The translations under genes and the position numbers were made by a program. Positions 1 to 64,000 of a stretch of DNA of 64,000 nucleotides are shown here, one piece after another. This DNA comes from Cellulosimicrobium funkei (GTDB lineage: Bacteria; Actinomycetota; Actinomycetes; Actinomycetales; Cellulomonadaceae), in the NCBI RefSeq assembly GCF_004519295.1, contig NZ_SOZH01000004.1, positions 1 through 64,000 on the forward strand, given 5' to 3'. Numbering within the stretch: the first letter of the stretch is position 1; the number at the start of each line of letters is the position of its first letter. The notes beneath the pieces are model-generated. The model did not search any database. It saw only the letters and a list, made by a program, of their open reading frames with translations, and had not been told where the DNA came from.

Positions 1-75
1 CGACCGCACCACCGCCTCCACGGCATCCGCAGCCAGCACCGCCAACCGCTCCGCCGGAGCGATCACGACCTCCAT
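1..75 (-). CDS. nagB: Glucosamine-6-phosphate deaminase, N-terminal fragment
   Basis: The gene runs off the left edge; only about 25 codons are present, starting MEVVIAPAERLAVLAADAV. This resembles the first strand and helix of NagB, which converts glucosamine-6-phosphate to fructose-6-phosphate and ammonia in the cytoplasm. The ATG shares one base with the stop of the oxidoreductase upstream (TGATG), so it is the last gene seen of a leftward operon. NagB would finish the sialic acid route started by the rightward nanA-nanK-nanE genes. The call rests on a short N-terminus plus context. Confidence 0.6.
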   Translation of the reverse strand, partial: MEVVIAPAERLAVLAADAVEAVVRS

Positions 76-1158
76 CAGACCCTCGCCTCCTCGGGCACCG
101 TCCGGTGCTCCACCGCGACCACGTCGCCCGTCTCGACCGAGCGGTACGCCGCGTCGATCACGGCGAGCGACGCGCGCGCCTCCTCGATCCCGTAGTCCGG
201 CCGTCCGCCGGCCAGCACCGCCCCGACCACGTGCCGCAGGTACGCCGCCGCGGCGACCTGGCCCGCGTCCGCGGCGATCGTCGTCCGACCGTCCGCGCCG
301 AACCGCGCGACGGCCGGGGCGTCGTCGTCCGTGACGGCGTGGCCGTGCGACCCGAGCAGCCGCACCGACGACGTGGTGGGCGTCCCGCCGGGCGCGAACG
401 GGACGCGCCCGAGGGTGATCGTCGCGGTCACGCCGCGCTCCAGCTCGAGCGTGACGACCGCCGTGTCCTCCACCCCGGCCTCGCGGTGCGGCTCCAGGAA
501 CAGCGACCCCGCGAAGGCGTGCACCTCGACGGTGCGCAGCCCGGTGAGGTGGTGCGCCGCGTCGGCGCAGTAGCCGAGGAAGTTTCAGCAGCTCGCCGCC
601 CCCGGAGAGCGTGCGGTCGACGACGAGGCCCGGGCGCTCGACCGACGTCGCGAAGTGGGCGCCGGACGCGAGGAACTCGAGGTCCAGGTGGCGCGGCAGG
701 CCCACGTGGCCGGCGTCGACCCACGCGCGCAGACGGCGCAGCGCGGGCGCGTGCGTGCGGTTCACGACGGCGCACGTGCGCTCCGTGCGGGCGGCGACGG
801 CGACGAGGTGGTCGGCGTCGGCGAGGGTCGTCGCGACGGGCTTGTCGACGAGCACGTCGAGGCCCGCCTCCAGCAGCGCCGCCGCCAGGCGCGCGTGCCG
901 GGTCGGCTCGGCGCACACGACGACGAGGTCGACGGTGCTGCCCAGGGCCTCCGCGGCCGCGGCCACGTCGGCGACCTCGGCGTAAGGCACTCCGGCGCGC
1001 TCGGCGACGGCGCGCGAGTCGCCCCGCACCCAGCCGGGCGCGTCCGCCTCCTCGACGACGCCGACGAGCTCGACGCGGTCGTCGGCGCCGAGGATCCGCA
1101 GGTAGTCGGCCGCGTGGCGCACGGCCGACGCGAACGCGACGCGCAGGGTCGTGCTCAT
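75..1158 (-). pseudogene. Gfo/Idh/MocA-family oxidoreductase, frameshifted
   Basis: NAD(P)-dependent sugar oxidoreductase family. The N-terminal half reads from the ATG at 1158 (MSTTLRVAF...) through a Rossmann fold with a family-typical DKPVATT stretch (catalytic Lys region) to LSGGGELL. There the frame breaks. One extra T in the TTT at 583-585 (an extra A on the coding strand) turns the expected ELLNFLGYCAD into a wrong frame. The C-terminal half continues in the other frame (ADAAHHLTGLRTVEVHAF... to EEARV). Removing one base gives a full-length protein of about 360 residues with no other stop, so this is either a very recent mutation or a sequencing error. The ATG overlaps the previous gene's stop (ATGA), so it is translationally coupled in the GntR operon. 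Substrate unknown; context suggests a sialic acid derivative. Confidence 0.8.
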
Positions 1159-2222
1159 GCGGCCACCCCCGTGGTCGCGTAGCCGGGGACGTCGGCGACG
1201 CGCTCGCGCCGCTCGGAGACGAGCGAGCGCTGCGCGGCGAGCGCGGTCGCGAGCGCGGCCCGCACCTGCGGCGTCGTGACGACGGGCGCCGCGTCGCCGC
1301 GCACCACGTCGAGCCAGTGCGCGAGCTGGATCCCCAGCGCGCCCTCGACGGAGACGGGCGGGGCGGTCGTGGCGTCGGAGTGCAGGCCGTCCTCCTCGGT
1401 GGTCGAGTGCGCGAGCGTGCCCTCCGTCCCCACGAGCACGACCCGGCGCACGAGCTCGCCGCGGCGGCGCAGCGCGTAGCAGAGCTCGAGCGTCGCGAGC
1501 GCGCCCGACGCCGTGCGGAGCTGCACGTGGAACGAGTCGGGCGACTCCATGTCGGGCGAGAACGTGCGGAAGCCGCGCGCGAAGACCTCGACCGGCTCGT
1601 CGTCGAGCAGCCACCTCGCGGCGTCCATGATGTGGGTGCCGTTGTGCACGGGGTGCCCGCCCGAGAGCTCCGGGTCGAGCTGCCAGCCGCGCCACCCGGC
1701 GGGCCACGCGTGGCCCGTGTACCAGGAGATGTGCGCGAGCCGCGGGGTGCCGATCTCACCCCGGCGGGCTGCGGCGGCGAGCGCCGTCACGGCGGGCTGG
1801 AAGCGTACGGTCTGCCCGACGACGAGCGTCGTGCCCCGGCCCTCGGTCGCCGCGACCATCGCGTCGAGCTCGGGCAGCGACAGCGCCGCCGGCTTCTCGA
1901 CCTGGACGTGCTTGCCGGCCTCGCCCGCGGCGATCGTGTCGCGCGCGTGCGTGGGTGTCGCGGTGACGACGTCCACGGCGTGCACGGCGTCGTCCGCGAG
2001 CGCCTCGTCGAGGGCGGTCGTCGCCCGGGCACCGGGGACGAGCGCCGCGAGCGCGCGGGTGCGCTCCAGGTCGTGCCCGACGACCCAGCGCACGTCCGCG
2101 CCGTCGAGCGCCGCGAGCGCGGTGAGGTGCTCGCGCGCGAACGCCCCGATGCCCACGACGGCGATCCCGACGGGGCGGCGGCTCGAACGTCGCCCGGCCG
2201 GGGGGAGGTGCTGGGGTCTCAC
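1155..2222 (-). CDS. Gfo/Idh/MocA-family oxidoreductase
   Basis: Intact protein of 355 residues, starting at a GTG that overlaps the TGA of the GntR gene (GTGA). An N-terminal dinucleotide-binding fold (GIAVVGIGAFAREHL) is followed by the EKPAALSLPEL segment holding the family's conserved Lys, then the alpha/beta dimerisation domain with GGHPVHNGTHIMDAARWLL, where the conserved His residues of the active site lie. Members oxidise or reduce sugar hydroxyls using NAD(P). In sialic acid clusters, relatives such as RgNanOx and E. coli YjhC use NAD to turn 2,7-anhydro-Neu5Ac into Neu5Ac. That role is an inference here from the neighbouring nanA, nanK and nanE. A generic inositol or sugar dehydrogenase is the alternative. 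Confidence 0.85.
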   Translation of the reverse strand: MRPQHLPPAGRRSSRRPVGIAVVGIGAFAREHLTALAALDGADVRWVVGHDLERTRALAALVPGARATTALDEALADDAVHAVDVVTATPTHARDTIAAGEAGKHVQVEKPAALSLPELDAMVAATEGRGTTLVVGQTVRFQPAVTALAAAARRGEIGTPRLAHISWYTGHAWPAGWRGWQLDPELSGGHPVHNGTHIMDAARWLLDDEPVEVFARGFRTFSPDMESPDSFHVQLRTASGALATLELCYALRRRGELVRRVVLVGTEGTLAHSTTEEDGLHSDATTAPPVSVEGALGIQLAHWLDVVRGDAAPVVTTPQVRAALATALAAQRSLVSERRERVADVPGYATTGVAA

Positions 2223-2974
2223 GCGGTCGTCACCCCGAGGGCCCGGTCGATCGGCTGGTAGTGCGAGGCGACGGCGGCCCGGAACGCGTCGACGTCGCCG
2301 GCCTCGGCGGCGTCGAGCATCGCGCCGTGCGCGCGGGCGGTCTGGTCGAGGTCGGCGGCGACGGAGAGCCCGAGCTTGGGGATCACGGCGGTGTGCACGT
2401 CCCAGAACGCGGCGACGAGCTGCCCGACGAGCGAGTTGTCGAGCCGCGCGAGCAGGCCGGTGTGGAAGGCCCGGTCCTGGGTGGGGAACGACTGGCCCTG
2501 CGACGCCGCGGCGACCATCTCCTCGACGAGGGCGTGCAGGTCGGGGTTCGACGTCCCGGTGAGGCTCGCGACGATGCGCTCGGCCATGGCGAGGTCGAGG
2601 GACTGGCGCACCTCGACGACGTCGCGCAGCGCCCGCAGGTCGTCGCCGGGGGAGAGGACGCCGCGGAAGACGAGCGCCTCGACGAGCGCGTCGAGCGACA
2701 TGCTGCCGACGAACGTGCCGTGCCCGTGGCGGACCTCGACGATGTCGAGGGTCGACAGGGTCCGGATCGCCTCGCGCACGCTCGACCGGGAGACGCCGAG
2801 GTGCTCGCACAGCTCGGCCTCGGTGGGGAGCGGGTCCCCGGGCCGCAGCCCCTCGCCGAGGATGAAGTCCTTGATCCGGTCGGCGGTGGTGGTCCGCCGC
2901 GGTGCGGTCGCACCGGTGCTGCCGGCTCTGGAGGCGTCGAGCGTCGCGAAGCTCCTCCGCCGTGGTGTCGCCAT
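2219..2974 (-). CDS. GntR/FadR-type regulator, probable sialic acid repressor
   Basis: A 251-residue FadR-subfamily regulator. A winged helix-turn-helix lies at about residues 28-95 (TEAELCEHLGVSRSSVREAI, then the VRHGHGTFV wing). An all-helical FCD effector domain follows, with the metal-binding style His residues (DRAFHTGLL, AVASHYQ). The ATG at 2974 was chosen because AAGGGG sits just upstream; an in-frame upstream ATG lacks one. It is first in the leftward operon and divergent from the transporter operon, with about 100 bp between them. This matches the layout of NanR in Corynebacterium, a GntR repressor of sialic acid genes. Its ligand is likely a sialic acid pathway sugar or phosphate (inference). 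Confidence 0.85.
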   Translation of the reverse strand: MATPRRRSFATLDASRAGSTGATAPRRTTTADRIKDFILGEGLRPGDPLPTEAELCEHLGVSRSSVREAIRTLSTLDIVEVRHGHGTFVGSMSLDALVEALVFRGVLSPGDDLRALRDVVEVRQSLDLAMAERIVASLTGTSNPDLHALVEEMVAAASQGQSFPTQDRAFHTGLLARLDNSLVGQLVAAFWDVHTAVIPKLGLSVAADLDQTARAHGAMLDAAEAGDVDAFRAAVASHYQPIDRALGVTTA

Positions 2975-3018
2975 CTTGACCCCTTCGGTTTCTGGTCCTA
3001 GTGTCATGCTACACAACG

Positions 3019-3032
3019 TCAGACATCAGACA
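3019..3032. promoter_or_regulatory. Tandem heptamer, candidate GntR operator
   Basis: Two perfect head-to-tail copies of TCAGACA lie in the divergent promoter region, with a related GTCAG at 3062-3066 just before the binding-protein start. They sit between the regulator and the transporter operon, where an autoregulating NanR-like protein would bind. Repeat seen directly; function inferred. Confidence 0.4.
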
Positions 3033-3074
3033 TCTTCTCTCCGGAAGAGTGTCGGTCTCATGTCAGGAGAACCA

Positions 3075-4679
3075 ATGAAGCTTCACGTCAGCTCACCTCC
3101 CCGTCGCCGGGGAGTCGCTGCGGTCGCCGCGGGCGTCGTGCTCGCGCTCGGCCTCGCGGCGTGCTCGGGTGGCGACGCCGCGCAGGACGACCCGACCGAG
3201 GGCACCGCCGCCCAGGGCGAGATCGACCAGGACGCCGTGATCGAGGCGGGCATCTCGTACTCCCTCTCCGGTGGTTTCGACCCGATGATCACCACCGGTG
3301 CCGTGACAGTAGCCGCGAACTGGCACGTGTTCGAGGGACTCACCGAGCTCGACCCCGCGACGCGCGAGGTCTACGCGGCGCTCGGCACCGATCTCCCGGC
3401 GCAGGTCGACGACACCCACTACGAGGTGGACATCCGCGAGGGCGCGGTCTTCCACGACGGCACCCCCGTCACCGTCGACGACGTCGTCTTCAGCTTCGAG
3501 CGCGTGCTCGACCCGGCGAGCGAGTCGCTCTACGCCGGATTCATCGACTTCATCGAGTCCGTCACCCCGGTCGACGACGACACGGTCTCGATCAACCTCA
3601 AGTACCCGTTCAGCCTCGTCCCCGAGCGCGTGTCGGTCGTCAAGATCGTCCCGAAGGCGCTCGTCGAGTCCGACTACGAGGCCTTCAACGCCCTCCCCGT
3701 CGGGACCGGCCCGTTCAAGATGACCCAGGCGACGCCCGACGACAAGATCACGTTCGAGCGGTTCGACGACTACAACGGCCGTCGCCCCGCGCTGGCCGCC
3801 GGTCTCGTGTGGAACCTGCTGTCCGACCCGGCCGCGCGCGTCACCGCGATGAGCTCCGGCACGGTCAGCGCGATCGAGGACGTCCCCTACATCGACGTCC
3901 CGACGCTCGAGGGCGCCGTGGACGTGGAGTCGGTCCAGTCGTTCGGCACGCTCTTCATGATGTTCAACACCGACCTGCCCCCGTTCGACGACGTCCGCGT
4001 GCGCCAGGCGTTCTTCTACGCCCTCGACATGGACAAGATCATCGACAACGGGCTCCTCGGCAACGGTGCCGCGGCCACGAGCTTCCTGCCGCAGAGCCAC
4101 CCGAACTACCACGAGGCGTCGACCGTCTACTCGTACGACCCGGAGAAGGCGAAGTCGCTGCTCGCCGAGGCCGGCGTGAGCGACCTGTCCATCACCCTCA
4201 TGACGACGGACACCGGCTGGGTCGCGGACATCGCCCCGCTCATCAAGGAGAACCTCGACGCGATCGGCGTCGACACGACGCTCGACATCGGCCAGTCCGG
4301 CGGCCAGTACACCAAGGTGGACAACGGTGACCTGCAGGTCATGGTGGCGCCCGGCGACCCGTCCGTCTTCGGCAACGACCCCGACCTGCTCATGCGCTGG
4401 TGGTACGGCGACAACGTCTGGTCGCAGTCGCGCTACCGCTGGAACGACGACCCGAAGTTCGCCGAGCTCCAGTCGATCCTCGACGACGCCGTCCGCACGT
4501 CGGGCGACGAGCAGCAGGAACTGTGGAACCAGGCGTTCGACCTGATCTCCACCGAGGTGCCGCTCTACCCGCTGCTGCACCGCAAGCTGCCGACCGCGTG
4601 GGACGGCGACACGCTCTCCGGCTTCAAGCCGCTGCCCATCACGGGCCTGTCGTTCCTCGACGCCGGCCTCGTCAAGTAG
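3075..4679 (+). CDS. Family 5 solute-binding lipoprotein of a peptide/opine-type ABC transporter
   Basis: A 534-residue extracytoplasmic binding protein with an AGGAGA ribosome site before the ATG. A basic N-terminus and hydrophobic stretch lead to a lipobox (LAAC, Cys at about residue 30) and a Gly/Asp-rich linker, so it should be a membrane-anchored lipoprotein. The body has the SBP_bac_5 pattern, with NWHVFEGLTELD, the GAVFHDGTPVTVDDVVFSFERV signature, and GTGPFK. The family includes dipeptide, oligopeptide, nickel and opine binders, and also the sialic acid transporters SatABCD of Haemophilus ducreyi and SiaEFGI of Corynebacterium. With nanA, nanK and nanE downstream, N-acetylneuraminate or its anhydro form is the probable ligand. 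Confidence 0.9.
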   Translation: MKLHVSSPPRRRGVAAVAAGVVLALGLAACSGGDAAQDDPTEGTAAQGEIDQDAVIEAGISYSLSGGFDPMITTGAVTVAANWHVFEGLTELDPATREVYAALGTDLPAQVDDTHYEVDIREGAVFHDGTPVTVDDVVFSFERVLDPASESLYAGFIDFIESVTPVDDDTVSINLKYPFSLVPERVSVVKIVPKALVESDYEAFNALPVGTGPFKMTQATPDDKITFERFDDYNGRRPALAAGLVWNLLSDPAARVTAMSSGTVSAIEDVPYIDVPTLEGAVDVESVQSFGTLFMMFNTDLPPFDDVRVRQAFFYALDMDKIIDNGLLGNGAAATSFLPQSHPNYHEASTVYSYDPEKAKSLLAEAGVSDLSITLMTTDTGWVADIAPLIKENLDAIGVDTTLDIGQSGGQYTKVDNGDLQVMVAPGDPSVFGNDPDLLMRWWYGDNVWSQSRYRWNDDPKFAELQSILDDAVRTSGDEQQELWNQAFDLISTEVPLYPLLHRKLPTAWDGDTLSGFKPLPITGLSFLDAGLVK

Positions 4680-4712
4680 CCGCGGGCGCGTAGCCCTCGG
4701 CGCCGACCGACC

Positions 4713-4746
4713 CCGGGCCCCTCGCCCGCCCCGGCGAGGGGCCCGG
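4713..4746. terminator. Strong intercistronic hairpin between binding protein and permease
   Basis: Perfect 14-bp arms (CCGGGCCCCTCGCC at 4713-4726 and its complement at 4733-4746) with a 6-base loop, and no T-run after it. It sits between the binding-protein stop and the permease start. Such hairpins often act as partial terminators or 3' protectors that make more binding protein than permease; that role is inferred. Confidence 0.6.
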
Positions 4747-4810
4747 TACGCGCCCGGCACCCAGAACGGACAGACATGCACCGCACCCCCGACGCACCAG
4801 GAGGTCGACC

Positions 4811-5767
4811 ATGAGCGCGCTGCTGCGACTCGTCGGACGCCGCCTCCTGCAGCTGCCGATCATGATCCTCGGCATCACGTTCCTCGTGTTCCTCGTGATG
4901 TCGTTCTCGCAGGTCGACCCCGCGATCCAGGCCCTCGGCGAGGGTGCCTCGGTCGAGGCGCGCGAGGCGTACCGCGAGGCCAACGGGCTCAACGACCCGC
5001 TCCTCGTCCGGTACGTCGCGTTCCTCGGCGGCCTCCTGCACGGGGACCTCGGCACGTTCAGCGCACGCCAGGTGCCCGTGGCCGACGAGGTCGCGCGCGC
5101 CCTGCCGATCACCCTGCAGCTCACGCTCATGGGCCTCGTCATCGCCGTCGTGGCCGCGCTCGTCATGGGCATCCTCGCGGCGCTCTACCGCGACCGGTGG
5201 CCCGACAAGGCGATCCGCGTCGTGTCCGTCGCGTCCCTCGCGACGCCGTCGTTCTGGCTCGCGGTGCTGCTCATCCAGGTCGTCACGCTGAGCGCCGGGT
5301 GGCTGCCCGCGAGCGGGCCCCTGCCCGACCCGTCCGAGGACCTCGGCGGCTACCTCGCGCGCATGACGCTGCCCGCGCTCGCGCTCGCGATCCCCGTCGT
5401 CGGCCAGCTCACGCGCGTCGTGCGCACGTCCGTCGTCGAGGAGCTCGACAAGGACTACGTCCGTACCGCGATCGGCGCGGGCATCCCGCGCCACGTCGTC
5501 GTCGGGCGCAACGTGCTGCGCAACGCGCTCATCACCCCGATCACGGTCCTCGGCCTGCGCGTCGGCTACCTCATCGGCGGCGCCGTCGTCATCGAGATCA
5601 TCTTCGCGCTGCCCGGCATGGGCACGCTCATCCTCAACGGCGTCACCAACAACGAGCCCAACCTCGTGCAGGGCGTGACCCTCACCGTGGCGCTCGCGTT
5701 CGTGCTCATCAACATCGTGGTCGACATGCTCTACGTGCTCGTCAACCCGCGGATCAGGACGGTGTGA
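4811..5767 (+). CDS. ABC transporter permease, DppB/OppB type
   Basis: A 318-residue inner-membrane permease with an excellent AGGAGGT ribosome site. It begins with the DppB-type LLRLVGRRLLQLPIMILGIT helix, then a long external loop, and then five further hydrophobic segments. The cytoplasmic EAA-type loop (VEELDKDYVRTAIGAGIPRH) contacts the ATPases. With the downstream permease domain it forms the heterodimeric channel for the substrate delivered by the lipoprotein. The stop is one base from the next gene's start. Confidence 0.9.
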   Translation: MSALLRLVGRRLLQLPIMILGITFLVFLVMSFSQVDPAIQALGEGASVEAREAYREANGLNDPLLVRYVAFLGGLLHGDLGTFSARQVPVADEVARALPITLQLTLMGLVIAVVAALVMGILAALYRDRWPDKAIRVVSVASLATPSFWLAVLLIQVVTLSAGWLPASGPLPDPSEDLGGYLARMTLPALALAIPVVGQLTRVVRTSVVEELDKDYVRTAIGAGIPRHVVVGRNVLRNALITPITVLGLRVGYLIGGAVVIEIIFALPGMGTLILNGVTNNEPNLVQGVTLTVALAFVLINIVVDMLYVLVNPRIRTV

Positions 5768-5768
5768 C

Positions 5769-7868
5769 GTGCGCCGACAGCTCACCGAACGACTCTCGAC
5801 CCCCGGGCTGCGCCTGCGCGCGCTGCCCCTCGGGTCCAAGATCTCCCTCGCGTTCGTGCTCCTCGTGGCGCTCGCGGCCGTCTTCGCGCCGCTCGTCGCG
5901 AGCCACGACCCGCTCGCCACCGGCACGCCCGTCCAGCCCCCGGGCGCGGAGAACTGGTTCGGCACCGACCGCCAGGGGCGCGACATCTTCTCCCGCGTCG
6001 TCTACGGCGCGCGGTACTCGCTCGTCATCGGCCTCGGGGCCACCGCCATCGCGCTCGCCGCGGCCGCCGTGCTCGGCGCCGTCGCCGCGACGGCGCGCAA
6101 GAGCGTCTCCGAGACCCTCATGCGCGTCCTCGACATCGTCATGTCCTTCCCCGGCATCGCGCTGGCCGCCGTGTTCGTCTCGGTCTTCGGCCGCTCGCTG
6201 CCCGTGCTCGTGCTGACGATCGCGTTCCTCTACACGCCGCAGCTCACGCGCGTCGTGCGGGCCAACATCCTCGACCAGTACGGCGAGGACTACGTCGCCG
6301 CGACCCGCGTCATGGGCGCCCGCACGGCCTGGATCCTCGCGAAGCACGTCGCCCGCAACTGCGCGGCGCCCGTGCTGGTGTTCACCACCGTGCTCGTGGC
6401 CGACGCGATCGTCTTCGAGGCGTCGCTGTCCTTCATCCAGGCGGGCGTGCCCGACCCGGAGCCCTCGTGGGGCAACATCATCGCCGCCGGCCGCGACCTC
6501 GTCATGGGCGGCTACTGGTGGGCGACGTTCTTCCCGGGCCTGGCCATCATGCTCACCGTCCTGTGCCTCAACATCTTGTCCGAGGGCATGACGGACGCGA
6601 TGGTCGCCGCCCCGCGGGCGACGCGCGCCACCCCGGCGAAGGCCCTCGCGACCGACTCCGACGACGCGGCGGTCGCCGCGGAGCTCACCGCGATGGACGC
6701 CGACGAACCGGTCGAGACGGCGGACGAGGCACGCCTCGCCGAGTCCGAGCCGGTCGTGCCGGACGTCGAGCCGCAGGTCGCGCACGTCGGGCGGGCCGTG
6801 CCCCTCGCCTCGCGCCTCGCCACGCTGCGCGCTGCCGAGTCGGCCCGCACCGACCGTCCCGTGTACGACGGCGACGCCGAGCCCCTGCTCGAGGTGCGCA
6901 ACCTGTCCATCCGCTTCCCGCGCCACGGCGACGTCGCGGTGGTCGACGACGTCTCGTTCTCGGTCCGCCCCGGCGAGACCATGGCGCTGGTCGGCGAGTC
7001 CGGCTGCGGCAAGTCGATCACCTCGCTCGCCGTCATGGGCCTGCTGGACCCCTCCGCGCAGATCAGCGGCGAGATCCGGTACGGCGGCAAGGACCTGCTG
7101 GCGATGGGCAACCGCGAGCGCGCGGCGCTGCGCGGCACCGAGATCGCGATGATCTACCAGGACGCGCTGAGCTCCCTCAACCCGTCGATGCTCGTCCGGG
7201 CGCAGATGAAGCAGCTCACGCGCCGCGGCGGGACCCGCACGGCCGAGGAGCTCCTCGAGCTCGTGGGCCTCGACCCGGAGCGCACGCTCAAGAGCTACCC
7301 GCACGAGCTCTCCGGCGGGCAGCGCCAGCGCGTGCTCATCGCCATGGCCCTCACGCGCGACCCGAAGCTGGTCATCGCGGACGAGCCGACGACGGCGCTC
7401 GACGTCACCGTCCAGGCCCAGGTCGTCGCGCTGCTCGACGAGCTGCGCGTCAAGCTCGGCTTCGCGATGGTGTTCGTCAGCCACGACCTCGCGCTCGTCG
7501 CGCAGATCGCGCACCGCATCACGGTCATGTACGCGGGCCAGGTCGTCGAGCAGGCGCCGACGAGCGAGCTGCTCACCGACCCCCGCCACGAGTACACGCA
7601 GGGCCTGCTCGGCGCGGTGCTCTCGATCGAGCAGCGCTCCACGCGCCTGCACCAGATCCCCGGCACCGTCCCGTCGCCGCGCGACTTCCCGACGGGCGAC
7701 CGGTTCGCGCCGCGCTCGTCGCGCCCCGACCGCGGCCTCGACGTGCGGCCCGTGCTGCGCGCCGTGGACGCGGACGGGCAGCACCTCGTCGCGATGCCGC
7801 CGGACGAGCCGGTCGGCGCCGTCGCGGGCGGTGGCCCCGCCCCGATCACCACCGGAGGGACGCGATGA
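5769..7868 (+). CDS. Fused ABC permease (DppC type) and ATPase (DppD type)
   Basis: A single 699-residue protein carries two subunits that are usually separate. Residues 1 to about 285 are a DppC-type permease with a first helix, the ENWFGTDRQGRDIFSRV loop, and an EAA loop near DYVAATRVMGA. A charged Ala/Asp/Glu-rich linker of about 80 residues follows. Residues about 365-699 are a DppD-type ATPase with Walker A GESGCGKS, signature LSGGQRQRV, Walker B LVIADEPTTALD and the oligopeptide-type C-terminal extension. The GTG start is one base after the permease stop, and the end overlaps the next ATPase (ATGA). There is no stop or shift in the linker, so the fusion appears genuine. Confidence 0.9.
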   Translation: MRRQLTERLSTPGLRLRALPLGSKISLAFVLLVALAAVFAPLVASHDPLATGTPVQPPGAENWFGTDRQGRDIFSRVVYGARYSLVIGLGATAIALAAAAVLGAVAATARKSVSETLMRVLDIVMSFPGIALAAVFVSVFGRSLPVLVLTIAFLYTPQLTRVVRANILDQYGEDYVAATRVMGARTAWILAKHVARNCAAPVLVFTTVLVADAIVFEASLSFIQAGVPDPEPSWGNIIAAGRDLVMGGYWWATFFPGLAIMLTVLCLNILSEGMTDAMVAAPRATRATPAKALATDSDDAAVAAELTAMDADEPVETADEARLAESEPVVPDVEPQVAHVGRAVPLASRLATLRAAESARTDRPVYDGDAEPLLEVRNLSIRFPRHGDVAVVDDVSFSVRPGETMALVGESGCGKSITSLAVMGLLDPSAQISGEIRYGGKDLLAMGNRERAALRGTEIAMIYQDALSSLNPSMLVRAQMKQLTRRGGTRTAEELLELVGLDPERTLKSYPHELSGGQRQRVLIAMALTRDPKLVIADEPTTALDVTVQAQVVALLDELRVKLGFAMVFVSHDLALVAQIAHRITVMYAGQVVEQAPTSELLTDPRHEYTQGLLGAVLSIEQRSTRLHQIPGTVPSPRDFPTGDRFAPRSSRPDRGLDVRPVLRAVDADGQHLVAMPPDEPVGAVAGGGPAPITTGGTR

Positions 7869-8707
7869 GCGCCACCGACCAGACCCCGTCCGCCGCGGAG
7901 CGGGGGTCCGCGACCGACCACGACACCCCCGTCGTCGAGCTGCGCGGCGTGCACGTCGTCTTCAAGGCCCGCACGGGCACGCTCTTCAAGGCCAACCGGG
8001 TGCACGCCGTGAACGACGTGAGCGTCGCGGTCCGCCGCGGCAGCACGCTCGGGATCGTCGGCGAGTCCGGCTCGGGCAAGTCGACCATGGCGAAGGTGCT
8101 CGTCGGGCTGCAGGCGCCGACGTCCGGCGAGATCCGCTTCCGCGGGCAGCCGGTCGACAAGTACACGACGCGCGTGCGGCGCGACGTCGGGCGGGTCGTG
8201 TCCGTCGTCTTCCAGGACCCGGCCACCGCGCTCAACGCCCGCATGCGCGTGCGGGACGCCCTGCGGGACCCGCTCGACGTGCACCGCGTCGGCGACGCCG
8301 CGTCGCGCGAGGCGCGCGTCCGCGAGCTCGTGCACCTCGTCGGGCTGCCCGAGTCGGCGCTCGACGCGCTGCCCGGCCAGCTCTCCGGCGGGCAGCGGCA
8401 GCGCGTCGCCATCGCGCGCGCCCTCGCGCTCGCGCCGGACGTGATCGTCGCCGACGAGCCCACGTCCGCGCTCGACGTGTCCGTGCGGGCCCAGATCCTC
8501 AACCTGCTCGCCGACCTCAAGGCCGAGCTCGACCTGGGGATGGTCTTCATCTCGCACGACATCCAGACGGTGCGCCACGTCTCCGACGAGATCGTCGTCA
8601 TGCAGGGCGGCCGCATCGTCGAGTCCGGCCCCGCCGCGCGCGTGCTCGACGACCCCCAGGACGACTACACCCGCACCCTGCTCGGCGCGGCGCCCGCGCT
8701 CCTGTGA
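7865..8707 (+). CDS. ABC transporter ATPase, DppF type
   Basis: A 280-residue second nucleotide-binding subunit that pairs with the fused ATPase domain. It shows Walker A GESGSGKST, a Q-loop VFQDPATALN, the signature LSGGQRQRVAIARAL, Walker B VIVADEPTSALD and the switch His in VFISHDIQTV. The FKANRVHAVNDVS region before Walker A is typical of DppF. It overlaps the preceding stop by ATGA and has GGAGGG upstream. The C-terminal Cys-rich iron-sulfur extension found in many DppD/F proteins is absent. Confidence 0.9.
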   Translation: MSATDQTPSAAERGSATDHDTPVVELRGVHVVFKARTGTLFKANRVHAVNDVSVAVRRGSTLGIVGESGSGKSTMAKVLVGLQAPTSGEIRFRGQPVDKYTTRVRRDVGRVVSVVFQDPATALNARMRVRDALRDPLDVHRVGDAASREARVRELVHLVGLPESALDALPGQLSGGQRQRVAIARALALAPDVIVADEPTSALDVSVRAQILNLLADLKAELDLGMVFISHDIQTVRHVSDEIVVMQGGRIVESGPAARVLDDPQDDYTRTLLGAAPALL

Positions 8708-8781
8708 GCGCCGCCGCGCCCCGCCCGACGCCGGGCACCACCCCGACCACCACACCGCTGAACCCAGAACCGGAGCTCCTC

Positions 8782-9705
8782 GTGACCACCCCCTTCCGCG
8801 GGATCGTCCCGCCCGTCCTCACCCCGCTCACGACCGAGGGCGAGGTCGACGTCGCGTCCCTCGAGCGTCTCGTGGACCACCTCGTCACCGAGGGCGTGCA
8901 CGGCCTGTTCGTGCTCGGGTCGACCGGCGAGGTCGCGTACCTCACCGACGCGCAGCGCGACGTCGTCGTGCGAACCGTCGTGCGCGCTGCCGCCGGTCGC
9001 GTGCCCGTCATGGGCGGCGCCATCGACCTGACGACGGCGCGCGTCGTCGAGCAGGCGAAGGCGCTCGTGGCGGGCGGGGTGGACGCGGTCGTCGCCACGG
9101 CCCCCGTCTACGCGCTCAACGACCTCGACGAGATCGAGCGCCACCTGCGGGCCGTCGCGGCCGCCGTCGGCGTGCCGCTGTTCGCGTACGACATCCCGGT
9201 GCGCGTGCGGACGAAGCTGCCCGCGGACCTCCTCGTCCGGCTCGGCACCGAGGGCGTCCTCGCGGGCGTCAAGGACTCGTCGGGCGACGACGTCGGCTTC
9301 CGCCGCCTCGTCGCCGCCAACGCGGCGGCCGGCTCGCCCCTCGCGCTCTTCACGGGGCACGAGGTCGTGGTCGACGGGATGCTGCTGCTCGGCGCCGACG
9401 GCGTCGTGCCGGGCCTCGCGAACGTCGACGCGGGCGGCTACGTGCGCCTGTGGGACCTCGCCCAGGCCGGGAAGTGGGACGATGCCCGGGTGGAGCAGGA
9501 CCGTATCGCCGCGCTGTTCGAGATCGTGTTCCAGGCACGCGGCCGCTCGGGCGACGCCGCGGGCGTCGGGGCGTTCAAGGTGGCCGCGCAGCGCCAGGGG
9601 CTCATCGCGACGGAGACCCTCGCGTTCCCCGTCGAGCCGCTCGCGGACGACGTCGCCGCGCGCGTCGAGGAGATCACGCGCGCCGCGGGGCTCCTGCGTG
9701 GCTGA
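8782..9705 (+). CDS. nanA: N-acetylneuraminate lyase
   Basis: A 307-residue class I aldolase of the DapA/NanA superfamily. The GSTGEVAYL motif holds the carboxylate-binding site, the Tyr in PLFAYDIPV and the Schiff-base Lys in GVLAGVKDSSGD are in the expected places. It would split Neu5Ac into N-acetylmannosamine and pyruvate in the cytosol. The GTG at 8782 was chosen since it begins the conserved TTPFRGIVPPVLTPL and follows a GGAG. Alone the family could be dihydrodipicolinate synthase or another aldolase; the kinase and NanE directly after it make the lyase call firm. Confidence 0.85.
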   Translation: MTTPFRGIVPPVLTPLTTEGEVDVASLERLVDHLVTEGVHGLFVLGSTGEVAYLTDAQRDVVVRTVVRAAAGRVPVMGGAIDLTTARVVEQAKALVAGGVDAVVATAPVYALNDLDEIERHLRAVAAAVGVPLFAYDIPVRVRTKLPADLLVRLGTEGVLAGVKDSSGDDVGFRRLVAANAAAGSPLALFTGHEVVVDGMLLLGADGVVPGLANVDAGGYVRLWDLAQAGKWDDARVEQDRIAALFEIVFQARGRSGDAAGVGAFKVAAQRQGLIATETLAFPVEPLADDVAARVEEITRAAGLLRG

Positions 9706-10699
9706 CGCCTCTCCGGGCGCCGCCGCGCCGACGGTCGTCGTCGGCGTCGACCTCGGCGGCACCAAGACGGCCGCGGCGACCGTCGCGGCCGACGGGACCC
9801 TCGGTCCCGTGCTCGCCGTGCCGACCCCGGCCGCCGGCGGCCCCGACGCGGTGCTCGACGCCGTCGCCGGGGTCGTGCGCGAGGTCGTCGCCGCGCTGCC
9901 GGGCGCGGCGCGCCTGCGCGCGCTCGGGGTCGGCGCGGCCGGGGTGGTGGACGTCGGTCGCGGCGTGATCGTCTCCGCGACCGACACTCTGCCCGGCTGG
10001 CCCGGGACCGACGTCGCGGGTGGCCTGCGCCGCCGGCTCGCCGACCTCGCTGAGGTCCCCGACCTGCCCGTGTTCGTCGAGAACGACGTCGACGCGCACG
10101 CCGCGGGCGAGGTGTGGCGCGGCGCCGCCGCGGGCGCGCGCAGCGCGCTGCTCGTCGCCGTCGGGACCGGCGTGGGGGGCGCCGTCGTGCTCGACGGGCA
10201 TCCCCTGCGCGGCGCGCACCACGTCGCGGGGGAGCTGGGGCACGTGCCCGTCCCCGGTGCGGAGCTGCTGCGCTGCCCGTGCGGACGCACCGGCCATCTG
10301 GAGGCCATCGGGGCGGGCCCGGCCGTCCACCGCCGCTACCTCGCGCTCGGCGGGGACGCGACCAGCCCCGACACGCGCGACGTCGTCGCCCGGGCCGACA
10401 CGGGCGACGAGCTCGCGGCCTCGGTCGTGCGCGACGCCGCCCGGGCCGTGGGCCGCGCCGTCGCCGGGGTCGTCACCGTGCTCGACCCGGAGGTGGTCGT
10501 CGTCGGGGGCGGCATGGCCGGCGCGGGCGACCTGTGGTGGTCCGCGCTCGAGGAGGCGCTGCGCGCGGAGGTCGTCGACGTGCTCGCCGACCTGCCGCTG
10601 CGGCCCGCCGCGCTGGGGAACGTCGCGGCGGTCGTCGGCGCGGCGCGCGGCGCGTGGAACCTGCTGGACGACCGCACGACCGACGGAGGAGCGCGATGA
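9698..10699 (+). CDS. nanK: ROK-family sugar kinase, probable N-acetylmannosamine kinase
   Basis: A 333-residue ROK kinase. An N-terminal ATP phosphate-binding loop (VDLGGTKTAAA) and the catalytic Asp in VENDVDAHAAGE are present, followed by the VAVGTGVGGAVV loop. The zinc motif normally reads CxCGxxGCxE; here it reads CPCGRTGHLE, so the third Cys is a His. That may still bind zinc. It would phosphorylate N-acetylmannosamine to the 6-phosphate for NanE. The GTG lies inside the end of nanA (8-base overlap), and the end overlaps nanE (ATGA). Glucokinase is the alternative if taken out of context. Confidence 0.82.
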   Translation: MADASPGAAAPTVVVGVDLGGTKTAAATVAADGTLGPVLAVPTPAAGGPDAVLDAVAGVVREVVAALPGAARLRALGVGAAGVVDVGRGVIVSATDTLPGWPGTDVAGGLRRRLADLAEVPDLPVFVENDVDAHAAGEVWRGAAAGARSALLVAVGTGVGGAVVLDGHPLRGAHHVAGELGHVPVPGAELLRCPCGRTGHLEAIGAGPAVHRRYLALGGDATSPDTRDVVARADTGDELAASVVRDAARAVGRAVAGVVTVLDPEVVVVGGGMAGAGDLWWSALEEALRAEVVDVLADLPLRPAALGNVAAVVGAARGAWNLLDDRTTDGGAR

Positions 10700-11412
10700 G
10701 CGCGGAGCAGCACGACCGGACGCCCTGGACGCGCGAGCGCGTCCTCGACGCGATGCGCGGACGCCTCACGGTGTCGTGCCAGGCCTACCCCGGCGAGCCC
10801 CTGCGCGACCCGCGCACGACGGCGCAGATGGCGCGCGCCGTCGTCGCCGGGGGCGCGGCCGCCGTCCGCGTGCAGGGCCTGGACGACGTCGCGGCCGTCG
10901 TCGCGGCGGTCGACGTGCCCGTCGTCGGGCTGTGGAAGGACGGCGACGGCGGGGTCTTCATCACCCCGACCCTCCGGCACGCCGTCGCGGTCGCGGACGC
11001 GGGTGCGCACGTCGTCGCGCTCGACGGCACGCGCCGGCCGCGCCCCGACGGGCTCACCCTCGCCGAGACCGTCGCGCGCCTGCGCGAGACGACGGACGCG
11101 CTCGTCATGGCGGACTGCGGGTCGCTCGACGACGCGCTCGCCGCGCAGGACGCGGGCGTCGACCTGCTCGGCACGACCCTCTCCGGCTACACCGGCGAGC
11201 GGCCCCGGACCGACGGTCCGGACCTCGCGCTCGTCGACGAGATGGTCGCGGGCTGCACCCTCCCGGTCGTCGTCGAGGGCCGCGTGCACACCCCCGCCCA
11301 GGCCGCCGAGGCGATGGCGCACGGCGCGTTCGCCGTGTGCGTCGGCACCGCGATCACCCACCCGACGACTCTGACGTCTTGGTTCGTCGACGCGGTGGCG
11401 CCGCCCGTCTGA
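10696..11412 (+). CDS. nanE: N-acetylmannosamine-6-phosphate 2-epimerase
   Basis: A 238-residue TIM barrel. The N-terminus LTVSCQAYPGEPLRDP, the VVGLWKDGD strand, VVALDGTRRPRPDG, VMADCGSLDDALAAQ and the phosphate-binding end VVEGRVHTPAQAAEAM...VCVGTAITHP are all NanE hallmarks. The catalytic Lys and Glu sit in GLWKDG and VVEGR. It converts ManNAc-6-P to GlcNAc-6-P, the last dedicated step before nagA/nagB. It is the last gene of the rightward operon. Directly after its stop, the sequence changes to a decayed accessory region. Confidence 0.92.
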   Translation: MSAEQHDRTPWTRERVLDAMRGRLTVSCQAYPGEPLRDPRTTAQMARAVVAGGAAAVRVQGLDDVAAVVAAVDVPVVGLWKDGDGGVFITPTLRHAVAVADAGAHVVALDGTRRPRPDGLTLAETVARLRETTDALVMADCGSLDDALAAQDAGVDLLGTTLSGYTGERPRTDGPDLALVDEMVAGCTLPVVVEGRVHTPAQAAEAMAHGAFAVCVGTAITHPTTLTSWFVDAVAPPV

Positions 11413-11416
11413 CGCG

Positions 11417-11797
11417 GTGCGCGCCGGGGTTGCGACCCGTCATCCCGGTTTCCGGGAGGGGAACGGGCGCGTCCAGCGCGAGTTCGTCACCGCCCTGGCT
11501 CGCGAGTCCGGCCATCGCCTGGACTGGACCAGGGTGACGCTCGGCAGGCCCGGGTACGAGTCCGAGAACGACCAGACCTCCCGCCTGGCCCGCACGGGAG
11601 ACCGCGGCCCGCTGCGCACCATGTTCGCGCGCATCACCACCAAGGCCGGCGCGATCGACGACCACGTGAACGACGCCCTGCGCCTGGTCGCCGCCTCCCG
11701 ACCCCCGTCCACCGCCCCGCCGCCCGCCAACGCGTCGGCCGTCGCGCGCGTCAGCCGTCCCGCACCCGGCGCACCCGGCAGGGACTACGGCAGATGA
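11417..11797 (+). pseudogene. Fic/DOC-family protein, C-terminal remnant
   Basis: The reading frame begins inside a Fic motif, RHPGFREGNGRVQREFV, close to the canonical HPFxxGNGRxxR but with an extra Gly between Pro and Phe. The upstream half of the Fic fold is missing and the nanE stop lies only 4 bases away, so the N-terminus has been lost. What follows (ALARESGHRLDW, then a disordered Pro-rich tail) fits the last helices of the domain. Fic proteins AMPylate targets; this piece should not. It marks the left junction of the accessory island. The stop overlaps the next gene's ATG (ATGA). Confidence 0.7.
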
Positions 11798-12234
11798 GCC
11801 CTCGCCGCCGCCTCACCGTCCTGGCCGCCACCACCGTCGTCGTCGCCGCCGCGTGTAGCTCGCCGCGGCCCGAGGTCACGGTCGAGGTCGGGGGAGAGGC
11901 GTTCGCCGTGGAGCTCGCGGACACCGCCAGCGAGTAGAAGGAAGGTCTGGCCGGGCGCGAGGAGATCCCGTCCGGCACCGGGATGCTGTTCCAGTTCGCA
12001 GAGCGAGCCGAGCACCAGATGTGGATGGCCGGCATGCAGGTCCCGATCGACGTCGCCTGGATCGACGACGCTCGCGTGATCGGCGTCGCGACCCTCGACC
12101 CGTGCACCGAGGTCGATCAGACGACCTGCCCGCGGTCGACGGCACCGGGCCCAGCGACCGCGCTGCTCGAGGTACCGGCCGGAGCCCTGGCCGACGTCGC
12201 CGCCGGCGAGGCGGTGACGCTGCGCGAGCCCTGA
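11794..12234 (+). pseudogene. DUF192 lipoprotein with in-frame amber codon
   Basis: Read through one TAG at 11935-11937, the frame gives a complete protein of about 146 residues. A lipoprotein signal (VVVAAAC, Cys21) is followed by EVTVEVGGEAFAVELADTASE, the stop, then KEGLAGREEIPSGTGMLF and HQMWMAGMQVPIDVAWID. The last two are the signature of the DUF192/COG1430 family of small secreted proteins of unknown function. The TAG replaces the residue just before the conserved GLxGR motif. A reinitiation from the ATG at 11983 would lack the signal and the first strand. Either a true nonsense mutation or a base error. Confidence 0.75.
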
Positions 12235-12278
12235 GAAACCAAGCGCTATAAGATGCCTAATGAATGGAGGTGGTGAGC

Positions 12279-12731
12279 ATGTCGACCATCGATCAGCCCA
12301 CCGTGCAGGAGCTGCGCCGGCTACGTAGCCGGCGCTCGGTCACCGAGCTGTCCTACCAGCGGACGCTGCGCGCGCTCGCAACGACGATGACGCAGAGCGA
12401 GCTCGCCGCCGAGCTGCACGTCACGCAGTCCGCGGTGAGCCAGGCGCTGAAGACCGCACGGATCGTCGACGACGTCCGGCCCGGGTTCTCCGGCGCGAGC
12501 CCGTACGAGATCGCCCAGCGGTACGCCGCGGGGGAGCTGGACCGCGACCGTGCGCTGGAGGAGCTCATGCGCTGGCCGTACGACCCGGTCGCGCGCAGCG
12601 ACGGGTACGACGCCCTGGTCGTCGACGCGCCCGGGGCGCACACGCTCGAGGAGGTCGTGCGCGCCTACCGCGAGGGCCTGATCGACCAGGACATGTATGT
12701 CGCGGTGGGCCAGGCGCACCAGACGAACTAG
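12279..12731 (+). CDS. Helix-turn-helix antitoxin of a zeta-type toxin pair
   Basis: A 150-residue protein; the ATG at 12279 is preceded by a good GGAGG, better than an in-frame ATG five codons earlier. Residues about 40-65 (MTQSELAAELHVTQSAVSQAL) form a clear helix-turn-helix, so it should bind its own promoter. The C-terminal half (EIAQRYAAGELDRDRALEEL, then YREGLIDQDMYVAVGQ) is a repeat-like helical region that may hold the toxin. It ends 11 bases before the zeta toxin start, the usual antitoxin-toxin order. It looks intact although its toxin is frameshifted. Confidence 0.7.
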   Translation: MSTIDQPTVQELRRLRSRRSVTELSYQRTLRALATTMTQSELAAELHVTQSAVSQALKTARIVDDVRPGFSGASPYEIAQRYAAGELDRDRALEELMRWPYDPVARSDGYDALVVDAPGAHTLEEVVRAYREGLIDQDMYVAVGQAHQTN

Positions 12732-12742
12732 GCTCCCAGGCC

Positions 12743-13767
12743 GTGACGACGGCCGCCGAAGTTGACCGCCATGCCCAGACTGTCCGGGCCCTGTCGGCAC
12801 CCGGCGCGCCGCTGTCGCGCGAGAGCCCGCATGCCACGATCGCGAACCCGGCCTGGTTCTTCACCCCCGGGATGCCCACCCCGATGCGCGAGGAGCTGCA
12901 CCAGCAGATCCTCGGCCGCTTCCGCGCCACGATGGAGACCGAGGTCGCGCACGACAAGCGCGCCATCGTCCTCGCTGGGCCGCCCGGGCCGGTAAGTCAC
13001 GCCTTCTGGGAGAGCTGATCGGTGAGCCCGGCACCGAGGGCCGACGCCGGTGGCTCGAGGTCGACCCCGACGAGATCAAGACCCAGCTCCTGGACGCGGC
13101 CGCCGCTGACGGGTCCTACGAGACGTTCATCAAGCCGCCCGCGGTGCGCGAGTTCGAGGCCCAGGGAGAGCGGTTCTTCCCGCTCGACTTCGCCGCCCTC
13201 GTGCACGAAGAGTCCTCCGCGCTGGCCAAGGTCGTGCGCGAGGAAGCGATCCGCGCCGGCGCCAACGTCGTCATCGACTCGGTCCTGTCCAAGCCGGACG
13301 CCGCCGTCGAGCTCGGGCACCAGCTCGAGCGCGCCGGCTACCGCGTCGACGTCGTGGACGTCGAGGTCCCCTTCGACGTCTCCGCCGCCAGGATCGCTCA
13401 ACGCTGGCGTCACGACTACACCCTGGCGCTCCAAGGAGACCCCGAGCACCGCCACGGCGGCCGCTGGGTCCCCGAGGACTATGCCCGCAGCGTGTACGCG
13501 GGGGAGGGGCCACGCGCGATGTCCCAGGAGTCCGCCATACGCCTCGCGCAGTGCAGCAATATCACGAGCTTCCGCCGCTACTGGACACCCGCTAGCGACC
13601 GCCCGCGCGTCACCGAAGTGGATCAGGTGCGCGGCCTGAACGGCGGTCTCGTCGATCGCCGTGCAGCGGACGCCGCTCGCAGCGCCCGCGCTAGTTTCCC
13701 GGCCGCCCCACAAGTACGTCAGACGCATCGAGGAAGGCGTCCCGGGCGGACCGGGCCTGAGCGTTAG
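12743..13767 (+). pseudogene. Zeta toxin family protein, frameshifted in the Walker A motif
   Basis: The N-terminus (GTG, TTAAEVDRHAQTVRALS, then AIVLAGPPG) leads into the P-loop. One base is missing in the GGGCC run at 12986-12990, so the frame goes to GPVSHAFWES and stops at 13018. With one base added it reads GPPGAGKSRLLGELIGEPG and continues to 13767. The rest shows WLEVDPDEIKTQLL, the FFPLDFAALVHEESS helix and NVVIDSVLSKP, as in zeta toxins, which phosphorylate UDP-N-acetylglucosamine and block wall synthesis. The lesion hits the ATP-binding loop, which would abolish activity. Error or selection for a dead toxin both fit. Confidence 0.75.
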
Positions 13768-14164
13768 GTCGGGTCCAGAGCGCCGACGGCGGACTCCAGC
13801 TGAAGTGATGCGGGAGCGGACGGGGGAGGGCGCGTCCGTGTGCGCGGTGCAGGAGGCGGGAACCCCGCCGGGCCGGCGCGGCGGTGCGCAGCACGGGAAG
13901 AAAAAGTAAACCCGTCCCCAGAGGGGACGGGCGGTATGAAGGCAACATTACGTGCTGGGGTTGAGATACCGCAACCTTCTGTCCGTGTGTTACAGCGGAG
14001 ACTATGCCGCGGAGAGGATGTCCGGAAGCAATATGCGGTGACGATATGCCTGAGCGGAGCGTCGGAGGCAAGACGCGGAAGCCGTCCGCCCATGGTAGGC
14101 GTCTGCGTCTGCGGGCGGTCTGACCTGCTGGAACACGCCCATCACAGGGCCGGAGAGGTGGCAC
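13768..14164. other. Gap of about 400 bases with stacked hairpins; candidate structured RNA
   Basis: No convincing coding frame on either strand. From 13898 to about 14080 the sequence is clearly less GC-rich than its surroundings. Two adjacent stem-loops occur: GCGGTAT/ATACCGC (13931-13937 with 13966-13972) and a 9-bp stem at 13911-13931. Read leftward, they end in a U-rich run, like the 3' end of a leftward transcript. The transcript could be the NYN gene's 3' UTR or a separate small RNA. Confidence 0.4.
13897..13931 (-). terminator. Intrinsic terminator, leftward
   Basis: CCCGTCCCC and GGGGACGGG (13911-13919 and 13923-13931) pair with a 3-base loop. On the minus strand the stem is followed directly by TTTACTTTTTCTTC. 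This is one of the few hairpins in the window with a real U-tract. It lies about 235 bases past the NYN gene's stop. Confidence 0.75.
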
Positions 14165-14893
14165 CTACCAGGCAGCCGGGCGAGTGAGCTTGCCAACGGT
14201 CACCGGTAGCTGTGAGGCGTACAGGTCGTCGCACGTCAGCTGGTACCACCAGTGCCCACCTGGTCCCTGGGCGGGGTCGCCGTTGAGCTTGCCGGCCGGG
14301 TAGCCCTTGGTCGGGTTGACCAGACCGATCGGCACGAGGCCGCGGGCATGGCGCACAGGGAACTCCAGGTCGGAGTCGTTGGAGATGACCACTGCCGCAT
14401 CCACAGCGCCGGTGAGGACGTCGATCAGCAGGTGCGCGGCGACGTTGACGTCCGAGCCCTTCTCCTCGCGCCGCGAGACCGAGGCCATGAACGTCGCGTC
14501 CGGCACGTCGCCGTCTGAGTTGCGCACCATCAGCGGCCAGCGCGGGTGAGCGAGCACCGGCCGTCCCCGCGGGCCCACGGTGGCCAAGGGCGCCATAGCG
14601 ACCCGCGTCACGTAGGCGCCCATCGCGAGCTCGTCAACCGCACCAGCAGCCTCGAGCGCGCGCAGGTACACGTCCTGCTCACGCTGACCCACCGCGTTGT
14701 CCGCCCCCGAGATCCGCGCCGTGCAAAAGACGACCCGTGACACCTCCGGCGCGTCCCATCCCGATTGTTCCGCAACCAGGCGCCCCGACAAGGCACGCAG
14801 ATCCAGCCACCGCCACCCCGCGGTGCTGCGCCCGCATAGGCCCCGCGCACCGTAGTAGAGGTTGAACCCGTCGATGTAGACCCCGACTCGCAT
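14165..14893 (-). CDS. NYN/PIN-like ribonuclease domain protein
   Basis: A 242-residue NYN (LabA/DUF88-like) protein. The acidic active site is spread over [13 protein letters not shown] at the start, [17 protein letters not shown] at about residue 150 and [13 protein letters not shown] at about residue 170. These give the three Asp residues expected of a PIN-fold metal-dependent RNase. The C-terminus ([18 protein letters not shown]) is a known tail in this subfamily. It is cytoplasmic, with no signal. It is divergent from the HExxH gene 50 bases away and has a terminator downstream. NYN proteins of this type are common in bacterial defence islands; the substrate here is unknown. Confidence 0.8.
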
Positions 14894-14943
14894 GCACGCA
14901 CGGTAGCCCGCCGATGTGGGCCGCAGGTGTCACACTCACCTGC

Positions 14944-15894
14944 ATGGACGCTCAGGCAGCGGTTGGTGTTCAGTTCGAGGCCGTCGACCTCGCCGACTTC
15001 GGTGTCGCTCCTGGCGAGTCACCCGTCACCGAGCTCGTCGCGTGGTGCGCGCTGACGCTCGGTGCGAACGCCATCGAACCCGAAGCGGTCCGACTCGTCA
15101 TCGCGGGGGACTTCACCGCGTCGGTGAACGCGCGCATGGGGGATCTGGGTCCAGTCTTCGACACCCGGCGCAACGGCGGGACCGTGGGCGGCAAGACCAT
15201 GGCGCTCGAGGACGGGACGATCGACGTCGTTCTGCCCGCCGCCTTCTTCAGCATCGACATGGAGCCCCTGTACCGGGCCCGTGTAGACCAGCTGACCAAG
15301 CGGACCGTGACGCACGAGAGTTTTCACGTGGCGATGATGCAGGCAGGCGAGGGCGAGCAGAGCTACGCAACCGCGCCGCTCGCCCGCCAGCAGTTCCTTG
15401 CGTGCGCGGACTTTGTGATCGGCGAGTACCGGGCCGAGGCCGCGGTCCCGTCCGAGCTGCGAGGCGACGAACCTGGTTGGGACCTAGCCGACGTACTCGA
15501 GACGCTGCGCCGCGACCTAACACAGATCACCACGATGGACTACCAGCAGCACCGCGACGTCGGCCGGCTCACCGATGCAGTCATGTCGGAGGTGCTCACG
15601 GCCTGGAAGATCCTTGCCGTCGACATCGCGGTGAACGAAACCCTCGAGCCCGACGACGCCAACGGCCTCTGGGACACGATGGTCGGTCCGCACGGCGACG
15701 CCCTCACGGAAATCCTTCACGGGCTCCCGCCCGGCAGCGAACGAGTCAACGCGGACGACCTTGAGCGCGCCACGGCTCGTCTCGCCGACGAGTTCGACGA
15801 TTGGCTGCACCGTCTCGGGTTCCACCTCGTCGACTACCCAGACGGTCACGCCCAGTTCAATATCGTGAGCTGGGACCTCTTCGTCCAGTCCTAG
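14944..15894 (+). CDS. Putative HExxH zinc peptidase-like protein, unknown family
   Basis: A 316-residue soluble protein with no signal or membrane segment. Residues 121-130 read TVTHESFHVA, an HExxH motif inside a predicted helix, and a conserved-looking GEYRAEA (Glu161/Glu165) follows about 35 residues later, as the third ligand does in gluzincins. The fold before it (VLPAAFFSIDMEP, a long helix) and the acidic helical C-terminus were not recognised. The ATG at 14944 was preferred to one 30 bases upstream because protein-like sequence starts there; neither has a good ribosome site. It faces away from the NYN gene and precedes DUF4365. Peptidase activity is inferred from motif only. Confidence 0.65.
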   Translation: MDAQAAVGVQFEAVDLADFGVAPGESPVTELVAWCALTLGANAIEPEAVRLVIAGDFTASVNARMGDLGPVFDTRRNGGTVGGKTMALEDGTIDVVLPAAFFSIDMEPLYRARVDQLTKRTVTHESFHVAMMQAGEGEQSYATAPLARQQFLACADFVIGEYRAEAAVPSELRGDEPGWDLADVLETLRRDLTQITTMDYQQHRDVGRLTDAVMSEVLTAWKILAVDIAVNETLEPDDANGLWDTMVGPHGDALTEILHGLPPGSERVNADDLERATARLADEFDDWLHRLGFHLVDYPDGHAQFNIVSWDLFVQS

Positions 15895-15902
15895 TTGACG
15901 CC

Positions 15903-16058
15903 GTGGCCAAGGTGAGGGCCGCGCTACGCGCCTGTCCGGTGGCGCTACACCCTCGGGACGCAGTGTGCTCATCCGACTTCGAGAAGATGGGCACTGACGT
16001 AGCAGCGCTCAGTCTGACCCTTGGTGGGATCTACGACTGGCTGTACGAAGAGCGCTAG
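15903..16058 (+). CDS. Possible small protein of about 51 residues
   Basis: A short frame starts at a GTG right after the HExxH gene and contains DFEKMGTDVAALSLTLGG and then IYDWLYEER, which looks like real protein rather than noise. There is no clear ribosome site, so it may be a translated small gene, a decayed tail, or chance. No family recognised. Confidence 0.3.
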   Translation: MAKVRAALRACPVALHPRDAVCSSDFEKMGTDVAALSLTLGGIYDWLYEER

Positions 16059-16204
16059 CGGTCGCGGACTGAGCACTGGTAGAACCGTCGGGTCTGCTAC
16101 ACAAGTTGGTGACCTGGCCAGGCTGTCGAGTGACTCGGTGCACGCTGCCGGGCTGTACGCATGGCCAAGGGAGTGGAGACAGGTCGCATATCGTGGAGGA
16201 TCCT

Positions 16205-17260
16205 GTGGCGGATAAGTCCAAGAAGTCACGCAAGAAGTCGAAGGCGCGGACGAAGCAGCGGCAGTCCAAACACGTTGCCGCGGACATCGGTGTCGAGATC
16301 GTTCGCCGCAAGCTGCCGCTTCAATGGGTAGCTCGGCCCATCAACCCCGACTACGGACTCGATCTCCATGTCGAGGTGTTCGAGCCTGACGACGATGACC
16401 CGACGAGTGGCAATACCTTGGGGGAGCACCTCTACGTGCAGGTGAAGGCCACGAAGAGCGTGGAGCTGAAGCGGGTGACGGTCCGCAGTCGAAGAAACGT
16501 CGCGAAGTGCGAGCCCGAAACACAAAGCGGCGAGCCGATCGAGATCGAGGTAGCGAAGTTTGCGCTGGATACTGAGACGCTTCTGACGGTGGAGGCGATG
16601 GGTGCTGCCGTCCCGGTTCTTCTGTGCTACGTCGACCTTTCCGCCGAGAAGGTCTACTACGTCTGCTTGAACGACTACATCACCAAGGCTCTGCTGCCCT
16701 ATAAGCCGACGTATGAGGGCCAAGGCTCCGTAACCATCATGATCCCGAGTTGGAACGTGCTGGACTGTACAGACCCAAGCATCACGTACCTGTGGTTACT
16801 GGCTCGCAGGGGAAAATACTACGCGGCCTTCAATATGTTCGGCTACCAGTACAACGAGCTTATGTGGGCGCAGTCAGAGCATCCGAATCTCGTACACGAG
16901 GACCATCCGGAGATGGTTTTGCCTGCCGCCGAGATGCTTACGATGGCCCGAAGCTTCCTGCGCTCGGCTCTGCGACTGTCGATCTGGGGCCCGGCGGGTC
17001 CCGGGTATTGGGCTCCCCTTGGAGACGTTCAGAAGCACTTGCTGTTCCTTCAGGAGCACCTGCCGCCAGCAGGACGCCTGCTGCCAGCGGTGGAGGTTGC
17101 CCAGTACCAGCACTACCTGCTCGACGGTTTCAGACGGGCTGCCAACCTGGGACGGATGTACGAGGAGTTAGTCCGCGAGTGGCGCATGCCGACGGCCCTC
17201 GCCGCACTCTTGGACTTCGACGAGGGCAACAAGTACAACCCGCCAGACTACGCGCCGTAG
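16205..17260 (+). CDS. DUF4365-type restriction-endonuclease-like protein
   Basis: A 351-residue protein from a GTG with GGAGG eight bases upstream. A highly basic Lys/Arg head (residues 4-22) leads to a DUF4365-like core: NPDYGLDLHVEVFE at about 48-60 and LYVQVKATKS at about 77-85. The Asp, Glu and QxK spacing fits a PD-(D/E)xK nuclease fold. The middle carries VLLCYVDLSAEKVYYV, also typical of this family, and the C-terminal 180 residues are unrecognised and helical. DUF4365 domains occur alone and in defence genes. Its stop overlaps the convergent membrane protein gene by 13 bases. Nuclease activity is inferred. Confidence 0.75.
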   Translation: MADKSKKSRKKSKARTKQRQSKHVAADIGVEIVRRKLPLQWVARPINPDYGLDLHVEVFEPDDDDPTSGNTLGEHLYVQVKATKSVELKRVTVRSRRNVAKCEPETQSGEPIEIEVAKFALDTETLLTVEAMGAAVPVLLCYVDLSAEKVYYVCLNDYITKALLPYKPTYEGQGSVTIMIPSWNVLDCTDPSITYLWLLARRGKYYAAFNMFGYQYNELMWAQSEHPNLVHEDHPEMVLPAAEMLTMARSFLRSALRLSIWGPAGPGYWAPLGDVQKHLLFLQEHLPPAGRLLPAVEVAQYQHYLLDGFRRAANLGRMYEELVREWRMPTALAALLDFDEGNKYNPPDYAP

Positions 17261-17643
17261 GTCGGCTCGACCGGTGGCGGTGGGATCGTCTCGCCGGTGA
17301 ACGTCAGCAGCAAGTAGATGACGAGGGCGACGGCGAGGATGGCGGTCACGATCTTGCTTACATGCCTTGGGTGCGCGATGAGGAGCCCGACGACGGTCGG
17401 CGCGACCAGCATCCCGATCGACTCGGCATACCCCTGAGCCGCTGTGTGGCCGCATGTGTCAGGGATCGGCCCCGACTCGCGACAGTTGCCGTTCTTGAAG
17501 TCGGTCGCGACGGCGAAGGTGATCACCATCGGGATGAACAGTGCGACGGTGCCACCGAGAGCAACGATCAGGCCGAGCAGCGCGCGCCACCACGGAACTC
17601 GCGGCGCTGTGGTCTGCGGGGCTCCTACCTGTGAGCTCACCAC
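17248..17643 (-). CDS. Small membrane protein, three predicted helices
   Basis: About 131 residues from a GTG. After a short polar head come a hydrophobic segment (ALLGLIVALGGTVALFIPMV), a loop with two Cys (NGNCRESGPIPDTCGH), then two more hydrophobic segments (IGMLVAPTVVGLLIA and VTAILAVALVIYLLL), ending in a Pro-rich tail. The two Cys may form a disulphide outside the membrane. No family recognised. The gene overlaps the end of DUF4365 tail-to-tail and lies downstream of the winged-helix gene on the same strand, so it could be its partner. Confidence 0.6.
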   Translation of the reverse strand: MVSSQVGAPQTTAPRVPWWRALLGLIVALGGTVALFIPMVITFAVATDFKNGNCRESGPIPDTCGHTAAQGYAESIGMLVAPTVVGLLIAHPRHVSKIVTAILAVALVIYLLLTFTGETIPPPPVEPTYGA

Positions 17644-17689
17644 CGGAGTGTCCCATCGCGCGCCGCGCGCAATGGGATGCCTCCCGAGG

Positions 17690-17712
17690 TTTCGTGCATC
17701 AGATGCACGGAA
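17690..17712. promoter_or_regulatory. Inverted repeat upstream of the small membrane protein gene
   Basis: Arms TTTCGTGCATC and GATGCACGGAA (one mismatch, 1-base spacer) lie 47 bases upstream of the gene's start. A partial copy (TCAGATGCA) recurs at about 17833. Likely an operator; the adjacent winged-helix protein is a possible binder (guess). Confidence 0.45.
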
Positions 17713-17965
17713 CCTGCAGTGATCTGCGCCAACACGGCATGGGCCGAGAGATCCCGGCGACGGATATGGCAGGGAGACGGGCGCCCTGACCTGCACAGGC
17801 GCGGACTTCGTCGCGAGGCGCGAGCTCCTGCGTCAGATGCAACTCGCACTCCTCGCGCGCCGATAATTGCCCTTATGTCATTACTCATACGTTTTGTCGG
17901 GTTTGACATAATGTGGCGATAGTTGCTGTTGTAGCACCATCGTCTCTTGGATCGCCACAGACCGG
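17713..17965. other. Intergenic stretch with an AT-rich inverted repeat
   Basis: No coding frame is convincing. TTATGTCA at 17873-17880 and TGACATAA at 17904-17911 form a perfect 8-bp inverted repeat with a 23-base spacer, inside the most AT-rich patch of this part. It follows the end of the winged-helix gene on the minus strand. It could be an operator, a recombination site or a promoter. Confidence 0.4.
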
Positions 17966-18889
17966 TTATCCGGGCAATTGCTCCATTGCTCGTTCGATCT
18001 GCTCGACCACGACCCCGCCCAACGCTCCTCCGGCACCAGCAGCGATCGTGGTCTTGATCTTCGCCAGGATCGACCTGATCAACCCAGGTTCCTTGGAAGG
18101 GTCTACGGTGCGCGCTTGCTCGAGCGCTTCAGCGAGGGCTGCTCGATCGGCACCTGCCTGCGCGAGGGCTTCGAGGGTCTCGCGCACGAGGTCCAACGCA
18201 TTGGTCGCTGCCTCGACAGCCTGCAGGTCGAGGGTTGTGGCTGTCTGGGTGAAGCCACTGCCGCCAACGGCGACGTTCGAGATCTGCCCGGTGAACTTGG
18301 TATGGAACGTCTGCTGTACGGGGGCAGCGTGAGGGCTGTTCACGTCGGCACCGCTCTCGACCACCTGAGTCCCGCTTGCTGTGATCGTCGGACGCGCGAT
18401 ACCGCCACCGGAGGACCCCTGTCCGTCGATGTGCCCAGTCTCACGGAGCCACCTGGATGCCTGGTGAAGCTCGCGCTTGCTGAACGGCTGACCGTGAAAC
18501 TGGTTGTGCTCAGACTGTAGGAAGTGGTCCAGGGTCGGGTGGGCACCGACCCCTTGGTCGTAGACCCAGCGCAGCAGACTGTTCCGCACCGCCTTGTTGC
18601 GCTCCACAGCCGACGCGCGCACACGTCGCACCCGCTCGACCAGGTCCTCACCGACTGGTAGGAGGATGCCACCGCTGAACCCCGCGATGCTCGCCCACGA
18701 AGAGACCAGCCTCATGTCCACCAGCGCCTGCAACGCATCCTGCACCCGCTCAACACCCAACTCGTCGTTCAGAGGCTCGATGGACGTCTCCTGGGAAGAC
18801 GAACGGCCTGGCGCGTCGTACAAGAACTCCAGGACGCGCAACTGCCTGGTGCGGGTTGCTGAGAGCATCGGTGCTTCGAGCGGCGACAT
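17966..18889 (-). CDS. Winged-helix-like protein with C-terminal hydrophobic/Gly segment, unknown function
   Basis: A 307-residue protein from an ATG with GGAGAGG upstream. The first 75 residues (RTRQLRVLEFLYDA, DELGVERVQDALQALVDMRLVSS) look like a winged helix that reads out a small domain. A second helical block (RWVYDQGVG to FSKRELHQASRWLRETGHI) looks like another. A linker holds FTGQISNVAVGGSGFTQTA, a motif seen before effector tails in many poorly known proteins. The C-terminus is a helical coil followed by a Gly/Ala-rich hydrophobic patch (TTIAAGAGGALGGVVV). This suggests a sensor plus a membrane-acting tail, but no family is recognised. Confidence 0.55.
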   Translation of the reverse strand: MSPLEAPMLSATRTRQLRVLEFLYDAPGRSSSQETSIEPLNDELGVERVQDALQALVDMRLVSSWASIAGFSGGILLPVGEDLVERVRRVRASAVERNKAVRNSLLRWVYDQGVGAHPTLDHFLQSEHNQFHGQPFSKRELHQASRWLRETGHIDGQGSSGGGIARPTITASGTQVVESGADVNSPHAAPVQQTFHTKFTGQISNVAVGGSGFTQTATTLDLQAVEAATNALDLVRETLEALAQAGADRAALAEALEQARTVDPSKEPGLIRSILAKIKTTIAAGAGGALGGVVVEQIERAMEQLPG

Positions 18890-18931
18890 CGCTACCTCTC
18901 CTCTGGTCTGGAACGCGTTAACGCACCGGCC

Positions 18932-20029
18932 CTAGCCAGCGCCCAGGACGCCAACGTCTACGCACAGTTTGTTGCCGTACGCATAATCAAGGAGCCGGGC
19001 ACGATGCATCTGGTGAACAGCGACACCCGGAGAGACGCCCACACGGGCGGCAGTAGACCGGATGTCATTGTCCCAGCTCAAGCCCTTGAACGGTGTCAAC
19101 CCATCAGCGCCGAACAGGGTGTCCATCGCGAACTTGTTCGCCGCCTTCTCGGCGACGCTGTTTCGCTTCTTCTCCGTGCTGTACTCCACGTGGACGTCGC
19201 CGCGCGGATCGTTCAGTACGTGCCCGATCTCGTGGAACAACGTCCAGATGACAAATCCGTCTTTCTGTCGTCGCCCAGACTGCTGAATCACCGGCACGCG
19301 CTTGTCTATCCAACGAGTTACCCCGTACAGGGGCAGCTTCTTCGGTGCTGGTGTCAGCATGAAGGCGACGCCAGCTTTGCTGAGAATGTGGCTCAGGTCG
19401 GACAGCATTGACTCGTCTGGGTGGGCAGCCCGTGCGCGTAGCTCTGGCAGCAACGACCGAAGGGCATCCTCGTCGTACTTGGTGTGCCGCGCGAGCTCGA
19501 ACCTCTCGTCACGTTCTGCGGCGCACAACCAGGTGGACAGGAGCGTCGTGTCCAGACCGGACTTGCTCTCGACGAGTGCCGCCAGGGCGAACTCGCCCGA
19601 GGACTCTGCGGCCATGCGCTGCTCGTACGCGCCCCAGGTTCCGCACCGGTGGAAGGACAAGAAATCTGAGACGAGCAGTCCAGGGTCGCGTTTGGTCGCC
19701 CGCGTCGCGCCGACCTGACGCAGGTAGGAAGCGGCCTGGGGGTGAATCTGGTCGGCGTGCTGCGCGAGGCCTTCCTCGTCGCGTAGGCGCTGGAGGTCGG
19801 CACGGTAAAGGGCCTCGTAGCGCAACCAGGCGTCGACTGGGATGCCGGTGAGGCGGGCAAGCCTGGACGCGGTGTCAGCGGTGATGGGGGCGTGGCCGTT
19901 GACGACCTCGTTGACCTGCTTGCGGGAGTACCCCAGGCGTGAGGCTGCCTGGCCCTGCGTCATGTTCTCGTCGTCCAGCCACTCCTCTAGGAACGCGCCT
20001 GGGGCGACTGCGTAGTTGGTGGTAGCCAC
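18932..20029 (-). CDS. higA: HigA-type antitoxin fused to an ImmA/IrrE metallopeptidase
   Basis: A 365-residue protein. Residues about 10-65 are an XRE helix-turn-helix of the HigA kind (EEWLDDENMTQGQAASRLGY, then SRKQVNEVVNGHAPIT). Residues about 230-310 are an ImmA/IrrE Zn peptidase with FHEIGHVL (His266, Glu267, His270) and the third ligand Glu in SVAEKAANKFA. The GTG at 20029 was chosen because AGGAAGGGG precedes it, in the 17-base gap after the toxin gene. Such fusions may be degraded or activated by their own protease domain under stress. Same-strand partner of the RelE-like toxin. Confidence 0.85.
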   Translation of the reverse strand: MATTNYAVAPGAFLEEWLDDENMTQGQAASRLGYSRKQVNEVVNGHAPITADTASRLARLTGIPVDAWLRYEALYRADLQRLRDEEGLAQHADQIHPQAASYLRQVGATRATKRDPGLLVSDFLSFHRCGTWGAYEQRMAAESSGEFALAALVESKSGLDTTLLSTWLCAAERDERFELARHTKYDEDALRSLLPELRARAAHPDESMLSDLSHILSKAGVAFMLTPAPKKLPLYGVTRWIDKRVPVIQQSGRRQKDGFVIWTLFHEIGHVLNDPRGDVHVEYSTEKKRNSVAEKAANKFAMDTLFGADGLTPFKGLSWDNDIRSTAARVGVSPGVAVHQMHRARLLDYAYGNKLCVDVGVLGAG

Positions 20030-20046
20030 GTCTACGGCCCCTTCCT

Positions 20047-20358
20047 CTAGTGGTAGTCCACCCCGGCGGCGATCACTGTGACCGTCACCGAGTCGGGACC
20101 TGGTTCGTCGCCCTCTGGGCGCACGATGATGCGGTGGTTGCGGCTGACACGCCCTGACCATGTTCCCGCCCGGTCGCCAGTGAGCTGGTGCCAGTGGCCC
20201 CCCGGGTCTTGGTCTGGCAGGGCACCGACGTTAGGTGCCGCCTCGAGGGCCTTGATCCGCAGAGGGAGCTTGGCGGCGATGTCGGCTCGCTTCTTCTTCA
20301 TCTCCTTCTCGTCGGTGCACAGTCGCTTGAGCGACTCGTTGTCGTACGCCACCTGCAT
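20047..20358 (-). CDS. higB: RelE/HigB-type toxin
   Basis: A 103-residue toxin of the RelE/ParE superfamily in the HigB branch: MQVAYDNESLKRLC, the ADIAAKLPLRIKALEAAPN helices, then WHQLTGDRAGTWSGRVSRN and HRIIVRP. The basic strand RVSRNHRIIVRP is where the RNase residues sit. It should cleave mRNA on the ribosome. The start at 20358 gives the standard length; an in-frame extension has no ribosome site. It precedes the antitoxin, the HigBA order. Confidence 0.8.
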   Translation of the reverse strand: MQVAYDNESLKRLCTDEKEMKKKRADIAAKLPLRIKALEAAPNVGALPDQDPGGHWHQLTGDRAGTWSGRVSRNHRIIVRPEGDEPGPDSVTVTVIAAGVDYH

Positions 20359-20495
20359 CCTGTCACCGATCTCGTTACAGCGTAACCGCGTCTGGAGGTT
20401 GGATCTTCCCACATCCGTGGGGATCGTGTGGTGATTCCGGTCGCCGAGACGCCGCCGCCAGGGTTTCGCGCTCGTCTATGGCTACGACATACTTC

Positions 20496-20509
20496 GAACG
20501 GGTGTTCGA
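20496..20509 (+). promoter_or_regulatory. SOS (LexA) box
   Basis: CGAACGGGTGTTCG fits the Gram-positive LexA consensus CGAACRNRYGTTYG at every position. It lies 13 bases before the GTG of a small rightward gene, so DNA damage should control that gene. Match seen directly; LexA binding inferred. Confidence 0.75.
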
Positions 20510-20521
20510 TAGGCTGGTGTC

Positions 20522-20772
20522 GTGGGTACTCGTCGACGCCCGCCTCCGGGTGGCTGGCCGTCTGGCATCGAGACCGTGCCGATGCGCGACCACGCCGAAG
20601 AGGCGCCTGAGCTCGCGCGCCGCGGCGTGACGATCAGCGCCAGAGCGGTGAGGCTCGCGTCGACGGTGAGGCCGTCGCATGGGCCGGCCGCCAGGTCCAC
20701 GTGCGCTACCTGTCCCCCAACGGACGCGAGGGATGGGTCTGGCTGTGGGCCGACGCCGTCGAGAGGCGCTGA
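20522..20772 (+). pseudogene. Small SOS-controlled gene, frameshifted
   Basis: The frame from the GTG at 20522 (GTRRRPPPGGWPSGIETVPM, then RDHAEEAPELARR) shifts near 20621-20626. The protein-like sequence then continues in the next frame (DDQRQSGEARVDGEAVAWAG, RQVHVRYLSPNGREGWVWLW, ADAVERR) to a TGA at 20772. One added base joins them into an 83-residue protein. I do not recognise the family. The aromatic-rich YLSPNGREGWVWLW part is likely a small beta-barrel. The LexA box suggests a DNA-damage-linked role. Sequence error is possible. Confidence 0.55.
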
Positions 20773-20781
20773 GGACGCCGC

Positions 20782-20970
20782 CTACCGGTGCTCGTCAGCG
20801 CGCCCTTCGACCCGGATGCCGATGAGCCGCTCGCCGTCCCGCACCTGCTCGTCGAGCAGGGCGCGCGCCACCTCGTAGGTCGCGGCGTCCACCGTGACCT
20901 CGCGCACGGGACCGTCGGCGCGCTGGCCGGGCTCGGGGACGAGCTGGTACGTGCCGTGGACGATTACCAC
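20782..20970 (-). CDS. Small conserved-looking hypothetical protein, 62 residues
   Basis: From a GTG with GGAG six bases upstream. VIVHGTYQLVPEPGQRADGP is followed by VREVTVDAATYEVARALLDE and ERLIGIRVEGRADEHR, giving a beta-beta-alpha-beta pattern and good codon use, so it is probably real. No function known. A 17-base palindrome is located 20 bases before the start and may control it. Confidence 0.6.
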   Translation of the reverse strand: MVIVHGTYQLVPEPGQRADGPVREVTVDAATYEVARALLDEQVRDGERLIGIRVEGRADEHR

Positions 20971-20989
20971 TGCGCTCCTTCACATGGTC

Positions 20990-21006
20990 GCGACGATTAT
21001 CGTCGC
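20990..21006. promoter_or_regulatory. 17-base inverted repeat
   Basis: GCGACGAT and ATCGTCGC around a single T, placed just upstream of the leftward small gene. It spans a GATTAT that could serve as a -10 element. Likely operator; regulator unknown. Confidence 0.5.
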
Positions 21007-21148
21007 ACCATGACAGCACCCGTCATCGTGCCGACACGGCTTCTCGAGGTCCGAGGTCGGTCGTCGGATGGCCCGCGCTGCGGAACGTGGGGCATGTTCT
21101 GCACCGAGCGCTTGACCGTAGATTTCTGCGTGGGGCAGCGTTCGCGCC

Positions 21149-21379
21149 ATGCAGGTACTACCCCTTCTCACTTGCCCGAACAGCCAGAAACACGCCGACC
21201 CGTACCAGGTGGCGAGAGCAGAGCTTGTTACGCCCCATGCCCCGGCCGTCTACCGGTCCGAGTTCCGCAGCGGAGCGACCAGTGCTCGCAGCGTTCCTAC
21301 GGTCTCCCCGAAGCCGGCGAGCGGCACCTTTCGCTGCCTCACCTGCGGACGCGAGTTTGACTCGGAGGTCGCCGACTAG
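21149..21379 (+). CDS. Possible small zinc-finger-like protein
   Basis: A 76-residue frame from an ATG. It starts MQVLPLLTCPNSQKH and ends GTFRCLTCGREFDSEVAD. Two clusters of Cys/His could hold one zinc. No ribosome site is obvious. The C-terminal CxxC motif argues for a real gene or gene fragment, but evidence is thin. Confidence 0.35.
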   Translation: MQVLPLLTCPNSQKHADPYQVARAELVTPHAPAVYRSEFRSGATSARSVPTVSPKPASGTFRCLTCGREFDSEVAD

Positions 21380-21488
21380 CGACCCATGTCGCGGGTACGG
21401 CTCATCGTCAGCAGGCCAGGCCGCATGCGTGGTCGGGGCGCCTCGAACTCGGCCGCGAGCTGCGACGGGGTCATGCCGCCCGTCGTCA

Positions 21489-21737
21489 TCAATCCCCCTT
21501 AGACACGCGCCGCGCACCACGGCCACGTCGCGGCGTCCCCGTGCGGTCGAGGCTTCGGCGCACCGCCGTCTGCGTGCGCCCGGTCAGTTCCCCGATTTCG
21601 CGGAGCGAGCGCCCGGCCGTGTACTGCTCGGCCACGAACCGGTCGAGCCGGTTTCGCTCGACCGGGATGTCTCGGTGCTTCGCGTCGTCGCGGAACTGCG
21701 GCAGCACCTCGAGCACGGGACGCGACGGGTAGACCAC
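21489..21737 (-). CDS. Small helix-turn-helix protein
   Basis: About 82 residues from a GTG at 21737 (VYPSRPVLEVLPQFRDDAKH). The core AEQYTAGRSLREIGELTGRT, followed by QTAVRRSLDRTG, is a sigma-region-4/transposon-style helix-turn-helix, ending in a basic tail. It would bind DNA, likely as a local regulator of the divergent HEPN gene 110 bases away. The start is uncertain, with no strong ribosome site. Confidence 0.55.
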   Translation of the reverse strand: MVYPSRPVLEVLPQFRDDAKHRDIPVERNRLDRFVAEQYTAGRSLREIGELTGRTQTAVRRSLDRTGTPRRGRGARRVSKGD

Positions 21738-21847
21738 GGGCCAGACCGTAGCCGAAGGCCGCTCGCGAGAGCCCGCAGTCCACAGATCCATGGGCTCGGT
21801 GCCAGAGCCTGCGGCTGTCAGTCCGCGAATGCTGGAACGATGCACCG

Positions 21848-22468
21848 GTGATCGAAAATCCTCGAACGGCGATGCTCGCTGGCATTGGCGCTGTCGCTAT
21901 GGACAGTGCGTACGCGTCCATGGCGCTGCAGCAGGTCGCCGAGTCCGTCACCGGCACGGGCTTGGTGCACTTCACCCTTCAGGACATGACGCTTGGGTCG
22001 CAGGTCAAGCAGGTCAAGACCTGGGTGAGCAAGGCGGGCACGAACGAGTGGATCGAGCACCCACCGGTCCATGACGGCACGCGCGAGATGCTCCTCTCCG
22101 CCCTGGGCGACCTCTCCTGGCTCGTGTCGCTGCGGAACCGCGTGGTGCACGACGTCTGGGAGGCGGTCCCCACAGACGAGCAGCCAGATGCCATCCGCGG
22201 CAGCGCCGCCGCTCGATGGGGCTCGCGTTCCGATGTGGAGACGACCGTGGCTTCCCTGCGTCTGCTCGCCGGCACGCTCTACCTATCCGCGTGCTTCTTG
22301 AGCCACGCCGGCGCGGCATTGGTCCAGCTTCGCGAGCAGAGCGACGACAGATACTCGCGGACGCACGAGATGAGTGAGACCGAGCGCTATCACCGTGAGC
22401 TGAGGGATCGTGCGGAAGCCATGCGGGCCGGGACGCTGACGGGGTGGCGGTGGCCAAAGGGCCGCTGA
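21848..22468 (+). CDS. HEPN-like domain protein, putative RNase
   Basis: A 206-residue all-helical protein from a GTG. At about residue 95-105 it reads WLVSLRNRVVHDVWE. This is an R-N-x3-H (Rx4H) motif at the end of a helix, the catalytic signature of HEPN ribonucleases of toxin and defence systems. A second long helix pair (VETTVASLRLLAGTLYLSAC) and a basic C-terminus complete a HEPN-like fold. No MNT antitoxin partner is next to it; the divergent helix-turn-helix gene could be its control. Assignment is from the motif, not a family match. Confidence 0.55.
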   Translation: MIENPRTAMLAGIGAVAMDSAYASMALQQVAESVTGTGLVHFTLQDMTLGSQVKQVKTWVSKAGTNEWIEHPPVHDGTREMLLSALGDLSWLVSLRNRVVHDVWEAVPTDEQPDAIRGSAAARWGSRSDVETTVASLRLLAGTLYLSACFLSHAGAALVQLREQSDDRYSRTHEMSETERYHRELRDRAEAMRAGTLTGWRWPKGR

Positions 22469-22514
22469 CCTCTCCCGCGCGTCCCAGGGCAGGCCGCCGA
22501 CGGCGCGACGACGT

Positions 22515-23081
22515 CTACGTGACCGAGGGGAGGTGCCGGTAAAGGGTGTCCCGGGAGACGCCCAGCGCCCGAGCGACAGCGGCGCGGGACTGTCCGCCGG
22601 CGAGCGCGACGCGCGCGGCAGCGATGCGGTCGGGCGTCATGACGGTGGGGCGGCCGCCGACGCGGCCGCGGGCGCGGGCGGCCGCGAGGCCGTCGAGGGT
22701 GCGCTCTCGCGCCAGGTCGGCTTCCATCTGCGCGACGGCGGCGAGCACGTGCACCATGAGGCGTCCGGCCGCGCTCGAGGTGTCGAGCGTCTCCGACAGT
22801 GACCGGAGCGTGACGCCGCGCTCGTCGAGGTCGCGCACCAGCCGAGCAACGTGCGCGGCCGAGCGGCCGAGCCGGTCCAGCTTCGTCACGACGAGGGTGT
22901 CCCCCTCGCACAGCTGCGCGAGGACCCGCGCGAGCTCGGGGCGGTCCTCGCGGCGCCCGGAGGCCTTCTCCACGACGACGTCGCGGACGTCGACGCCGCC
23001 GGCGCTCGTGAGCGCGTCGACCTGGGCGTCGAGGTTCTGCGCCGTGGTGGAGACCCGGGCGTACCCGTAGACGTGTGCCAT
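22515..23081 (-). CDS. Serine recombinase, resolvase/invertase family
   Basis: A 188-residue small serine recombinase. Catalytic Ser in YGYARVST, the VVEKASGRREDRPEL and GDTLVVTKLDRLGRS motifs, the QMEADLARERT hinge helix and a C-terminal helix-turn-helix (RAAVARALGVSRDTLYRHL) are all present. It would cut and resolve cointegrates or invert DNA in the nearby repeats. The upstream 220 bases carry res-like repeats. No transposase gene is in the window, so it is part of a Tn3-like remnant or a plasmid-type resolution module. Confidence 0.93.
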   Translation of the reverse strand: MAHVYGYARVSTTAQNLDAQVDALTSAGGVDVRDVVVEKASGRREDRPELARVLAQLCEGDTLVVTKLDRLGRSAAHVARLVRDLDERGVTLRSLSETLDTSSAAGRLMVHVLAAVAQMEADLARERTLDGLAAARARGRVGGRPTVMTPDRIAAARVALAGGQSRAAVARALGVSRDTLYRHLPSVT

Positions 23082-23113
23082 GGCGGCGACGGTAGCGAAA
23101 ACCCTCGGGTCAC

Positions 23114-23223
23114 GTTCTGCGACACCGTGGGTTTCCGGACACTAGTTCTGCGGCATGTTCTCTCGGCGTGTCGCGGCGGCGGCCGCGGTGTCCGAGAAAC
23201 GGTCGGTTCTGCGGCGTCGGACA
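23114..23223. repeat. Res-like recombination region upstream of the resolvase
   Basis: The octamer GTTCTGCG occurs at 23114-23121, 23145-23152 and 23206-23213. TGTCCGA (23189-23195) and TCGGACA (23217-23223) form an inverted pair spanning 35 bases, a size fitting a resolvase subsite. The position, directly before the recombinase start, is where res sites lie in Tn3-type elements. Function inferred. Confidence 0.55.
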
Positions 23224-23302
23224 ACCTTGTGGGAAGTGACCAAAGACGTGGCGAGGGTGAGACGCTGAGGCGACCGGGGGCGCTCGGACGCCGGAGGTGA
23301 CC

Positions 23303-23827
23303 GTGATCGACATTCCAGGGCTACCGGAGCCGGACGCGGGCCCGGTGTTCGATCTTGCGCTGCTGGTGCACGTCGCCGCGGGGGTGACGTCGGTCCTTGC
23401 GGGGTTGGTCGCGATGCTCGCGCGCAAGGGCGGGCGGTGGCACGTCGCGGCAGGGCGAGTCTTCCTCGGCGGGATCGTCGCCCTCTTCGGGTCGATGGTC
23501 GTCATGGTGGTGATCCGCTGGCCCGCCACGGTCCATCTGGCCGTGCTCGGAGGTGTCGCCCTGGCCGCCGTGCTGCTTGGCTGGCGCAACCGGCGCCGTG
23601 GCGGCAGCGACGGTGCGCACATCGCGTGGATGGGTCTGGCGTACATCGCGATGCTGACGGCGTTCTACGTCGACAACGGACCACACCTGCCGGTGTGGGA
23701 ACGGCTGCCCGCCTGGTCGTTCTGGTTCCTGCCCGCCGCGATCGGGACACCGCTCACGATCTGGGCGATGCGACGACACCGCCCACACCACCCGACAGCC
23801 TCGCGCGAACCCGCACCGACACCGTAG
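23303..23827 (+). CDS. DUF2306-like membrane protein
   Basis: About 174 residues from the second of two close GTGs, which has GGAGG five bases upstream. Four or five hydrophobic segments follow. The start LLVHVAAGVTSVLAGLVAML with KGGRWHVAAGRVF is the DUF2306-type pattern, where the His residues may bind metal or haem. It lies convergent with the cadmium cassette and next to the res-like region. Role unknown. Confidence 0.6.
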   Translation: MIDIPGLPEPDAGPVFDLALLVHVAAGVTSVLAGLVAMLARKGGRWHVAAGRVFLGGIVALFGSMVVMVVIRWPATVHLAVLGGVALAAVLLGWRNRRRGGSDGAHIAWMGLAYIAMLTAFYVDNGPHLPVWERLPAWSFWFLPAAIGTPLTIWAMRRHRPHHPTASREPAPTP

Positions 23828-23842
23828 GTCGGTCGAGCTCAG

Positions 23843-24154
23843 TCAGCGCGCGGCCCGGGCCGCGACAGCCGCGGCAAGCGCCTCGTCGTCAGGAACACCG
23901 CGCAAACCTGCGCTCGTGGGATAGACGCGGCACGCCACACCAGGACGAGCCCCGGGCACGGGGAACACGTCCTGCCCGTCGACGTGGAACGACGGCGACC
24001 CGTGGAAGCCATACCTCTGGGCCTGGTCGTCGTCCGCGATGACCACGGTCGCGATCGGCACGTTCACCCCGACCCGGTCCAGGACCCGGCGCAGCACGTC
24101 CCGGGCGGGTGCCTCATTCGGACACGCGTCGACGACCAGGAGCTCAACCTTCAC
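23843..24154 (-). CDS. Thioredoxin-fold protein of the cadmium cassette
   Basis: A 103-residue protein from a GTG. The VELLVVDACPNEAPARDVLR start, VVIADDDQAQRYGFHGSPSF and the FHVDGQDVF strand give a thioredoxin-like fold with cis-Pro (SPS). It has only one Cys in the usual active-site place (ACPNE), so it is not a normal disulphide reductase. Homologues sit near mercury or cadmium genes as metal-binding or alkylmercury-lyase-like proteins. It is third in the cmtR-cadD operon. Confidence 0.6.
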   Translation of the reverse strand: MKVELLVVDACPNEAPARDVLRRVLDRVGVNVPIATVVIADDDQAQRYGFHGSPSFHVDGQDVFPVPGARPGVACRVYPTSAGLRGVPDDEALAAAVAARAAR

Positions 24155-24192
24155 CGGTCCATCATCTCTCGCCGGCGCCGTTGCTGCCGCGC

Positions 24193-24804
24193 TCACAGCA
24201 GCGAGGCGATGTGGGCCAGGGTGCCGGACTCGATGAGGATGAACACGCCGAGGCCGATGAACACCACCGGCACGAGCCAGTGCTCGACCTTCTCCAGCCC
24301 TTCGGTCACCTTCTCGTTCGTGCCGATCGCGCGCGCGAGCAGGCACCACAGCGCGAGCAGGACGAGGAACACCGCGATCGTGACCAGGGCGTCGGTGGTG
24401 GAGATGGTGCGGAACACCGGGGTGTAGATCGCGATGTTGTCCCCGCCGTTGGCGATCGTGATGCCCGCGACGCCGAGCAGCCCGACGGCCTTGAGCGCGG
24501 ACTCGGCCTCGTCGTCGTCGTCCTTGCCGCGCAGCGTGCGCACCAGGGCCAGCACACCGATCGCGAGCGGGATCAGACCGAGCAGGCCCACCCACTCGTC
24601 CGGCACGATCGTCAGGCCGAGCGCAGCCAGGAAGCTCACCGCGATCAAGGTGACCAGGCCCAGGTACTGCCCTGCCACGATCTGCCACCCGCGCAGCCGC
24701 GACGTCCCACGCGCGGCGACCGCGAACAGGACCGTCAGGACCACGATGTCGTCGAGGTTGGTCGCGACGAACAACCCGACCGCGGCCGCGATCGTGCTCA
24801 GCAC
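24193..24804 (-). CDS. cadD: CadD-family cadmium resistance transporter
   Basis: A 203-residue membrane protein with about six helices. The start STIAAAVGLFVATNLDDIVV carries the paired Asp in the first helix, and a second NGGDNIAIYTPVF motif lies at about residue 120, both marks of CadD (LysE-like export fold). It should export Cd2+. The GTG at 24804 lies inside the last codons of cmtR (7-base overlap), so it is coupled to the sensor. An acidic loop (GKDDDDEAESALK) is cytoplasmic. Confidence 0.85.
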   Translation of the reverse strand: MLSTIAAAVGLFVATNLDDIVVLTVLFAVAARGTSRLRGWQIVAGQYLGLVTLIAVSFLAALGLTIVPDEWVGLLGLIPLAIGVLALVRTLRGKDDDDEAESALKAVGLLGVAGITIANGGDNIAIYTPVFRTISTTDALVTIAVFLVLLALWCLLARAIGTNEKVTEGLEKVEHWLVPVVFIGLGVFILIESGTLAHIASLL

Positions 24805-25169
24805 GCCGACACCTGCCCGTCCACGCCGTACGTCGGGCACAGCGCGACCGCGCTGCCCGTTGCCGCGAGCAGCGTCTCCGCGGCCGCGAGCATGTCCAGC
24901 AGCTCCGGGCGGGCCAGCGAGTAGAACACCCGCCGGCCCTCCATGCGCCCGGCCACCAGGCCGCAGTCCTTCAAGCACGCCACGTGCGAGGACACCGTCG
25001 ACTGCGCCAGCCCCAGATCAGCCGTCAGTTCCGCGACGCGCGCCTCCCCGACCGCGAGCCGGCGCACGATCGCCAATCGCGCCGGGTCACCCAACGACCG
25101 AAACAACGCGACCGCTGGCTCAACATCGGCCGTGGTCGCGGCGCACACCTCAGGTTCTATGATCGACAC
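24798..25169 (-). CDS. cmtR: ArsR/SmtB-family cadmium/lead sensor, CmtR type
   Basis: A 123-residue winged-helix repressor. The recognition helix AQSTVSSHVACLKDCGLV carries two Cys spaced as in M. tuberculosis CmtR (Cys57 and Cys61), and a Cys near the C-terminus (ALCPTYG) matches the third ligand, Cys102. That suggests Cd(II)/Pb(II) sensing and derepression of the cassette. The GTG start lies about 20 bases from an AT-rich GGTTATTATCG, a likely -10/operator. First gene of the operon. Confidence 0.85.
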   Translation of the reverse strand: MSIIEPEVCAATTADVEPAVALFRSLGDPARLAIVRRLAVGEARVAELTADLGLAQSTVSSHVACLKDCGLVAGRMEGRRVFYSLARPELLDMLAAAETLLAATGSAVALCPTYGVDGQVSAC

Positions 25170-25585
25170 AGGACGATAATAACCGGTCGCTGACGATCAA
25201 CGCCGGGTTGCCGCAGCACGCCGTCAGCGCGGCTCGCGAGCACGCCGCGCCCCTGTGCGCCCCTACGGAGCGGCCGTGCGCAGAACCCACCGTTTGCCGT
25301 ACGTCGCAGAACCCTCTTCTCGGACGCCCGACAAACGGTCGTTTTCCGCCATCTGTACGGCCGCGCTGTACACCCACGTCATACTCGGCGGATGGCGTAC
25401 GAGCGATCGCCCGCACACCGATTCAACCCTTGTCGAGGTCCGATGCGGCCTTGGGTGTTGCTAGTTCGTTCGAGAATGTTGCTCGCGAGCGTCTTGCCCG
25501 CCTGGGACAGAGCGGGCTTCGATGGCTTTCGCAGACTTCGCCATGACCTGATTTCCCGCGCCTCGCTCGTCGATCCCGCGCTGCG
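25170..25585. other. Gap with inverted octamer copies; right edge of cadmium cassette
   Basis: No gene recognised. CGCAGAAC, the reverse complement of the octamer in the res-like region, occurs at 25279-25286 and 25305-25312, followed by CTTCTCGGACG, also similar in reverse to the left side. These may be the outer end of the mobile cassette. The rest (25340-25585) has short frames with no family resemblance. Confidence 0.45.
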
Positions 25586-26101
25586 TCAGGCGCGCCCGGT
25601 GCGCTCGAGCACGCCGCGGAGGTACGCGGCCTGGCCCGCGTGCTCGAGGGCGTCCACCGCGACGCTCACGAGCCGGACGCCCAGCGTCACGGGCGGGTCC
25701 CACGCCTCGTCGACGACCCGGTCGAGGTCGTCGGCGGTGAGGGACGCGAGCACGTCGCGGGACTCGACCTGGACCGCGTGGACGTAGCCGAGCAGCAGGT
25801 CGTCGCGCGCGCGGACGCGCGCGACGTCGTCGGCCGACTGCCCGTAGCCGGTCGCGCCGTCGTCGAACGGCAGGTCGAACCGGCGGGCCCACCCGTCGCG
25901 CGTCCACACCTGGTCCCGCCCGACGGCGCCCGCGACCTGGGCGTCCTGCCCGCGCGCGAGGTGCCACGCGAGCCACGCGATCGTGTTGGCGCCCGGGTCG
26001 ACGCGCGCGGTGAGCGCGTCCTCGCCGAGGCCGTCGACCGCGCGCGTCGCGGTCGGCCCGATCCTCCCGAACAGGTCCTCCAGCACGGTGATCGCGTCCA
26101 C
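25586..26101 (-). CDS. DinB-family protein (mycothiol-dependent transferase type)
   Basis: A 171-residue four-helix-bundle protein from a GTG with GGGAGGA upstream. His residues in WLAWHLARGQDAQ, YVHAVQVESRDV and VDALEHAGQAAYLRGVLE fit the DinB metal triad, though the middle one is less sure. In Actinobacteria, DinB/DUF664 proteins move mycothiol onto substrates or detoxify electrophiles. It is divergent from the SpoIIE-type gene, with 230 bases between. Confidence 0.75.
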   Translation of the reverse strand: MDAITVLEDLFGRIGPTATRAVDGLGEDALTARVDPGANTIAWLAWHLARGQDAQVAGAVGRDQVWTRDGWARRFDLPFDDGATGYGQSADDVARVRARDDLLLGYVHAVQVESRDVLASLTADDLDRVVDEAWDPPVTLGVRLVSVAVDALEHAGQAAYLRGVLERTGRA

Positions 26102-26333
26102 GGTCCTCCCTCTCCTCGGGTGCCCGGCGGTTCGTCGCCTCTGGCAGCGTCTCCGGACCGCGGGACGCTCGCGACCGGGAGCGGCCTCAGGTCGACACGC
26201 ATCGCGGCGCGCACGGGCGAAGGTCCAGGTCCCAGACGTGCAGACGGCCTCCTGCCCCTGCGGCGCGCAGCACTCCGTGATAGATGTCAGGAGGTCGCGT
26301 CTCGACGCAGGGGACGAGCAGGGGGAAGAGACT

Positions 26334-27572
26334 TTGACGACGACCGACGCGCTCCAGGACGAGCGCACGCGGGTCCTGGCGCTCCAGCGGCTCGGGGTGC
26401 TCGACAGCTCGCCCGAGGAACGGTTCGACCGCGTGACGCGGCTCGCGCAGCGCCTGTTCGGCGTCCCGACGGTGAGCATCACGCTCGTGGACGCGGACCG
26501 GCAGTGGCGCAAGGCCTTCGTCGGCCTCGACGGCCCGGTCGCGCAGCGCGAGGGGGCGTTCTGCGACGTGACGATCCGTGCGGACCGCACGCTCGTCGTC
26601 GAGGACGCGGCGCAGGACGCCACGTTCGCCGACAACCCCTTCGTGGTCGGCGACCCGCACCTGCGGTTCTACGCCGGGCACCCCATCGCGGCGCCGGGCG
26701 GCGAGCTGGTCGGCACGCTGTGCGTCATCGACACCCGGCCGCGCCGGTTCGACGACGCCGACCGCTCCCTGCTGCGCGACCTCGCGCTGTGGGTCCAGGG
26801 GGAGCTCCAGCACGACGTCGAGCTCGACCGGGCGGGCGCGGTGCAGCGCGGGCTGCTCCCGCGCCGCGCCCCGGAGCTCGAGGGCTACCGGGTGGCCGCG
26901 CGGTGCCTGCCGGCCCGCGGCGTCGGGGGCGACTTCTACGACTGGACGACGACGGCCGACGGCGCCGGGTTCGTCGTCGCGGACGTCATGGGCAAGGGCA
27001 TGCCCGCCGCGATCGTGGCGGCGTCGGCACGCGCCGCGCTGCGGCCCGCGCTCCGGTCGCCGTCGCTCGCGGCGGGCGTCGAGACCGCCGACGACCTGCT
27101 CGCCCCGGACCTGGAGGAGGTCGGGTCGTTCGTCACCGCCTGGTGCGCCACGGTCGAGCGGGACAGCGGCCGGCTGGCGTACGTCGACGCGGGGCACGGC
27201 CTGGCGAGCGTGCTGCGGCCCGACGGCGGCATCCACCGCCTGGAGGCGGACGGCCTGCCGCTCGGCGTCGCGCCGGGCACCGCGCGGGTCGTCCACCACG
27301 TGACCCTCGACCCGGGCGACCGCCTCGTCGTCGTGAGCGACGGGCTCGTCGACCTGCTCGCCGACCTCGGGGTCCCGGGCGGGGACCCGCGCCTCCTCGA
27401 CCCGGACGTCCCGCTGCCCGTCCCGGACGGGCCGGCCCTCGCGCGTGCCGCGCGCGAGGTCCGGCAGGCCGGGGACGCCGCGGCGACGCTCGACGTGCTG
27501 GTCGGGCTCGCCGAGGGGCGGTACGTCGGGGACGACCTCACGGTCCTCGTGGTCGAGCGGGTCGCGGGATGA
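26334..27572 (+). CDS. GAF-domain PP2C/SpoIIE-type serine phosphatase
   Basis: A 412-residue protein from a TTG with GGGGGAAGAG upstream; the first codons (TTTDALQDERTRVLAL) fit a GAF-phosphatase start. The GAF domain covers about residues 10-160 (VSITLVDADRQWRKAFVG, FCDVTIR). The RsbU/SpoIIE phosphatase covers about 175-412, with metal-binding Asp residues in GVGGDFYDW and VVADVMGKGMPAA and later GDRLVVVSDGLVD and GDDLTVLVV. It would dephosphorylate the STAS protein encoded two genes downstream. The end overlaps the GT2 start (ATGA). Confidence 0.9.
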   Translation: MTTTDALQDERTRVLALQRLGVLDSSPEERFDRVTRLAQRLFGVPTVSITLVDADRQWRKAFVGLDGPVAQREGAFCDVTIRADRTLVVEDAAQDATFADNPFVVGDPHLRFYAGHPIAAPGGELVGTLCVIDTRPRRFDDADRSLLRDLALWVQGELQHDVELDRAGAVQRGLLPRRAPELEGYRVAARCLPARGVGGDFYDWTTTADGAGFVVADVMGKGMPAAIVAASARAALRPALRSPSLAAGVETADDLLAPDLEEVGSFVTAWCATVERDSGRLAYVDAGHGLASVLRPDGGIHRLEADGLPLGVAPGTARVVHHVTLDPGDRLVVVSDGLVDLLADLGVPGGDPRLLDPDVPLPVPDGPALARAAREVRQAGDAAATLDVLVGLAEGRYVGDDLTVLVVERVAG

Positions 27573-29584
27573 GGGGCTCCGCGCGGCGGCTCGTGCTGAT
27601 CCGCGTGCTCGTCGTGCTGGCGCTGGTCACGGGCGTCAACTACGTCGCCTGGCGGTGGCTCGAATCCGTGGCGTGGTCGCACTGGTGGATCGCCGTCCCG
27701 CTCGTGCTGGCCGAGACGTACAGCCTCGTGGACACCGCCCTCTTCGGCGTGACGATGTGGCGCCTGCGCGAGCGGGGCGAGCCGCCGCCCGCCCCGGAGG
27801 GCGTCACGGTCGACGTCTTCGTCACGACGTACGACGAGCCCGAGGAGCTCGTCCTCGCGACCGCCCGCGCGGCCCGGGCCATCCGGTACCCGCACCGCAC
27901 GTGGATCCTCGACGACGGCGCGCGCGAGAGCATGCGGGCCGCCGCCGCGGAGGCGGGCGTCGGGTACCTCACGCGCAGCGCGAGCTGGGCGGGCAAGCCG
28001 CGGCACGCGAAGGCCGGCAACCTCAACAACGCGCTGTTCCAGACGGACGGCGAGCTGCTGCTCGTGCTCGACGCCGACCAGGTGCCCGACCCGGCGATCC
28101 TCGACCGGACGGTCGGGTACTTCGCCGCCGACGAGCGCGTCGCGATCGTCCAGACCCCGCAGTGGTTCGTCAACGTCGACGACGCCGACCCCCTCGGGAG
28201 CCAGGCGCCGCTCTTCTACGGGCCGATCCAGCAGGGGAAGGACGGGTGGAACGCCGCGTTCTTCTGCGGCTCCAACGCGGTGCTGCGGCGCGAGGCGCTC
28301 ATGCAGCTGGGCGTCGTCGGGTACGTGCGGGGCGTGACGGTCGGCGTGCGGCGCGCGCTGCGCACCGCGGGCTCGGTGCTCGCCCGGGCGGCGCGCTCGC
28401 CGGAGGCGGCCGACCCGGCGGTACGGACCGCCGTCGAGCGGCTGCGCGCGGAGGCCGACGAGGCCCGCCGCGCCCTCGCGGCGGGGGAGCCCGCCGCCGA
28501 CGTCACCTACCGGTTCCAGCGCCGCGTCGACGAGGCGTCGCGCAGCGTCGTCGCCGGCCAGGTGGAGGCGCTGCGGGCGGAGCTGGCGACGGTGGAGCCC
28601 GAGCTCGTGTCCGGCGGCCCGCTCCAGGTCGACGAGGAGATCGGCCAGCTCGTCGTCGACGAGGAGGCGCTCGACCGGCTCGCGCGGCGCGACCTCTCGC
28701 CCCTCGTCGCGGTCGAGGCGGTGCGCCGCCTCGCGGACGCGGTCGACGTCGGGCGCAGCGACGAGGCGCAGGCCGTCATGCCGATGGCGACGATCTCCGT
28801 CACCGAGGACATGGCCACCGCGATGCGGCTGCACGCGCTCGGCTGGCGGTCGGTCTACCACCACGAGGTGCTGGCCCACGGGCTGGCGCCCGAGGACATG
28901 CCGACGATGCTCCAGCAGCGCCTGCGCTGGGCGCAGGGCACGGTGCAGGTGATGCTCCGGGAGAACCCGCTCACGCTGCGCGGGCTGCGCGTGGGGCAGC
29001 GGCTCATGTACTTCGCGACGATGTGGAGCTACCTCGCGGGCTTCGCCGCCCTCGCGTACCTCGCGGCGCCCATGGTGTACCTGTGCTTCGGCATCCTCCC
29101 GGTCCAGGCGTTCGGGACGGACTTCTTCGTGCGCTTCGTGCCGTACTTCGTGCTCAACCAGCTCTTGTTCCTCGTCGTGGCGCGCGGGGTGCGGACCTGG
29201 CGGGGGCAGCAGTACTCGCTCGCGCTCTTCCCGGTGTGGATCCGGGCCTGCTGGACGGCGTTCGCGAACGTCGTCCTCGGCCGCCCGCTCGGGTTCGTCG
29301 TGACGCCCAAGACGCGGACCGGCGAGCACCGGCCGGCCTGGCGCACCATCTGGCCCCAGCTCACGGCCATGGTGCTGCTCGTGGTCTCGGCCGTCGTCGG
29401 CACGGTGCGCCTCGTCGCGTTCGACGCCGACCTCGGCGCGACCCTCGTCACCCTCGCCTGGGTGGCGTACGACCTCGCGGTGCTCGGGGTGCTCGTCCCC
29501 GCCGCGCGGTACTCCGGCCCGCGCCCGCCGCGCGAGCCCGTGCCGGAGACGACGATGACCGGACGACGGACGGAGGACCAGTGA
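27569..29584 (+). CDS. Cellulose-synthase-like GT2 glycosyltransferase with inserted helical domain
   Basis: A 671-residue membrane synthase. Two N-terminal helices are followed by the GT2 core with DDG (115-117), DAD (168-170), TED (412-414) and QQRLRW (449-454), then four or five more helices. No PilZ domain follows. Between the FCGSNAVLRREAL strand (about 232-244) and the TED motif lie about 160 residues that BcsA-type enzymes lack. The insert is charged and coiled-coil-like (TAVERLRAEADEARRALAAG, VEALRAELATVEPE). The product is likely an exported beta-glucan or related polymer. The gene is between a SpoIIE-type phosphatase and a STAS protein with 4-bp overlaps, suggesting control by partner switching. 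Confidence 0.88.
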   Translation: MRGSARRLVLIRVLVVLALVTGVNYVAWRWLESVAWSHWWIAVPLVLAETYSLVDTALFGVTMWRLRERGEPPPAPEGVTVDVFVTTYDEPEELVLATARAARAIRYPHRTWILDDGARESMRAAAAEAGVGYLTRSASWAGKPRHAKAGNLNNALFQTDGELLLVLDADQVPDPAILDRTVGYFAADERVAIVQTPQWFVNVDDADPLGSQAPLFYGPIQQGKDGWNAAFFCGSNAVLRREALMQLGVVGYVRGVTVGVRRALRTAGSVLARAARSPEAADPAVRTAVERLRAEADEARRALAAGEPAADVTYRFQRRVDEASRSVVAGQVEALRAELATVEPELVSGGPLQVDEEIGQLVVDEEALDRLARRDLSPLVAVEAVRRLADAVDVGRSDEAQAVMPMATISVTEDMATAMRLHALGWRSVYHHEVLAHGLAPEDMPTMLQQRLRWAQGTVQVMLRENPLTLRGLRVGQRLMYFATMWSYLAGFAALAYLAAPMVYLCFGILPVQAFGTDFFVRFVPYFVLNQLLFLVVARGVRTWRGQQYSLALFPVWIRACWTAFANVVLGRPLGFVVTPKTRTGEHRPAWRTIWPQLTAMVLLVVSAVVGTVRLVAFDADLGATLVTLAWVAYDLAVLGVLVPAARYSGPRPPREPVPETTMTGRRTEDQ

Positions 29585-29916
29585 AGCTCGACGTGACACC
29601 GCTCGAGGAGACGGGGGCGGTGATCGTGCCGCGGGGGCGGCTCACGCTCACCACGGCACCCCAGCTGCGCGACGCGGTCGCCGACCTCGTCGAGGCGGGC
29701 CGGACCCGGCTCGTCGTCGACCTCGGGAGCCTCGAGTTCGTCGACTCCTCGGGCCTCGGCGCCCTCGTCGGCGGGCTGCGCACGACGCGCGCCGCCGGCG
29801 GAGACCTGCGGCTCGCGAACGCCGCGCCCTCCGTGGCGACGGTCCTGCGGCTCACCAACCTCGACCGCGTGCTGCGCGTGCACGACGACGCGGCGAGCGC
29901 GTTCGCCGACGGGTGA
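29581..29916 (+). CDS. STAS-domain anti-sigma-factor-antagonist-like protein
   Basis: An 111-residue single STAS domain. The phosphorylation site is in LEFVDSSGLGALVGGLR, where the Ser-Ser-Gly follows Asp as in RsbV/SpoIIAA. It begins at a GTG overlapping the GT2 stop, with GGAGGA upstream. Its state should be set by the phosphatase upstream and by the kinase-like protein downstream. Its target could be the synthase itself or a distant sigma factor. Confidence 0.9.
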   Translation: MKLDVTPLEETGAVIVPRGRLTLTTAPQLRDAVADLVEAGRTRLVVDLGSLEFVDSSGLGALVGGLRTTRAAGGDLRLANAAPSVATVLRLTNLDRVLRVHDDAASAFADG

Positions 29917-29923
29917 CCCCCGC

Positions 29924-30370
29924 GTGACCCCGCCGGACGACGCCCCGCTCGTCGTGCTGAGCGCGACCGCGTCCCCGCCGTGGCTCGACGCCCTCCCGGA
30001 CGCGTTCGCCGCGCTCTGGGGCCAGGCGCCGTGGGTGCCCGCCGACGACCGGCTCGCCGTCGAGCTCGCCACGACGGAGATCGCCGCGAACATCGTGCGG
30101 CACTCGCCCGCACCCGAGACGGTCGAGGTCCGGGCCGAGCTCGACGCCGGGGCGGGACGCGTCGTCGTCGTGCTGCGCGACACCGCGCCCGCCGCCGACG
30201 TCGACCTCGACCGCACCATGCCGCCCCCCGAGGCCGAGTCCGGGCGCGGGCTCGCGCTCGCGCGGGCGTGCGTCGACCGGCTCGAGCACCGCTGGGTCGC
30301 GGGGACCTCCGGCAACGAGTGGCGCCTCGAACGCCGCGTGCGCACCGCCGGAGGCGGCCCCGGCGGCTAG
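29924..30370 (+). CDS. RsbW-like anti-sigma/serine kinase ATPase
   Basis: A 148-residue HATPase_c_2 (GHKL) protein from a GTG, 7 bases after the STAS gene. The N-box is EIAANIVRHS and a G-box-like ESGRGLALARACVDRLEH follows. It would phosphorylate the STAS protein and bind a sigma factor or enzyme when free. With the two genes above it completes a three-part partner-switching module. Confidence 0.85.
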   Translation: MTPPDDAPLVVLSATASPPWLDALPDAFAALWGQAPWVPADDRLAVELATTEIAANIVRHSPAPETVEVRAELDAGAGRVVVVLRDTAPAADVDLDRTMPPPEAESGRGLALARACVDRLEHRWVAGTSGNEWRLERRVRTAGGGPGG

Positions 30371-30427
30371 CGTGGGGGCGTCCCGCGCGCGCCGACCCGG
30401 GCGCGGCGCCGGTAGCCGGAGGTGCAG

Positions 30428-32299
30428 ATGGAGTTCCCGTTCAGCCTGACCGAGGAGCAGATCCTCTCCCTCATCGTCGTCGGGACGCTCGCGGTCGTCG
30501 CGATCGTCGGGGTCAACGCCTTGGCGCCGAAGGCGGGCGTGGCCGCGCCTCTCGTGCTCGTCGCGGTCGGCGTCGTCGTGAGCTTCGTGCCCGCCGTCCC
30601 CGAGATCGAGTTCGAGCCCGAGTGGATCCTCGCCGGGATCCTGCCGCCGCTGCTCTACTCGGCGGCCGTCGGCCTGCCCACGATGGACTTCCGGCGGGAC
30701 TTCACCGCGATCAGCGGTCTGTCGGTCGTGCTCGTCCTGCTCAGCACCGCGCTCCTCGGCTACCTCTTCACGTGGCTCATCCCCGGCATCCCGCTCGCGG
30801 CGGGCTTCGCGCTCGGCGCCATCGTCAGCCCGACCGACGCCGTCGCGACGTCCATCGTCAAACGGCTCGGCGCGTCACCCCGCGTCGTCACGCTGCTCGA
30901 GGGCGAGAGCCTGCTCAACGACGCGTCCGCCCTCGTCCTCCTGCGCTCCGCCATCGCCGGGATCGGGATCGCCGTCGCGACCGGGGAGTCCGCCACCCGC
31001 GTGTCGCTGTGGTCGGTCGCGGGCGACTTCGTGTTCGCCGTCGTCGTGGCCGTGCTCGTCGGGTTCCTCGTCGGGTTCCTCGGCCTCTTCGTCCGGCGCC
31101 GCCTCGCCAACCCCGCGCTGAGCACCGCGGTGTCCTTCGTCGTGCCGTTCCTCGCCTACCTGCCGTCGGAGGAGCTCGGCGCGTCGGGCCTCGTCGCCGT
31201 CGTCACCGCGGGCCTCGTCACCGGCAACGGCGCCGCCAAGTACCTGCGCCCCCAGCACCGGCTCGCCGAGGAGTCGAACTGGCGGACCGTCGAGCTCCTG
31301 CTCGAGGGCACCGTCTTCCTCCTCATGGGGCTCGAGCTGTTCGCGCTCGTCACCGACGTGCAGGAGGCCCACGGCAGCCTGTGGCGCGCGGTCGGCGTGG
31401 CGGCGCTCGCGGCCGTCGTCATCCTCGTCGTGCGCTCCGCGTACGTCGCGACGCTCCTGCGGTCGCTCGCGCGGCGCGCGCGGCGGGGAGAGTCGATGCG
31501 CGGCGTCATCGCGGGCATGCAGGAGAAGCTCGACGCGCGCTTCGCGGCCGACGGCACGCCCGTCACGCCGGCCACGCCGCCCCCGGCCAGGCCGGCGCCC
31601 GGGACCCCGGAGCGACGCGGCGCGGAGATGGTCGCCAAGGCGCCCCCGGAGCGGGTGGGCCGGCTGCGGTCGTCGCTGCGTCGTCGTGCGGCCGACATCG
31701 ACTACCTGACGGCCGAGCGGCTCGGGTGGCGCGAGGGCACGCTCCTCGTGTGGGCGGGCATGCGCGGCGTCGTGACGCTCGCCGCGGCGCAGACGCTCCC
31801 GCTCGACACCCCGCAGCGCTCGTTCCTCGTGCTCGTTGCCTTCGGGGTCGCGGCCGGGACGCTCGTCGTGCAGGGCGGCACGCTCCCGTGGGTCGTGCGC
31901 CGGCTCGGCCTCTCGGGCGGCTCCACGCGCGCCGACGAGGACCGCGGCGCCGTGCGCGCCGAGCTCGACGGCGCGGCCGTGGCCGTGATCGACGCGCCCG
32001 ACCTCCGCCGCGCCGACGGCACCACCTACGACGGTGCCGTCGTCGCCCGCGTGCGCCGTGACGTCGTGCGCGAGCTGGAGAACCGCGACACCGACGCCGC
32101 GACGTCGGCCGACCTGTTCGCGCAGTACAAGGAGCTGCGGCTCCGGGCGATCGCCGCGCAGCGCGTCGCGCTGCTCGACGCGCGCACGTCCGGCGCGTAC
32201 AGCTCGCAGGCGCTGCGGCACGCGCTCGACCTGCTGGACGCCGAGCAGATCGACCTCGAGCTCCGCCGCGGGCCCTACGTGCCCGGCGACGACGACTGA
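30428..32299 (+). CDS. Na+/H+ antiporter, CPA1 family
   Basis: A 623-residue protein with about 12 membrane helices in the first 420 residues. The ion-site motif GAIVSPTDAVATSIVKRLG and GESLLNDASALVLLR (the conserved Asp pair) are clear, and MRGVVTLAAAQTLP is the C-terminal CPA1 helix. A soluble Arg/Glu-rich tail with a final helical part (RVRRDVVRELENRDTD) follows. It exchanges protons for sodium. The ATG at 30428 has GGAGG; a GTG two codons before does not fit as well. Confidence 0.9.
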   Translation: MEFPFSLTEEQILSLIVVGTLAVVAIVGVNALAPKAGVAAPLVLVAVGVVVSFVPAVPEIEFEPEWILAGILPPLLYSAAVGLPTMDFRRDFTAISGLSVVLVLLSTALLGYLFTWLIPGIPLAAGFALGAIVSPTDAVATSIVKRLGASPRVVTLLEGESLLNDASALVLLRSAIAGIGIAVATGESATRVSLWSVAGDFVFAVVVAVLVGFLVGFLGLFVRRRLANPALSTAVSFVVPFLAYLPSEELGASGLVAVVTAGLVTGNGAAKYLRPQHRLAEESNWRTVELLLEGTVFLLMGLELFALVTDVQEAHGSLWRAVGVAALAAVVILVVRSAYVATLLRSLARRARRGESMRGVIAGMQEKLDARFAADGTPVTPATPPPARPAPGTPERRGAEMVAKAPPERVGRLRSSLRRRAADIDYLTAERLGWREGTLLVWAGMRGVVTLAAAQTLPLDTPQRSFLVLVAFGVAAGTLVVQGGTLPWVVRRLGLSGGSTRADEDRGAVRAELDGAAVAVIDAPDLRRADGTTYDGAVVARVRRDVVRELENRDTDAATSADLFAQYKELRLRAIAAQRVALLDARTSGAYSSQALRHALDLLDAEQIDLELRRGPYVPGDDD

Positions 32300-32346
32300 G
32301 CCGACCCCTTGCGGCTGCCCCAGGGGAAGGCCCTAGCGTCGCGGGC

Positions 32347-33162
32347 ATGGACGAGTACACGACGGGTCAGGTGGCGCGCGCGACGGGGCTGAGCGAGAAG
32401 GCCGTCCGGATGTACGTCGACCGCGGGCTCCTCGACGCGCGCCGCACCTCCGCGGACGGCCCGCGGCTGCTCGACGGCGGCCAGGTGGAGCGCGCCCGCC
32501 TCGTCCGGCTCCTGCGGGGCGTCGGGCTGTCGCTCGCCGAGGTGGGCGACGTGCTCGCCGCCCCCGACCCGGTCCCCGCGTTCGACGCCGTGTGGAGCGA
32601 CCGCCGCTCGGCGCTCGCGGCGTCGCTGACGGCGGCGGAGTACGTCCGGTCCGCGCTCGTCGGCGCGCCACGGCTGGACGTCGTGGTGCACCGACGGCAC
32701 GTGCCGGAGCGGCTCGTGCTCGGGACGGAGCGCCGCGCGACGCTCGCCGAGCTGCCGTCCGTGCTCCCCGAGGCGACCGGAGCGGTCTTCGCCGTGCTGC
32801 GCGCCGCCGACGTGCCCCTCGCCGGCCACCCCTACGTCGAGCTCCACGAGCGCGCGACCGAGGGGTACGCCGCCCGCCTCACGCTCCGGGTGCCCGTCCC
32901 CGCGCCCGTGCGGCCGCCGTCGGGCTTCGCCCTCACGACGGACGACGCGCACGAGGAGGCGTACGTCGCGCTGACGGCCGCGGAGGCCCGCGACCAGGAG
33001 CGCCTGGTGCTCGTGCACGACTACCTGGCGTCCGGGCGGGCGCTCGCGGGCGGTGCGCCCGCGGGAGACGACCGGGAGGTCTACCTGCCGACCTGGGAGG
33101 CGGGCGGTCCCGGCCCGGTGATGGAGGTCGCCGTGCCGGTCGCGCCCGCCCCCGGTCCCTGA
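32347..33162 (+). CDS. MerR-family regulator with GyrI-like effector domain
   Basis: A 271-residue regulator: N-terminal MerR helix-turn-helix (YTTGQVARATGLSEKAVRMY), a dimer helix (about 75-115), then a BmrR-like GyrI domain (VVHRRHVPERLVLG, AFDA... strands to the end). It probably senses a hydrophobic drug-like ligand. The short upstream region has a stretched TTGCGG to CTAGCG spacing with CCCCAGGGG between, as expected for a MerR-activated promoter, so it probably controls itself. Starts with ATG. Confidence 0.85.
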   Translation: MDEYTTGQVARATGLSEKAVRMYVDRGLLDARRTSADGPRLLDGGQVERARLVRLLRGVGLSLAEVGDVLAAPDPVPAFDAVWSDRRSALAASLTAAEYVRSALVGAPRLDVVVHRRHVPERLVLGTERRATLAELPSVLPEATGAVFAVLRAADVPLAGHPYVELHERATEGYAARLTLRVPVPAPVRPPSGFALTTDDAHEEAYVALTAAEARDQERLVLVHDYLASGRALAGGAPAGDDREVYLPTWEAGGPGPVMEVAVPVAPAPGP

Positions 33163-33164
33163 GG

Positions 33165-33335
33165 TCAGGCCTGCTCAGCGCGGCGGGCGGCGGCCCGACG
33201 GCGCAGGACGCGCGCCGTCGTGACGAGCGCGAGGCCGGCGACGAGGAGCGTCCAGGCCGCGACGACGTGGAACGCGGTCGCGACGCCGGTCACGGCGAGG
33301 ACGGGGGCGGTCTGGGCGAGGGTCGAGTTGTACAT
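33165..33335 (-). CDS. Tiny membrane protein with LAXTG-like sorting signal
   Basis: Only 56 residues: MYNSTLAQTAPVLAVTG, a 22-residue hydrophobic helix, then the basic tail RVLRRRAAARRAEQA. LAVTG followed by a helix and Arg-rich tail is the layout of a class E sortase (LAXTG) signal. There is no signal peptide and almost no mature part before it. The ATG has GGAAGGA upstream. It lies 85 bases past the GT2 gene on the same strand. It may be an anchored stub, a sortase decoy or a small subunit of the synthase. Confidence 0.7.
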   Translation of the reverse strand: MYNSTLAQTAPVLAVTGVATAFHVVAAWTLLVAGLALVTTARVLRRRAAARRAEQA

Positions 33336-33420
33336 GGCTGCTGTCCTTCCGGGACGGGTGAGGGCATGCCGAGGACGTCCCGGTCGCGTGCGCGGCGGGG
33401 CGGGTCGGCGGGGGTGAGGG

Positions 33421-34539
33421 TCAGGCGGTGGCGGCGACGTGGTTCCACGTCGTCTGGCGCCGCGTGACGAACAGCGCTGCGGCGTGCAGGAACGCGCGCT
33501 GCAGGGCGAGGTCGTAGAGGAGCTCCGGCAGCACGAGCGCGGCCAGCAGCCGCGCGCGCCGCCCGGCGCCCCAGACGGTGACGAGGCGCTCCGCGGCGAA
33601 CACGAGCCCGACGGCCGCCCACAGCGGGGACAGCGTGAAGGTCCCCGTCACGAGGGTGACGGCCGTGAGGAGCAGGTAGGCCGCCATCATGAGCGTGCCG
33701 ACGGCGAGCATCACCTGCTGGCCGACGTAGCGCCACGTGGTGCGCGTGAGGCCGTACTCGGCGAGGTTGTCGAGCATCCCCTTGTACCAGCGGACGCGCT
33801 GCCGATGCAGATCGCCTGCCGTCGGCATGAGCTCGGTCGTGCAGCTCATGGTGACGGGGGAGCGCAGCTCGTGGCCGAGCGTGCGCAGCGCGAGGGTGAG
33901 CTCGGAGTCCTCGGTGATCGCGTGCCGGTCGTACACGTCGCCGCGCTCGCCGGGGAGGACCGAGCCGCGGGCGTCGGCGACCTCCTGGAGCGCGGTGCGG
34001 CGCACGAGCGCGGCGGTCCCGGTGAGCACGGCCGTGCGGCCGGTGAGGTCCACCTGCACGCCGTAGCGCGTGTACTCGTTGGCCTGGCAGTGCTGCAGGT
34101 AGCCCTGCGGCGGCCGACCGCGGAACACGCCGCCGACCGCGGCGACCTCGGGCTCCGAGGCGAGCACGGCGAGCCCTTCCTCGACGAAGGTGGGGGCGAT
34201 CGTGGTGTCCGCGTCGAGGACCATGACGACGTCCTCCGTCGTGGTCGCGATCGCCTGGTTGAGCGCCCCCGCCTTGCGGGCCGTGTTGCCCACGGTCTCC
34301 ATGACGTCCGCGCCGGCGGCGCGGGCGACCGCGACGGTCGCGTCCGTGCTGTTGTCCGAGACGACGAGCACCCGGTCGGGGCGGCGCGTCTGGGCCGCGA
34401 GCGAGGCGACGGTGGCGGGGAGCGCCTGCTCCTCGTCGTGGGCGGGGATGACGACGACGACGCGCACGGCGGCCCCGTCCGCGGGACGGGCGGCCGCCTC
34501 GGCGCGGTGGCGGGGGGCGTGCGGGGCAGTGGTGTTCAC
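33421..34539 (-). CDS. GT2 family glycosyltransferase, processive membrane type
   Basis: About 372 residues. GT2 core: VVVIPAHDEEQALPATVASL, DNSTDAT, VMVLDADTTI, the acceptor-loop ITEDSELTLAL and QRVRWYKGM (QxxRW type), followed by three or four membrane helices. This is like hyaluronan or poly-N-acetylglucosamine synthases. The GTG at 34539 has GGAG six bases upstream; a TTG 33 bases earlier is possible. Upstream lies an inverted repeat and a repeated CTCAGCGTTCC (34591, 34635). Product unknown. Confidence 0.88.
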   Translation of the reverse strand: MNTTAPHAPRHRAEAAARPADGAAVRVVVVIPAHDEEQALPATVASLAAQTRRPDRVLVVSDNSTDATVAVARAAGADVMETVGNTARKAGALNQAIATTTEDVVMVLDADTTIAPTFVEEGLAVLASEPEVAAVGGVFRGRPPQGYLQHCQANEYTRYGVQVDLTGRTAVLTGTAALVRRTALQEVADARGSVLPGERGDVYDRHAITEDSELTLALRTLGHELRSPVTMSCTTELMPTAGDLHRQRVRWYKGMLDNLAEYGLTRTTWRYVGQQVMLAVGTLMMAAYLLLTAVTLVTGTFTLSPLWAAVGLVFAAERLVTVWGAGRRARLLAALVLPELLYDLALQRAFLHAAALFVTRRQTTWNHVAATA

Positions 34540-34651
34540 CGGAGGCTCCAGGTCGACGAGTGCTGTCGACAAGGAGCCTCGGGCGGTCGCCTCAGCGTTC
34601 CCCCGGGGGTGGCGCAGCGGTCGGCGAGGTCTGGCTCAGCGTTCCGGAAAT

Positions 34652-34671
34652 CTGATTGAGAGTTCAATCAG
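34652..34671. promoter_or_regulatory. Perfect inverted repeat before the GT2 gene
   Basis: CTGATTGA and TCAATCAG with a 4-base spacer, in an AT-rich patch between the GT2 start and the anti-sigma gene's end. Strong candidate operator for a MarR/GntR/TetR-class factor. It could also be a weak terminator for the rightward strand. Confidence 0.5.
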
Positions 34672-34714
34672 AGGAATTCTTGAGATTCGCGCCGCCCTCG
34701 CGGCGCGGACGCGG

Positions 34715-35434
34715 TCAGACGTCGGCGGCCGCGAGCGCGCCGTCCACCCCCACGACCCCGAGCTCGAGCCGCGCGATCCCGTCCACGGGCACCGCCGACG
34801 ACGCGCCCAGGCCCGACGAGCTCCCCGCCTCCGTCGAGGACCACGTCGCCACGACCGAGCGCGTGCCGTCGTCGTCCACGAGCACGAGCTCGTACGTCGC
34901 GCCGTCCTCCCAGACCCCGGCCGGGTACGAGCACGACCAGTCGAGGCGCGTGCCCCACGAGGCCGGCGTGAGCGTGAGCTCGGCGCGCACGTCCGCGCCG
35001 CCGACCGGCTCGAGCGCGACCTGGGTCGTGCCGGACGTCGCGGGGGGTGGGACGTCGTCGGGCCGCGTCACCGCCGCGCCGCCCGCGGCGCCCGCGACGA
35101 CCAGACCCACCGCCGCCACGGACAGGAGCGACCGCCGTCGGGTGCGGCGGCGCCGGGCGCTCGCGGCCACCACCGCGAGGGGCACGACGGCGCCCCCCGC
35201 CCCGCCGGACGCCTCGGCCGGGACGTCGGTGCGCGCGTCGTCCACGAGCGCGTCCGCGTGCTCGGCCGTGAGCATGCCGAGGATGCCCGGCATGCCCGCG
35301 AGCTCCGCGACGGCCTCGCGGCACGCCACGCACGTCGCGAGGTGCTGCTCGAACGCGCGCCGGTCGCGCGGGCTGAGCGCGCCCAGCACGTAGGCGGCGT
35401 CCCACTCGCGGTACGGGTCCGGGGTAGCGGTCAT
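34715..35434 (-). CDS. Zinc-finger anti-sigma factor
   Basis: A 239-residue RskA-type protein. The N-terminus (YREWDAAYVLGALSPRDRRA, then FEQHLATCVACREAV) has the ZAS motif H-x3-C-x2-C that binds the ECF sigma factor. One membrane helix follows at about residues 100-122 (LLSVAAVGLVVAGAAGGAAV), and an external beta domain (VALEPVGGADVRAELTLTP) completes it. It overlaps the sigma gene (ATGA). Stress outside the cell would trigger its proteolysis and free the sigma. Confidence 0.9.
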   Translation of the reverse strand: MTATPDPYREWDAAYVLGALSPRDRRAFEQHLATCVACREAVAELAGMPGILGMLTAEHADALVDDARTDVPAEASGGAGGAVVPLAVVAASARRRRTRRRSLLSVAAVGLVVAGAAGGAAVTRPDDVPPPATSGTTQVALEPVGGADVRAELTLTPASWGTRLDWSCSYPAGVWEDGATYELVLVDDDGTRSVVATWSSTEAGSSSGLGASSAVPVDGIARLELGVVGVDGALAAADV

Positions 35435-35961
35435 GACGAGACTCCCTTCTCCTGCAGCGCGAGCCTCAGCGCGCGGAGCGCGTAGTGCATGCGGGACTTC
35501 ACCGTCCCGGGCGGGACGCCGTGCGCCGACGCCATCTCGGCCACGGAGCGCCCGTGGTAGTAGGCGTCGACGACGACCGCCCGGTGCTCGGGCGAGAGCG
35601 AGACCAGCGCGTCCGCGACGAGCCACGCGTCGAGCACGGCCTGGGTCGCGTCGGCCTCGCCGCGGTCGGGCACGTCGGCGCTCGCGAGCTCGCGGCGGTG
35701 GTGGGCGCTGCGCAGCTCGTCGACGACGAGGTTGCGCGCCACCGTGAAGAGCCACGCGCGCACCGAACCCTCCGGCCGCTCCAGCACCTCCGGGTGGCGC
35801 CACGCGCGCAGCAACGTCTCCTGCACCACGTCCTGCGCCTGCGCCGGGTCGTCGGTGAGGCGCGCGACGTAGCGCTCCAGCGCCGGCCCGTGCGCGGCGT
35901 GGACCGCCCGCAGCAGGTCGTCGGCGTCGGCGCGCACGCGCGGCACCTCCCCGTCGGTCAC
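35431..35961 (-). CDS. ECF RNA polymerase sigma factor, SigK/SigL type
   Basis: A 176-residue ECF sigma. Region 2 is DDPAQAQDVVQETLLRAWRH and SVRAWLFTVARNLVVDELR. Region 4 is ALVSLSPEHRAVVVDAYYHG, RSVAEMASAHGVPPGTVKSR. The GTG start overlaps the yceI stop (GTGA), so yceI, sigma and anti-sigma form one operon. The divergent lipoprotein gene next door is a plausible target. Confidence 0.92.
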   Translation of the reverse strand: MTDGEVPRVRADADDLLRAVHAAHGPALERYVARLTDDPAQAQDVVQETLLRAWRHPEVLERPEGSVRAWLFTVARNLVVDELRSAHHRRELASADVPDRGEADATQAVLDAWLVADALVSLSPEHRAVVVDAYYHGRSVAEMASAHGVPPGTVKSRMHYALRALRLALQEKGVSS

Positions 35962-36644
35962 GACCCGGCCGACCGCACGAGGTCGAGGCCGAACTCGACG
36001 CTGCCCGCGTCGTCGACCGTGACGAACCCGAGGCTCGGCGCCTCCACGTCGAAGTCGGAGAACGTGATCGGCACGCTCCCGACGACCTGGACGCCGTCGG
36101 TGGTCGGGCCGACCTGCGCCTCGACCGTGACGGCCTGCGTCACGCCGTGGATCGTCAGGTCGCCCGCGAGCTCGACGTCGCCCGACCCGGTCGGCAGGTC
36201 CACGGGACCGGTCAGCTCGAACGTCGCGGTCGGGTACGTCCCGACCTCGAGCGCGTCGCCCCGGAAGTACGCGTCGCGCGGCGGCTCGTCGGTCGCGACG
36301 CTCGCCATGTCGACCTCGATCGTCGCCGCGGTGAGCGCGCCGTCCGCGACGGTGAACGACCCCGTGACCTCCTCGGTCCGGCCGGTCACCGTGACGTCCT
36401 CGCCCTGCAGCACCTCGTGCACGCGGTACCCCGCGTACGAGCCGTCCCCGACCGTCCACGCACCGGCCAGGTCCGCCGGGTCGAGCGCGGCGCCGTCGCC
36501 CGACGGCGCGTCGAGCGTCGGCTCCTCGGCCGCCGCGCGGTTGGACCAGTCCGCGTACAGGCCCGGGCCGAACGCGACGGCCGCACCGCCGAGCACCACG
36601 ACACCGACGCCGACCCCCACGAGCACCTTCGTCCTCCTGCGCAC
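35958..36644 (-). CDS. YceI-family protein with N-terminal membrane anchor
   Basis: A 228-residue protein. A start with RRRTK and a hydrophobic helix (VLVGVGVGVVVLGGAAVAF) anchors a YceI lipocalin-like barrel (AGYRVHEVLQGEDVTVTGRT, GDLTIHGVTQAVTVEA, VPITFSDFDVEAP). YceI proteins bind isoprenoid lipids. The GTG has GGAAGGGG before it. First gene in the sigma operon, so likely both regulated by and acting with the envelope stress response. Confidence 0.88.
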   Translation of the reverse strand: MRRRTKVLVGVGVGVVVLGGAAVAFGPGLYADWSNRAAAEEPTLDAPSGDGAALDPADLAGAWTVGDGSYAGYRVHEVLQGEDVTVTGRTEEVTGSFTVADGALTAATIEVDMASVATDEPPRDAYFRGDALEVGTYPTATFELTGPVDLPTGSGDVELAGDLTIHGVTQAVTVEAQVGPTTDGVQVVGSVPITFSDFDVEAPSLGFVTVDDAGSVEFGLDLVRSAGS

Positions 36645-36884
36645 GTCTGCCCCTTCCGATCATCCTCTGCGACTCCGTCACCTGGGAGACGAGGCAGCGC
36701 CCCGATCGGTTCACCCGGGCCCGTCGACGCTACGCGGCCGGGCGGTGGGCCCGACGGTCGGACGGGCCGCCGGACGGGCGTGCGGGCCGACGCGCGGGCG
36801 GGCCGGTGAACCTCGCGGCGCGCCGCGCCGTCGTGAGAGTAGGGGCCGTGCTCGCGACCCCGACCGTCCTTCCGAGGAGTCGAC

Positions 36885-37436
36885 ATGCGACGCACCCTGA
36901 CCACCGGTGTCCCGGCCGCCACCACGTGGGCCGTCACCGCCCTGCTCGCCGCCACCCTCGCCGGGTGCTCCGGCGGGGGAGGCGGCCTGTACGGGGGCGG
37001 TGGCTCCAGCCCGTCGAGCTCGACCTCCGACGGCTCGGCGGGCGACGGCTCGTCGGACGTCGCGCTCGGCACGGCGGACTCCTCGCTCGGGACCGTCGTG
37101 GTCGACGGCCAGGGCATGACCGTCTACTACTACGACAAGGACACGAAGGGCTCGGGCACGAGCGCGTGCGAGGGCGAGTGCGCCGCCGCGTGGCCCGCCG
37201 TCCACGCGGCGAGCGCGGACCCCGAGGTCGACGGCGTGACGGGCGAGGTCGGCACCATCACCGGGGTCGACGGCGAGCTCCAGGTCACCGTCGACGGCCG
37301 CCCGGTCTACACGTACGCGGCCGACACCGGCCCCGGCGACGTCACGGGCCAGGGGGTGAACGGCGTCTGGCACGTCGTGGCTCCCGACGGGACCGAGATC
37401 ATGGACGCGGCCCCCGGCGCCGGGTCGGGCTACTGA
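36885..37436 (+). CDS. Lipoprotein with COG4315/PF03640 repeats
   Basis: A 183-residue secreted lipoprotein. Signal ends LAGC (Cys28), then a Gly/Ser-rich linker of about 35 residues. The domain has two tandem repeats of the type DGQGMTVYYYDKDT...CEGECAAAWPAV and DGRPVYTYAADTGPGDVTG. Some members are haem- or copper-linked; function is not known. Divergent from the yceI-sigma operon and probably in its regulon. ATG with GAGGAG upstream. Confidence 0.88.
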   Translation: MRRTLTTGVPAATTWAVTALLAATLAGCSGGGGGLYGGGGSSPSSSTSDGSAGDGSSDVALGTADSSLGTVVVDGQGMTVYYYDKDTKGSGTSACEGECAAAWPAVHAASADPEVDGVTGEVGTITGVDGELQVTVDGRPVYTYAADTGPGDVTGQGVNGVWHVVAPDGTEIMDAAPGAGSGY

Positions 37437-37512
37437 CCGGTGCGCCGGCGGGACGCGCGCGGGCTGGTCGTGCGGGGACCGGCCTCGCGCGGGTCGGCCC
37501 TGCGCAGGCCCC

Positions 37513-37926
37513 TCACGGGTGGTCGAGCGGCGGCGAGCTCAGGCAGAACGGGTGGCCCTCCGGGTCCGCGTAGACGCGGAACAGGTCGTCGGGGTGGCCC
37601 TCGTCCTCCGGCGTGCCCGTGAGCGGGCGCGCGCCGCAGGCGAGCGCGTGCTCGTGCGCCGCGTCGAGGTCGGGGACGTCGAGGTCGACGTGCACGCGCG
37701 CCCCGCCGGGCCAGGGTCGTACCTCGGCGTCGGAGCGCTGGAACGCGAGGCGGGACGCGCCGCCCGGGACCTGGAGCGAGAGCCAGTCGTCGCCCGCCGG
37801 GTCGGCGACCTCGTGGCCCGGCGTGTACGCCCAGCCGGTCAGGCGCCGGTAGAACTCCGCGAGCGCGCGCGGGTCGCGCGCATCGACGGTGACGTTGCGG
37901 AGCCGCAGCGGGCGCGGGTCTCCCAC
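37513..37926 (-). CDS. VOC/glyoxalase-fold protein
   Basis: A 137-residue protein with two beta-alpha-beta modules (NVTVDARDPRALAEFYRRLT, VHVDLDVPDLDAAHEHALA, FRVYADPEGHPFCL). This actinobacterial subgroup is usually annotated as a glyoxalase-like or bleomycin-resistance-like protein, with unknown substrate. It starts at a GTG directly after the nfo stop (3 bases) and is co-transcribed. Confidence 0.85.
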   Translation of the reverse strand: MGDPRPLRLRNVTVDARDPRALAEFYRRLTGWAYTPGHEVADPAGDDWLSLQVPGGASRLAFQRSDAEVRPWPGGARVHVDLDVPDLDAAHEHALACGARPLTGTPEDEGHPDDLFRVYADPEGHPFCLSSPPLDHP

Positions 37927-37929
37927 GGC

Positions 37930-38712
37930 TCAGCCGACCTGCTCGCGCAGCCACGCGACGTCGGCCGGGACGTCGGCGTGCGTCTCGCAGACGACCGACG
38001 TGCCCGCGGCGCGCACGACCCCGAGCAGGAGCTCCGGGTCGATCGTCCCGGCCGTGAGGCCGGCGTGGCGGTCCGCGCCGGAGCCCGCGGTGTCGCGGCT
38101 GTTGTTGAGGTGCACGAGGTCGACGCGGCCGGTGATCGCGCGCACGTCGTCGACCGCCGTCGTGAGGTCGATGCCGCCCGCCCAGGCGTGGCACGTGTCG
38201 AGGCAGAACCCGACGTTCCCGGCGCCGTCGGCCTGCTGCACGGCCGCCCACAGGCCCTCGATGCGGTCGAGGCGGCGGGCCATCGAGAAGTCGCCGCCGG
38301 CGGTGTTCTCGATGTAGACGGTGACGTCCGTCTGGAGGGCGTCGATCGCCTTGCGCCAGTTGTCGAAGCCCTTCGCCGGGTCCTCCTTCGCGGTGACGTG
38401 CCCGCCGTGGACCACGACGCCCGTCGCGCCGACCGCCGCCGCGCCGTCCACGATCTGCTGGAGCAGCTTGCGGCTCGGGATGCGGATGCGGTTGTTGGGG
38501 CTCGCGACGTTGATGACGTACGGCGCGTGCACGACGAGCTCGAGGTCCGCCGCCGTGGCGGCGTCCTTCAGGGCCTCCGCGCCGCCCGGGAACGTGAACT
38601 CCGGACCCTTCCACGACTGGGGGTCGCCGAGGAAGATCTGGGCGACGTCCGCGCCGATGCTCGCTGCCTGCGCGATGACGTCCGACTGGTCGAGGTGGGC
38701 TCCGATCCGCAT
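37930..38712 (-). CDS. nfo: Deoxyribonuclease IV (AP endonuclease)
   Basis: A 260-residue TIM-barrel endonuclease [83 protein letters not shown] and VVCETHADV cover the trinuclear zinc ligands. It cuts at abasic sites in base excision repair. The ATG begins MRIGAHL, the standard start. Here IVHLN is VHLN with the His kept. Confidence 0.95.
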
Positions 38713-38755
38713 GGGGACCAACCTACGCGGCGCCGCCCACGCGCGCGGCCGTTCG

Positions 38756-39004
38756 TCACCAGCCGGTCGAGCTCCTCCGGATGACGTCACGGCGCAGGTC
38801 GAGCAGCGCCGCGCGGGCGCGCCGCCGGCGGTCGGTCGGGTCGACCGTGAGCTCGTCGCCGGGGTTCGCCCGTCGGCGCGGCTCGCCGTGGACGTTGAGG
38901 TCGGGCGCGGAGCCGTGGTCGGCCGCGCGGTGCGCCGTCGTGGTCGTCGGGCCGGCCGACGTCGGGGCGGACGGTGCGGAGAAGAGCGGGCGGTTGTCCG
39001 GCAC
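38756..39004 (-). CDS. Small hypothetical protein, 82 residues
   Basis: From a GTG with GAGGAGG upstream. It starts [17 protein letters not shown] and ends [20 protein letters not shown]. Likely disordered head and basic helical tail. No family. The strong ribosome site is the main support. Confidence 0.5.
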
Positions 39005-39158
39005 GGGAGCCTCCTCGGGGACTCCGTCGCGCGGGGCGGCGGAGGGTCGGGACGATGCTGGTGCGCCGGGCTCGCCGCCTGGCGCCCCCTCATCGTGCGA
39101 CCGCGACGTTTCCCCCGGTCGTCCTGGACGTTTCGGCGATGTTGCGGTCCCACCCGGC

Positions 39159-39220
39159 CGTCGAGCACGGGGTTCCCGACCGCCCGAGCCCGATCCCGGT
39201 CGCCGACCCCGTGCTCGACG
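39159..39220. terminator. 15-bp inverted repeat, terminator-like
   Basis: CGTCGAGCACGGGGT at 39159-39173 and its perfect complement at 39206-39220, with a 32-base loop. It lies just past the RDD gene's stop on the minus strand. No U-run. Probably a factor-assisted terminator or 3' stabiliser. Confidence 0.5.
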
Positions 39221-39250
39221 ACGCCTGGGCGGGTGGGGGGCACTCCCGCG

Positions 39251-40387
39251 TCAGGACGGGCCGCGGGCTCCGCAGGTGGCGACCGTCTGCGGACCTTCCT
39301 CGCCGTCGACCACCACCGAGGCCTCCCAGCGCCAGCCCTGCGGCAGCAGGGCGACCGTCCCCGCCGGAACGTGGACGGTGTCGAGACCGGAACCGGGCGG
39401 TGTGGGGGCGACGGCCTCCCACGACACCCCGCCGTCCGGCGTCGGCTCCACGTGGAAGGGCGAGCGGAGCTCCGCGAGCTCGTCGCCCTGCCACGTCTCG
39501 AGGCGCAGGACGAGCGCGCCGTCCAGCGGGGCCGCGAGCGTGGGGCCCGGGAGGTCCAGGCCGAACCTCGCGTCGAACCCGGCGTCCGTGCCGGTCGCGG
39601 GCGGCAGGGGCGTCGTACGGGTCACGCCCCACCGCGTCGTGGTGCCCGCCGTCGACCAGCTCGACACCTGGACGTCGTCGACGAGCAGAGGCGCGGGGGC
39701 AGTCGTGGGCGGCGTGCACGACGACGTCCACACGTCCCCGCTGGTGGACGTGGCGGGGCCGAGCATGAAGAGGGCGCTGCCCGCCGCGAGGACCGTCGCC
39801 GCGCCGGTCACGACGCGCGACGGCGTCGGGCCGCCGAGACCGGTGCCCGGGCCGAGGAACGGGACGGGCGGTCGGACGCGCCGGAGCACGACGGTGCTGC
39901 ACAGCGAGTCGGCGAACGTGCGGCGCTCCGCGTTCCACAGGGGGCGGAGGAAGCCGATGTAGAGCAGCGCGTCGAGGATGTGCGCCACGCTCCGCAGGAT
40001 CGTGCGCACGAGGCCCGCAGGGCGACCCGTGGCGTCGTGCACGACGACGATCCCCACCGTCCGCTTGCCGGGCGTCGCGCCGGTCCAGGCCTGGAGGGCG
40101 AGGAACGCGGCCGCGGTGCCGAACGCCCACCAGCCCCCGCCGGGCACCGGTGCCTCCGTGCTCACGCCGAAGCTGATCGTCGGGATCCACGCGACCTCGT
40201 AGGCCGGCCCGACGGCGAGGAACAGCACCGTCGCGGCGATCGCGGTGTCGAGCAGCGACGCGACGACCCGGCGCGACCAGCTCGCGTAGGGGCCGTGCGC
40301 GGGTTCGAGCTCCGGCAGCGTGTCGTCGAGGTCTCCGGCTCCGACGGCGTGCGTCGGCCCCCTGCCGGTCGGGGCGTCGATGGCCAC
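39251..40387 (-). CDS. RDD-family membrane protein with C-terminal extension
   Basis: A 378-residue protein. The RDD domain covers about residues 30-180: [20 protein letters not shown] (the Arg and Asp residues), [16 protein letters not shown] and [21 protein letters not shown] fifth helix at about 205-225 leads to an external beta-rich C-terminal half ([19 protein letters not shown] and later) unlike standard RDD proteins. It starts at a GTG with AGGA upstream. Function unknown; some RDD proteins are sodium antiporters. Confidence 0.75.
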
Positions 40388-40431
40388 GCGCGCATCCTGG
40401 CACAGCGCGACCTCGGCGACCACACCCTTCC

Positions 40432-40490
40432 GCCGAGCACGACGTTGCTGTCGTCGTCCGACGGATAGCGACGGCAACGTCGTGCTCGGC
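40432..40490. terminator. Long 22-bp hairpin
   Basis: Arms 40432-40453 and 40469-40490 pair over 22 positions with one G-T, around a 15-base loop. The core GAGCACGACGTTGC recurs in inverted form. It lies between the YnfA-like gene's stop and the RDD gene's start, so it should end leftward transcription. No T-run. Confidence 0.6.
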
Positions 40491-40525
40491 CGGGGATGGG
40501 CAGGGGCGTGGGCGGGCGGACTCGG

Positions 40526-40861
40526 TCACTCGGGGCGCGGGGCGTACATGATGACGGCGACGCCGACGAGGCACAGCAGCGCGCCGGCCACGTCCCAGCG
40601 GTCCGGGCGGAAGCCGTCCACGACCATGCCCCACGCGAGCGAGCCGGCGACGAACACGCCGCCGTACGCGGCGAGGATGCGCCCGAAATTCGCGTCCGGC
40701 TGGAGCGTCGCGACGACGCCGTAGAGCCCGAGCGCGACGACCCCCGCCCCGATCCACAGCCAGCCCCGGTGCTCGCGCAGCCCCTGCCACACGAGCCACG
40801 CCCCGCCGATCTCGAGCAGGGCAGCGAGCACGAACAGCGGGATCGAGCGCGCGAGGTCCAT
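40526..40861 (-). CDS. YnfA/UPF0060-family membrane protein
   Basis: An 111-residue protein with four helices, starting [20 protein letters not shown], the invariant YnfA opening with Glu in helix 1. [20 protein letters not shown] and [20 protein letters not shown] follow. Related to small multidrug resistance transporters; substrate unknown. It is 25 bases downstream of the acetyltransferase gene and likely co-transcribed. Confidence 0.92.
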
Positions 40862-40886
40862 GCGCGCCAGCGTAGGGGCGTGCTGC

Positions 40887-41522
40887 TCAGCGGGCGGTGC
40901 TTTCCGCGCGGTCCGCGGCGATCGCGCGGACGGGTCGGCACGGGTTCCCCACCGCGACGACGCCCGCGGGGATGTCCCGCGTGACCACGGACCCGGCGCC
41001 GATGATGCTGTCGTCGCCGATCGTCACGCCGGGCGTGATGGTGACCGAGCCGCCGATCCACACGTTGCTCCCGATCGTGACGGGCTCGGGGCGCTCCCAG
41101 CCCTCGCGGCGGCGGACGACGTCCTCGGCGTGGTTCGGCGTGTAGATCGAGCAGCGCGGGCCGATGAGGCAGTCCGGGCCGATCGTGACGAGGCCGCCGC
41201 CGATGACCATGAAGTCGGCGTTGATGAAGGTCCGCGCGCCGATCAGCAGCCGGTCGCCGTAGTCGATCGTCAGCGGCGGGCGGAAGTCGATCCCCTCCTC
41301 GGCGCCGGGGACGAGCCGGTGGAAGAGGCGGCGTGCCTCGTCGACGTCCTCGAAGTACACGCGCCCGATGCGGGCGCACGTCGCGTGCGCGTCGCGGGTC
41401 AGCTCCTGCAGCGCGGGCGACGTGCGGTAGCGCAGCCACCCGCCGGAGAGCAGGCTGCGGAGGTCCTCGTCCGTGGCGGCCAGCTCGGCCATCCTCGTCG
41501 TCGGCTCGGTCGTGCTGCTCAT
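40887..41522 (-). CDS. Maltose/galactoside O-acetyltransferase (hexapeptide repeat)
   Basis: A 211-residue acyl-CoA sugar acetyltransferase. The N-terminal mac domain ([20 protein letters not shown]) is followed by left-handed beta-helix repeats: [32 protein letters not shown] with the catalytic His, and [40 protein letters not shown]. It acetylates sugars to clear non-usable ones. Upstream AT-rich TTATTAGTATTTCGGTTAA may be a MarR/TetR operator. Confidence 0.92.
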
Positions 41523-41667
41523 CGGACTCCCTCGTCGTTATTAGTATTTCGGTTAAACATATCGGCGCGCGCGAAGGGACGCAAGACTCCTCGGGCTCGA
41601 CCTCTCTGGGCCGCCGTCGCCGGGCGGCCCCCGGAACGCCGTGACCGGGGCGGCTCCCGGCGCCCGG

Positions 41668-42393
41668 TCAGGACGTGCGGTCGAGGACGCGGCGCAGGCG
41701 CGCCTTCTTCTCGTTCTCGCGCACGACCCACGCCACGTCCGGGTCCGACGACCCGCGCAGCGCCGCGAACCGCGGCACGCCGGTGGCCGGGTCGCCGACG
41801 ACGGCGACGCTCCAGCAGTACCCGAGAGCCTGGCGCAGCGTGCGCACGTCGGGGTCGCGGCGCGCGTCGGCGGGGAGCGCGCCGATCGAGGCGGTCGCGG
41901 CCGCGCACGCGTCCAGGGCGGCGGTCGCGGTCGCGGGGTCCCGCAGGAGGCGCGGCTCGCAGATCCCGGCGACGGCGGCGCGGCGGACCAGCGGGTCGGG
42001 GTCGGCGACCCACGTCGCGACGAGCGCGCGGAGCGTAGCGGGCTCGGCGTCGCCGATCCGTTGGAGCGCCGTCGCGGCGGCCTCACGGACGCGCCACGAC
42101 CCGTCCGACGCGCGGGCGCGCACCCGGTCGGTCGGCTCCGCGCGCGCGTCGGCGGGGGCCTCGACGACGAGCCGGCCCAGCCCGCACGTCCCGCAGCACC
42201 GGAGGTACTCGTCGGGGTCGTCGGCCAGGGCGCGCACGAGCTCGGCGGGCGCGACGTCGGCGAACGCGCCCAGGAGCTCGAGGTTCGCGCGCGGGCCCGG
42301 CAGCCCCGATCCCGCGGTGAGGTGCGCGCGCACCGCCGCCGGGTCGCCGTCGAGCGCGCGCAGCGCGGACCGGTGCTCCTCTCGCACGGTCAT
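41668..42393 (-). CDS. HEAT-repeat protein
   Basis: A 241-residue alpha-solenoid. Repeated units include DGSWRVREAAATALQRIGDA, DPDPLVRRAAVAGICEPRLL and PDVAWVVRENEKKARLRRVL. The VWVVREN tail and the short length fit DNA-alkylation-repair-like or general HEAT proteins. The ATG at 42393 starts TVREEHRSALR. Role unknown; likely protein scaffold. Confidence 0.8.
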   Translation of the reverse strand: MTVREEHRSALRALDGDPAAVRAHLTAGSGLPGPRANLELLGAFADVAPAELVRALADDPDEYLRCCGTCGLGRLVVEAPADARAEPTDRVRARASDGSWRVREAAATALQRIGDAEPATLRALVATWVADPDPLVRRAAVAGICEPRLLRDPATATAALDACAAATASIGALPADARRDPDVRTLRQALGYCWSVAVVGDPATGVPRFAALRGSSDPDVAWVVRENEKKARLRRVLDRTS

Positions 42394-42502
42394 GCCGACC
42401 ACGCTAGGACGCGGCGCCCCCGCCCGACAGGGTCTTTCGGCCGGGCTCGGCCGGCCGCGATCCGCGAGCCGGGAGCCGTCCGAGGACGCCCGGCCGCCGG
42501 GC

Positions 42503-43939
42503 TCAGCGCAGCGGGTCGAACGCGCGGATCTCGTCGGGGGTCTCGCCGGTCGTCACGAGGTGGGCGAGCGCCCGGCCGGTCGCGGGCCCGAGCACCATGC
42601 CCCACATGCCGTGGCCGCCCGCGACGTAGACGCCGCGCGTGCGCGTCGCGCCGACGAGCGGCAGGCCGTCGGGCGTGACGGGGCGCGAGCCGACCCACTC
42701 GTCGTGCCGGTCGTCGAGGTCGACGCCCTGGAACAGGTGCCGCACGGACGCGAGGATCGCGTCGATCCGCCGAGGCTGGAGCGGCTCGTCCGGGCCGCGG
42801 AACTCCATGGTCCCCGCGATGCGGAACCGGCCCTGGTAGGGCGTGCACGCGACGCGGCGCGCGGGCAGGTAGATCGGTGTCTCGACGGGCTCGTCGGTCT
42901 TCACGGTGAACGAGTAGCCGCGTCCGGCCTGCACGCGCGTGCGCACGCCGAGCGGCGCCGCGAGCGAGGGCAGCCATGCCCCGGTCGCGAGCACGACGGC
43001 GTCGCCCCGCAGCACGACGCCCTCCTCGCGGTCGGCGGGGGAGCCAGCCGGGCGCGGCGCCCCGGCGTCCGGCCCGACGCCGTCGGTCACCCCGGGCCCG
43101 TCGCTCGCCCCGGCGCCCACGAGGGCAGGGTGCCGGGCGGCGTCGGGGTGCACGGCGCGCGCGAAGACGCACGCGCCGAGGCGGCCGGGCTCGACGTCGA
43201 GCACGTCGAGGCCGGTGAGGATGGTGCCGCCGCGGGCGCGCACGGAGTCGGCGAGCGCGTGGACGTACGGTCCGGGCTCGAGGAAGCGCTGGCCCTCGAG
43301 GGCGTAGACGGTGGAGACGCGCTCGGTGAGCTGGTGAGCGCGCTCCCCGGCCTCGACGCGCCGGACGGGGACGGTCTGCCCGGCGGCGGCGACGTGCTCC
43401 AGCTCGCGCAGGAAGGGCCGGGCCTCGCGGACGTGCTCGAACGCGACGGTGAACGGGCCGGGGGTCGTGCCGGCCTCGACGCCGTGGCCGAGGCTGCCGC
43501 CCGCGGCGAGCTCGTCGAACGCGTCGAGCGCGACGCGGTCGATCGGGGTGAGGGCCGCCATCGCGCGGTCCCAGCGGGCCTGCGTCGCGTGCGCCATGAA
43601 GCGCGCGAAGAACGTCCACAGGCGCGGGTCGAACCGCAGCGGGACGTGCAGGGGAGCGGCGGGGTCGAGGAGGGCGCGCGGCCCGTACGTCCACAGGGAC
43701 GGGTCGGCGAGCGGCATCGCCATGCCGGGGGTGAGCCACCCGGCGTTGCCCCACGAGGAGCCCGCGGCGACGCCCTCGCGGTCGACGACGGTCACCTCGA
43801 CGCCCTGCTCCTGGAGGTGCCACGCGGTGGCGAGCCCCACCATGCCGGCGCCGACGACGACGGCCGTGCGAGGGGCGCGGCCGGGGGGTGCCGACCGGGC
43901 GTCGCGAGAACGGGGACGGGGACGAGAGGTCGTGCTCAC
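42503..43939 (-). CDS. FAD-dependent D-amino acid dehydrogenase (DadA-like)
   Basis: A 478-residue DAO-family flavoenzyme. The FAD-binding TAVVVGAGMVGLATAWHLQE, the SSWGNAGWLTPGMAMPLADP loop typical of DadA, and the C-terminal SRPVTPDGLPLVGATRTRGV, YVAGGHGMWGM are present. It oxidises D-amino acids to keto acids and passes electrons to the chain. A 40-residue Gly/Pro/Asp-rich insert (about 300-340) is unusual. The GTG at 43939 has GGAG. It is divergent from an Lrp regulator, the usual control. Confidence 0.88.
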   Translation of the reverse strand: MSTTSRPRPRSRDARSAPPGRAPRTAVVVGAGMVGLATAWHLQEQGVEVTVVDREGVAAGSSWGNAGWLTPGMAMPLADPSLWTYGPRALLDPAAPLHVPLRFDPRLWTFFARFMAHATQARWDRAMAALTPIDRVALDAFDELAAGGSLGHGVEAGTTPGPFTVAFEHVREARPFLRELEHVAAAGQTVPVRRVEAGERAHQLTERVSTVYALEGQRFLEPGPYVHALADSVRARGGTILTGLDVLDVEPGRLGACVFARAVHPDAARHPALVGAGASDGPGVTDGVGPDAGAPRPAGSPADREEGVVLRGDAVVLATGAWLPSLAAPLGVRTRVQAGRGYSFTVKTDEPVETPIYLPARRVACTPYQGRFRIAGTMEFRGPDEPLQPRRIDAILASVRHLFQGVDLDDRHDEWVGSRPVTPDGLPLVGATRTRGVYVAGGHGMWGMVLGPATGRALAHLVTTGETPDEIRAFDPLR

Positions 43940-44035
43940 GCCGGGCTCCTTCGACCGACGCCCGCCCCGCGGGTGGCGAGGCGGGCGCGTGGCTGGTGTG
44001 CGGCGGGATGGTGCCGCACGACTCACAGCGTGGTG

Positions 44036-44071
44036 GATCCTTCGGCGTGCGGCAAGATGTGCCGAAGGATC
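44036..44071. promoter_or_regulatory. Lrp-type operator between dadA-like gene and lrp
   Basis: GATCCTTCGGC (44036-44046) and GCCGAAGGATC (44061-44071) form an 11-bp perfect inverted repeat with 14 bases between. A third GCCGAAGGATC at 44133-44143 spans the start of the Lrp gene. Spaced copies fit cooperative binding by an Lrp octamer. Confidence 0.65.
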
Positions 44072-44130
44072 ATCGTCCCGGGCTGCTGCCGCCGCCGCGA
44101 CGTTCGCCCGCTGACCAGGGGAGGCCCACC

Positions 44131-44592
44131 GTGCCGAAGGATCTTCGACCGTCCGCGCTGGACGACGTCGACCGCCGCATCCTCGACGTCCTCGCGACCG
44201 ACGCGCGCGCCACGAACGCGGCGGTCGCTGCCCGCGTCGGCATCGCCGCCTCGACGTGCCACGCGCGCGTCCGGGCCCTCGTGGACCGCGGCGTGATCCG
44301 AGGCTTCCGGGCCGACGTCGACCCCGCGGCGCTCGGCCGGGGGCTCGAGGCGCTCATCGCGATCCGCCTCCAGGCCGGGGCGCGCAAGGGCCTGGAGGCG
44401 TTCCGCGACTACCTGCTGACGCTGCCCGACGTCGAGGGCGTCTTCTTCGTCACCGGCGACCGCGACTTCCTGCTGCACGTCGCGGTCGCCGACTCGGACG
44501 CGCTGCGCGACCTGGTGTCCCGGACGCTCAGCGTGCGCCCCGAGGTGGCCGGGACGAGCACGACGGTGATCTTCGAGCACGCGCGCCCCTGA
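44131..44592 (+). CDS. Lrp/AsnC-family regulator
   Basis: A 153-residue regulator from a GTG with GGGGAGG upstream. Helix-turn-helix NAAVAARVGIAASTCHARVR, then the RAM domain (ALIAIRLQAGARKGLEAFRD, VFFVTGDRDFLLHVAV) that binds amino acids. It should activate the divergent D-amino acid dehydrogenase and control itself. The stop lies in the first copy of a tandem repeat. Confidence 0.92.
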   Translation: MPKDLRPSALDDVDRRILDVLATDARATNAAVAARVGIAASTCHARVRALVDRGVIRGFRADVDPAALGRGLEALIAIRLQAGARKGLEAFRDYLLTLPDVEGVFFVTGDRDFLLHVAVADSDALRDLVSRTLSVRPEVAGTSTTVIFEHARP

Positions 44593-44644
44593 GACCGCGC
44601 GCCCCTGAGACCGCGCGCCCCTGAGACCGCGCGCCCCTGAGGCC
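44581..44644. repeat. Four 16-bp tandem repeats
   Basis: GCGCGCCCCTGAGACC is repeated three times perfectly, then a fourth with one change (AGGCC). The first copy includes the last codons and TGA of the Lrp gene; each copy repeats a TGA. Likely slipped-strand expansion. It could be a variable-number marker between strains. Confidence 0.9.
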
Positions 44645-44702
44645 GTCCGCCCCGCTGCCGTCCGTGCCCGCGCCGTGCGCCCGGGGGAGCCGCGTCCCGG
44701 CC

Positions 44703-46259
44703 TCACGCCACCGTCGTCCCCTCCCTCACGCGCGACCGCAGGACGTGCTTGGTGAGCTTGCCGGAGGGGTTGCGGGGGAGCTCCGTCACGAGCGCGACGT
44801 CGCGCGGCACCTTGTAGCGCGCGAGCCGGTCGGCGAGGAACGCGCGCAGCGAGTCGAGCGTCGGCTCGGCGCCGGGGGCGGGGACGACGAACGCGACGAC
44901 CGTCTCGCCCCAGTCGGCGTGCGGCCGCCCGACGACGGCGACGTCCGCGACCTCCGGGGAGCCGCGCAGCGCCTCCTCGACCTCCTGGGAGTAGACGTTC
45001 TCGCCGCCCGTGATGATGACGTCCTTGAGCCGGTCGACGATGAACAGGTACCCGTCCTCGTCGACGCGCACGACGTCGCCGGTGCGGTACCAGTCGCCGA
45101 CGAGCACGGCCTCGGTCGCCTCCGGGTCGTCGAGGTAGCCGACCATCCGGGTGTCCGACCGCAGCCAGATCTCCCCGGTCCCGCCCGGGCCGACGTCGTT
45201 CCCGTCGAGGTCCACGACCCGCACGTCGACGCCGGGCATGCCCGCGTGCCCGATCGAGCCCGCCTTGCGCTCCTGGTCGGCCGGGCCGAGCGCGGTGCCG
45301 ACCGGCCCCATCTCGCTCATGCCGTAGACCTGGTGCAGCTCGCCCGGGTAGGCGGCGCGGATCGCCCGCACGGTGTCGGCGCCGACGGGCGCGCCGCCGG
45401 CGAGCCACAGCCGTGCGCTCGACAGGTCGAACGTCGACAGGTCGATGCCCTGCGCGGCGGCGACCTGGAGCGGCGCGACGTACGCGATGGGCGCGCCGAA
45501 GAACGCGGTCGTGCGCTCGGCCTCGACCGTCCGCAGCATCTCGATCGGGTGGTACTCGCGCAGCAGCACGGTCGTCCCGCCGAGGAACACCATCGACAGG
45601 AACCAGTTGTTGAGCGGCGAGGCGTGCCAGATCGGCATCGCGAGCAGGAAGCGGTCGTCCGCGCGCAGCCCGACGGCCGCCGTCGTGTAGGCCGCGACCG
45701 AGCTCAGCCCGCGGTGGGTGTGCTCGCAGCCCTTGGGGGCCGCCGTCGTGCCGGACGTGTAGAGCAGCTGGGCGATCGTGTCCTGGTCCGGCGGCACGCC
45801 GTCCCACGGCGCGGCGGCCGCGACGAGCGCGTCGAAGTCGTCGCGCCCCGGCGTCCCCTCCGCGTCCTGCCCGACGGCGTCCGCCTCCGTCCACAGCCAG
45901 CGCACCGCGGGCGCGGCGGCGGTCGCGACGGGGGCCAGGCTCGCGTCCGCGACGCCCAGCACGGCGCCGCTGTGGGCGACGAGCCGCGCGACCTCGGGCG
46001 CCTGGAGCTTGTGGTTGACGGGGACGAGCACGGCGCCCGCGCGCCACAGGCCGAACGCCGCGACGACGAACCCCGGCGTGTTGTAGGTCATGACCGTGAC
46101 GCGGTCGCCGGGGCGCACGCCGGCGTCCCGGAAGACGGCCGCGGCGCGGCGCGCGGCCGCGTCGAGCTCGGCGTACGTGAGCCGGCGCTCGCCCAGCACG
46201 AGCGCCTCCTTGGTCGGGACCTTGCGTGCCGTGCTCTCGAGCATGCTGCCCAGGTGCAT
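44703..46259 (-). CDS. Acyl-CoA synthetase / AMP-dependent ligase
   Basis: A 518-residue ANL enzyme. AMP motif LLYTSGTTAAPKGCEHTH, HQVYGMSEMGP, DWYRTGDVVRVDEDGYLFIV with DRLKDVIITGG, and the catalytic Lys in NPSGKLTKHVLR are in order. It activates a medium- or long-chain acid to acyl-CoA. The ATG at 46259 has GAGGAGG six bases upstream; an in-frame upstream start overlaps the operator. Divergent from a TetR regulator and probably coordinated with the AidB-type dehydrogenase. Confidence 0.92.
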   Translation of the reverse strand: MHLGSMLESTARKVPTKEALVLGERRLTYAELDAAARRAAAVFRDAGVRPGDRVTVMTYNTPGFVVAAFGLWRAGAVLVPVNHKLQAPEVARLVAHSGAVLGVADASLAPVATAAAPAVRWLWTEADAVGQDAEGTPGRDDFDALVAAAAPWDGVPPDQDTIAQLLYTSGTTAAPKGCEHTHRGLSSVAAYTTAAVGLRADDRFLLAMPIWHASPLNNWFLSMVFLGGTTVLLREYHPIEMLRTVEAERTTAFFGAPIAYVAPLQVAAAQGIDLSTFDLSSARLWLAGGAPVGADTVRAIRAAYPGELHQVYGMSEMGPVGTALGPADQERKAGSIGHAGMPGVDVRVVDLDGNDVGPGGTGEIWLRSDTRMVGYLDDPEATEAVLVGDWYRTGDVVRVDEDGYLFIVDRLKDVIITGGENVYSQEVEEALRGSPEVADVAVVGRPHADWGETVVAFVVPAPGAEPTLDSLRAFLADRLARYKVPRDVALVTELPRNPSGKLTKHVLRSRVREGTTVA

Positions 46260-46327
46260 GTCGTCCTCCTCGACGTCGTGCGCGGCGTCGTCCTCGACGC
46301 CTCCGGCCCGGCGGCCGGTACCGCGAT

Positions 46328-46349
46328 GAATTGAAGCATGCTTCAATTC
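46328..46349. promoter_or_regulatory. Perfect 22-base palindrome, TetR operator
   Basis: Fully self-complementary, with the core ATTGAAGC/GCTTCAAT. It lies 68 bases from the ligase start and 49 from the TetR start. This suits binding of the adjacent TetR protein to shut both promoters. Confidence 0.8.
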
Positions 46350-46398
46350 TTCGTGGAAGCCGCCCCGAGGCGGTTCACCCGACGACGACGGAGGACCC

Positions 46399-47079
46399 GT
46401 GCCCTACCGCGAGACCCCGGCGACGCGCGCCGCCCGCGAGCGCAAGCGCGACGCCCTGCTCGACGCAGCGCGGACGATCGTCGCCGAGCACGGGTTCGCC
46501 GGCGCGAGCGTGCAGGCGCTCGCGGCGCGCGCCGGGGTGAGCACCGGCGGCGTCTACTCCTACTTCCCGACGAAAGCCGACCTGCTCGTCGCGGTGTTCC
46601 GCCAGGCGGCCGACGTCGAGCTCGACGCGGTGCGCGCGGCCGCCGCCTCGCGCCCGGACGACCCGCCCGGCGGCGGCACCGCGGAGCGCCTCGGCCGCGC
46701 CGTCGACACGTTCGCGCGGCGCGCGCTGCGCGGCCCGACGCTCGCGTGGGCGCTCCTGCTCGAGCCCGTCGACCCGGCCGTCGACGCCGCGCGCCTCGAG
46801 TACCGCCGCGCGTACGCGACGACGTTCGCGGACGTCGTGCGCGACGGCGTCGCGGCGGGCGAGATCCCCGACCAGGACGTCGCGGTCGTCGCGACCGCGC
46901 TCGTCGGGGCGGTCGGCGAGTCGCTCACCGGCCCGCTGTCGCCGCTCGCCGCGGTCCGCGACGGCGGGTCCACGGGCCCGGCGCCGACCCCCGGCGAGCG
47001 GGACGCCGTCGTCGCCACGATCCAGCGCTTCTGCCTGGGTGCCGTCGGCGCGCGGGCGGTGGCGCCTGCCCCCGCCTGA
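46399..47079 (+). CDS. TetR-family regulator
   Basis: A 226-residue regulator. Helix-turn-helix TIVAEHGFAGASVQALAARA, GVSTGGVYSYFPTKADLLVA, then a helical ligand domain. The GTG start leads the PYRETPATRAARERKRDAL helix. Divergent from the acyl-CoA ligase, so its inducer is likely an acyl-CoA. About 110 bases of Pro-codon-rich sequence separates it from the dehydrogenase gene on the same strand. Confidence 0.92.
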   Translation: MPYRETPATRAARERKRDALLDAARTIVAEHGFAGASVQALAARAGVSTGGVYSYFPTKADLLVAVFRQAADVELDAVRAAAASRPDDPPGGGTAERLGRAVDTFARRALRGPTLAWALLLEPVDPAVDAARLEYRRAYATTFADVVRDGVAAGEIPDQDVAVVATALVGAVGESLTGPLSPLAAVRDGGSTGPAPTPGERDAVVATIQRFCLGAVGARAVAPAPA

Positions 47080-47191
47080 CCATCCCGCCCGGACCACGCA
47101 CCCGAACCACCCGCCCGACCCGCCCGTCCGGGCCGCACCCGAGCACCGCCGCACCGACCCCGAGCCACCCGCAGAGCCGCAGGAGGACACC

Positions 47192-48967
47192 GTGACCCCG
47201 ACCGACACCCGCAGCGACACCCCCACCTGGACCGCCGGCACCACCGGGACCGCAGGCGTCACCGACGCCGCGACCGCCGTCGCGCACCCGGTACCCCGCA
47301 CGACCCACCGCGTGACCAACCAGCCGCCGGAGCGCGAGGGGGTCAACGAGTACCTCGACCACCCCGTGCTGCGCGAGGCGGTGCACGCGTACGGCGGGGC
47401 GTGGGGCGAGGACCGGCTCGTCGAGGTCGGCGCGCTCGTCGGGACGGGGGACTTCCAGCGCGCGGCCGAGCTCGCGAACGTCCACGAGCCCGTGCTGCGC
47501 ACGCACGACCGCCGGGGCCACCGCATCGACGAGGTGGAGTACCACCCGGCGTACCACGAGGTGATCGGGGCGGCCGTCGCGCACGGCGCGCACACGAGCG
47601 CGTGGGCGGAGCCAGGGCCGGGCGCGAACGTGGTGCGGGGCGCAGTGTTCTCGCTGTTCGCGCAGGTCGAGCCGGGCCACGCGTGCCCGGTCTCCATGAC
47701 GCACGCGGCCGTGCCCTCGCTGCGGCACGCGCCGTCGCTCGCCGCGGCGTGGGAGCCGCGCCTGCTCTCCCGCGGGTACGACGGCGCCCTCGCGGCCCCG
47801 GGCAGCAAGCCCGGCGTGCTCGTCGGGATGGCGATGACGGAGAAGCAGGGCGGCTCGGACGTGCGCGCGAACGCGACGACGGCCGTGCCCGCCGGGGTGG
47901 ACGGCGCCTACCTGCTGACCGGGCACAAGTGGTTCTGCTCGGCGCCGATGTCCGACGCGTTCCTCGTGCTCGCGCAGGTGCCGGGCGCACCGGGCGAGGG
48001 GGCGCCGTCGTGCTTCCTCGTGCCGCGCGTGCTGGACGACGGCACGCGCAACGTGTTCCGCATCCAGCGTCTCAAGGAGAAGCTGGGCAACCGGTCGAAC
48101 GCGTCGTCGGAGATCGAGCTCGACGGCACCGTCGGGTTCCTCGTCGGGGAGCCGGGCCGCGGCGTGCGGACGATCATCGAGATGGTGTCGCGCACGCGGC
48201 TCGACTGCGTGCACGGCTCGGCCGCGGGCATGCGCCAGGCGGTCACCGAGGCGCTGTGGCACGCGCGGCACCGCACCGCGTTCGGCGCGGCGCTCGTGGA
48301 CCAGCCCGCGATGACCGCGGTGCTCGCCGACCTCGCGCTCGAGTCCGAGGCCGCGACGCTCACGTCGGTGCGCCTCGCCGCCGCGCACGACGGCGAGTCC
48401 GAGCACGACCGCGCGTTCCGCCGCCTCGCGACGGCCGTGAGCAAGTACTGGGTGTGCAAGCGCGGGCCGCACCACGCGTACGAGGCGATGGAGTGCCTGG
48501 GCGGCAACGGCTACACGGAGGCGTTCCCGCTCGCGCGCCGCTACCGCGAGCAGCCGGTCATGGCGATCTGGGAGGGGTCGGGCAACGTCATCGCGCTCGA
48601 CGTGCTCCGCGCCATGGGCCGCGAGCCCGCGTCCGTCGCGGCGTTCGAGGCGGAGCTCGCCACGACGGCGGGCGCGCACCCCGTCCTCGACGCGCACGTC
48701 GCGCGCACGCGCCGTCTGCTCGCGGAGGTCGCGGGGGCCGACGCCGGGGCGAAGCAGGCGCAGGCCCGTCGCGTCGTGGAGTCGCTCGCCCTCGCGCTCC
48801 AGGCGTCGCTCGTGGTGCGGCACGCGCCGTCGGGCACGGCCGACGCGTTCGTCGCCGCGCGGCTCGGCGAGGACCGCGGCCACGGCTACGGCGTCCTGCC
48901 GCGGGGCACCGACGCACACGCGATCCTCGCGCGGCACACGCACCTCGGGATCGCCCCGGGCCGGTGA
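47192..48967 (+). CDS. Acyl-CoA dehydrogenase, AidB type
   Basis: A 591-residue flavoenzyme. The start THRVTNQPPEREGVNEYLDH and the extended N-terminal domain are AidB-specific. MTEKQGGSDVRANATTAVPA, LTGHKWFCSAPMSDAFLVLA and LKEKLGNRSNASSEIELDG cover the FAD region, and AYEAMECLGGNGYTEAFPLA the C-terminal. AidB protects DNA from alkylation in E. coli but may be an ordinary isovaleryl/acyl-CoA dehydrogenase here. The GTG at 47192 has AGGAGG. Likely TetR regulon. Confidence 0.9.
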   Translation: MTPTDTRSDTPTWTAGTTGTAGVTDAATAVAHPVPRTTHRVTNQPPEREGVNEYLDHPVLREAVHAYGGAWGEDRLVEVGALVGTGDFQRAAELANVHEPVLRTHDRRGHRIDEVEYHPAYHEVIGAAVAHGAHTSAWAEPGPGANVVRGAVFSLFAQVEPGHACPVSMTHAAVPSLRHAPSLAAAWEPRLLSRGYDGALAAPGSKPGVLVGMAMTEKQGGSDVRANATTAVPAGVDGAYLLTGHKWFCSAPMSDAFLVLAQVPGAPGEGAPSCFLVPRVLDDGTRNVFRIQRLKEKLGNRSNASSEIELDGTVGFLVGEPGRGVRTIIEMVSRTRLDCVHGSAAGMRQAVTEALWHARHRTAFGAALVDQPAMTAVLADLALESEAATLTSVRLAAAHDGESEHDRAFRRLATAVSKYWVCKRGPHHAYEAMECLGGNGYTEAFPLARRYREQPVMAIWEGSGNVIALDVLRAMGREPASVAAFEAELATTAGAHPVLDAHVARTRRLLAEVAGADAGAKQAQARRVVESLALALQASLVVRHAPSGTADAFVAARLGEDRGHGYGVLPRGTDAHAILARHTHLGIAPGR

Positions 48968-49094
48968 GCGGACCCCGCCCGCGCGACGCCGGCCCGTGCC
49001 CGGGTCGCGCCGGGTCGGGTCGTGCGGCGCCGGGTGGCGCCGCGTCCGGTCGGTCGGTCGGGCGGTGTCGGTCGCCGAGGCTACTGTCGCGCGC

Positions 49095-49568
49095 ATGGAT
49101 GTCAGCCTCCGGGAGCTCGCGGACCGGGACCTGGACCGCGTCTACGCCTGGGAGCGCGACCCCGCCGCCGTCGCGCTGGCGGCCTTCACGCGCCCTGATC
49201 CCGCCGACCGCGAGGCGTTCGACCGGCACTACGCGCGGATCCGCAGCGACCCGACGTGCACGGTCCTCGCCGTCGAGCACGACGGCGAGCTCGTCGCCAC
49301 GATCGGGAGCTTCACGATGGACGGCGAGCGCGAGGTGACCTACTGGGTCGACCCCGCGCGCTGGGGGCAGGGGATCGCGTCGGCCGCGCTCGCGGCGTTC
49401 CTCGCCGTCGAGCGCGAGCGTCCGCTCGTGGCGCGCGTCGCGGCGCACAACCCGGGCTCCGCGCGGGTGCTGGCCCGTGCGGGGTTCGTCGAAGTGGGGA
49501 GCGAGACCTCGTACGCCGCGGGCGTGGGTGCGGACGTCGTCGAGCAGGTCTACCGCCTCGCCGGGTGA
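49095..49568 (+). CDS. GNAT-family N-acetyltransferase
   Basis: A 157-residue RimJ/RimL-like acetyltransferase. ADRDLDRVYAWERDPAAVAL, EVTYWVDPARWGQGIASAAL (acetyl-CoA loop) and NPGSARVLARAGFVEVGSET give the family pattern. Substrate unknown. ATG begins MDVSLREL. A G/C-rich repetitive leader (CGGTCGGTCGG) precedes it. Confidence 0.88.
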   Translation: MDVSLRELADRDLDRVYAWERDPAAVALAAFTRPDPADREAFDRHYARIRSDPTCTVLAVEHDGELVATIGSFTMDGEREVTYWVDPARWGQGIASAALAAFLAVERERPLVARVAAHNPGSARVLARAGFVEVGSETSYAAGVGADVVEQVYRLAG

Positions 49569-49620
49569 GGAGGAGCGGGTGCCTGGTCGGCTGTGGGTGC
49601 CTCGCCGTACCGTCCGCGCC

Positions 49621-50196
49621 ATGGACCGAGAGACCTTCTGGGGCATCGTCGAGACGGCACGCGAGCGGGCGGGCGCGGGTGCCGACGACCGCGGTGCCGA
49701 GGAAGACCCGCTGCCCGGCGCCCTCACCGACCTCCTCGTCGAGCGCCTCACCGCGGACGAGATGCTGGCGTTCGTCGACGTGGCAGGGGACGTGGCGAAC
49801 GACGCCTACGCCTGGCCGGTGTGGGGTGCGGCCTACCTCGTCGAGGGCGGGTGCAGCGACGACGGGTTCATGGACTTCCGCGACGGGCTCGTCCTCGCCG
49901 GCCGGGCGGTGCTCGAGCGCACCCTGGCCGACCCGGACTCGCTCGCCGACCACCCCGTCGTCGCCGCGATGGCCGACGGCGGGTCGCCCTGGTTCGGGTT
50001 CGAGTCGCTGGACTCGCTCGTGGGGGACGCGTGGTCCCGCGCGACCGGCGAGGACGACGAGGCGTACTACGCGGCGCGCGAGCGGACGTCGTCGGTGCGG
50101 GCACGCAGCGAGCCCGCCGGCGAGCCGTGGGACTTCGACGACGACGAGGAGAACGCGCGCCGCCTCCCGCGGCTCACCGCCCTGTTCGCCGTGTGA
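49621..50196 (+). CDS. DUF4240 protein
   Basis: A 191-residue protein with MDRETFWGIVETARERAG, VDVAGDVANDAYAWPVWGAA and FMDFRDGLVLAGRAVLE, all typical of DUF4240. An acidic tail (DFDDDEENARRLPRLTALF) ends it. Cytoplasmic, function unknown. It sits 52 bases after the GNAT gene. Confidence 0.85.
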   Translation: MDRETFWGIVETARERAGAGADDRGAEEDPLPGALTDLLVERLTADEMLAFVDVAGDVANDAYAWPVWGAAYLVEGGCSDDGFMDFRDGLVLAGRAVLERTLADPDSLADHPVVAAMADGGSPWFGFESLDSLVGDAWSRATGEDDEAYYAARERTSSVRARSEPAGEPWDFDDDEENARRLPRLTALFAV

Positions 50197-50205
50197 CGGA
50201 ACGGC

Positions 50206-50229
50206 CCGCCCCCGGGGGACCGGGGGCGG
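50206..50229. terminator. Bidirectional hairpin between convergent genes
   Basis: CCGCCCCCGG and CCGGGGGCGG with a 4-base loop, in the 39 bases between the DUF4240 and flavoprotein stops. The position between tail-to-tail genes supports termination in both directions. Confidence 0.7.
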
Positions 50230-50235
50230 ACCGGG

Positions 50236-51621
50236 TCACACGCGCCAGGCGAACAGGCCCGTCGGGTCGTACGCCGCGCGCACCGACGCGAGGCGTGCCG
50301 CGGTCTCGGGCGACCAGGCCCGGGCGAGCGCGTCGTCCGTCCAGGGCCCGGGCAGGAAGTTGATGTTCGTCTCCGTCGCGGCCCACGGCTGCGACCACTG
50401 CGCGAACGAGGCCGCGGCGGCGACCATGTCCGGCAGCCGCGGCGGGTTGACGCCCACGAGGCTCAGCAGGAACCCGGCGGTGCGGCCGCCCGCGGCGGAC
50501 CCGCCCTCGACGTCGCGCGCCCCGGCGCCGCCGACGTGCCGCAGCTCGGCCGCGACGAACGGCGACCCGCTGCCCGGCCCGAGCTCGGCGAGGAACCGGT
50601 CGAGGAACTCCTCGTCCACCTCCCGCAGGCCCGCGCCGTAGACCCACGACGGCCCGGCGTCCTCCGGGTCCGCGTGGATCGTCGCGACGGCCGTCACGGG
50701 CAGCTCGCCCACCGTGTCGGCGAGGGCGGGCGCGAGCGCCCGCAGCGGCGCGGCGAGGCGCTCGCCCTCCGCGGGGTCGCCCGGGTAGGCGAAGCGCAGG
50801 GCGAGCACCGTGCGGCCGCGCAGGTGCTCCGGGACGAACGGCAGGTCCGGGAGGGCGAGCACCGCGACCGAGGTCGTGACGTCGTCGGGCGCGGTCGCGG
50901 TCCACGCCGCCCAGCCGCGCAGGACGTCCTCGACGTGCGGGGCGTCGAACGTGAGCGACCCCGCGTACAGCGTGCGCAGCGGCACGAGCTCGAGGTCGAG
51001 CCGCGTCACGACGCCGAGCCCGCCCTTGCCGCCGCGCAGCGCCCAGAACAGGTCCGGCTCCGTGTCCGGGCCCGCCTCGACGACCGACCCGTCGGCGAGC
51101 ACGACCCGGAACCCGCGCACCCGGTCCGACGTCAGGCCGTGGCTGCGCGTCAGGGGCCCGTACCCACCGCCGAGCGTGTACCCGACGACCCCGACGGACG
51201 TCGACGAGCCCGTGACGGGCGCGAGCCCGTGCTCCGCGGCCGCGTCGACGACCGCGTTCCAGCGCGTCCCGGCACCGATGCGCGCGACGCGCGACGCCGG
51301 GTCGACCTCGACGCCCGCGAGGCCGCTCGTCCCGAGGACGACTCCGTCCGTGATCGGCGACGACTCGCCGTGGCCCGTCGCGTGCGACCGTACGCGCAGC
51401 CCGTGGTGGGCCGCGAACCGCACGGCCTCCACGACGTCGGCCTCCGTCTCCGCGAGCACCGCGACGTCGGGGTCGTGCGCGACGAGCGTGCTGTGCGCGG
51501 CGACGGCCTCCGCGGCGGTCGGGCCGCCGTCGGGCAGGTCGCCCCGCGCGAGGACGCGACCCGTGACGCGGTCCCGCAGCGCGGCGACGTCGGTGGGCGA
51601 GAGCGTGGTGGAGGCGGTCAT
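50236..51621 (-). CDS. FAD-linked oxidase, berberine-bridge-enzyme-like
   Basis: A 461-residue flavoprotein. The FAD PCMH domain has VRSHATGHGESSPITDGVVL, where the His can bind FAD covalently. The second covalent site, usually a Cys before VGVAGLTLGGG, reads SSTSVGVVGYTLGGGYG, so a single covalent link is expected. C-terminal BBE tail (YDPTGLFAWRV) is slightly altered from NPxxxF. It oxidises sugars or alkaloid-like alcohols with oxygen. Starts ATG. Confidence 0.85.
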   Translation of the reverse strand: MTASTTLSPTDVAALRDRVTGRVLARGDLPDGGPTAAEAVAAHSTLVAHDPDVAVLAETEADVVEAVRFAAHHGLRVRSHATGHGESSPITDGVVLGTSGLAGVEVDPASRVARIGAGTRWNAVVDAAAEHGLAPVTGSSTSVGVVGYTLGGGYGPLTRSHGLTSDRVRGFRVVLADGSVVEAGPDTEPDLFWALRGGKGGLGVVTRLDLELVPLRTLYAGSLTFDAPHVEDVLRGWAAWTATAPDDVTTSVAVLALPDLPFVPEHLRGRTVLALRFAYPGDPAEGERLAAPLRALAPALADTVGELPVTAVATIHADPEDAGPSWVYGAGLREVDEEFLDRFLAELGPGSGSPFVAAELRHVGGAGARDVEGGSAAGGRTAGFLLSLVGVNPPRLPDMVAAAASFAQWSQPWAATETNINFLPGPWTDDALARAWSPETAARLASVRAAYDPTGLFAWRV

Positions 51622-51739
51622 GGTGCTGGTCCCCTTCGTCGGTGTGCGCGCTGCACGGCCGGAGGTGCGGTCAGGTCACCTGGACGACGACGCGCGGGCA
51701 CGGTCTGTGACATGCCCGAGGGGTAGGGAGGGCGCCGCC

Positions 51740-52537
51740 TCAGGTTCGTGGCGTCCCGGCCAGCGGCAGCCAGTCGAGGACGTGCTGGATGGTGCGGTCC
51801 CAGAAGCCCCACTCGTGCGTCCCGGGCGAGAACTCCGACCGCAGCGCCACGCCGGACTCATCGGCCACCCGCTCGAACGCCCGGTTGCCGTCGACGAGGA
51901 AGTCCTCCGTCCCGCACGCGAGGAACAGCGCGGGGAGATCGGCCGTGCGACCCTCGGCCGCGGCGCGCCGCAGCAGGGCGAGCAGGTCGTCGTCCGAGCC
52001 CGCGATCTCGCGGTCGCCGAACACGCGCTCGATGTCCGGCAGGCGCCGCTCGCGGTACGACTCGTCGGCGAGGTCGAGCACCCCGGACAGGCTCGCCGCC
52101 GCCGCGAACCGCTCGGGGTGCCGCAGCGCCCAGCGGAACGCGCCGTACCCGCCCATCGACAGCCCCGCGACGAACGTGTCCTCGCGGCGCGTCGACACGC
52201 GGAAGAACTGGTCGACGAGGCTCGGCAGCTCCTCGGACAGGAACGTCCAGTAGCGGTGCCCGTGCACCTCGTCGGCGTAGAAGCTGCGCTCCACGCGCGG
52301 CATGACGACGGCCAGCCCGCGGTCGGCGACGTACCGCTCGATCGACGTCCGGCGCGTCCAGATCGTCTCGTCGTCGCTCATGCCGTGGAGCAGGTAGAGC
52401 ACCGGGGCGCCCTCGGCGCGGGCGCTCGCCGACCCGGCCATGCCGATCTGGGTCGTCGTGGCCTGGGGGAGCACGACGGTCATCGACGTGCTCACCTCGA
52501 GCACGTCGGAGTAGAAGCTGCAGCGGACGAGAGCCAC
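51740..52537 (-). CDS. Esterase, S-formylglutathione-hydrolase-like alpha/beta fold
   Basis: A 265-residue esterase. Oxyanion motif VLYLLHGMSDDETIW, nucleophile FVAGLSMGGYGAFRWAL, acid in ALFLACGTEDFLVDGNRAFE and His in FSPGTHEWGFWDRTIQ are complete. The family (EstA/Fes-like) includes feruloyl and acetyl esterases and mycolyltransferase relatives. No signal peptide, so cytoplasmic. Starts with GTG. Confidence 0.9.
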   Translation of the reverse strand: MALVRCSFYSDVLEVSTSMTVVLPQATTTQIGMAGSASARAEGAPVLYLLHGMSDDETIWTRRTSIERYVADRGLAVVMPRVERSFYADEVHGHRYWTFLSEELPSLVDQFFRVSTRREDTFVAGLSMGGYGAFRWALRHPERFAAAASLSGVLDLADESYRERRLPDIERVFGDREIAGSDDDLLALLRRAAAEGRTADLPALFLACGTEDFLVDGNRAFERVADESGVALRSEFSPGTHEWGFWDRTIQHVLDWLPLAGTPRT

Positions 52538-52621
52538 GGGTCGCCTCCCGGCGGGGTCGGACGGGCCGCCGGCGGTCCGCGGCGGCGGACCCAGTCTGCC
52601 CTCCGGACGGGCGGCGGCCGC

Positions 52622-53638
52622 TCAGCCGCGCAGCGCGTCCAGGAGGCGCTGCACGGACGACCCCAGACCCCAGCGCTCGCCGAGCTCGGCGAGCGCGTCC
52701 GGGTCGGCCGGGGCGGTGGGCAGCGCGTCGTCGACGTCGCCCAGCGGGGCGTCGGGCGCGACGCGCACGACGAGCGGGGCGACCTCCAGGTACGGGGCCG
52801 CCTCGGTCAGCCGGCGCCGCTGGGTCGCCGTCAGACCCGGGTCGCCCGCGTCGCGCGCCGCGAGCACGCCCGCGAGGTCGCCGTACCTCCCGAGGAGGGC
52901 GACCGCCGTCTTCTCGCCGATGCCCGGGACGCCCGGCAGGCCGTCGCTCGGGTCGCCGCGCAGCACCGCCATGTCCGCGTAGGCCGCCCCCGTCGCGACG
53001 CCGTACCGCTCGCGCAGGCGCGCCTGGTCGACGACGTCGAGGTTCTTCACGCCCTTCGTCGGGTAGAGCACGCGCACGCCCGCGGCGTCGTCGACGAGCT
53101 GGAACAGGTCGCGGTCGCCCGTGACGACCTCGACCGCCGCCCGGCCCGACGGGTCCGGCGTCGCGCCCGCCGCCGCACGGCGCGCGACCTCGCGCGCGGT
53201 GAGGGTGCCGATGACGTCGTCCGCCTCGTAGCCCGCCGCCCCGACGCGCGCGATGCCCAGCGCCGCGAGCACGTCGACGATGACCGGGACCTGCGCGACG
53301 AGCTTCTCCGGGACCTCCTCGACGCCCGTCGTGCCCGGGACGACCTCCGCGACGCGGTGCGCCTTGTACGAGGGGATCGCCTCGACCCGGAAGGACGGCC
53401 GCCAGTCCACGTCCCAGCACGCGACGAGGCGCGTCGGACGACGGTCCGTGACGAGCGTCGCGACCATGTCGAGCAGGCCGCGCACCGCGTTGACGGGCGT
53501 GCCGTCCGGCGCCTTGATCGAGTCCGGCACCCCGAAGAACGCCCGGAAGTACAGGCTCGCGGTGTCGAGCAGCATGAGCTCGCCGCCGGGGGTGGCTTCG
53601 CTGCGCGCGGGGGCGCCCTCGTCCGTGCTCTGCGTCAT
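52622..53638 (-). CDS. 5'-3' exonuclease (polymerase I domain type)
   Basis: A 338-residue stand-alone FEN-like exonuclease. MLLDTASLYFRAFFGVPDSI, YKAHR, GYEADDVIGTLTAREV, VVTGDRDLFQLVDDAAGVRV and GLPGVPGIGEKTAVALLGRY cover the metal acids and helix-hairpin-helix. It removes 5' flaps or RNA primers, supplementing PolA. The ATG at 53638 starts MTQSTDEG, with a disordered N-terminal tail of about 25 residues. Confidence 0.92.
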   Translation of the reverse strand: MTQSTDEGAPARSEATPGGELMLLDTASLYFRAFFGVPDSIKAPDGTPVNAVRGLLDMVATLVTDRRPTRLVACWDVDWRPSFRVEAIPSYKAHRVAEVVPGTTGVEEVPEKLVAQVPVIVDVLAALGIARVGAAGYEADDVIGTLTAREVARRAAAGATPDPSGRAAVEVVTGDRDLFQLVDDAAGVRVLYPTKGVKNLDVVDQARLRERYGVATGAAYADMAVLRGDPSDGLPGVPGIGEKTAVALLGRYGDLAGVLAARDAGDPGLTATQRRRLTEAAPYLEVAPLVVRVAPDAPLGDVDDALPTAPADPDALAELGERWGLGSSVQRLLDALRG

Positions 53639-53747
53639 GCGGTCATCCTGCCGCACGGCCCCGACACCGGTCTCCCCGGGGCGTCGCGCGGGCCGGCCTG
53701 GCCGTCGGGCGGCGCGAGCGGTTCACTGGTGCCCGGAGGTGAGCGAC

Positions 53748-54041
53748 ATGTCCACGACGACACGACGAGCAGCCGGCACGGCCGTCGCCCTCGCGGTGCT
53801 CCTGCTCCTGGGGGCGTGCGCGGCCGGGCCGAACGTCGCCGCGAACCCCGGGGGCTACGGGTTCTGGTGGGGCCTGTGGCAGGGCGCGATCCTGCCGGTG
53901 ACGTTCATCGTGTCCCTCTTCACGGACACGGTGAGCATCTACGAGGTCGACAACAACGGGACCTGGTACGACGTCGGGTTCGTGCTGGGCATCGCGCTCT
54001 TCTCCGGCCCTGCGATCGCGCTGCGCGGCCGACGGTCCTGA
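53748..54041 (+). CDS. Small lipoprotein with membrane segments
   Basis: A 97-residue protein. Signal with LGACAAGP (lipobox Cys24), then GFWWGLWQGAILPVTFIVSL, a polar IYEVDNNGTWYDV and a last hydrophobic VGFVLGIALFSGPAIALRG. Typical of a small family of putative membrane lipoproteins. ATG with GGAGG. Function unknown. Confidence 0.8.
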   Translation: MSTTTRRAAGTAVALAVLLLLGACAAGPNVAANPGGYGFWWGLWQGAILPVTFIVSLFTDTVSIYEVDNNGTWYDVGFVLGIALFSGPAIALRGRRS

Positions 54042-54236
54042 CGAGCCGGTGTCAGCCCTCGGCCGGCTGCGGCCCGAACACACCTCGCGCCGCCAGCGCA
54101 CGGTCCGCAGGAGACGACGAGCAGGGTGCCTCGCTCGTCGTCGGACGACCGTCGCCGACGGCCGGTCGGTGCGGACGGCGCCACCGACAGGGGCGAGCGT
54201 AGGGACAGGAGGAGGGAGCGCGCGGCGAAGCGGCGC

Positions 54237-54602
54237 TCAGCGCCCCGCGATCTCCGTGAGCGACTCCGCGACGCGGGCGAGGGCGCCCGGGACGAGCGAG
54301 TAGTACGCCCAGCGGCCGCGCTGCTCGCGGGTCAGCAGACCGGCGTCGACCAGGATCTTGAGGTGGTGGCTGACGGTCGGCTGGGAGAGGCCGACCGGCC
54401 CGGTGAGGTCGCACACGCACGCCTCGTGCCCCTCCTGGGCGGCGACGATCGCGAGGAGCTGGACCCGCGTCGGGTCCGCCAGGGCCTTGAAGGTGCGCGC
54501 GAGCTCGCGCGCGGCATCGGGGTCTGCCGCCCCGGTGGCGGCCGGGCCGCAGCAGCCGGGTGCGCCGCGCGGGGGCGCCGGGGGCAGTGTGGCCGTCGTC
54601 AT
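54237..54602 (-). CDS. arsR: ArsR-family arsenic-responsive repressor
   Basis: A 121-residue winged helix. The metal site ACVCDLTGPVGLSQPTVSHH places Cys-x-Cys at the start of the recognition helix as in classic ArsR. An extra Cys pair in the N-terminal tail (APGCCGPA) may assist. It is divergent from the flavoprotein gene, 83 bases away, with an ATTGACA/ATCGAT operator region between. First of two ArsR proteins in the island. Confidence 0.9.
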   Translation of the reverse strand: MTTATLPPAPPRGAPGCCGPAATGAADPDAARELARTFKALADPTRVQLLAIVAAQEGHEACVCDLTGPVGLSQPTVSHHLKILVDAGLLTREQRGRWAYYSLVPGALARVAESLTEIAGR

Positions 54603-54620
54603 GCGGCCATCCTGTCACAC

Positions 54621-54662
54621 ATTGACACTCATCGATGGGTGGTCCACGATGCTCGCATCGAT
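54621..54662. promoter_or_regulatory. Ars operator region, left
   Basis: ATTGACACTCATCGATG at 54621-54637 and ATCGAT again at 54657-54662, between the divergent arsR and flavoprotein starts. ATTGACA recurs at the other ars promoter (58794-58800), so it is probably the shared ArsR half-site. Confidence 0.6.
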
Positions 54663-54685
54663 AACCTTCAATACGAGGAGTGCTC

Positions 54686-56104
54686 ATGGTCGAGGTGGGG
54701 CGGGACGAGCTCCCGGTCGTGGTGATCGGTGCAGGTCCGGTGGGTCTGGCCGCGGCGGCGCACCTGCTGGAGCGCGGGCTGGAGACGATCGTGCTCGAGG
54801 CGGGCGACGGGCCGGGTGCGGCCGTGGCGTCGTGGGGGCACGTGCGGTTGTTCTCGCCGTGGCGCTACGACGTCGACGCCGCCGCGCGGCGCCTGCTGGA
54901 GGCGACGGGGTGGGTGGAGCCGGATCCGGACGCGCTGCCCACCGGCGGGGAGCTCGTGGGGCGCTACCTGGCTCCGCTGGCCGCGACGCCGCAGATCGCG
55001 CCCCGACTGCGTACCGGCACGCGAGTGGTGTCGGTCGCCCGCGACGGTGCGGACAAGACACGCTCCCTCGGCCGGGAGCGGCGCGGGTACCGGGTGCGGA
55101 CGGTGGACGCCGGCGGCACGGTGACCGACGTGCTGGCCCGCGCGGTGATCGACGCGTCGGGGACGTTCTCGACGTCGAACCCGCTGGGGGTCTCGGGTCT
55201 TCCGGCCGTTGGCGAGCAGGAGTCGGCGGCGTTCGTCACCGGACCTCTCCCGGACGTGCTCGGCACCCGGCGCGACCGGTTCGCGGGCAGGGACACCCTC
55301 GTCGTCGGGATGGGCCACTCCGCGGCGAACACGCTCCTGAACCTCGTCGAGCTCTCCGAGTCCGAGCCGGGCACCACGATCACGTGGGCGATCCGCGGTG
55401 GTTCCGCGCGTCGCCTCTTCGGCGGTGGAGCCGACGACGCGCTCCCCGCGCGAGGCATGCTCGGCACGCGCCTGCGGGCCGCCGTGGAGGCTGGGCGGCT
55501 GACGCTGCTCACGCGCGTCTCGATCGAACGCCTCGTCCCCGGTGCCGGAACCGTCCAGGTGCTGGGGACCGTGCGCGACGGGGCGCTGAGCCTCGAGGTG
55601 CACCAGATCGTCGACGCGACCGGCTTCCGGCCGGACCTGGACATGCTGCGCGAGGTGCGCCTCGACCTGGACCCGGTCGTGGAGGCACCTGCGGCGCTCG
55701 CTCCGCTCATCGACCCGAACCAGCACTCCTGCGGCACCGTGCCGCCGCACGGCGAGCAGGTGCTGTCCCACCCGGACGACGGGTTCTACCTCGCAGGCAT
55801 GAAGTCCTACGGGCGTGCGCCGACGTTCCTGCTCGCCACGGGCTACGAGCAGGTGCGCTCGATCGCGGCGGCGCTGGCAGGGGACCGGGCTGCGGCCGAC
55901 GCGGTCGAGCTGGCCCTTCCCGCGACCGGGGTCTGCTCGACCGACCTCGCTCTGGAGGCGGACGGCGCGGGGGCGAGCGGGTCGTGCTGCGGCACCGCGC
56001 CGGCGGCGCCGCAGCCGGTCACCCTCGGGGTCGGGGCACCGGCCGGGGTCGGGTTCGCGACCGGCGTCGTGCACGGCCGCTCGGGCGACGCGGACCACGG
56101 CTGA
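54686..56104 (+). CDS. Flavin-dependent monooxygenase-like protein of the ars island
   Basis: A 472-residue NAD(P)-binding flavoprotein. Rossmann start VVVIGAGPVGLAAAAHLLER, WGHVRLFSPWRYDVDAAARR, a second dinucleotide fold DTLVVGMGHSAANTLLNLVE, and the HQIVDATGFRPDLDMLREVR hinge. The C-terminal tail has GSCCGTAP, a Cys pair that could bind arsenite. Similar proteins (ArsO-type) accompany arsenic operons; the reaction is unproven. ATG with GAGGAG upstream. Confidence 0.85.
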   Translation: MVEVGRDELPVVVIGAGPVGLAAAAHLLERGLETIVLEAGDGPGAAVASWGHVRLFSPWRYDVDAAARRLLEATGWVEPDPDALPTGGELVGRYLAPLAATPQIAPRLRTGTRVVSVARDGADKTRSLGRERRGYRVRTVDAGGTVTDVLARAVIDASGTFSTSNPLGVSGLPAVGEQESAAFVTGPLPDVLGTRRDRFAGRDTLVVGMGHSAANTLLNLVELSESEPGTTITWAIRGGSARRLFGGGADDALPARGMLGTRLRAAVEAGRLTLLTRVSIERLVPGAGTVQVLGTVRDGALSLEVHQIVDATGFRPDLDMLREVRLDLDPVVEAPAALAPLIDPNQHSCGTVPPHGEQVLSHPDDGFYLAGMKSYGRAPTFLLATGYEQVRSIAAALAGDRAAADAVELALPATGVCSTDLALEADGAGASGSCCGTAPAAPQPVTLGVGAPAGVGFATGVVHGRSGDADHG

Positions 56105-56154
56105 GCGCCCGGCCGCGCGTCGGGTCCGGGTGGGACCGGCGCGCGGCCGGCTCC

Positions 56155-56592
56155 TCAGCCGCGCGGGAGAGCGACCGGGGCGACGCCGAGCTCGTCGAGG
56201 AGCGTCAGTACGCGGGTGCGGATCTCGTCGCGGATCGGGCGCACGGACTCGATGCCCTGTCCGGCTGGGTCTTCCAGGGCCCAGTCCTCGTACCGCTTGC
56301 CCGGGAAGATCGGGCAGGCGTCCCCGCAGCCCATGGTGATCACGACATCGGACGCCTGCACCGCCTCGGTGGTCAGGACCTTGGGCTGCTCGGCGCGGAG
56401 GTCGATGCCCTCCTCGAGCATGGCCTCGACGGCGACGGGGTTGATCTGGTCGGCCGGGGCGGACCCGGCAGAGCGGACCTCCACGGCCCCGCCGGACAGG
56501 GCGCGCAGGTACCCGGCGGCCATCTGGGACCGGCCGGCGTTGTGCACGCAGACGAACAGGGCGGACGGCTTCGCGGTGGCGTTCTCGGTCAT
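56155..56592 (-). CDS. arsC: Arsenate reductase, low-molecular-weight phosphatase type
   Basis: A 145-residue ArsC. The P-loop LFVCVHNAGRSQMAAGYLR with the nucleophilic Cys, VRSAGSAPADQINPVAVEAM, and the VITMGCGDACPIFPGKRYED site with two Cys follow. It reduces arsenate to arsenite, likely with mycothiol or thioredoxin. ATG with GGGAGAC upstream. Leftward after the fused regulator, 17 bases apart. Confidence 0.93.
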   Translation of the reverse strand: MTENATAKPSALFVCVHNAGRSQMAAGYLRALSGGAVEVRSAGSAPADQINPVAVEAMLEEGIDLRAEQPKVLTTEAVQASDVVITMGCGDACPIFPGKRYEDWALEDPAGQGIESVRPIRDEIRTRVLTLLDELGVAPVALPRG

Positions 56593-56609
56593 GGTGATGT
56601 CTCCCGGGG

Positions 56610-57626
56610 TCAGGCTGGGGGCAGGTCGAGGTCGGGCAGGAGGTCGGCGAGCAGGGCGCGCACGCGAGTGTCGAGCTCGTCGCGGATCGCGGCGACCCCG
56701 GCCGGGGAGGCCAGGGCCGGGTCGCCCACGAGCCAGTCCTCGTACCGCGTGCCGGGCAAGACCGGGCACACGTCTCCGCAGCCCATCGTGACGACGACGT
56801 CCGCAGCGCGGACGGCGTCGTCGGTCAACGGCTTGGGGAACGCGTCGTCGGCGGTGATGTCGAGCGCGGTCAGGCTCTCGCGCACGCCCTCGTGTATGTC
56901 GGACGCGGGCGCCGACCCCGCGGACCGGACGACGACCCGGTCGCCGGCGTAGCGGCGCAGCAGGGCGGCGGCGAGCTGGGAGCGTCCGGCGTTGGCGACG
57001 CAGACGAACAGCACCTGCGGTCGCGCGTCCGCGGGGCGGGTCAGGTCGCTCAGCCGCTGCCGGGCGAACCGTTCCGTGAGCGGCACCAGGTGGGCCGAGA
57101 CCTTCGCCGAGCGGGCCAGGTCGGTGTACGACTCGCGGACCACGCGCTGCACGACGTCGAACCGCACGTCGGCGAAGGTCCCGGCCAGGTCCTCGGCCAG
57201 GTGGTCGAGGGCGGCGTCGACGGCGTCGAGCCCGGCGAGGACGGTCGCGCCGTGCCTGGCGCCGAGCGCCGCCGGGGCGAAGGAGTCCAGCAGCGTCGTG
57301 ACCGCGGTCGTGTACCCCGGCGCGACGCGGTACCAGACCCAGGTGCCGCGTCGCTCGGACGTCAGCACCCCGACGTCGCGCAGCACCTTCAGGTGGTGCG
57401 AGACGGTCGGCTGCGAGACGTCCGTGAGGGAGGCGAGGTCGCACACGCACGCCTCACCGGCCGTGGAGGTCGCGATGAAGGAGAGCATGCGCAGCCGCAG
57501 CGGCTCGGCGAGGGCCTTGAGCGTCGTGGCGACGGCGCCCGCGACCTCGGTCCCGATCGCGTGCGCCTCGACCTGCGGCGTGCAGTCGGCGTCCGTGACG
57601 GTCATCCGCAGGGGAGCGGTGGTCAT
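56610..57626 (-). CDS. Fused ArsR repressor and ArsC arsenate reductase
   Basis: A 338-residue two-in-one protein. Residues about 20-100 are an ArsR winged helix with EACVCDLASLTDVSQPTVSH. Residues about 110-190 are a three-helix bundle (ALDHLAEDLAGTFADVRFDV) seen in ArsC/ArsT proteins. Residues about 200-338 are the phosphatase-type ArsC with VLFVCVANAGRSQLAAALLR, VVVTMGCGDVCPVLPGTRYE. It may sense and reduce arsenic in one chain. The ATG overlaps the ACR3 stop (ATGA). No frameshift at either junction. Confidence 0.9.
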   Translation of the reverse strand: MTTAPLRMTVTDADCTPQVEAHAIGTEVAGAVATTLKALAEPLRLRMLSFIATSTAGEACVCDLASLTDVSQPTVSHHLKVLRDVGVLTSERRGTWVWYRVAPGYTTAVTTLLDSFAPAALGARHGATVLAGLDAVDAALDHLAEDLAGTFADVRFDVVQRVVRESYTDLARSAKVSAHLVPLTERFARQRLSDLTRPADARPQVLFVCVANAGRSQLAAALLRRYAGDRVVVRSAGSAPASDIHEGVRESLTALDITADDAFPKPLTDDAVRAADVVVTMGCGDVCPVLPGTRYEDWLVGDPALASPAGVAAIRDELDTRVRALLADLLPDLDLPPA

Positions 57627-58729
57627 GACCTCACCTCTTCCAGCTCTCGTGCTCGGGTCGGGTCGGCGTAGGGGTCGATGGCGAACCAGCGGCGTGCGAG
57701 CCACAAGGAGACGTAGACGAGACCGACTAGGACGGGGACCTCGATGAGCGGACCGACGACCCCGGCCAGGGCCTGGCCGGAGGTCGCATCGAACGTGGCG
57801 ATGGCGACGGCGATCGCGAGCTCGAAGTTGTTGCCCGCCGCGGTGAACGCGAGCGTCGTGGAGCGCGCGTAGCCGAGCGCGAGCGTCTTGCCGGCGACGA
57901 TGCCGATGCCCCACATGGCCGCGAAGTACACCAGGAGCGGCAGGGCGATGCGGGCGACGTCGAGCGGGTGGGAGGTGACGGCCTCGCCCTGGAGGGCGAA
58001 CAGCAGCACGACCGTGAACAGCAGCCCGTACAACGCCCAGGCTCCGATCGCCGGCAGGAACCGGTCCTCGTACCAGGCGCGGCCCCGGGCGCGTTCCCCG
58101 ACCAGGCGCGAGGCGAACCCGGCGACCAGCGGGACGCCGAGGAACACGAGCACGTTGAGCGCGATCTGCCCCACCGACACGTCCAGGCCCTGGGTGTCCA
58201 GGCCCAGCCACGCGGGCAGCACCGTGAGGTAGAAGTAGCCGAGCAACGAGAAGGCGACGACCTGGAACACGGAGTTGATGGCGACGAGCACCGCCGCGGC
58301 CTCCCGGTCCCCGCACGCCAGGTCGTTCCAGATCACGACCATGGCGATGCACCGGGCCAGGCCGACGACGATCAGCCCGGTGCGGTACTCGGGCAGGTCC
58401 GGCAGGAAGGACCACGCCAGGGCGAACATCAGCGCAGGCCCGACCAGCCAGTTCAGGACCAGCGAGGATGCCAGGAGCCGCGTGTCGCCGGTGACCGCAC
58501 CCACCCGGTCGTAGCGGACCTTGGCCAGCACCGGGTACATCATCACGAGCAGGCCGAGGGCGATCGGCACGGAGATCCCGCCGACCTCCAGCGCGGCGAG
58601 CACGTCGGACAGGGCAGGGACGAACCGGCCCAGGACGAGCCCGGCGACCATCGCGAGCCCGATCCACAGCGGCAGCCACCGGTCGAGCGCCGACAGTCGT
58701 GGACCCGGTGCGGTGCTGGGCGTGCTCAC
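57623..58729 (-). CDS. acr3: Arsenite efflux transporter, ACR3 family
   Basis: A 368-residue membrane protein with about ten helices. The key Cys-containing motif is GLARCIAMVVIWNDLACGD, and TLAFTAAGNNFELAIAVAIA is the second conserved helix. It exports As(III) using the proton gradient. First gene of the leftward ars operon from a GTG. The upstream region has two ATYGACA half-sites. Confidence 0.95.
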   Translation of the reverse strand: MSTPSTAPGPRLSALDRWLPLWIGLAMVAGLVLGRFVPALSDVLAALEVGGISVPIALGLLVMMYPVLAKVRYDRVGAVTGDTRLLASSLVLNWLVGPALMFALAWSFLPDLPEYRTGLIVVGLARCIAMVVIWNDLACGDREAAAVLVAINSVFQVVAFSLLGYFYLTVLPAWLGLDTQGLDVSVGQIALNVLVFLGVPLVAGFASRLVGERARGRAWYEDRFLPAIGAWALYGLLFTVVLLFALQGEAVTSHPLDVARIALPLLVYFAAMWGIGIVAGKTLALGYARSTTLAFTAAGNNFELAIAVAIATFDATSGQALAGVVGPLIEVPVLVGLVYVSLWLARRWFAIDPYADPTRARELEEVRS

Positions 58730-58777
58730 GGGAGGTCCGGCCCGTCGGTGGCGACGACCCAGGGCCGCGTGGATCGT

Positions 58778-58800
58778 ATCGACATGCTTCTATATTGACA
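58778..58800. promoter_or_regulatory. Ars operator region, right
   Basis: ATCGACA (58778-58784) and ATTGACA (58794-58800) form a direct repeat 16 bases apart, about 50 bases before the acr3 start. The second half-site matches the left ars promoter. Probably bound by one or both ArsR proteins. Confidence 0.6.
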
Positions 58801-58807
58801 GGTCTCG

Positions 58808-59087
58808 ATGCAGTCGCCAAGTGCGGGTGCCCCTCCTGTGCGGGAGCGTGTCGGGCACCGGGTCGAGATGCTGTTCGTGGACCCCGCGCTGCACGGGCGC
58901 GGGATCGGCCGCGCGCTGCTCGACGCGGTCGGGCGCGGTCACCCGGTCGTCGAGCTCGACGTCAACGGAGCAGAACCCGGGCGCGCGGGCCTTCTACCGG
59001 GCGCTCGGGTTCGAGGTGACCGGTCGGTCGGAGACGGACGACCAGGGCCGCCCGTTCCTGCTGCTGCACCTCCGCCGCGAGGCCTGA
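58808..59087 (+). pseudogene. GNAT acetyltransferase, 5'-truncated and frameshifted
   Basis: Only the second half of a GNAT fold is left: VEMLFVDPALHGRGIGRALL, DAVGRGHPVVELDV, then NEQNPGARAFYRALGFEVTG after a frame change. An extra G at 58967-58968 causes it. The N-terminal 60 or so residues are missing, and the ars operator lies directly before. This suggests that the ars island came in on top of the gene and removed its start. Confidence 0.75.
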
Positions 59088-59172
59088 TGCCCCGCGATCG
59101 ATGAGCCGGTGGCCTGCGGCCGGTCGACCCTGAGGAGAGCGGGCGCCCGCCCGCGCGACCTCAGGAGGAGAC

Positions 59173-59550
59173 ATGCTCGACACGGCGTTCAGCGGGTTCT
59201 CGGTCGACGACGTCGACGCGGCGCGGCGGTTCTACGCGGACGACCTCGGCCTCACCGTCAGCGGGGACGACATGCTCTGGCTCGAGATCGGCGGCGGTGC
59301 GCGCGTGCTCGTCTACCCGAAGGGCGAGGCACACGCCCCGGCGTCGTTCACGGTGCTGAACTTCCCGGTCGCCGACGTGCCGGGCACGGTCGCCGCGCTC
59401 CGCGAGCGCGGCGTGGCGTTCGAGCGCTACGCGGGCACGCCCGTCGAGACGGACGACGACTTCGTCTTCCGCGGGGGCGGCCCGCTCATCGCGTGGTTCA
59501 CCGACCCGGCGGGGAACGTGCTGTCGGTCATCCAGGACGACGACGCCTGA
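59173..59550 (+). CDS. VOC/glyoxalase-fold protein
   Basis: A 125-residue single VOC protein. TAFSGFSVDDVDAARRFYAD, VLVYPKGEAHAPASFTVLNF and PLIAWFTDPAGNVLSVI fit a glyoxalase or dioxygenase-type fold. ATG with AGGAGGAG upstream. Substrate unknown. Convergent with the response regulator, 4 bases between stops. Confidence 0.88.
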   Translation: MLDTAFSGFSVDDVDAARRFYADDLGLTVSGDDMLWLEIGGGARVLVYPKGEAHAPASFTVLNFPVADVPGTVAALRERGVAFERYAGTPVETDDDFVFRGGGPLIAWFTDPAGNVLSVIQDDDA

Positions 59551-59554
59551 CGCG

Positions 59555-60223
59555 TCAGCCGCCGCCCAGCCCTTCCTCGCGCGCCCGCACGATCGCGGCG
59601 GCGCGGTCGCGGACGGCGAGCTTGGCGAGCACGTTCGCGACGTGGTTGCGCACCGTCTTGGGGCTCAGCACGAGCCGCCGGGAGATCGACGCGTTGTCGA
59701 GACCGGCCGCGACGAGGTCGAGCACCTCGCGCTCGCGGTCGGTGAGCTGGGGGAACGGCGCGCGCACGGCGGAGCGCCCGCCCACGACGTACGCCATCGC
59801 CCGGTCGGCGACGGACGGGGAGAGGATCATCGCGCCGTCGGCCACCGCGCGGACGGCGCGCTCGACCTCCGCGGGGCTCGCGGACTTCACGAGGAACCCG
59901 CGCGCCCCCGCGCGCACGGCCGCGACGACGGCGTCCTCGTCCTCGTGCATCGTCACGACGAGCACGCGCGCGGCCGGGTCCGCACGCACGAGGTCGCGCG
60001 TCACGTCCACGCCCGACCCGTCGCCGAGGTCGAGGTCCAGGAGCACGACGTCGGCCCGCGCCCCAGTGCTCGCATCCTCGCCGGGGCCGAGGCCGAGCAA
60101 TGCGCGCGCCTCCGTGGCCGACGCCGCGCTCCCGACGACGCGCACGCCGTCGAACGAGTCGAGCAGGGCGGCCATGCCGAGCCGGAACACCGGGTGGTCG
60201 TCGACGACCGCGACCCGGATCAC
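59555..60223 (-). CDS. NarL/LuxR-type response regulator
   Basis: A 222-residue regulator. Receiver with RVAVVDDHPVFRLGMAALLD and the phospho-Asp in DVVLLDLDLGDGSGVDVTRD; the LuxR helix-turn-helix is LTDREREVLDLVAAGLDNAS, ISRRLVLSPKTVRNHVANVL. It starts at a GTG overlapping the kinase stop (GTGA). Its targets are unknown. Confidence 0.93.
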   Translation of the reverse strand: MIRVAVVDDHPVFRLGMAALLDSFDGVRVVGSAASATEARALLGLGPGEDASTGARADVVLLDLDLGDGSGVDVTRDLVRADPAARVLVVTMHEDEDAVVAAVRAGARGFLVKSASPAEVERAVRAVADGAMILSPSVADRAMAYVVGGRSAVRAPFPQLTDREREVLDLVAAGLDNASISRRLVLSPKTVRNHVANVLAKLAVRDRAAAIVRAREEGLGGG

Positions 60224-62226
60224 GACGCCGCCCCGCGCGCGAGCGCCCCGGCCGGGACCAGCGGGAGCGTGGCGCGCACGCGCGTGCCCGGGCGCTCGCC
60301 GTCGGGCCGCACCGCGGCGACCTCGAGCCGGCCGCCGAGCTCGTCGGCCCGCTCGCGCAGCGACCGGGAGCCGACGCCGGCCACCGCGTCCGGCGCGACG
60401 CCCCGGCCGTCGTCCTCGCACGTGACGACGAGCGCGCCGTCCCCGAGCCGGACCGTCAGGCGGCACTCCGGCGCCCCGGAGTGCCGGGCGGCGTTGACGA
60501 CGCTCTCGCTCGCGATCGCGTACGCGGCCGCGGCGACGCGCGGGTCGAGGCCCCCGCACGGGTCGCAGCGCACGTCCACGACGAACCCGCCGAGCGCCTG
60601 CCGCCCCGCGAGCTCGCCGAGCGCGACCTCGAGACCGTGCTCGTCGAGAGACGGCGGCAGGAGGCTGCGGGACAGCGCGCGCACGTCCTCGACGCGCTGC
60701 GCCACCTCCACCCCCAGGGCGTCCAGCACCGCGGCCGCGGCCTCGGGGTCGGTCCGCAGCGTGTTCCGCGCGCCCTGGAGCCCCAGGCGCAGGCCCACGA
60801 GCCACGGCCCGACGCCGTCGTGCAGCTCCCGGCGGATCACGCGCCGCTCGGCGAGGCGCGCGCGGGTCGTGGCGTCGCGCGCCTCCTCGAGCTCGCGCGC
60901 GCCCCGCGCGAGTGCGAGACCGGCGCCGAGCACGGGCAGGAGCTGCTCGAGCGCGTCGCGCGTCCGGGCGTCGAGCCGCTCGCCGGCCCGCGCGACGACG
61001 TGGACCCTGCCGAGCGCCCGCCCGCCGTGCTCCACGGGGAGCGTGACGGCGTCGCCGGACGGGTGGCCGTCGGGGCCCGCCCAGGGCGCCGGGCCCGCGG
61101 GGCTGGCGGACGCCGTCGGGCCGGGTGCGGACCGCTCGATCGTCACGCTCTCCAGGCGCAGCGCCTCGCGCACGCCGACGGCGAGGCTCACGACGAGGTC
61201 GTCGGCCGTCGACGCGGACGACAGGTGGCGGCCGACGCTCAGGGCCGCCCGGCCCGGATCGTTGCCCTCCCCGTAGACGAGCGTGCGCACGCGGTGCCGC
61301 AGCCACGTGTGCAGGGGCTGCACCGCGAGCGCGACCCCGACCGCCGCGACGACCTGCGCGGCGGGACCGTCGACGACGGTCGTCGCGAGGACGACGACCA
61401 CGGCGTAGACGACGGCGAGGCCCACGGCCAGCATCGCGGCCACGGTCGCGCGCGAGAGGACGAGGTCGATGCCCCACAAACGGTTGCGCAGCACGCACAC
61501 GAGGATCGCGGCGGGGAACAGCGCCTGGCACGCGAGGTGCGTGAGGGGGAGCGCGAGGAGCACGTCCGGGTCGGCCCACGTGCCGAGCAGCGGGAGGAAC
61601 GACAGCGCCATGAGCGCCGTCCCGAGCGCGAGGAGGCCCAGCCCGCGCCGCTCCTCGACCGGCCCGCGGAACCGACGCCACGCCGTCGCGCCCGCGGTGA
61701 CGAGCCCCATGACGACGACGCCGACGATCGCAGGGCGCGGGTCGTCGGAGGGAGCGAGGAAGAAGAAGGTGATGGACGCGACGCCGCCCGCGACCCCGCA
61801 CCACGCGCCCGCGCCGAGCCGCCCGCCGCGCACGAACCAGGGCACGAGGACGAAGAGCCCGACCGTGCCCGGCACCCACGCCCACCCGTAGGCGTCGGCG
61901 AGCGGCGTGAGCGGGGGCAGGCCGGGGTGGGTCGACGCGTAGCTGCGCCACCCGCCGCCCAGGGCCGCGATCCCGCCGCCGATCGCGGCGAGGGCCACGA
62001 GCCAACCCACGACGTGCGGCCGCCGCACCAGGATCACCGCCGCAACCGTGCCGTAGACGAGCGCGACCGTCGCGTCCACGACGACGAACAGCAGGTCGCC
62101 CAGCAGGAGCGGCACGCCGGACGTGAGCTGGAGCGCGAGCGCGGACACGCCGAGCACCCAGGCGAGGACGCCGATCGTCCAGCCCGTGCGGGGCATCCCG
62201 GCGCGGCCGGGCCCGGGCTCGGCCAC
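60220..62226 (-). CDS. Membrane sensor histidine kinase (LuxR-pair type)
   Basis: A protein of up to 668 residues. N-terminal membrane region with about ten helices (LLFVVVDATVALVYGTVAAV and more to about residue 290). A GAF-like or linker region follows, then HisKA_3 with RRVIRRELHDGVGPWLVGLR (phospho-His) and an HATPase (DDGRGVAPDAVAGVGSRSLR). It senses an unknown envelope signal and phosphorylates the regulator. The GTG at 62226 was taken; an ATG at 62196 is an equal choice. Confidence 0.9.
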   Translation of the reverse strand: MAEPGPGRAGMPRTGWTIGVLAWVLGVSALALQLTSGVPLLLGDLLFVVVDATVALVYGTVAAVILVRRPHVVGWLVALAAIGGGIAALGGGWRSYASTHPGLPPLTPLADAYGWAWVPGTVGLFVLVPWFVRGGRLGAGAWCGVAGGVASITFFFLAPSDDPRPAIVGVVVMGLVTAGATAWRRFRGPVEERRGLGLLALGTALMALSFLPLLGTWADPDVLLALPLTHLACQALFPAAILVCVLRNRLWGIDLVLSRATVAAMLAVGLAVVYAVVVVLATTVVDGPAAQVVAAVGVALAVQPLHTWLRHRVRTLVYGEGNDPGRAALSVGRHLSSASTADDLVVSLAVGVREALRLESVTIERSAPGPTASASPAGPAPWAGPDGHPSGDAVTLPVEHGGRALGRVHVVARAGERLDARTRDALEQLLPVLGAGLALARGARELEEARDATTRARLAERRVIRRELHDGVGPWLVGLRLGLQGARNTLRTDPEAAAAVLDALGVEVAQRVEDVRALSRSLLPPSLDEHGLEVALGELAGRQALGGFVVDVRCDPCGGLDPRVAAAAYAIASESVVNAARHSGAPECRLTVRLGDGALVVTCEDDGRGVAPDAVAGVGSRSLRERADELGGRLEVAAVRPDGERPGTRVRATLPLVPAGALARGAAS

Positions 62227-62299
62227 GGGCCCACGGTAGGGCCGCGGCACGCGCGGCGAGAAGGGCCCGGGCGGGAGATCACCCGGCCGTGGACGACGG

Positions 62300-62367
62300 C
62301 GAGATCGGCGGTCCCGTGTGGGGTCGGCGGTCCAGACCGCCGATCCCGACCGGACCCGCCGATCTCG
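62300..62367. terminator. Nested hairpin downstream of the DUF998 gene
   Basis: Outer arms CGAGATCGGCGG (62300-62311) and its perfect complement (62356-62367) enclose an inner stem GGTCGGCGGTC/GACCGCCGATC (62322-62332 with 62335-62345, one G-T). It lies 30 bases past the DUF998 gene's stop on the minus strand. No U-run. GATCGGCG-type words recur, so a repeat-element origin is also possible. Confidence 0.55.
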
Positions 62368-62396
62368 TCGCGCGTCGCCGATCTCGCGCGTCGCGC

Positions 62397-63092
62397 TCAG
62401 CGCCGGTCCCCGAGGGCGAAGCCGAGCGCGGTGACGAGCAGCCAGATCGGTCCGACGAACCCCGCCATGTACTGCAGCGGCGACACGCCCGTGAGGAGCG
62501 CGAGCCCGCCGAGCACGAACCCGACGACGCCGAGCCAGCGCGGCGCGGCCGCGTGCCGCAGCGCCGCGACGCCGAGCGCGACGCCCGCGACGCCCGCTCC
62601 GACCCACAGCCACGGGATCGTCGCGACCCAGTCGCTGTAGAACGCGCCCGACTCCGGGACGATGAGCGCCGTGTCGCCGAGGCCGAACAGGAACTGCGTG
62701 TCGAGGCCCGAGCCCAGCAGCCCGGCGACGGAGACGAGCACGAGCCCCCAGCCCGCGACCGTCGGGAGGATCGACCCGGCGGGCGCCTGCCCGTCGAGCC
62801 GTCGCTTGAGCCCGGCGGCGAAGACGAGCACGAGCAGCGCGCACGCGATCGTCGCGGTGTGGAACACGATCTGCGTGCCCGTGCGGCCGGAGAGGTCGGC
62901 GACGATCGCCTCCGCGTCGCCCGCGGTCTCCTCCCAGTTGATGCCGAGCGCCATCGAGGACTGGATCGAGACCAGGCCGAGGACACCGGCGACGACCCCG
63001 GTCCAGGCCCACGCGCGGGGCGTCGTGCCGCGGGCGCGGCGGGGCGTGCCGTCGGCGACCGCCGACGGCGTGGTGAGCGAGCTGTCCTGCAT
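62397..63092 (-). CDS. DUF998-like membrane protein
   Basis: A 231-residue protein with six hydrophobic segments. TGVVAGVLGLVSIQSSMALG, HTATIACALLVLVFAAGLKR, GWGLVLVSVAGLLGSGLDTQ and PIWLLVTALGFALGDRR mark the DUF998-type organisation. ATG with GGAAGG upstream. Function unknown. Confidence 0.75.
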   Translation of the reverse strand: MQDSSLTTPSAVADGTPRRARGTTPRAWAWTGVVAGVLGLVSIQSSMALGINWEETAGDAEAIVADLSGRTGTQIVFHTATIACALLVLVFAAGLKRRLDGQAPAGSILPTVAGWGLVLVSVAGLLGSGLDTQFLFGLGDTALIVPESGAFYSDWVATIPWLWVGAGVAGVALGVAALRHAAAPRWLGVVGFVLGGLALLTGVSPLQYMAGFVGPIWLLVTALGFALGDRR

Positions 63093-63287
63093 GGGACGAC
63101 CTTCCGTTCGAGGCCGCCTCCCGCGGCCGGGGCCCGTCACGCGGTGCGACGGCCCCCGCAGCGTCGGCCGGGCGGCGTCCCGGGTCCCAGGGGCAGGTGT
63201 CCCGACCTCCCGGGCAGGTCGCACGGGGCGGGCTCCCGCGCCGCACCAGCGGTTGCGGAACCTCCCGCGCGGCGGGACGGTTGCGGC

Positions 63288-63707
63288 ATGATCCGGTTCC
63301 TGCTGAGCTTCGCGATCAACGTGGTCCTCGCCGCCGTGGGCCTCCTCGTCGCCGCGAACGTCTTCGACGGCGTCACGGTGCACGCCTCCGGGTTCACGGT
63401 CGCCGTCCTCGTGTTCGCGGTGGCCCAGGGGGTGCTCGCGCCCTTCGTGTTCAACGTCGCGCGCAAGTACGCGTCCGCGGTGCTCGGCGGCATCGGCCTC
63501 GTGTCGACGTTCCTCGCGCTGTGGATCGCGACGCTCGTGGGCGACGGCCTGGAGATCTCCGGGGCCTCCACGTGGATCGGGGTGACGGTCGTCGTCTGGC
63601 TGATCAGCGCGCTCGGCGGCTGGCTCCTCGGGTGGCTCGTCCTCACCCGCTGGTGGGACCGCCGCCAGGAGGACAAGCGGATCCGCGAGGCGACGACCCG
63701 CGGCTGA
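63288..63707 (+). CDS. Phage-holin-IV-like small membrane protein
   Basis: A 139-residue protein with four helices. IRFLLSFAINVVLAAVGLLV, VHASGFTVAVLVFAVAQGVL, APFVFNVARKYASAVLGGIG and STWIGVTVVVWLISALGGWL fit the superfamily IV holin-like pattern (YvlD). Most such chromosomal proteins are housekeeping membrane proteins, not lysis proteins. ATG begins MIRFLL. Confidence 0.85.
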   Translation: MIRFLLSFAINVVLAAVGLLVAANVFDGVTVHASGFTVAVLVFAVAQGVLAPFVFNVARKYASAVLGGIGLVSTFLALWIATLVGDGLEISGASTWIGVTVVVWLISALGGWLLGWLVLTRWWDRRQEDKRIREATTRG

Positions 63708-63722
63708 CGACGCCGACGGCGC

Positions 63723-64000
63723 TCACCGCGCCCTGCGGTCGCCGTCCCCGGTCGTCGTCAGGTCGGCCACCGGGGCGAGCACGGGGAACTCCGGGGTGCC
63801 CGGGGGGACGTCCACGCGCAGGGGGCGCATCGAGCGGGCGACGAGCCACAGCGGCAGGACGGCCACGCAGAGCACCGGGAGCAGGTGGACGTCGCCGACC
63901 GTCACGGCCGCCATGAAGAGGGCGAGCCAGCCGTCGCGCGCCACGACGAGGACGGCGCCGAGGACAGCGGCGGAAACGGCGATCGCGGGCGGCACGGCGG
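63723..64000 (-). CDS. Membrane protein, cut by the window edge
   Basis: The last 90 or more residues are visible. Three hydrophobic stretches ([60 protein letters not shown]) end in a polar tail. A GTG at 63995 could be the start, or the gene may continue past the edge. No family recognised. Confidence 0.5.

Follow-up and report, generated by a model that had tools for sequence, protein, structure and literature searches.

How synthase-made polysaccharides become attached to Gram-positive walls is, to our knowledge, poorly understood. Among the closest described systems are the chaplins of Streptomyces, for which PMC5148588 describes an LAXTG signal and a class E sortase; the same paper proposes that a tyrosine of the sortase SrtE1 (counted here as Tyr229) favors Ala in LAXTG and states that SrtE1 is also able to take Pro at that motif position. 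In Actinoplanes, SspA, CwpA, and CwpB are SrtE-dependent wall proteins (PMC13251363), and typical sortase substrates have a signal peptide (PMC11980579). The PEP-CTERM/exosortase systems of Gram-negative bacteria couple the sorting of tagged proteins to exopolysaccharide genes (PMC1569441). In the papers searched, we came upon no account of such a tiny LAXTG protein and a family 2 glycosyltransferase (GT2) as a pair, whether or not an exosortase is involved, and the theme is partly catalogued by NCBI models for LAXTG tiny proteins (NF058583) and for an XrtP-associated glycosyltransferase (NF053846).

The locus analyzed here lies in a 64,000-nucleotide stretch of Cellulosimicrobium funkei DNA, the whole of which is called the window. 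A GT2 gene is followed there, on the same strand and after a gap of 85 nt, by a gene for a 56-residue protein (Table 1) with the sequence MYNSTLAQTAPVLAVTGVATAFHVVAAWTLLVAGLALVTTARVLRRRAAARRAEQA.

Table 1. Features of the tiny gene and its GT2 neighbor (window coordinates)
Feature	Positions	Strand	Basis
Tiny LAxTG membrane protein, 56 aa	33165..33335, stop codon included	(-)	ORF, ATG start
LAVTG sorting motif, residues 13-17	33285..33299	(-)	motif conservation
Membrane helix (predicted) with the beginning of the Arg tail, residues about 19-44	33204..33281	(-)	conservation, hydropathy
GT2 synthase, 372 aa	33421..34539	(-)	GTG start; TTG start at 34572 possible

The tiny protein opens with Met-Tyr and a brief segment free of charge, continues with LAVTG and a single membrane helix (best 19-residue Kyte-Doolittle mean, 1.99), and ends in an Arg tail, so that the hydrophobic stretch and basic tail that class E sortase substrates require after LAxTG are both present. 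It is the only ORF in the whole window that fits the pattern of L[AP]xT[GA], a hydrophobic stretch, and a basic end. Residues 1 to 17 hold no charge and residues 42 to 56 hold six Arg/Lys and one acidic residue; by the positive-inside rule, an established rule of membrane topology, the motif is therefore predicted to face outward. The sequence GGAAGGA stands 8 nt upstream of the ATG, and in relatives, too, the start is ATG/GTG-Tyr and is preceded by a purine-rich stretch. At one locus (L124), a second start codon occurs upstream of the conserved one. A longer frame with a missed upstream signal peptide was considered and rejected: although the frame stays open upstream, conservation places the start at ATG/GTG-Tyr, behind the purine-rich stretch. 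Judged from its sequence, the protein appears to have no signal peptide, as only 12 uncharged residues precede LAVTG and the start is conserved.

Twenty-four window-type tiny genes from 21 Cellulomonadaceae genomes were compared; of the profile matches, those above about 36 bits, plus that of G005, were followed up. The 24 genes comprise 21 distinct sequences. Near copies among the rows of the analysis are L048-L050, L129 with L130, and L137 and L138 with the window. LAxTG is kept in all 24, and x takes five residues among the distinct rows (T in eight, A in seven, L in three, V in two, and M in one). Invariant in the 21 distinct homologues are M1, Y2, L13, A14, T16, G17, W28, L30, G34, A36, R42, and V43; the hypergeometric chance of finding all four motif residues among 11 invariant columns of 48 is 0.0017. 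In 16 of 16 tiny-gene pairs tested, dN was below dS, with a ratio of 0.06 to 0.47 in 15 and no amino-acid change in the sixteenth (window gene versus L042: dN 0.18, dS 1.3; L042 versus L121: dN 0.06, dS 0.95). The tiny gene is thus under purifying selection. That it is a relic or a chance ORF, as its shortness and its scores below NCBIfam cut-offs might suggest, is very improbable and already largely refuted by this conservation, which extends to the start, motif, and helix, and by its recurrence with GT2 genes in two gene orders.

A same-strand GT2 gene adjoins the tiny gene in 21 of the 24 cases, with the GT2 gene first in 14 and the tiny gene first in seven (gaps in this survey were measured to BLAST ends, not true starts and stops). 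At all five loci checked among those seven, the tiny-gene stop codon and the inferred GT2 start share nucleotides (ATGA/GTGA kind), which is a sign of translational coupling. As for the other three cases, a second tiny copy in genome G036 (L040) has no GT2 gene within about 5 kb on either side, and at L125 (G167) and L127 (G185) the tiny gene and the GT2 gene lie on different contigs of the same genome. The preliminary description had presented the locus as a 56-residue LAXTG protein paired with a GT2 synthase, nearly all of it sorting signal and devoid of a signal peptide; both statements hold, the ORF being conserved and the pair recurring in the family. It had also named a lack of LAVTG conservation beside GT2 genes as the observation that would speak against it; the idea withstood this test, LAxTG being kept in all 24 homologues, 21 of them next to a GT2 gene. 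Named carriers of the pair include Cellulosimicrobium, Isoptericola, Oerskovia, Sanguibacter, and Cellulomonas, and the window genome (4.38 Mb) has two.

Counted from the glycosyltransferase side, 23 GT2 genes with at least 54% identity occur in 21 of the 221 family genomes, and 21 of the 23 adjoin a tiny gene. Twenty-two of them (20 adjacent, 2 parted) form one branch with a support of 98/99, in a tree that leaves out the broken GT2 of G038, which reads in two frames. On the sister branch (identity at most 51%), a tiny partner was found at none of the 11 loci examined, namely 10 of the 37 family genomes with such a GT2, scanned over about 1.5 kb per side, plus L183 from the named set. Elsewhere in the phylum, a Rubrobacteraceae contig (L185) carries a GT2 with 41 to 43% identity followed by a gene for a 66-residue MY...LPETG protein with a likely ribosome site, the motif of which departs from that of the window at the Ala/Pro position separating sortase classes. 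Since this GT2, too, is followed by a tiny protein, we rejected the simple scenario in which the partner was acquired just once, where the pair branch begins; the association may predate that branch and have been lost from its sister, or may have been gained twice. A profile of both tiny types (the second is described below), run phylum-wide over 346 genomes, matched 20 genomes at E <=0.001, none of them above 32 bits outside the window genome.

No neighbor is common to all pair loci. An operon with the MerR gene was rejected, as that gene lies on the other strand and has a full-length relative in only L009 among 15 loci searched. In some Cellulomonas and Sanguibacter (L129, L177, L125, and L127), genes for an FtsX-type permease, an ABC ATPase, and a TetR regulator adjoin the tiny gene (domains tested on L129 only). 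All three remain with the tiny gene at L125, although the GT2 gene is elsewhere; at L127, likewise parted from its GT2, the permease and TetR genes remain and the ATPase is unmatched. At L122, L132, and six other loci, which belong to Oerskovia, Cellulomonas, and one Cellulosimicrobium, the pair has as its neighbor a gene for a large AAA-LuxR (MalT-like) regulator, the domains of which were tested at L122 only. In Oerskovia merdavium (L045/L184), the GT2 reads in two overlapping frames, which reflects a frameshift or an assembly error. Upstream of the window GT2 lies a perfect inverted repeat, CTGATTGA-GAGT-TCAATCAG (34652-34671), a possible operator that is identical in G006 (L137) and degraded in G010 (L138), both genomes of the same genus as the window, and two GAACGCTGAG direct repeats stand between it and the GT2 gene. 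Just upstream of the tiny gene, L122, L123, L043, and L038 have a GGTGGTTCCACC-type stretch; in the first two, this stretch is able to form a fold that covers the ribosome site and the start codon, a possible translational control. Further upstream of the window GT2 (34718-36644, minus strand) are genes for a zf-HC2 anti-sigma factor, an ECF sigma factor, and a YceI protein, and at about 27500-30370 on the plus strand the ORF listing has a second, cellulose-synthase-like GT2, followed by apparent STAS and anti-sigma kinase genes.

The synthase is assigned to GT2 by Pfam and has the residues of a GT-A domain (D66, DAD 109-111, ED 210-211, and QRVRW 247-251), of which D66, D109/D111, E210/D211, and Q247/R250/W251 are invariant in 32 aligned GT2 rows. 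Its best NCBIfam match was PgaC_IcaA (TIGR03937), at 71.1 bits far below the cut-off of 422.3. Membership of NF053846 was rejected, as the score was 23.7 bits against a cut-off of 520 and the protein sits on a separate branch of the tree. A structural model (pLDDT 82, pTM 0.79, 15 sequences), in which some of the membrane region has a pLDDT of only about 50-65, predicts three C-terminal membrane-length helices (266-298, 305-325, and 328-358) and no N-terminal one. When this model was compared with known structures by VIA-align, the top matches were mostly hyaluronan, cellulose, and chitin synthases: Chlorella virus hyaluronan synthase was the best (Z 26.9, rmsd 3.3, 325 aligned), together with BcsA (Z 25.5, rmsd 3.4, 326 aligned, and Z 24.6, rmsd 3.4, 325 aligned) and Chs1 (Z 23.1, rmsd 3.2, 314 aligned), and the mannosyltransferase PcManGT tied with the synthases (Z 25.1, rmsd 3.4, 288 aligned). 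Because of these synthase-like matches and the invariant Q, R, and W of QxxRW, the enzyme is likely a processive polymer synthase, to which we assign no particular product sugar. A PgaD/IcaD-type relationship of the 56-residue protein, a very short query, gained no Pfam match and no such NCBIfam match.

With regard to sorting, the window genome encodes a class E sortase, which scores 233.8 bits with NF033747 (cut-off 160). In an alignment with SrtE1 of Streptomyces coelicolor (5cuw), the tyrosine of the 'GHY' in this sortase falls on the residue counted as Tyr229. Relatives of this sortase were present in all 38 genomes tested (21 with the pair, 7 of exosortase type, and 10 unpaired), and the window genome has a second, class F-like sortase (106.6 bits versus a cut-off of 166). 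TIGR01167 at E <=10 gave 22 matches in the window genome, 10 with LAxTG (LATTG six, LASTG two, LAQTG and LAETG one each), none with LPxTG, and 12 without either motif. Since the same search also matched 14 of 14 control genomes (9 over cut-off), motifs rather than matches were counted, and these counts are not a full census. An exosortase as processing enzyme was rejected for the window genome, in which neither one exosortase protein query nor TIGR04178 gave a match; over the 21 pair genomes, TIGR04178 returned nothing above its cut-off of 23 and a single match below it (G036, 14.9 bits).

A different picture emerged for a second tiny type (MYN..PG...GALAVTG), which occurs in other Cellulosimicrobium and relatives near an exosortase and an NF053846-type GT2. 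Glycosyltransferases at these exosortase loci scored below the NF053846 cut-off at L047 (285.5) and above it at L139 (543.1). The exosortase of L047 passes TIGR04178 (47 versus 23) and PF09721 (35.9 versus 25.7) and scores 87.9, 80.8, and 65.6 bits with XrtR, XrtS, and XrtP, all below the cut-offs of those models. NF053846 matched 33 of 394 genomes of the class, and we surveyed 27 loci, from 20 of these 33 genomes and seven of the window family, with a single exosortase query at E 0.01, so that divergent exosortases may be missed. Thirteen loci had an exosortase match, and 12 of these carried a Met-Tyr-starting L[AP]xTG protein, short in all but one (L259, 112 residues, with 74 glycine-rich residues before the motif); the thirteenth (L264) yielded no tiny protein. 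The motifs at the 12 loci were LAVTG, LAMTG, LAFTG, LAQTG, LPFTG, and LPQTG, and at L258 the tiny protein lies on the strand opposite to the GT2. Among 13 loci without an exosortase match, a tiny L[AP]xTG protein was found in none, and at the remaining locus (L136 in G264) the tiny protein is present, with the exosortase just outside the stretch fetched. Loci L256, L257, L260, and L262, which make up four of the seven with a GT2 over the NF053846 cut-off, showed neither an exosortase match nor a tiny protein nearby, and a loose search for exosortase-like patterns at these four found nothing convincing. At L126 and L136 an acyltransferase-SGNH gene lies nearby, a hint that the polymer of the exosortase version is acylated.

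The two tiny families align with each other in hhalign (96.8%, E 2.7e-10), a score that the helix present in both can inflate. In alignment A5, two rows were shortened, L050, L258, and L259 were left out, and the LPQTG row was misplaced by the aligner. Their GT2 partners fall on two separate tree branches. One tiny protein type thus accompanies both of these lineages, together with an exosortase in the first case and presumably with sortase E in the second; the window pair belongs to the latter.

A tag next to a synthase in many soil bacteria suggests that it helps to tie the product of the synthase, or its machinery, to the wall. The reading that we favor, if tentatively and at slightly less than an even chance, is that the tiny protein serves the processive GT2 as a dedicated partner and is a substrate of the class E sortase, most likely putting a wall tether where the polymer exits. 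The analysis establishes the pairing, the conserved motif and start, the sortase type, a predicted fold like that of synthases, and the failure to detect an exosortase; topology, cleavage, physical contact, and, above all, the glycan link are inferred, as follows. The two proteins would be made together and meet in the membrane, the tiny one inserting N-out/C-in without a signal peptide, and its conserved helix would be the likely contact with the small membrane part of the synthase. Sortase E would then recognize LAVTG, cut between T16 and G17, and join the 16-residue MY...LAVT peptide to the wall, so that MYNSTLAQTAPVLAVT would be the peptide expected on peptidoglycan fragments. In the weakest step, this tether at the site of polymer emergence would carry or hold the glycan, perhaps through Tyr2 or a peptide Thr/Ser; we saw no glycan-to-peptide ligase and know of none. 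For this reading we counted (i) the pairing in 21 of 24 cases, with the stop/start overlap and the single branch of paired GT2s, (ii) LAxTG in every homologue, (iii) LAxTG as the code of the genome, (iv) its own class E sortase, with relatives in all 38 genomes tested, (v) no exosortase above cut-off in the pair genomes, (vi) related tiny proteins near an exosortase and another GT2 branch, (vii) the Rubrobacteraceae GT2 with its MY...LPETG protein, and (viii) the structural matches of the GT2 model; against it stand the sister GT2s without a partner, L040 without a GT2, the two parted pairs, the NF058583 score below cut-off, and L256, L257, L260, and L262 with neither exosortase match nor tiny protein.

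The helix is conserved beyond the needs of an anchor, which points to a subunit role. The protein could then regulate the synthase, or help to assemble it, as a subunit with one helix and a purely structural, uncut LAxTG, and the invariant W28, L30, G34, A36, R42, and V43, the stop/start overlap with the GT2 gene, and the three membrane-length helices of the GT2 model, fewer than in hyaluronan and cellulose synthases, would all suit such a role. We nevertheless consider it rather unlikely, given that the motif is constant at L, A/P, T, and G alone and variable at x, that the motif is the code of the other recognizable sorting signals of the genome, that relatives occur near an exosortase, and that sister GT2s manage without a tiny protein. 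Quite unlikely, in our estimation, is a sortase substrate in which cleavage works as a switch or serves to release or display a signal peptide, with the polymer unattached. The conserved Met-Tyr start with a variable middle, as in short signals, and the single transpeptidase near a single tiny protein in the exosortase version agree with this idea, but no neighbor is shared by all pair loci, and the FtsX-type permease and TetR genes occur only in some Cellulomonas and Sanguibacter. The preliminary description had offered either anchoring of a polymer through sortase E or a synthase subunit that mimics a sorting signal. In the former, the sortase fits, with a close relative in every genome tested, and the polymer as cargo is inferred. 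The latter is half supported: the conserved helix and the apparent translational coupling of some pairs speak for a subunit, but pure mimicry is disfavored by the exosortase gene near related tiny proteins and by a motif in which x is free and L, A/P, T, and G are fixed.

Returning to the tether reading, it may be extended to a general scheme, itself unlikely, in which an interchangeable transpeptidase (sortase E in the window genome, an exosortase in relatives, and presumably an LPxTG-type sortase in Rubrobacteria) joins GT2-made polysaccharide to the wall via a short Met-Tyr carrier peptide, 16 residues long here. The same tiny type with an exosortase at some loci and, most simply, sortase E at others would link two sorting systems normally kept separate. 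A sortase substrate that is so close to minimal and so firmly tied to one synthase gene also provides a small, testable handle, comprising two genes, one sortase, and one cut site.

Compared with known systems, the window GT2 shares a GT-A domain with QxxRW and membrane helices with PgaC/IcaA and with hyaluronan, cellulose, and chitin synthases, whereas it scores far under the PgaC cut-off and its model has no N-terminal membrane helices. The tiny protein resembles NF058583 (LAXTG_small_WW) proteins in being a tiny MY...LAxTG sequence with a helix and a basic tail. This model, the name of which gives no function, was its only NCBIfam match at E <=1 (17.3 bits, E 0.0028), and exosortase-linked tiny proteins scored 41.9, 40.1, 37.7, 29.4, and 21.1 bits (L261 gave no match), all below the cut-off of 65; over 198 genomes, 38 had a weak match and none exceeded the cut-off. 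The XrtP/XrtR/XrtS-like exosortase loci are alike in that a processive GT2 (NF053846, XrtP-associated) has a Met-Tyr...L[AP]xTG protein in its vicinity, whereas the window genome has no exosortase match and its GT2 belongs to another branch. PEP-CTERM systems differ from the window in their many diverse tagged proteins, generally with a signal peptide, in their motif, and in having an outer membrane. Finally, the SrtE substrates of Streptomyces and Actinoplanes are surface proteins, whereas the window protein is nearly all sorting signal and is tied to a glycan synthase gene.
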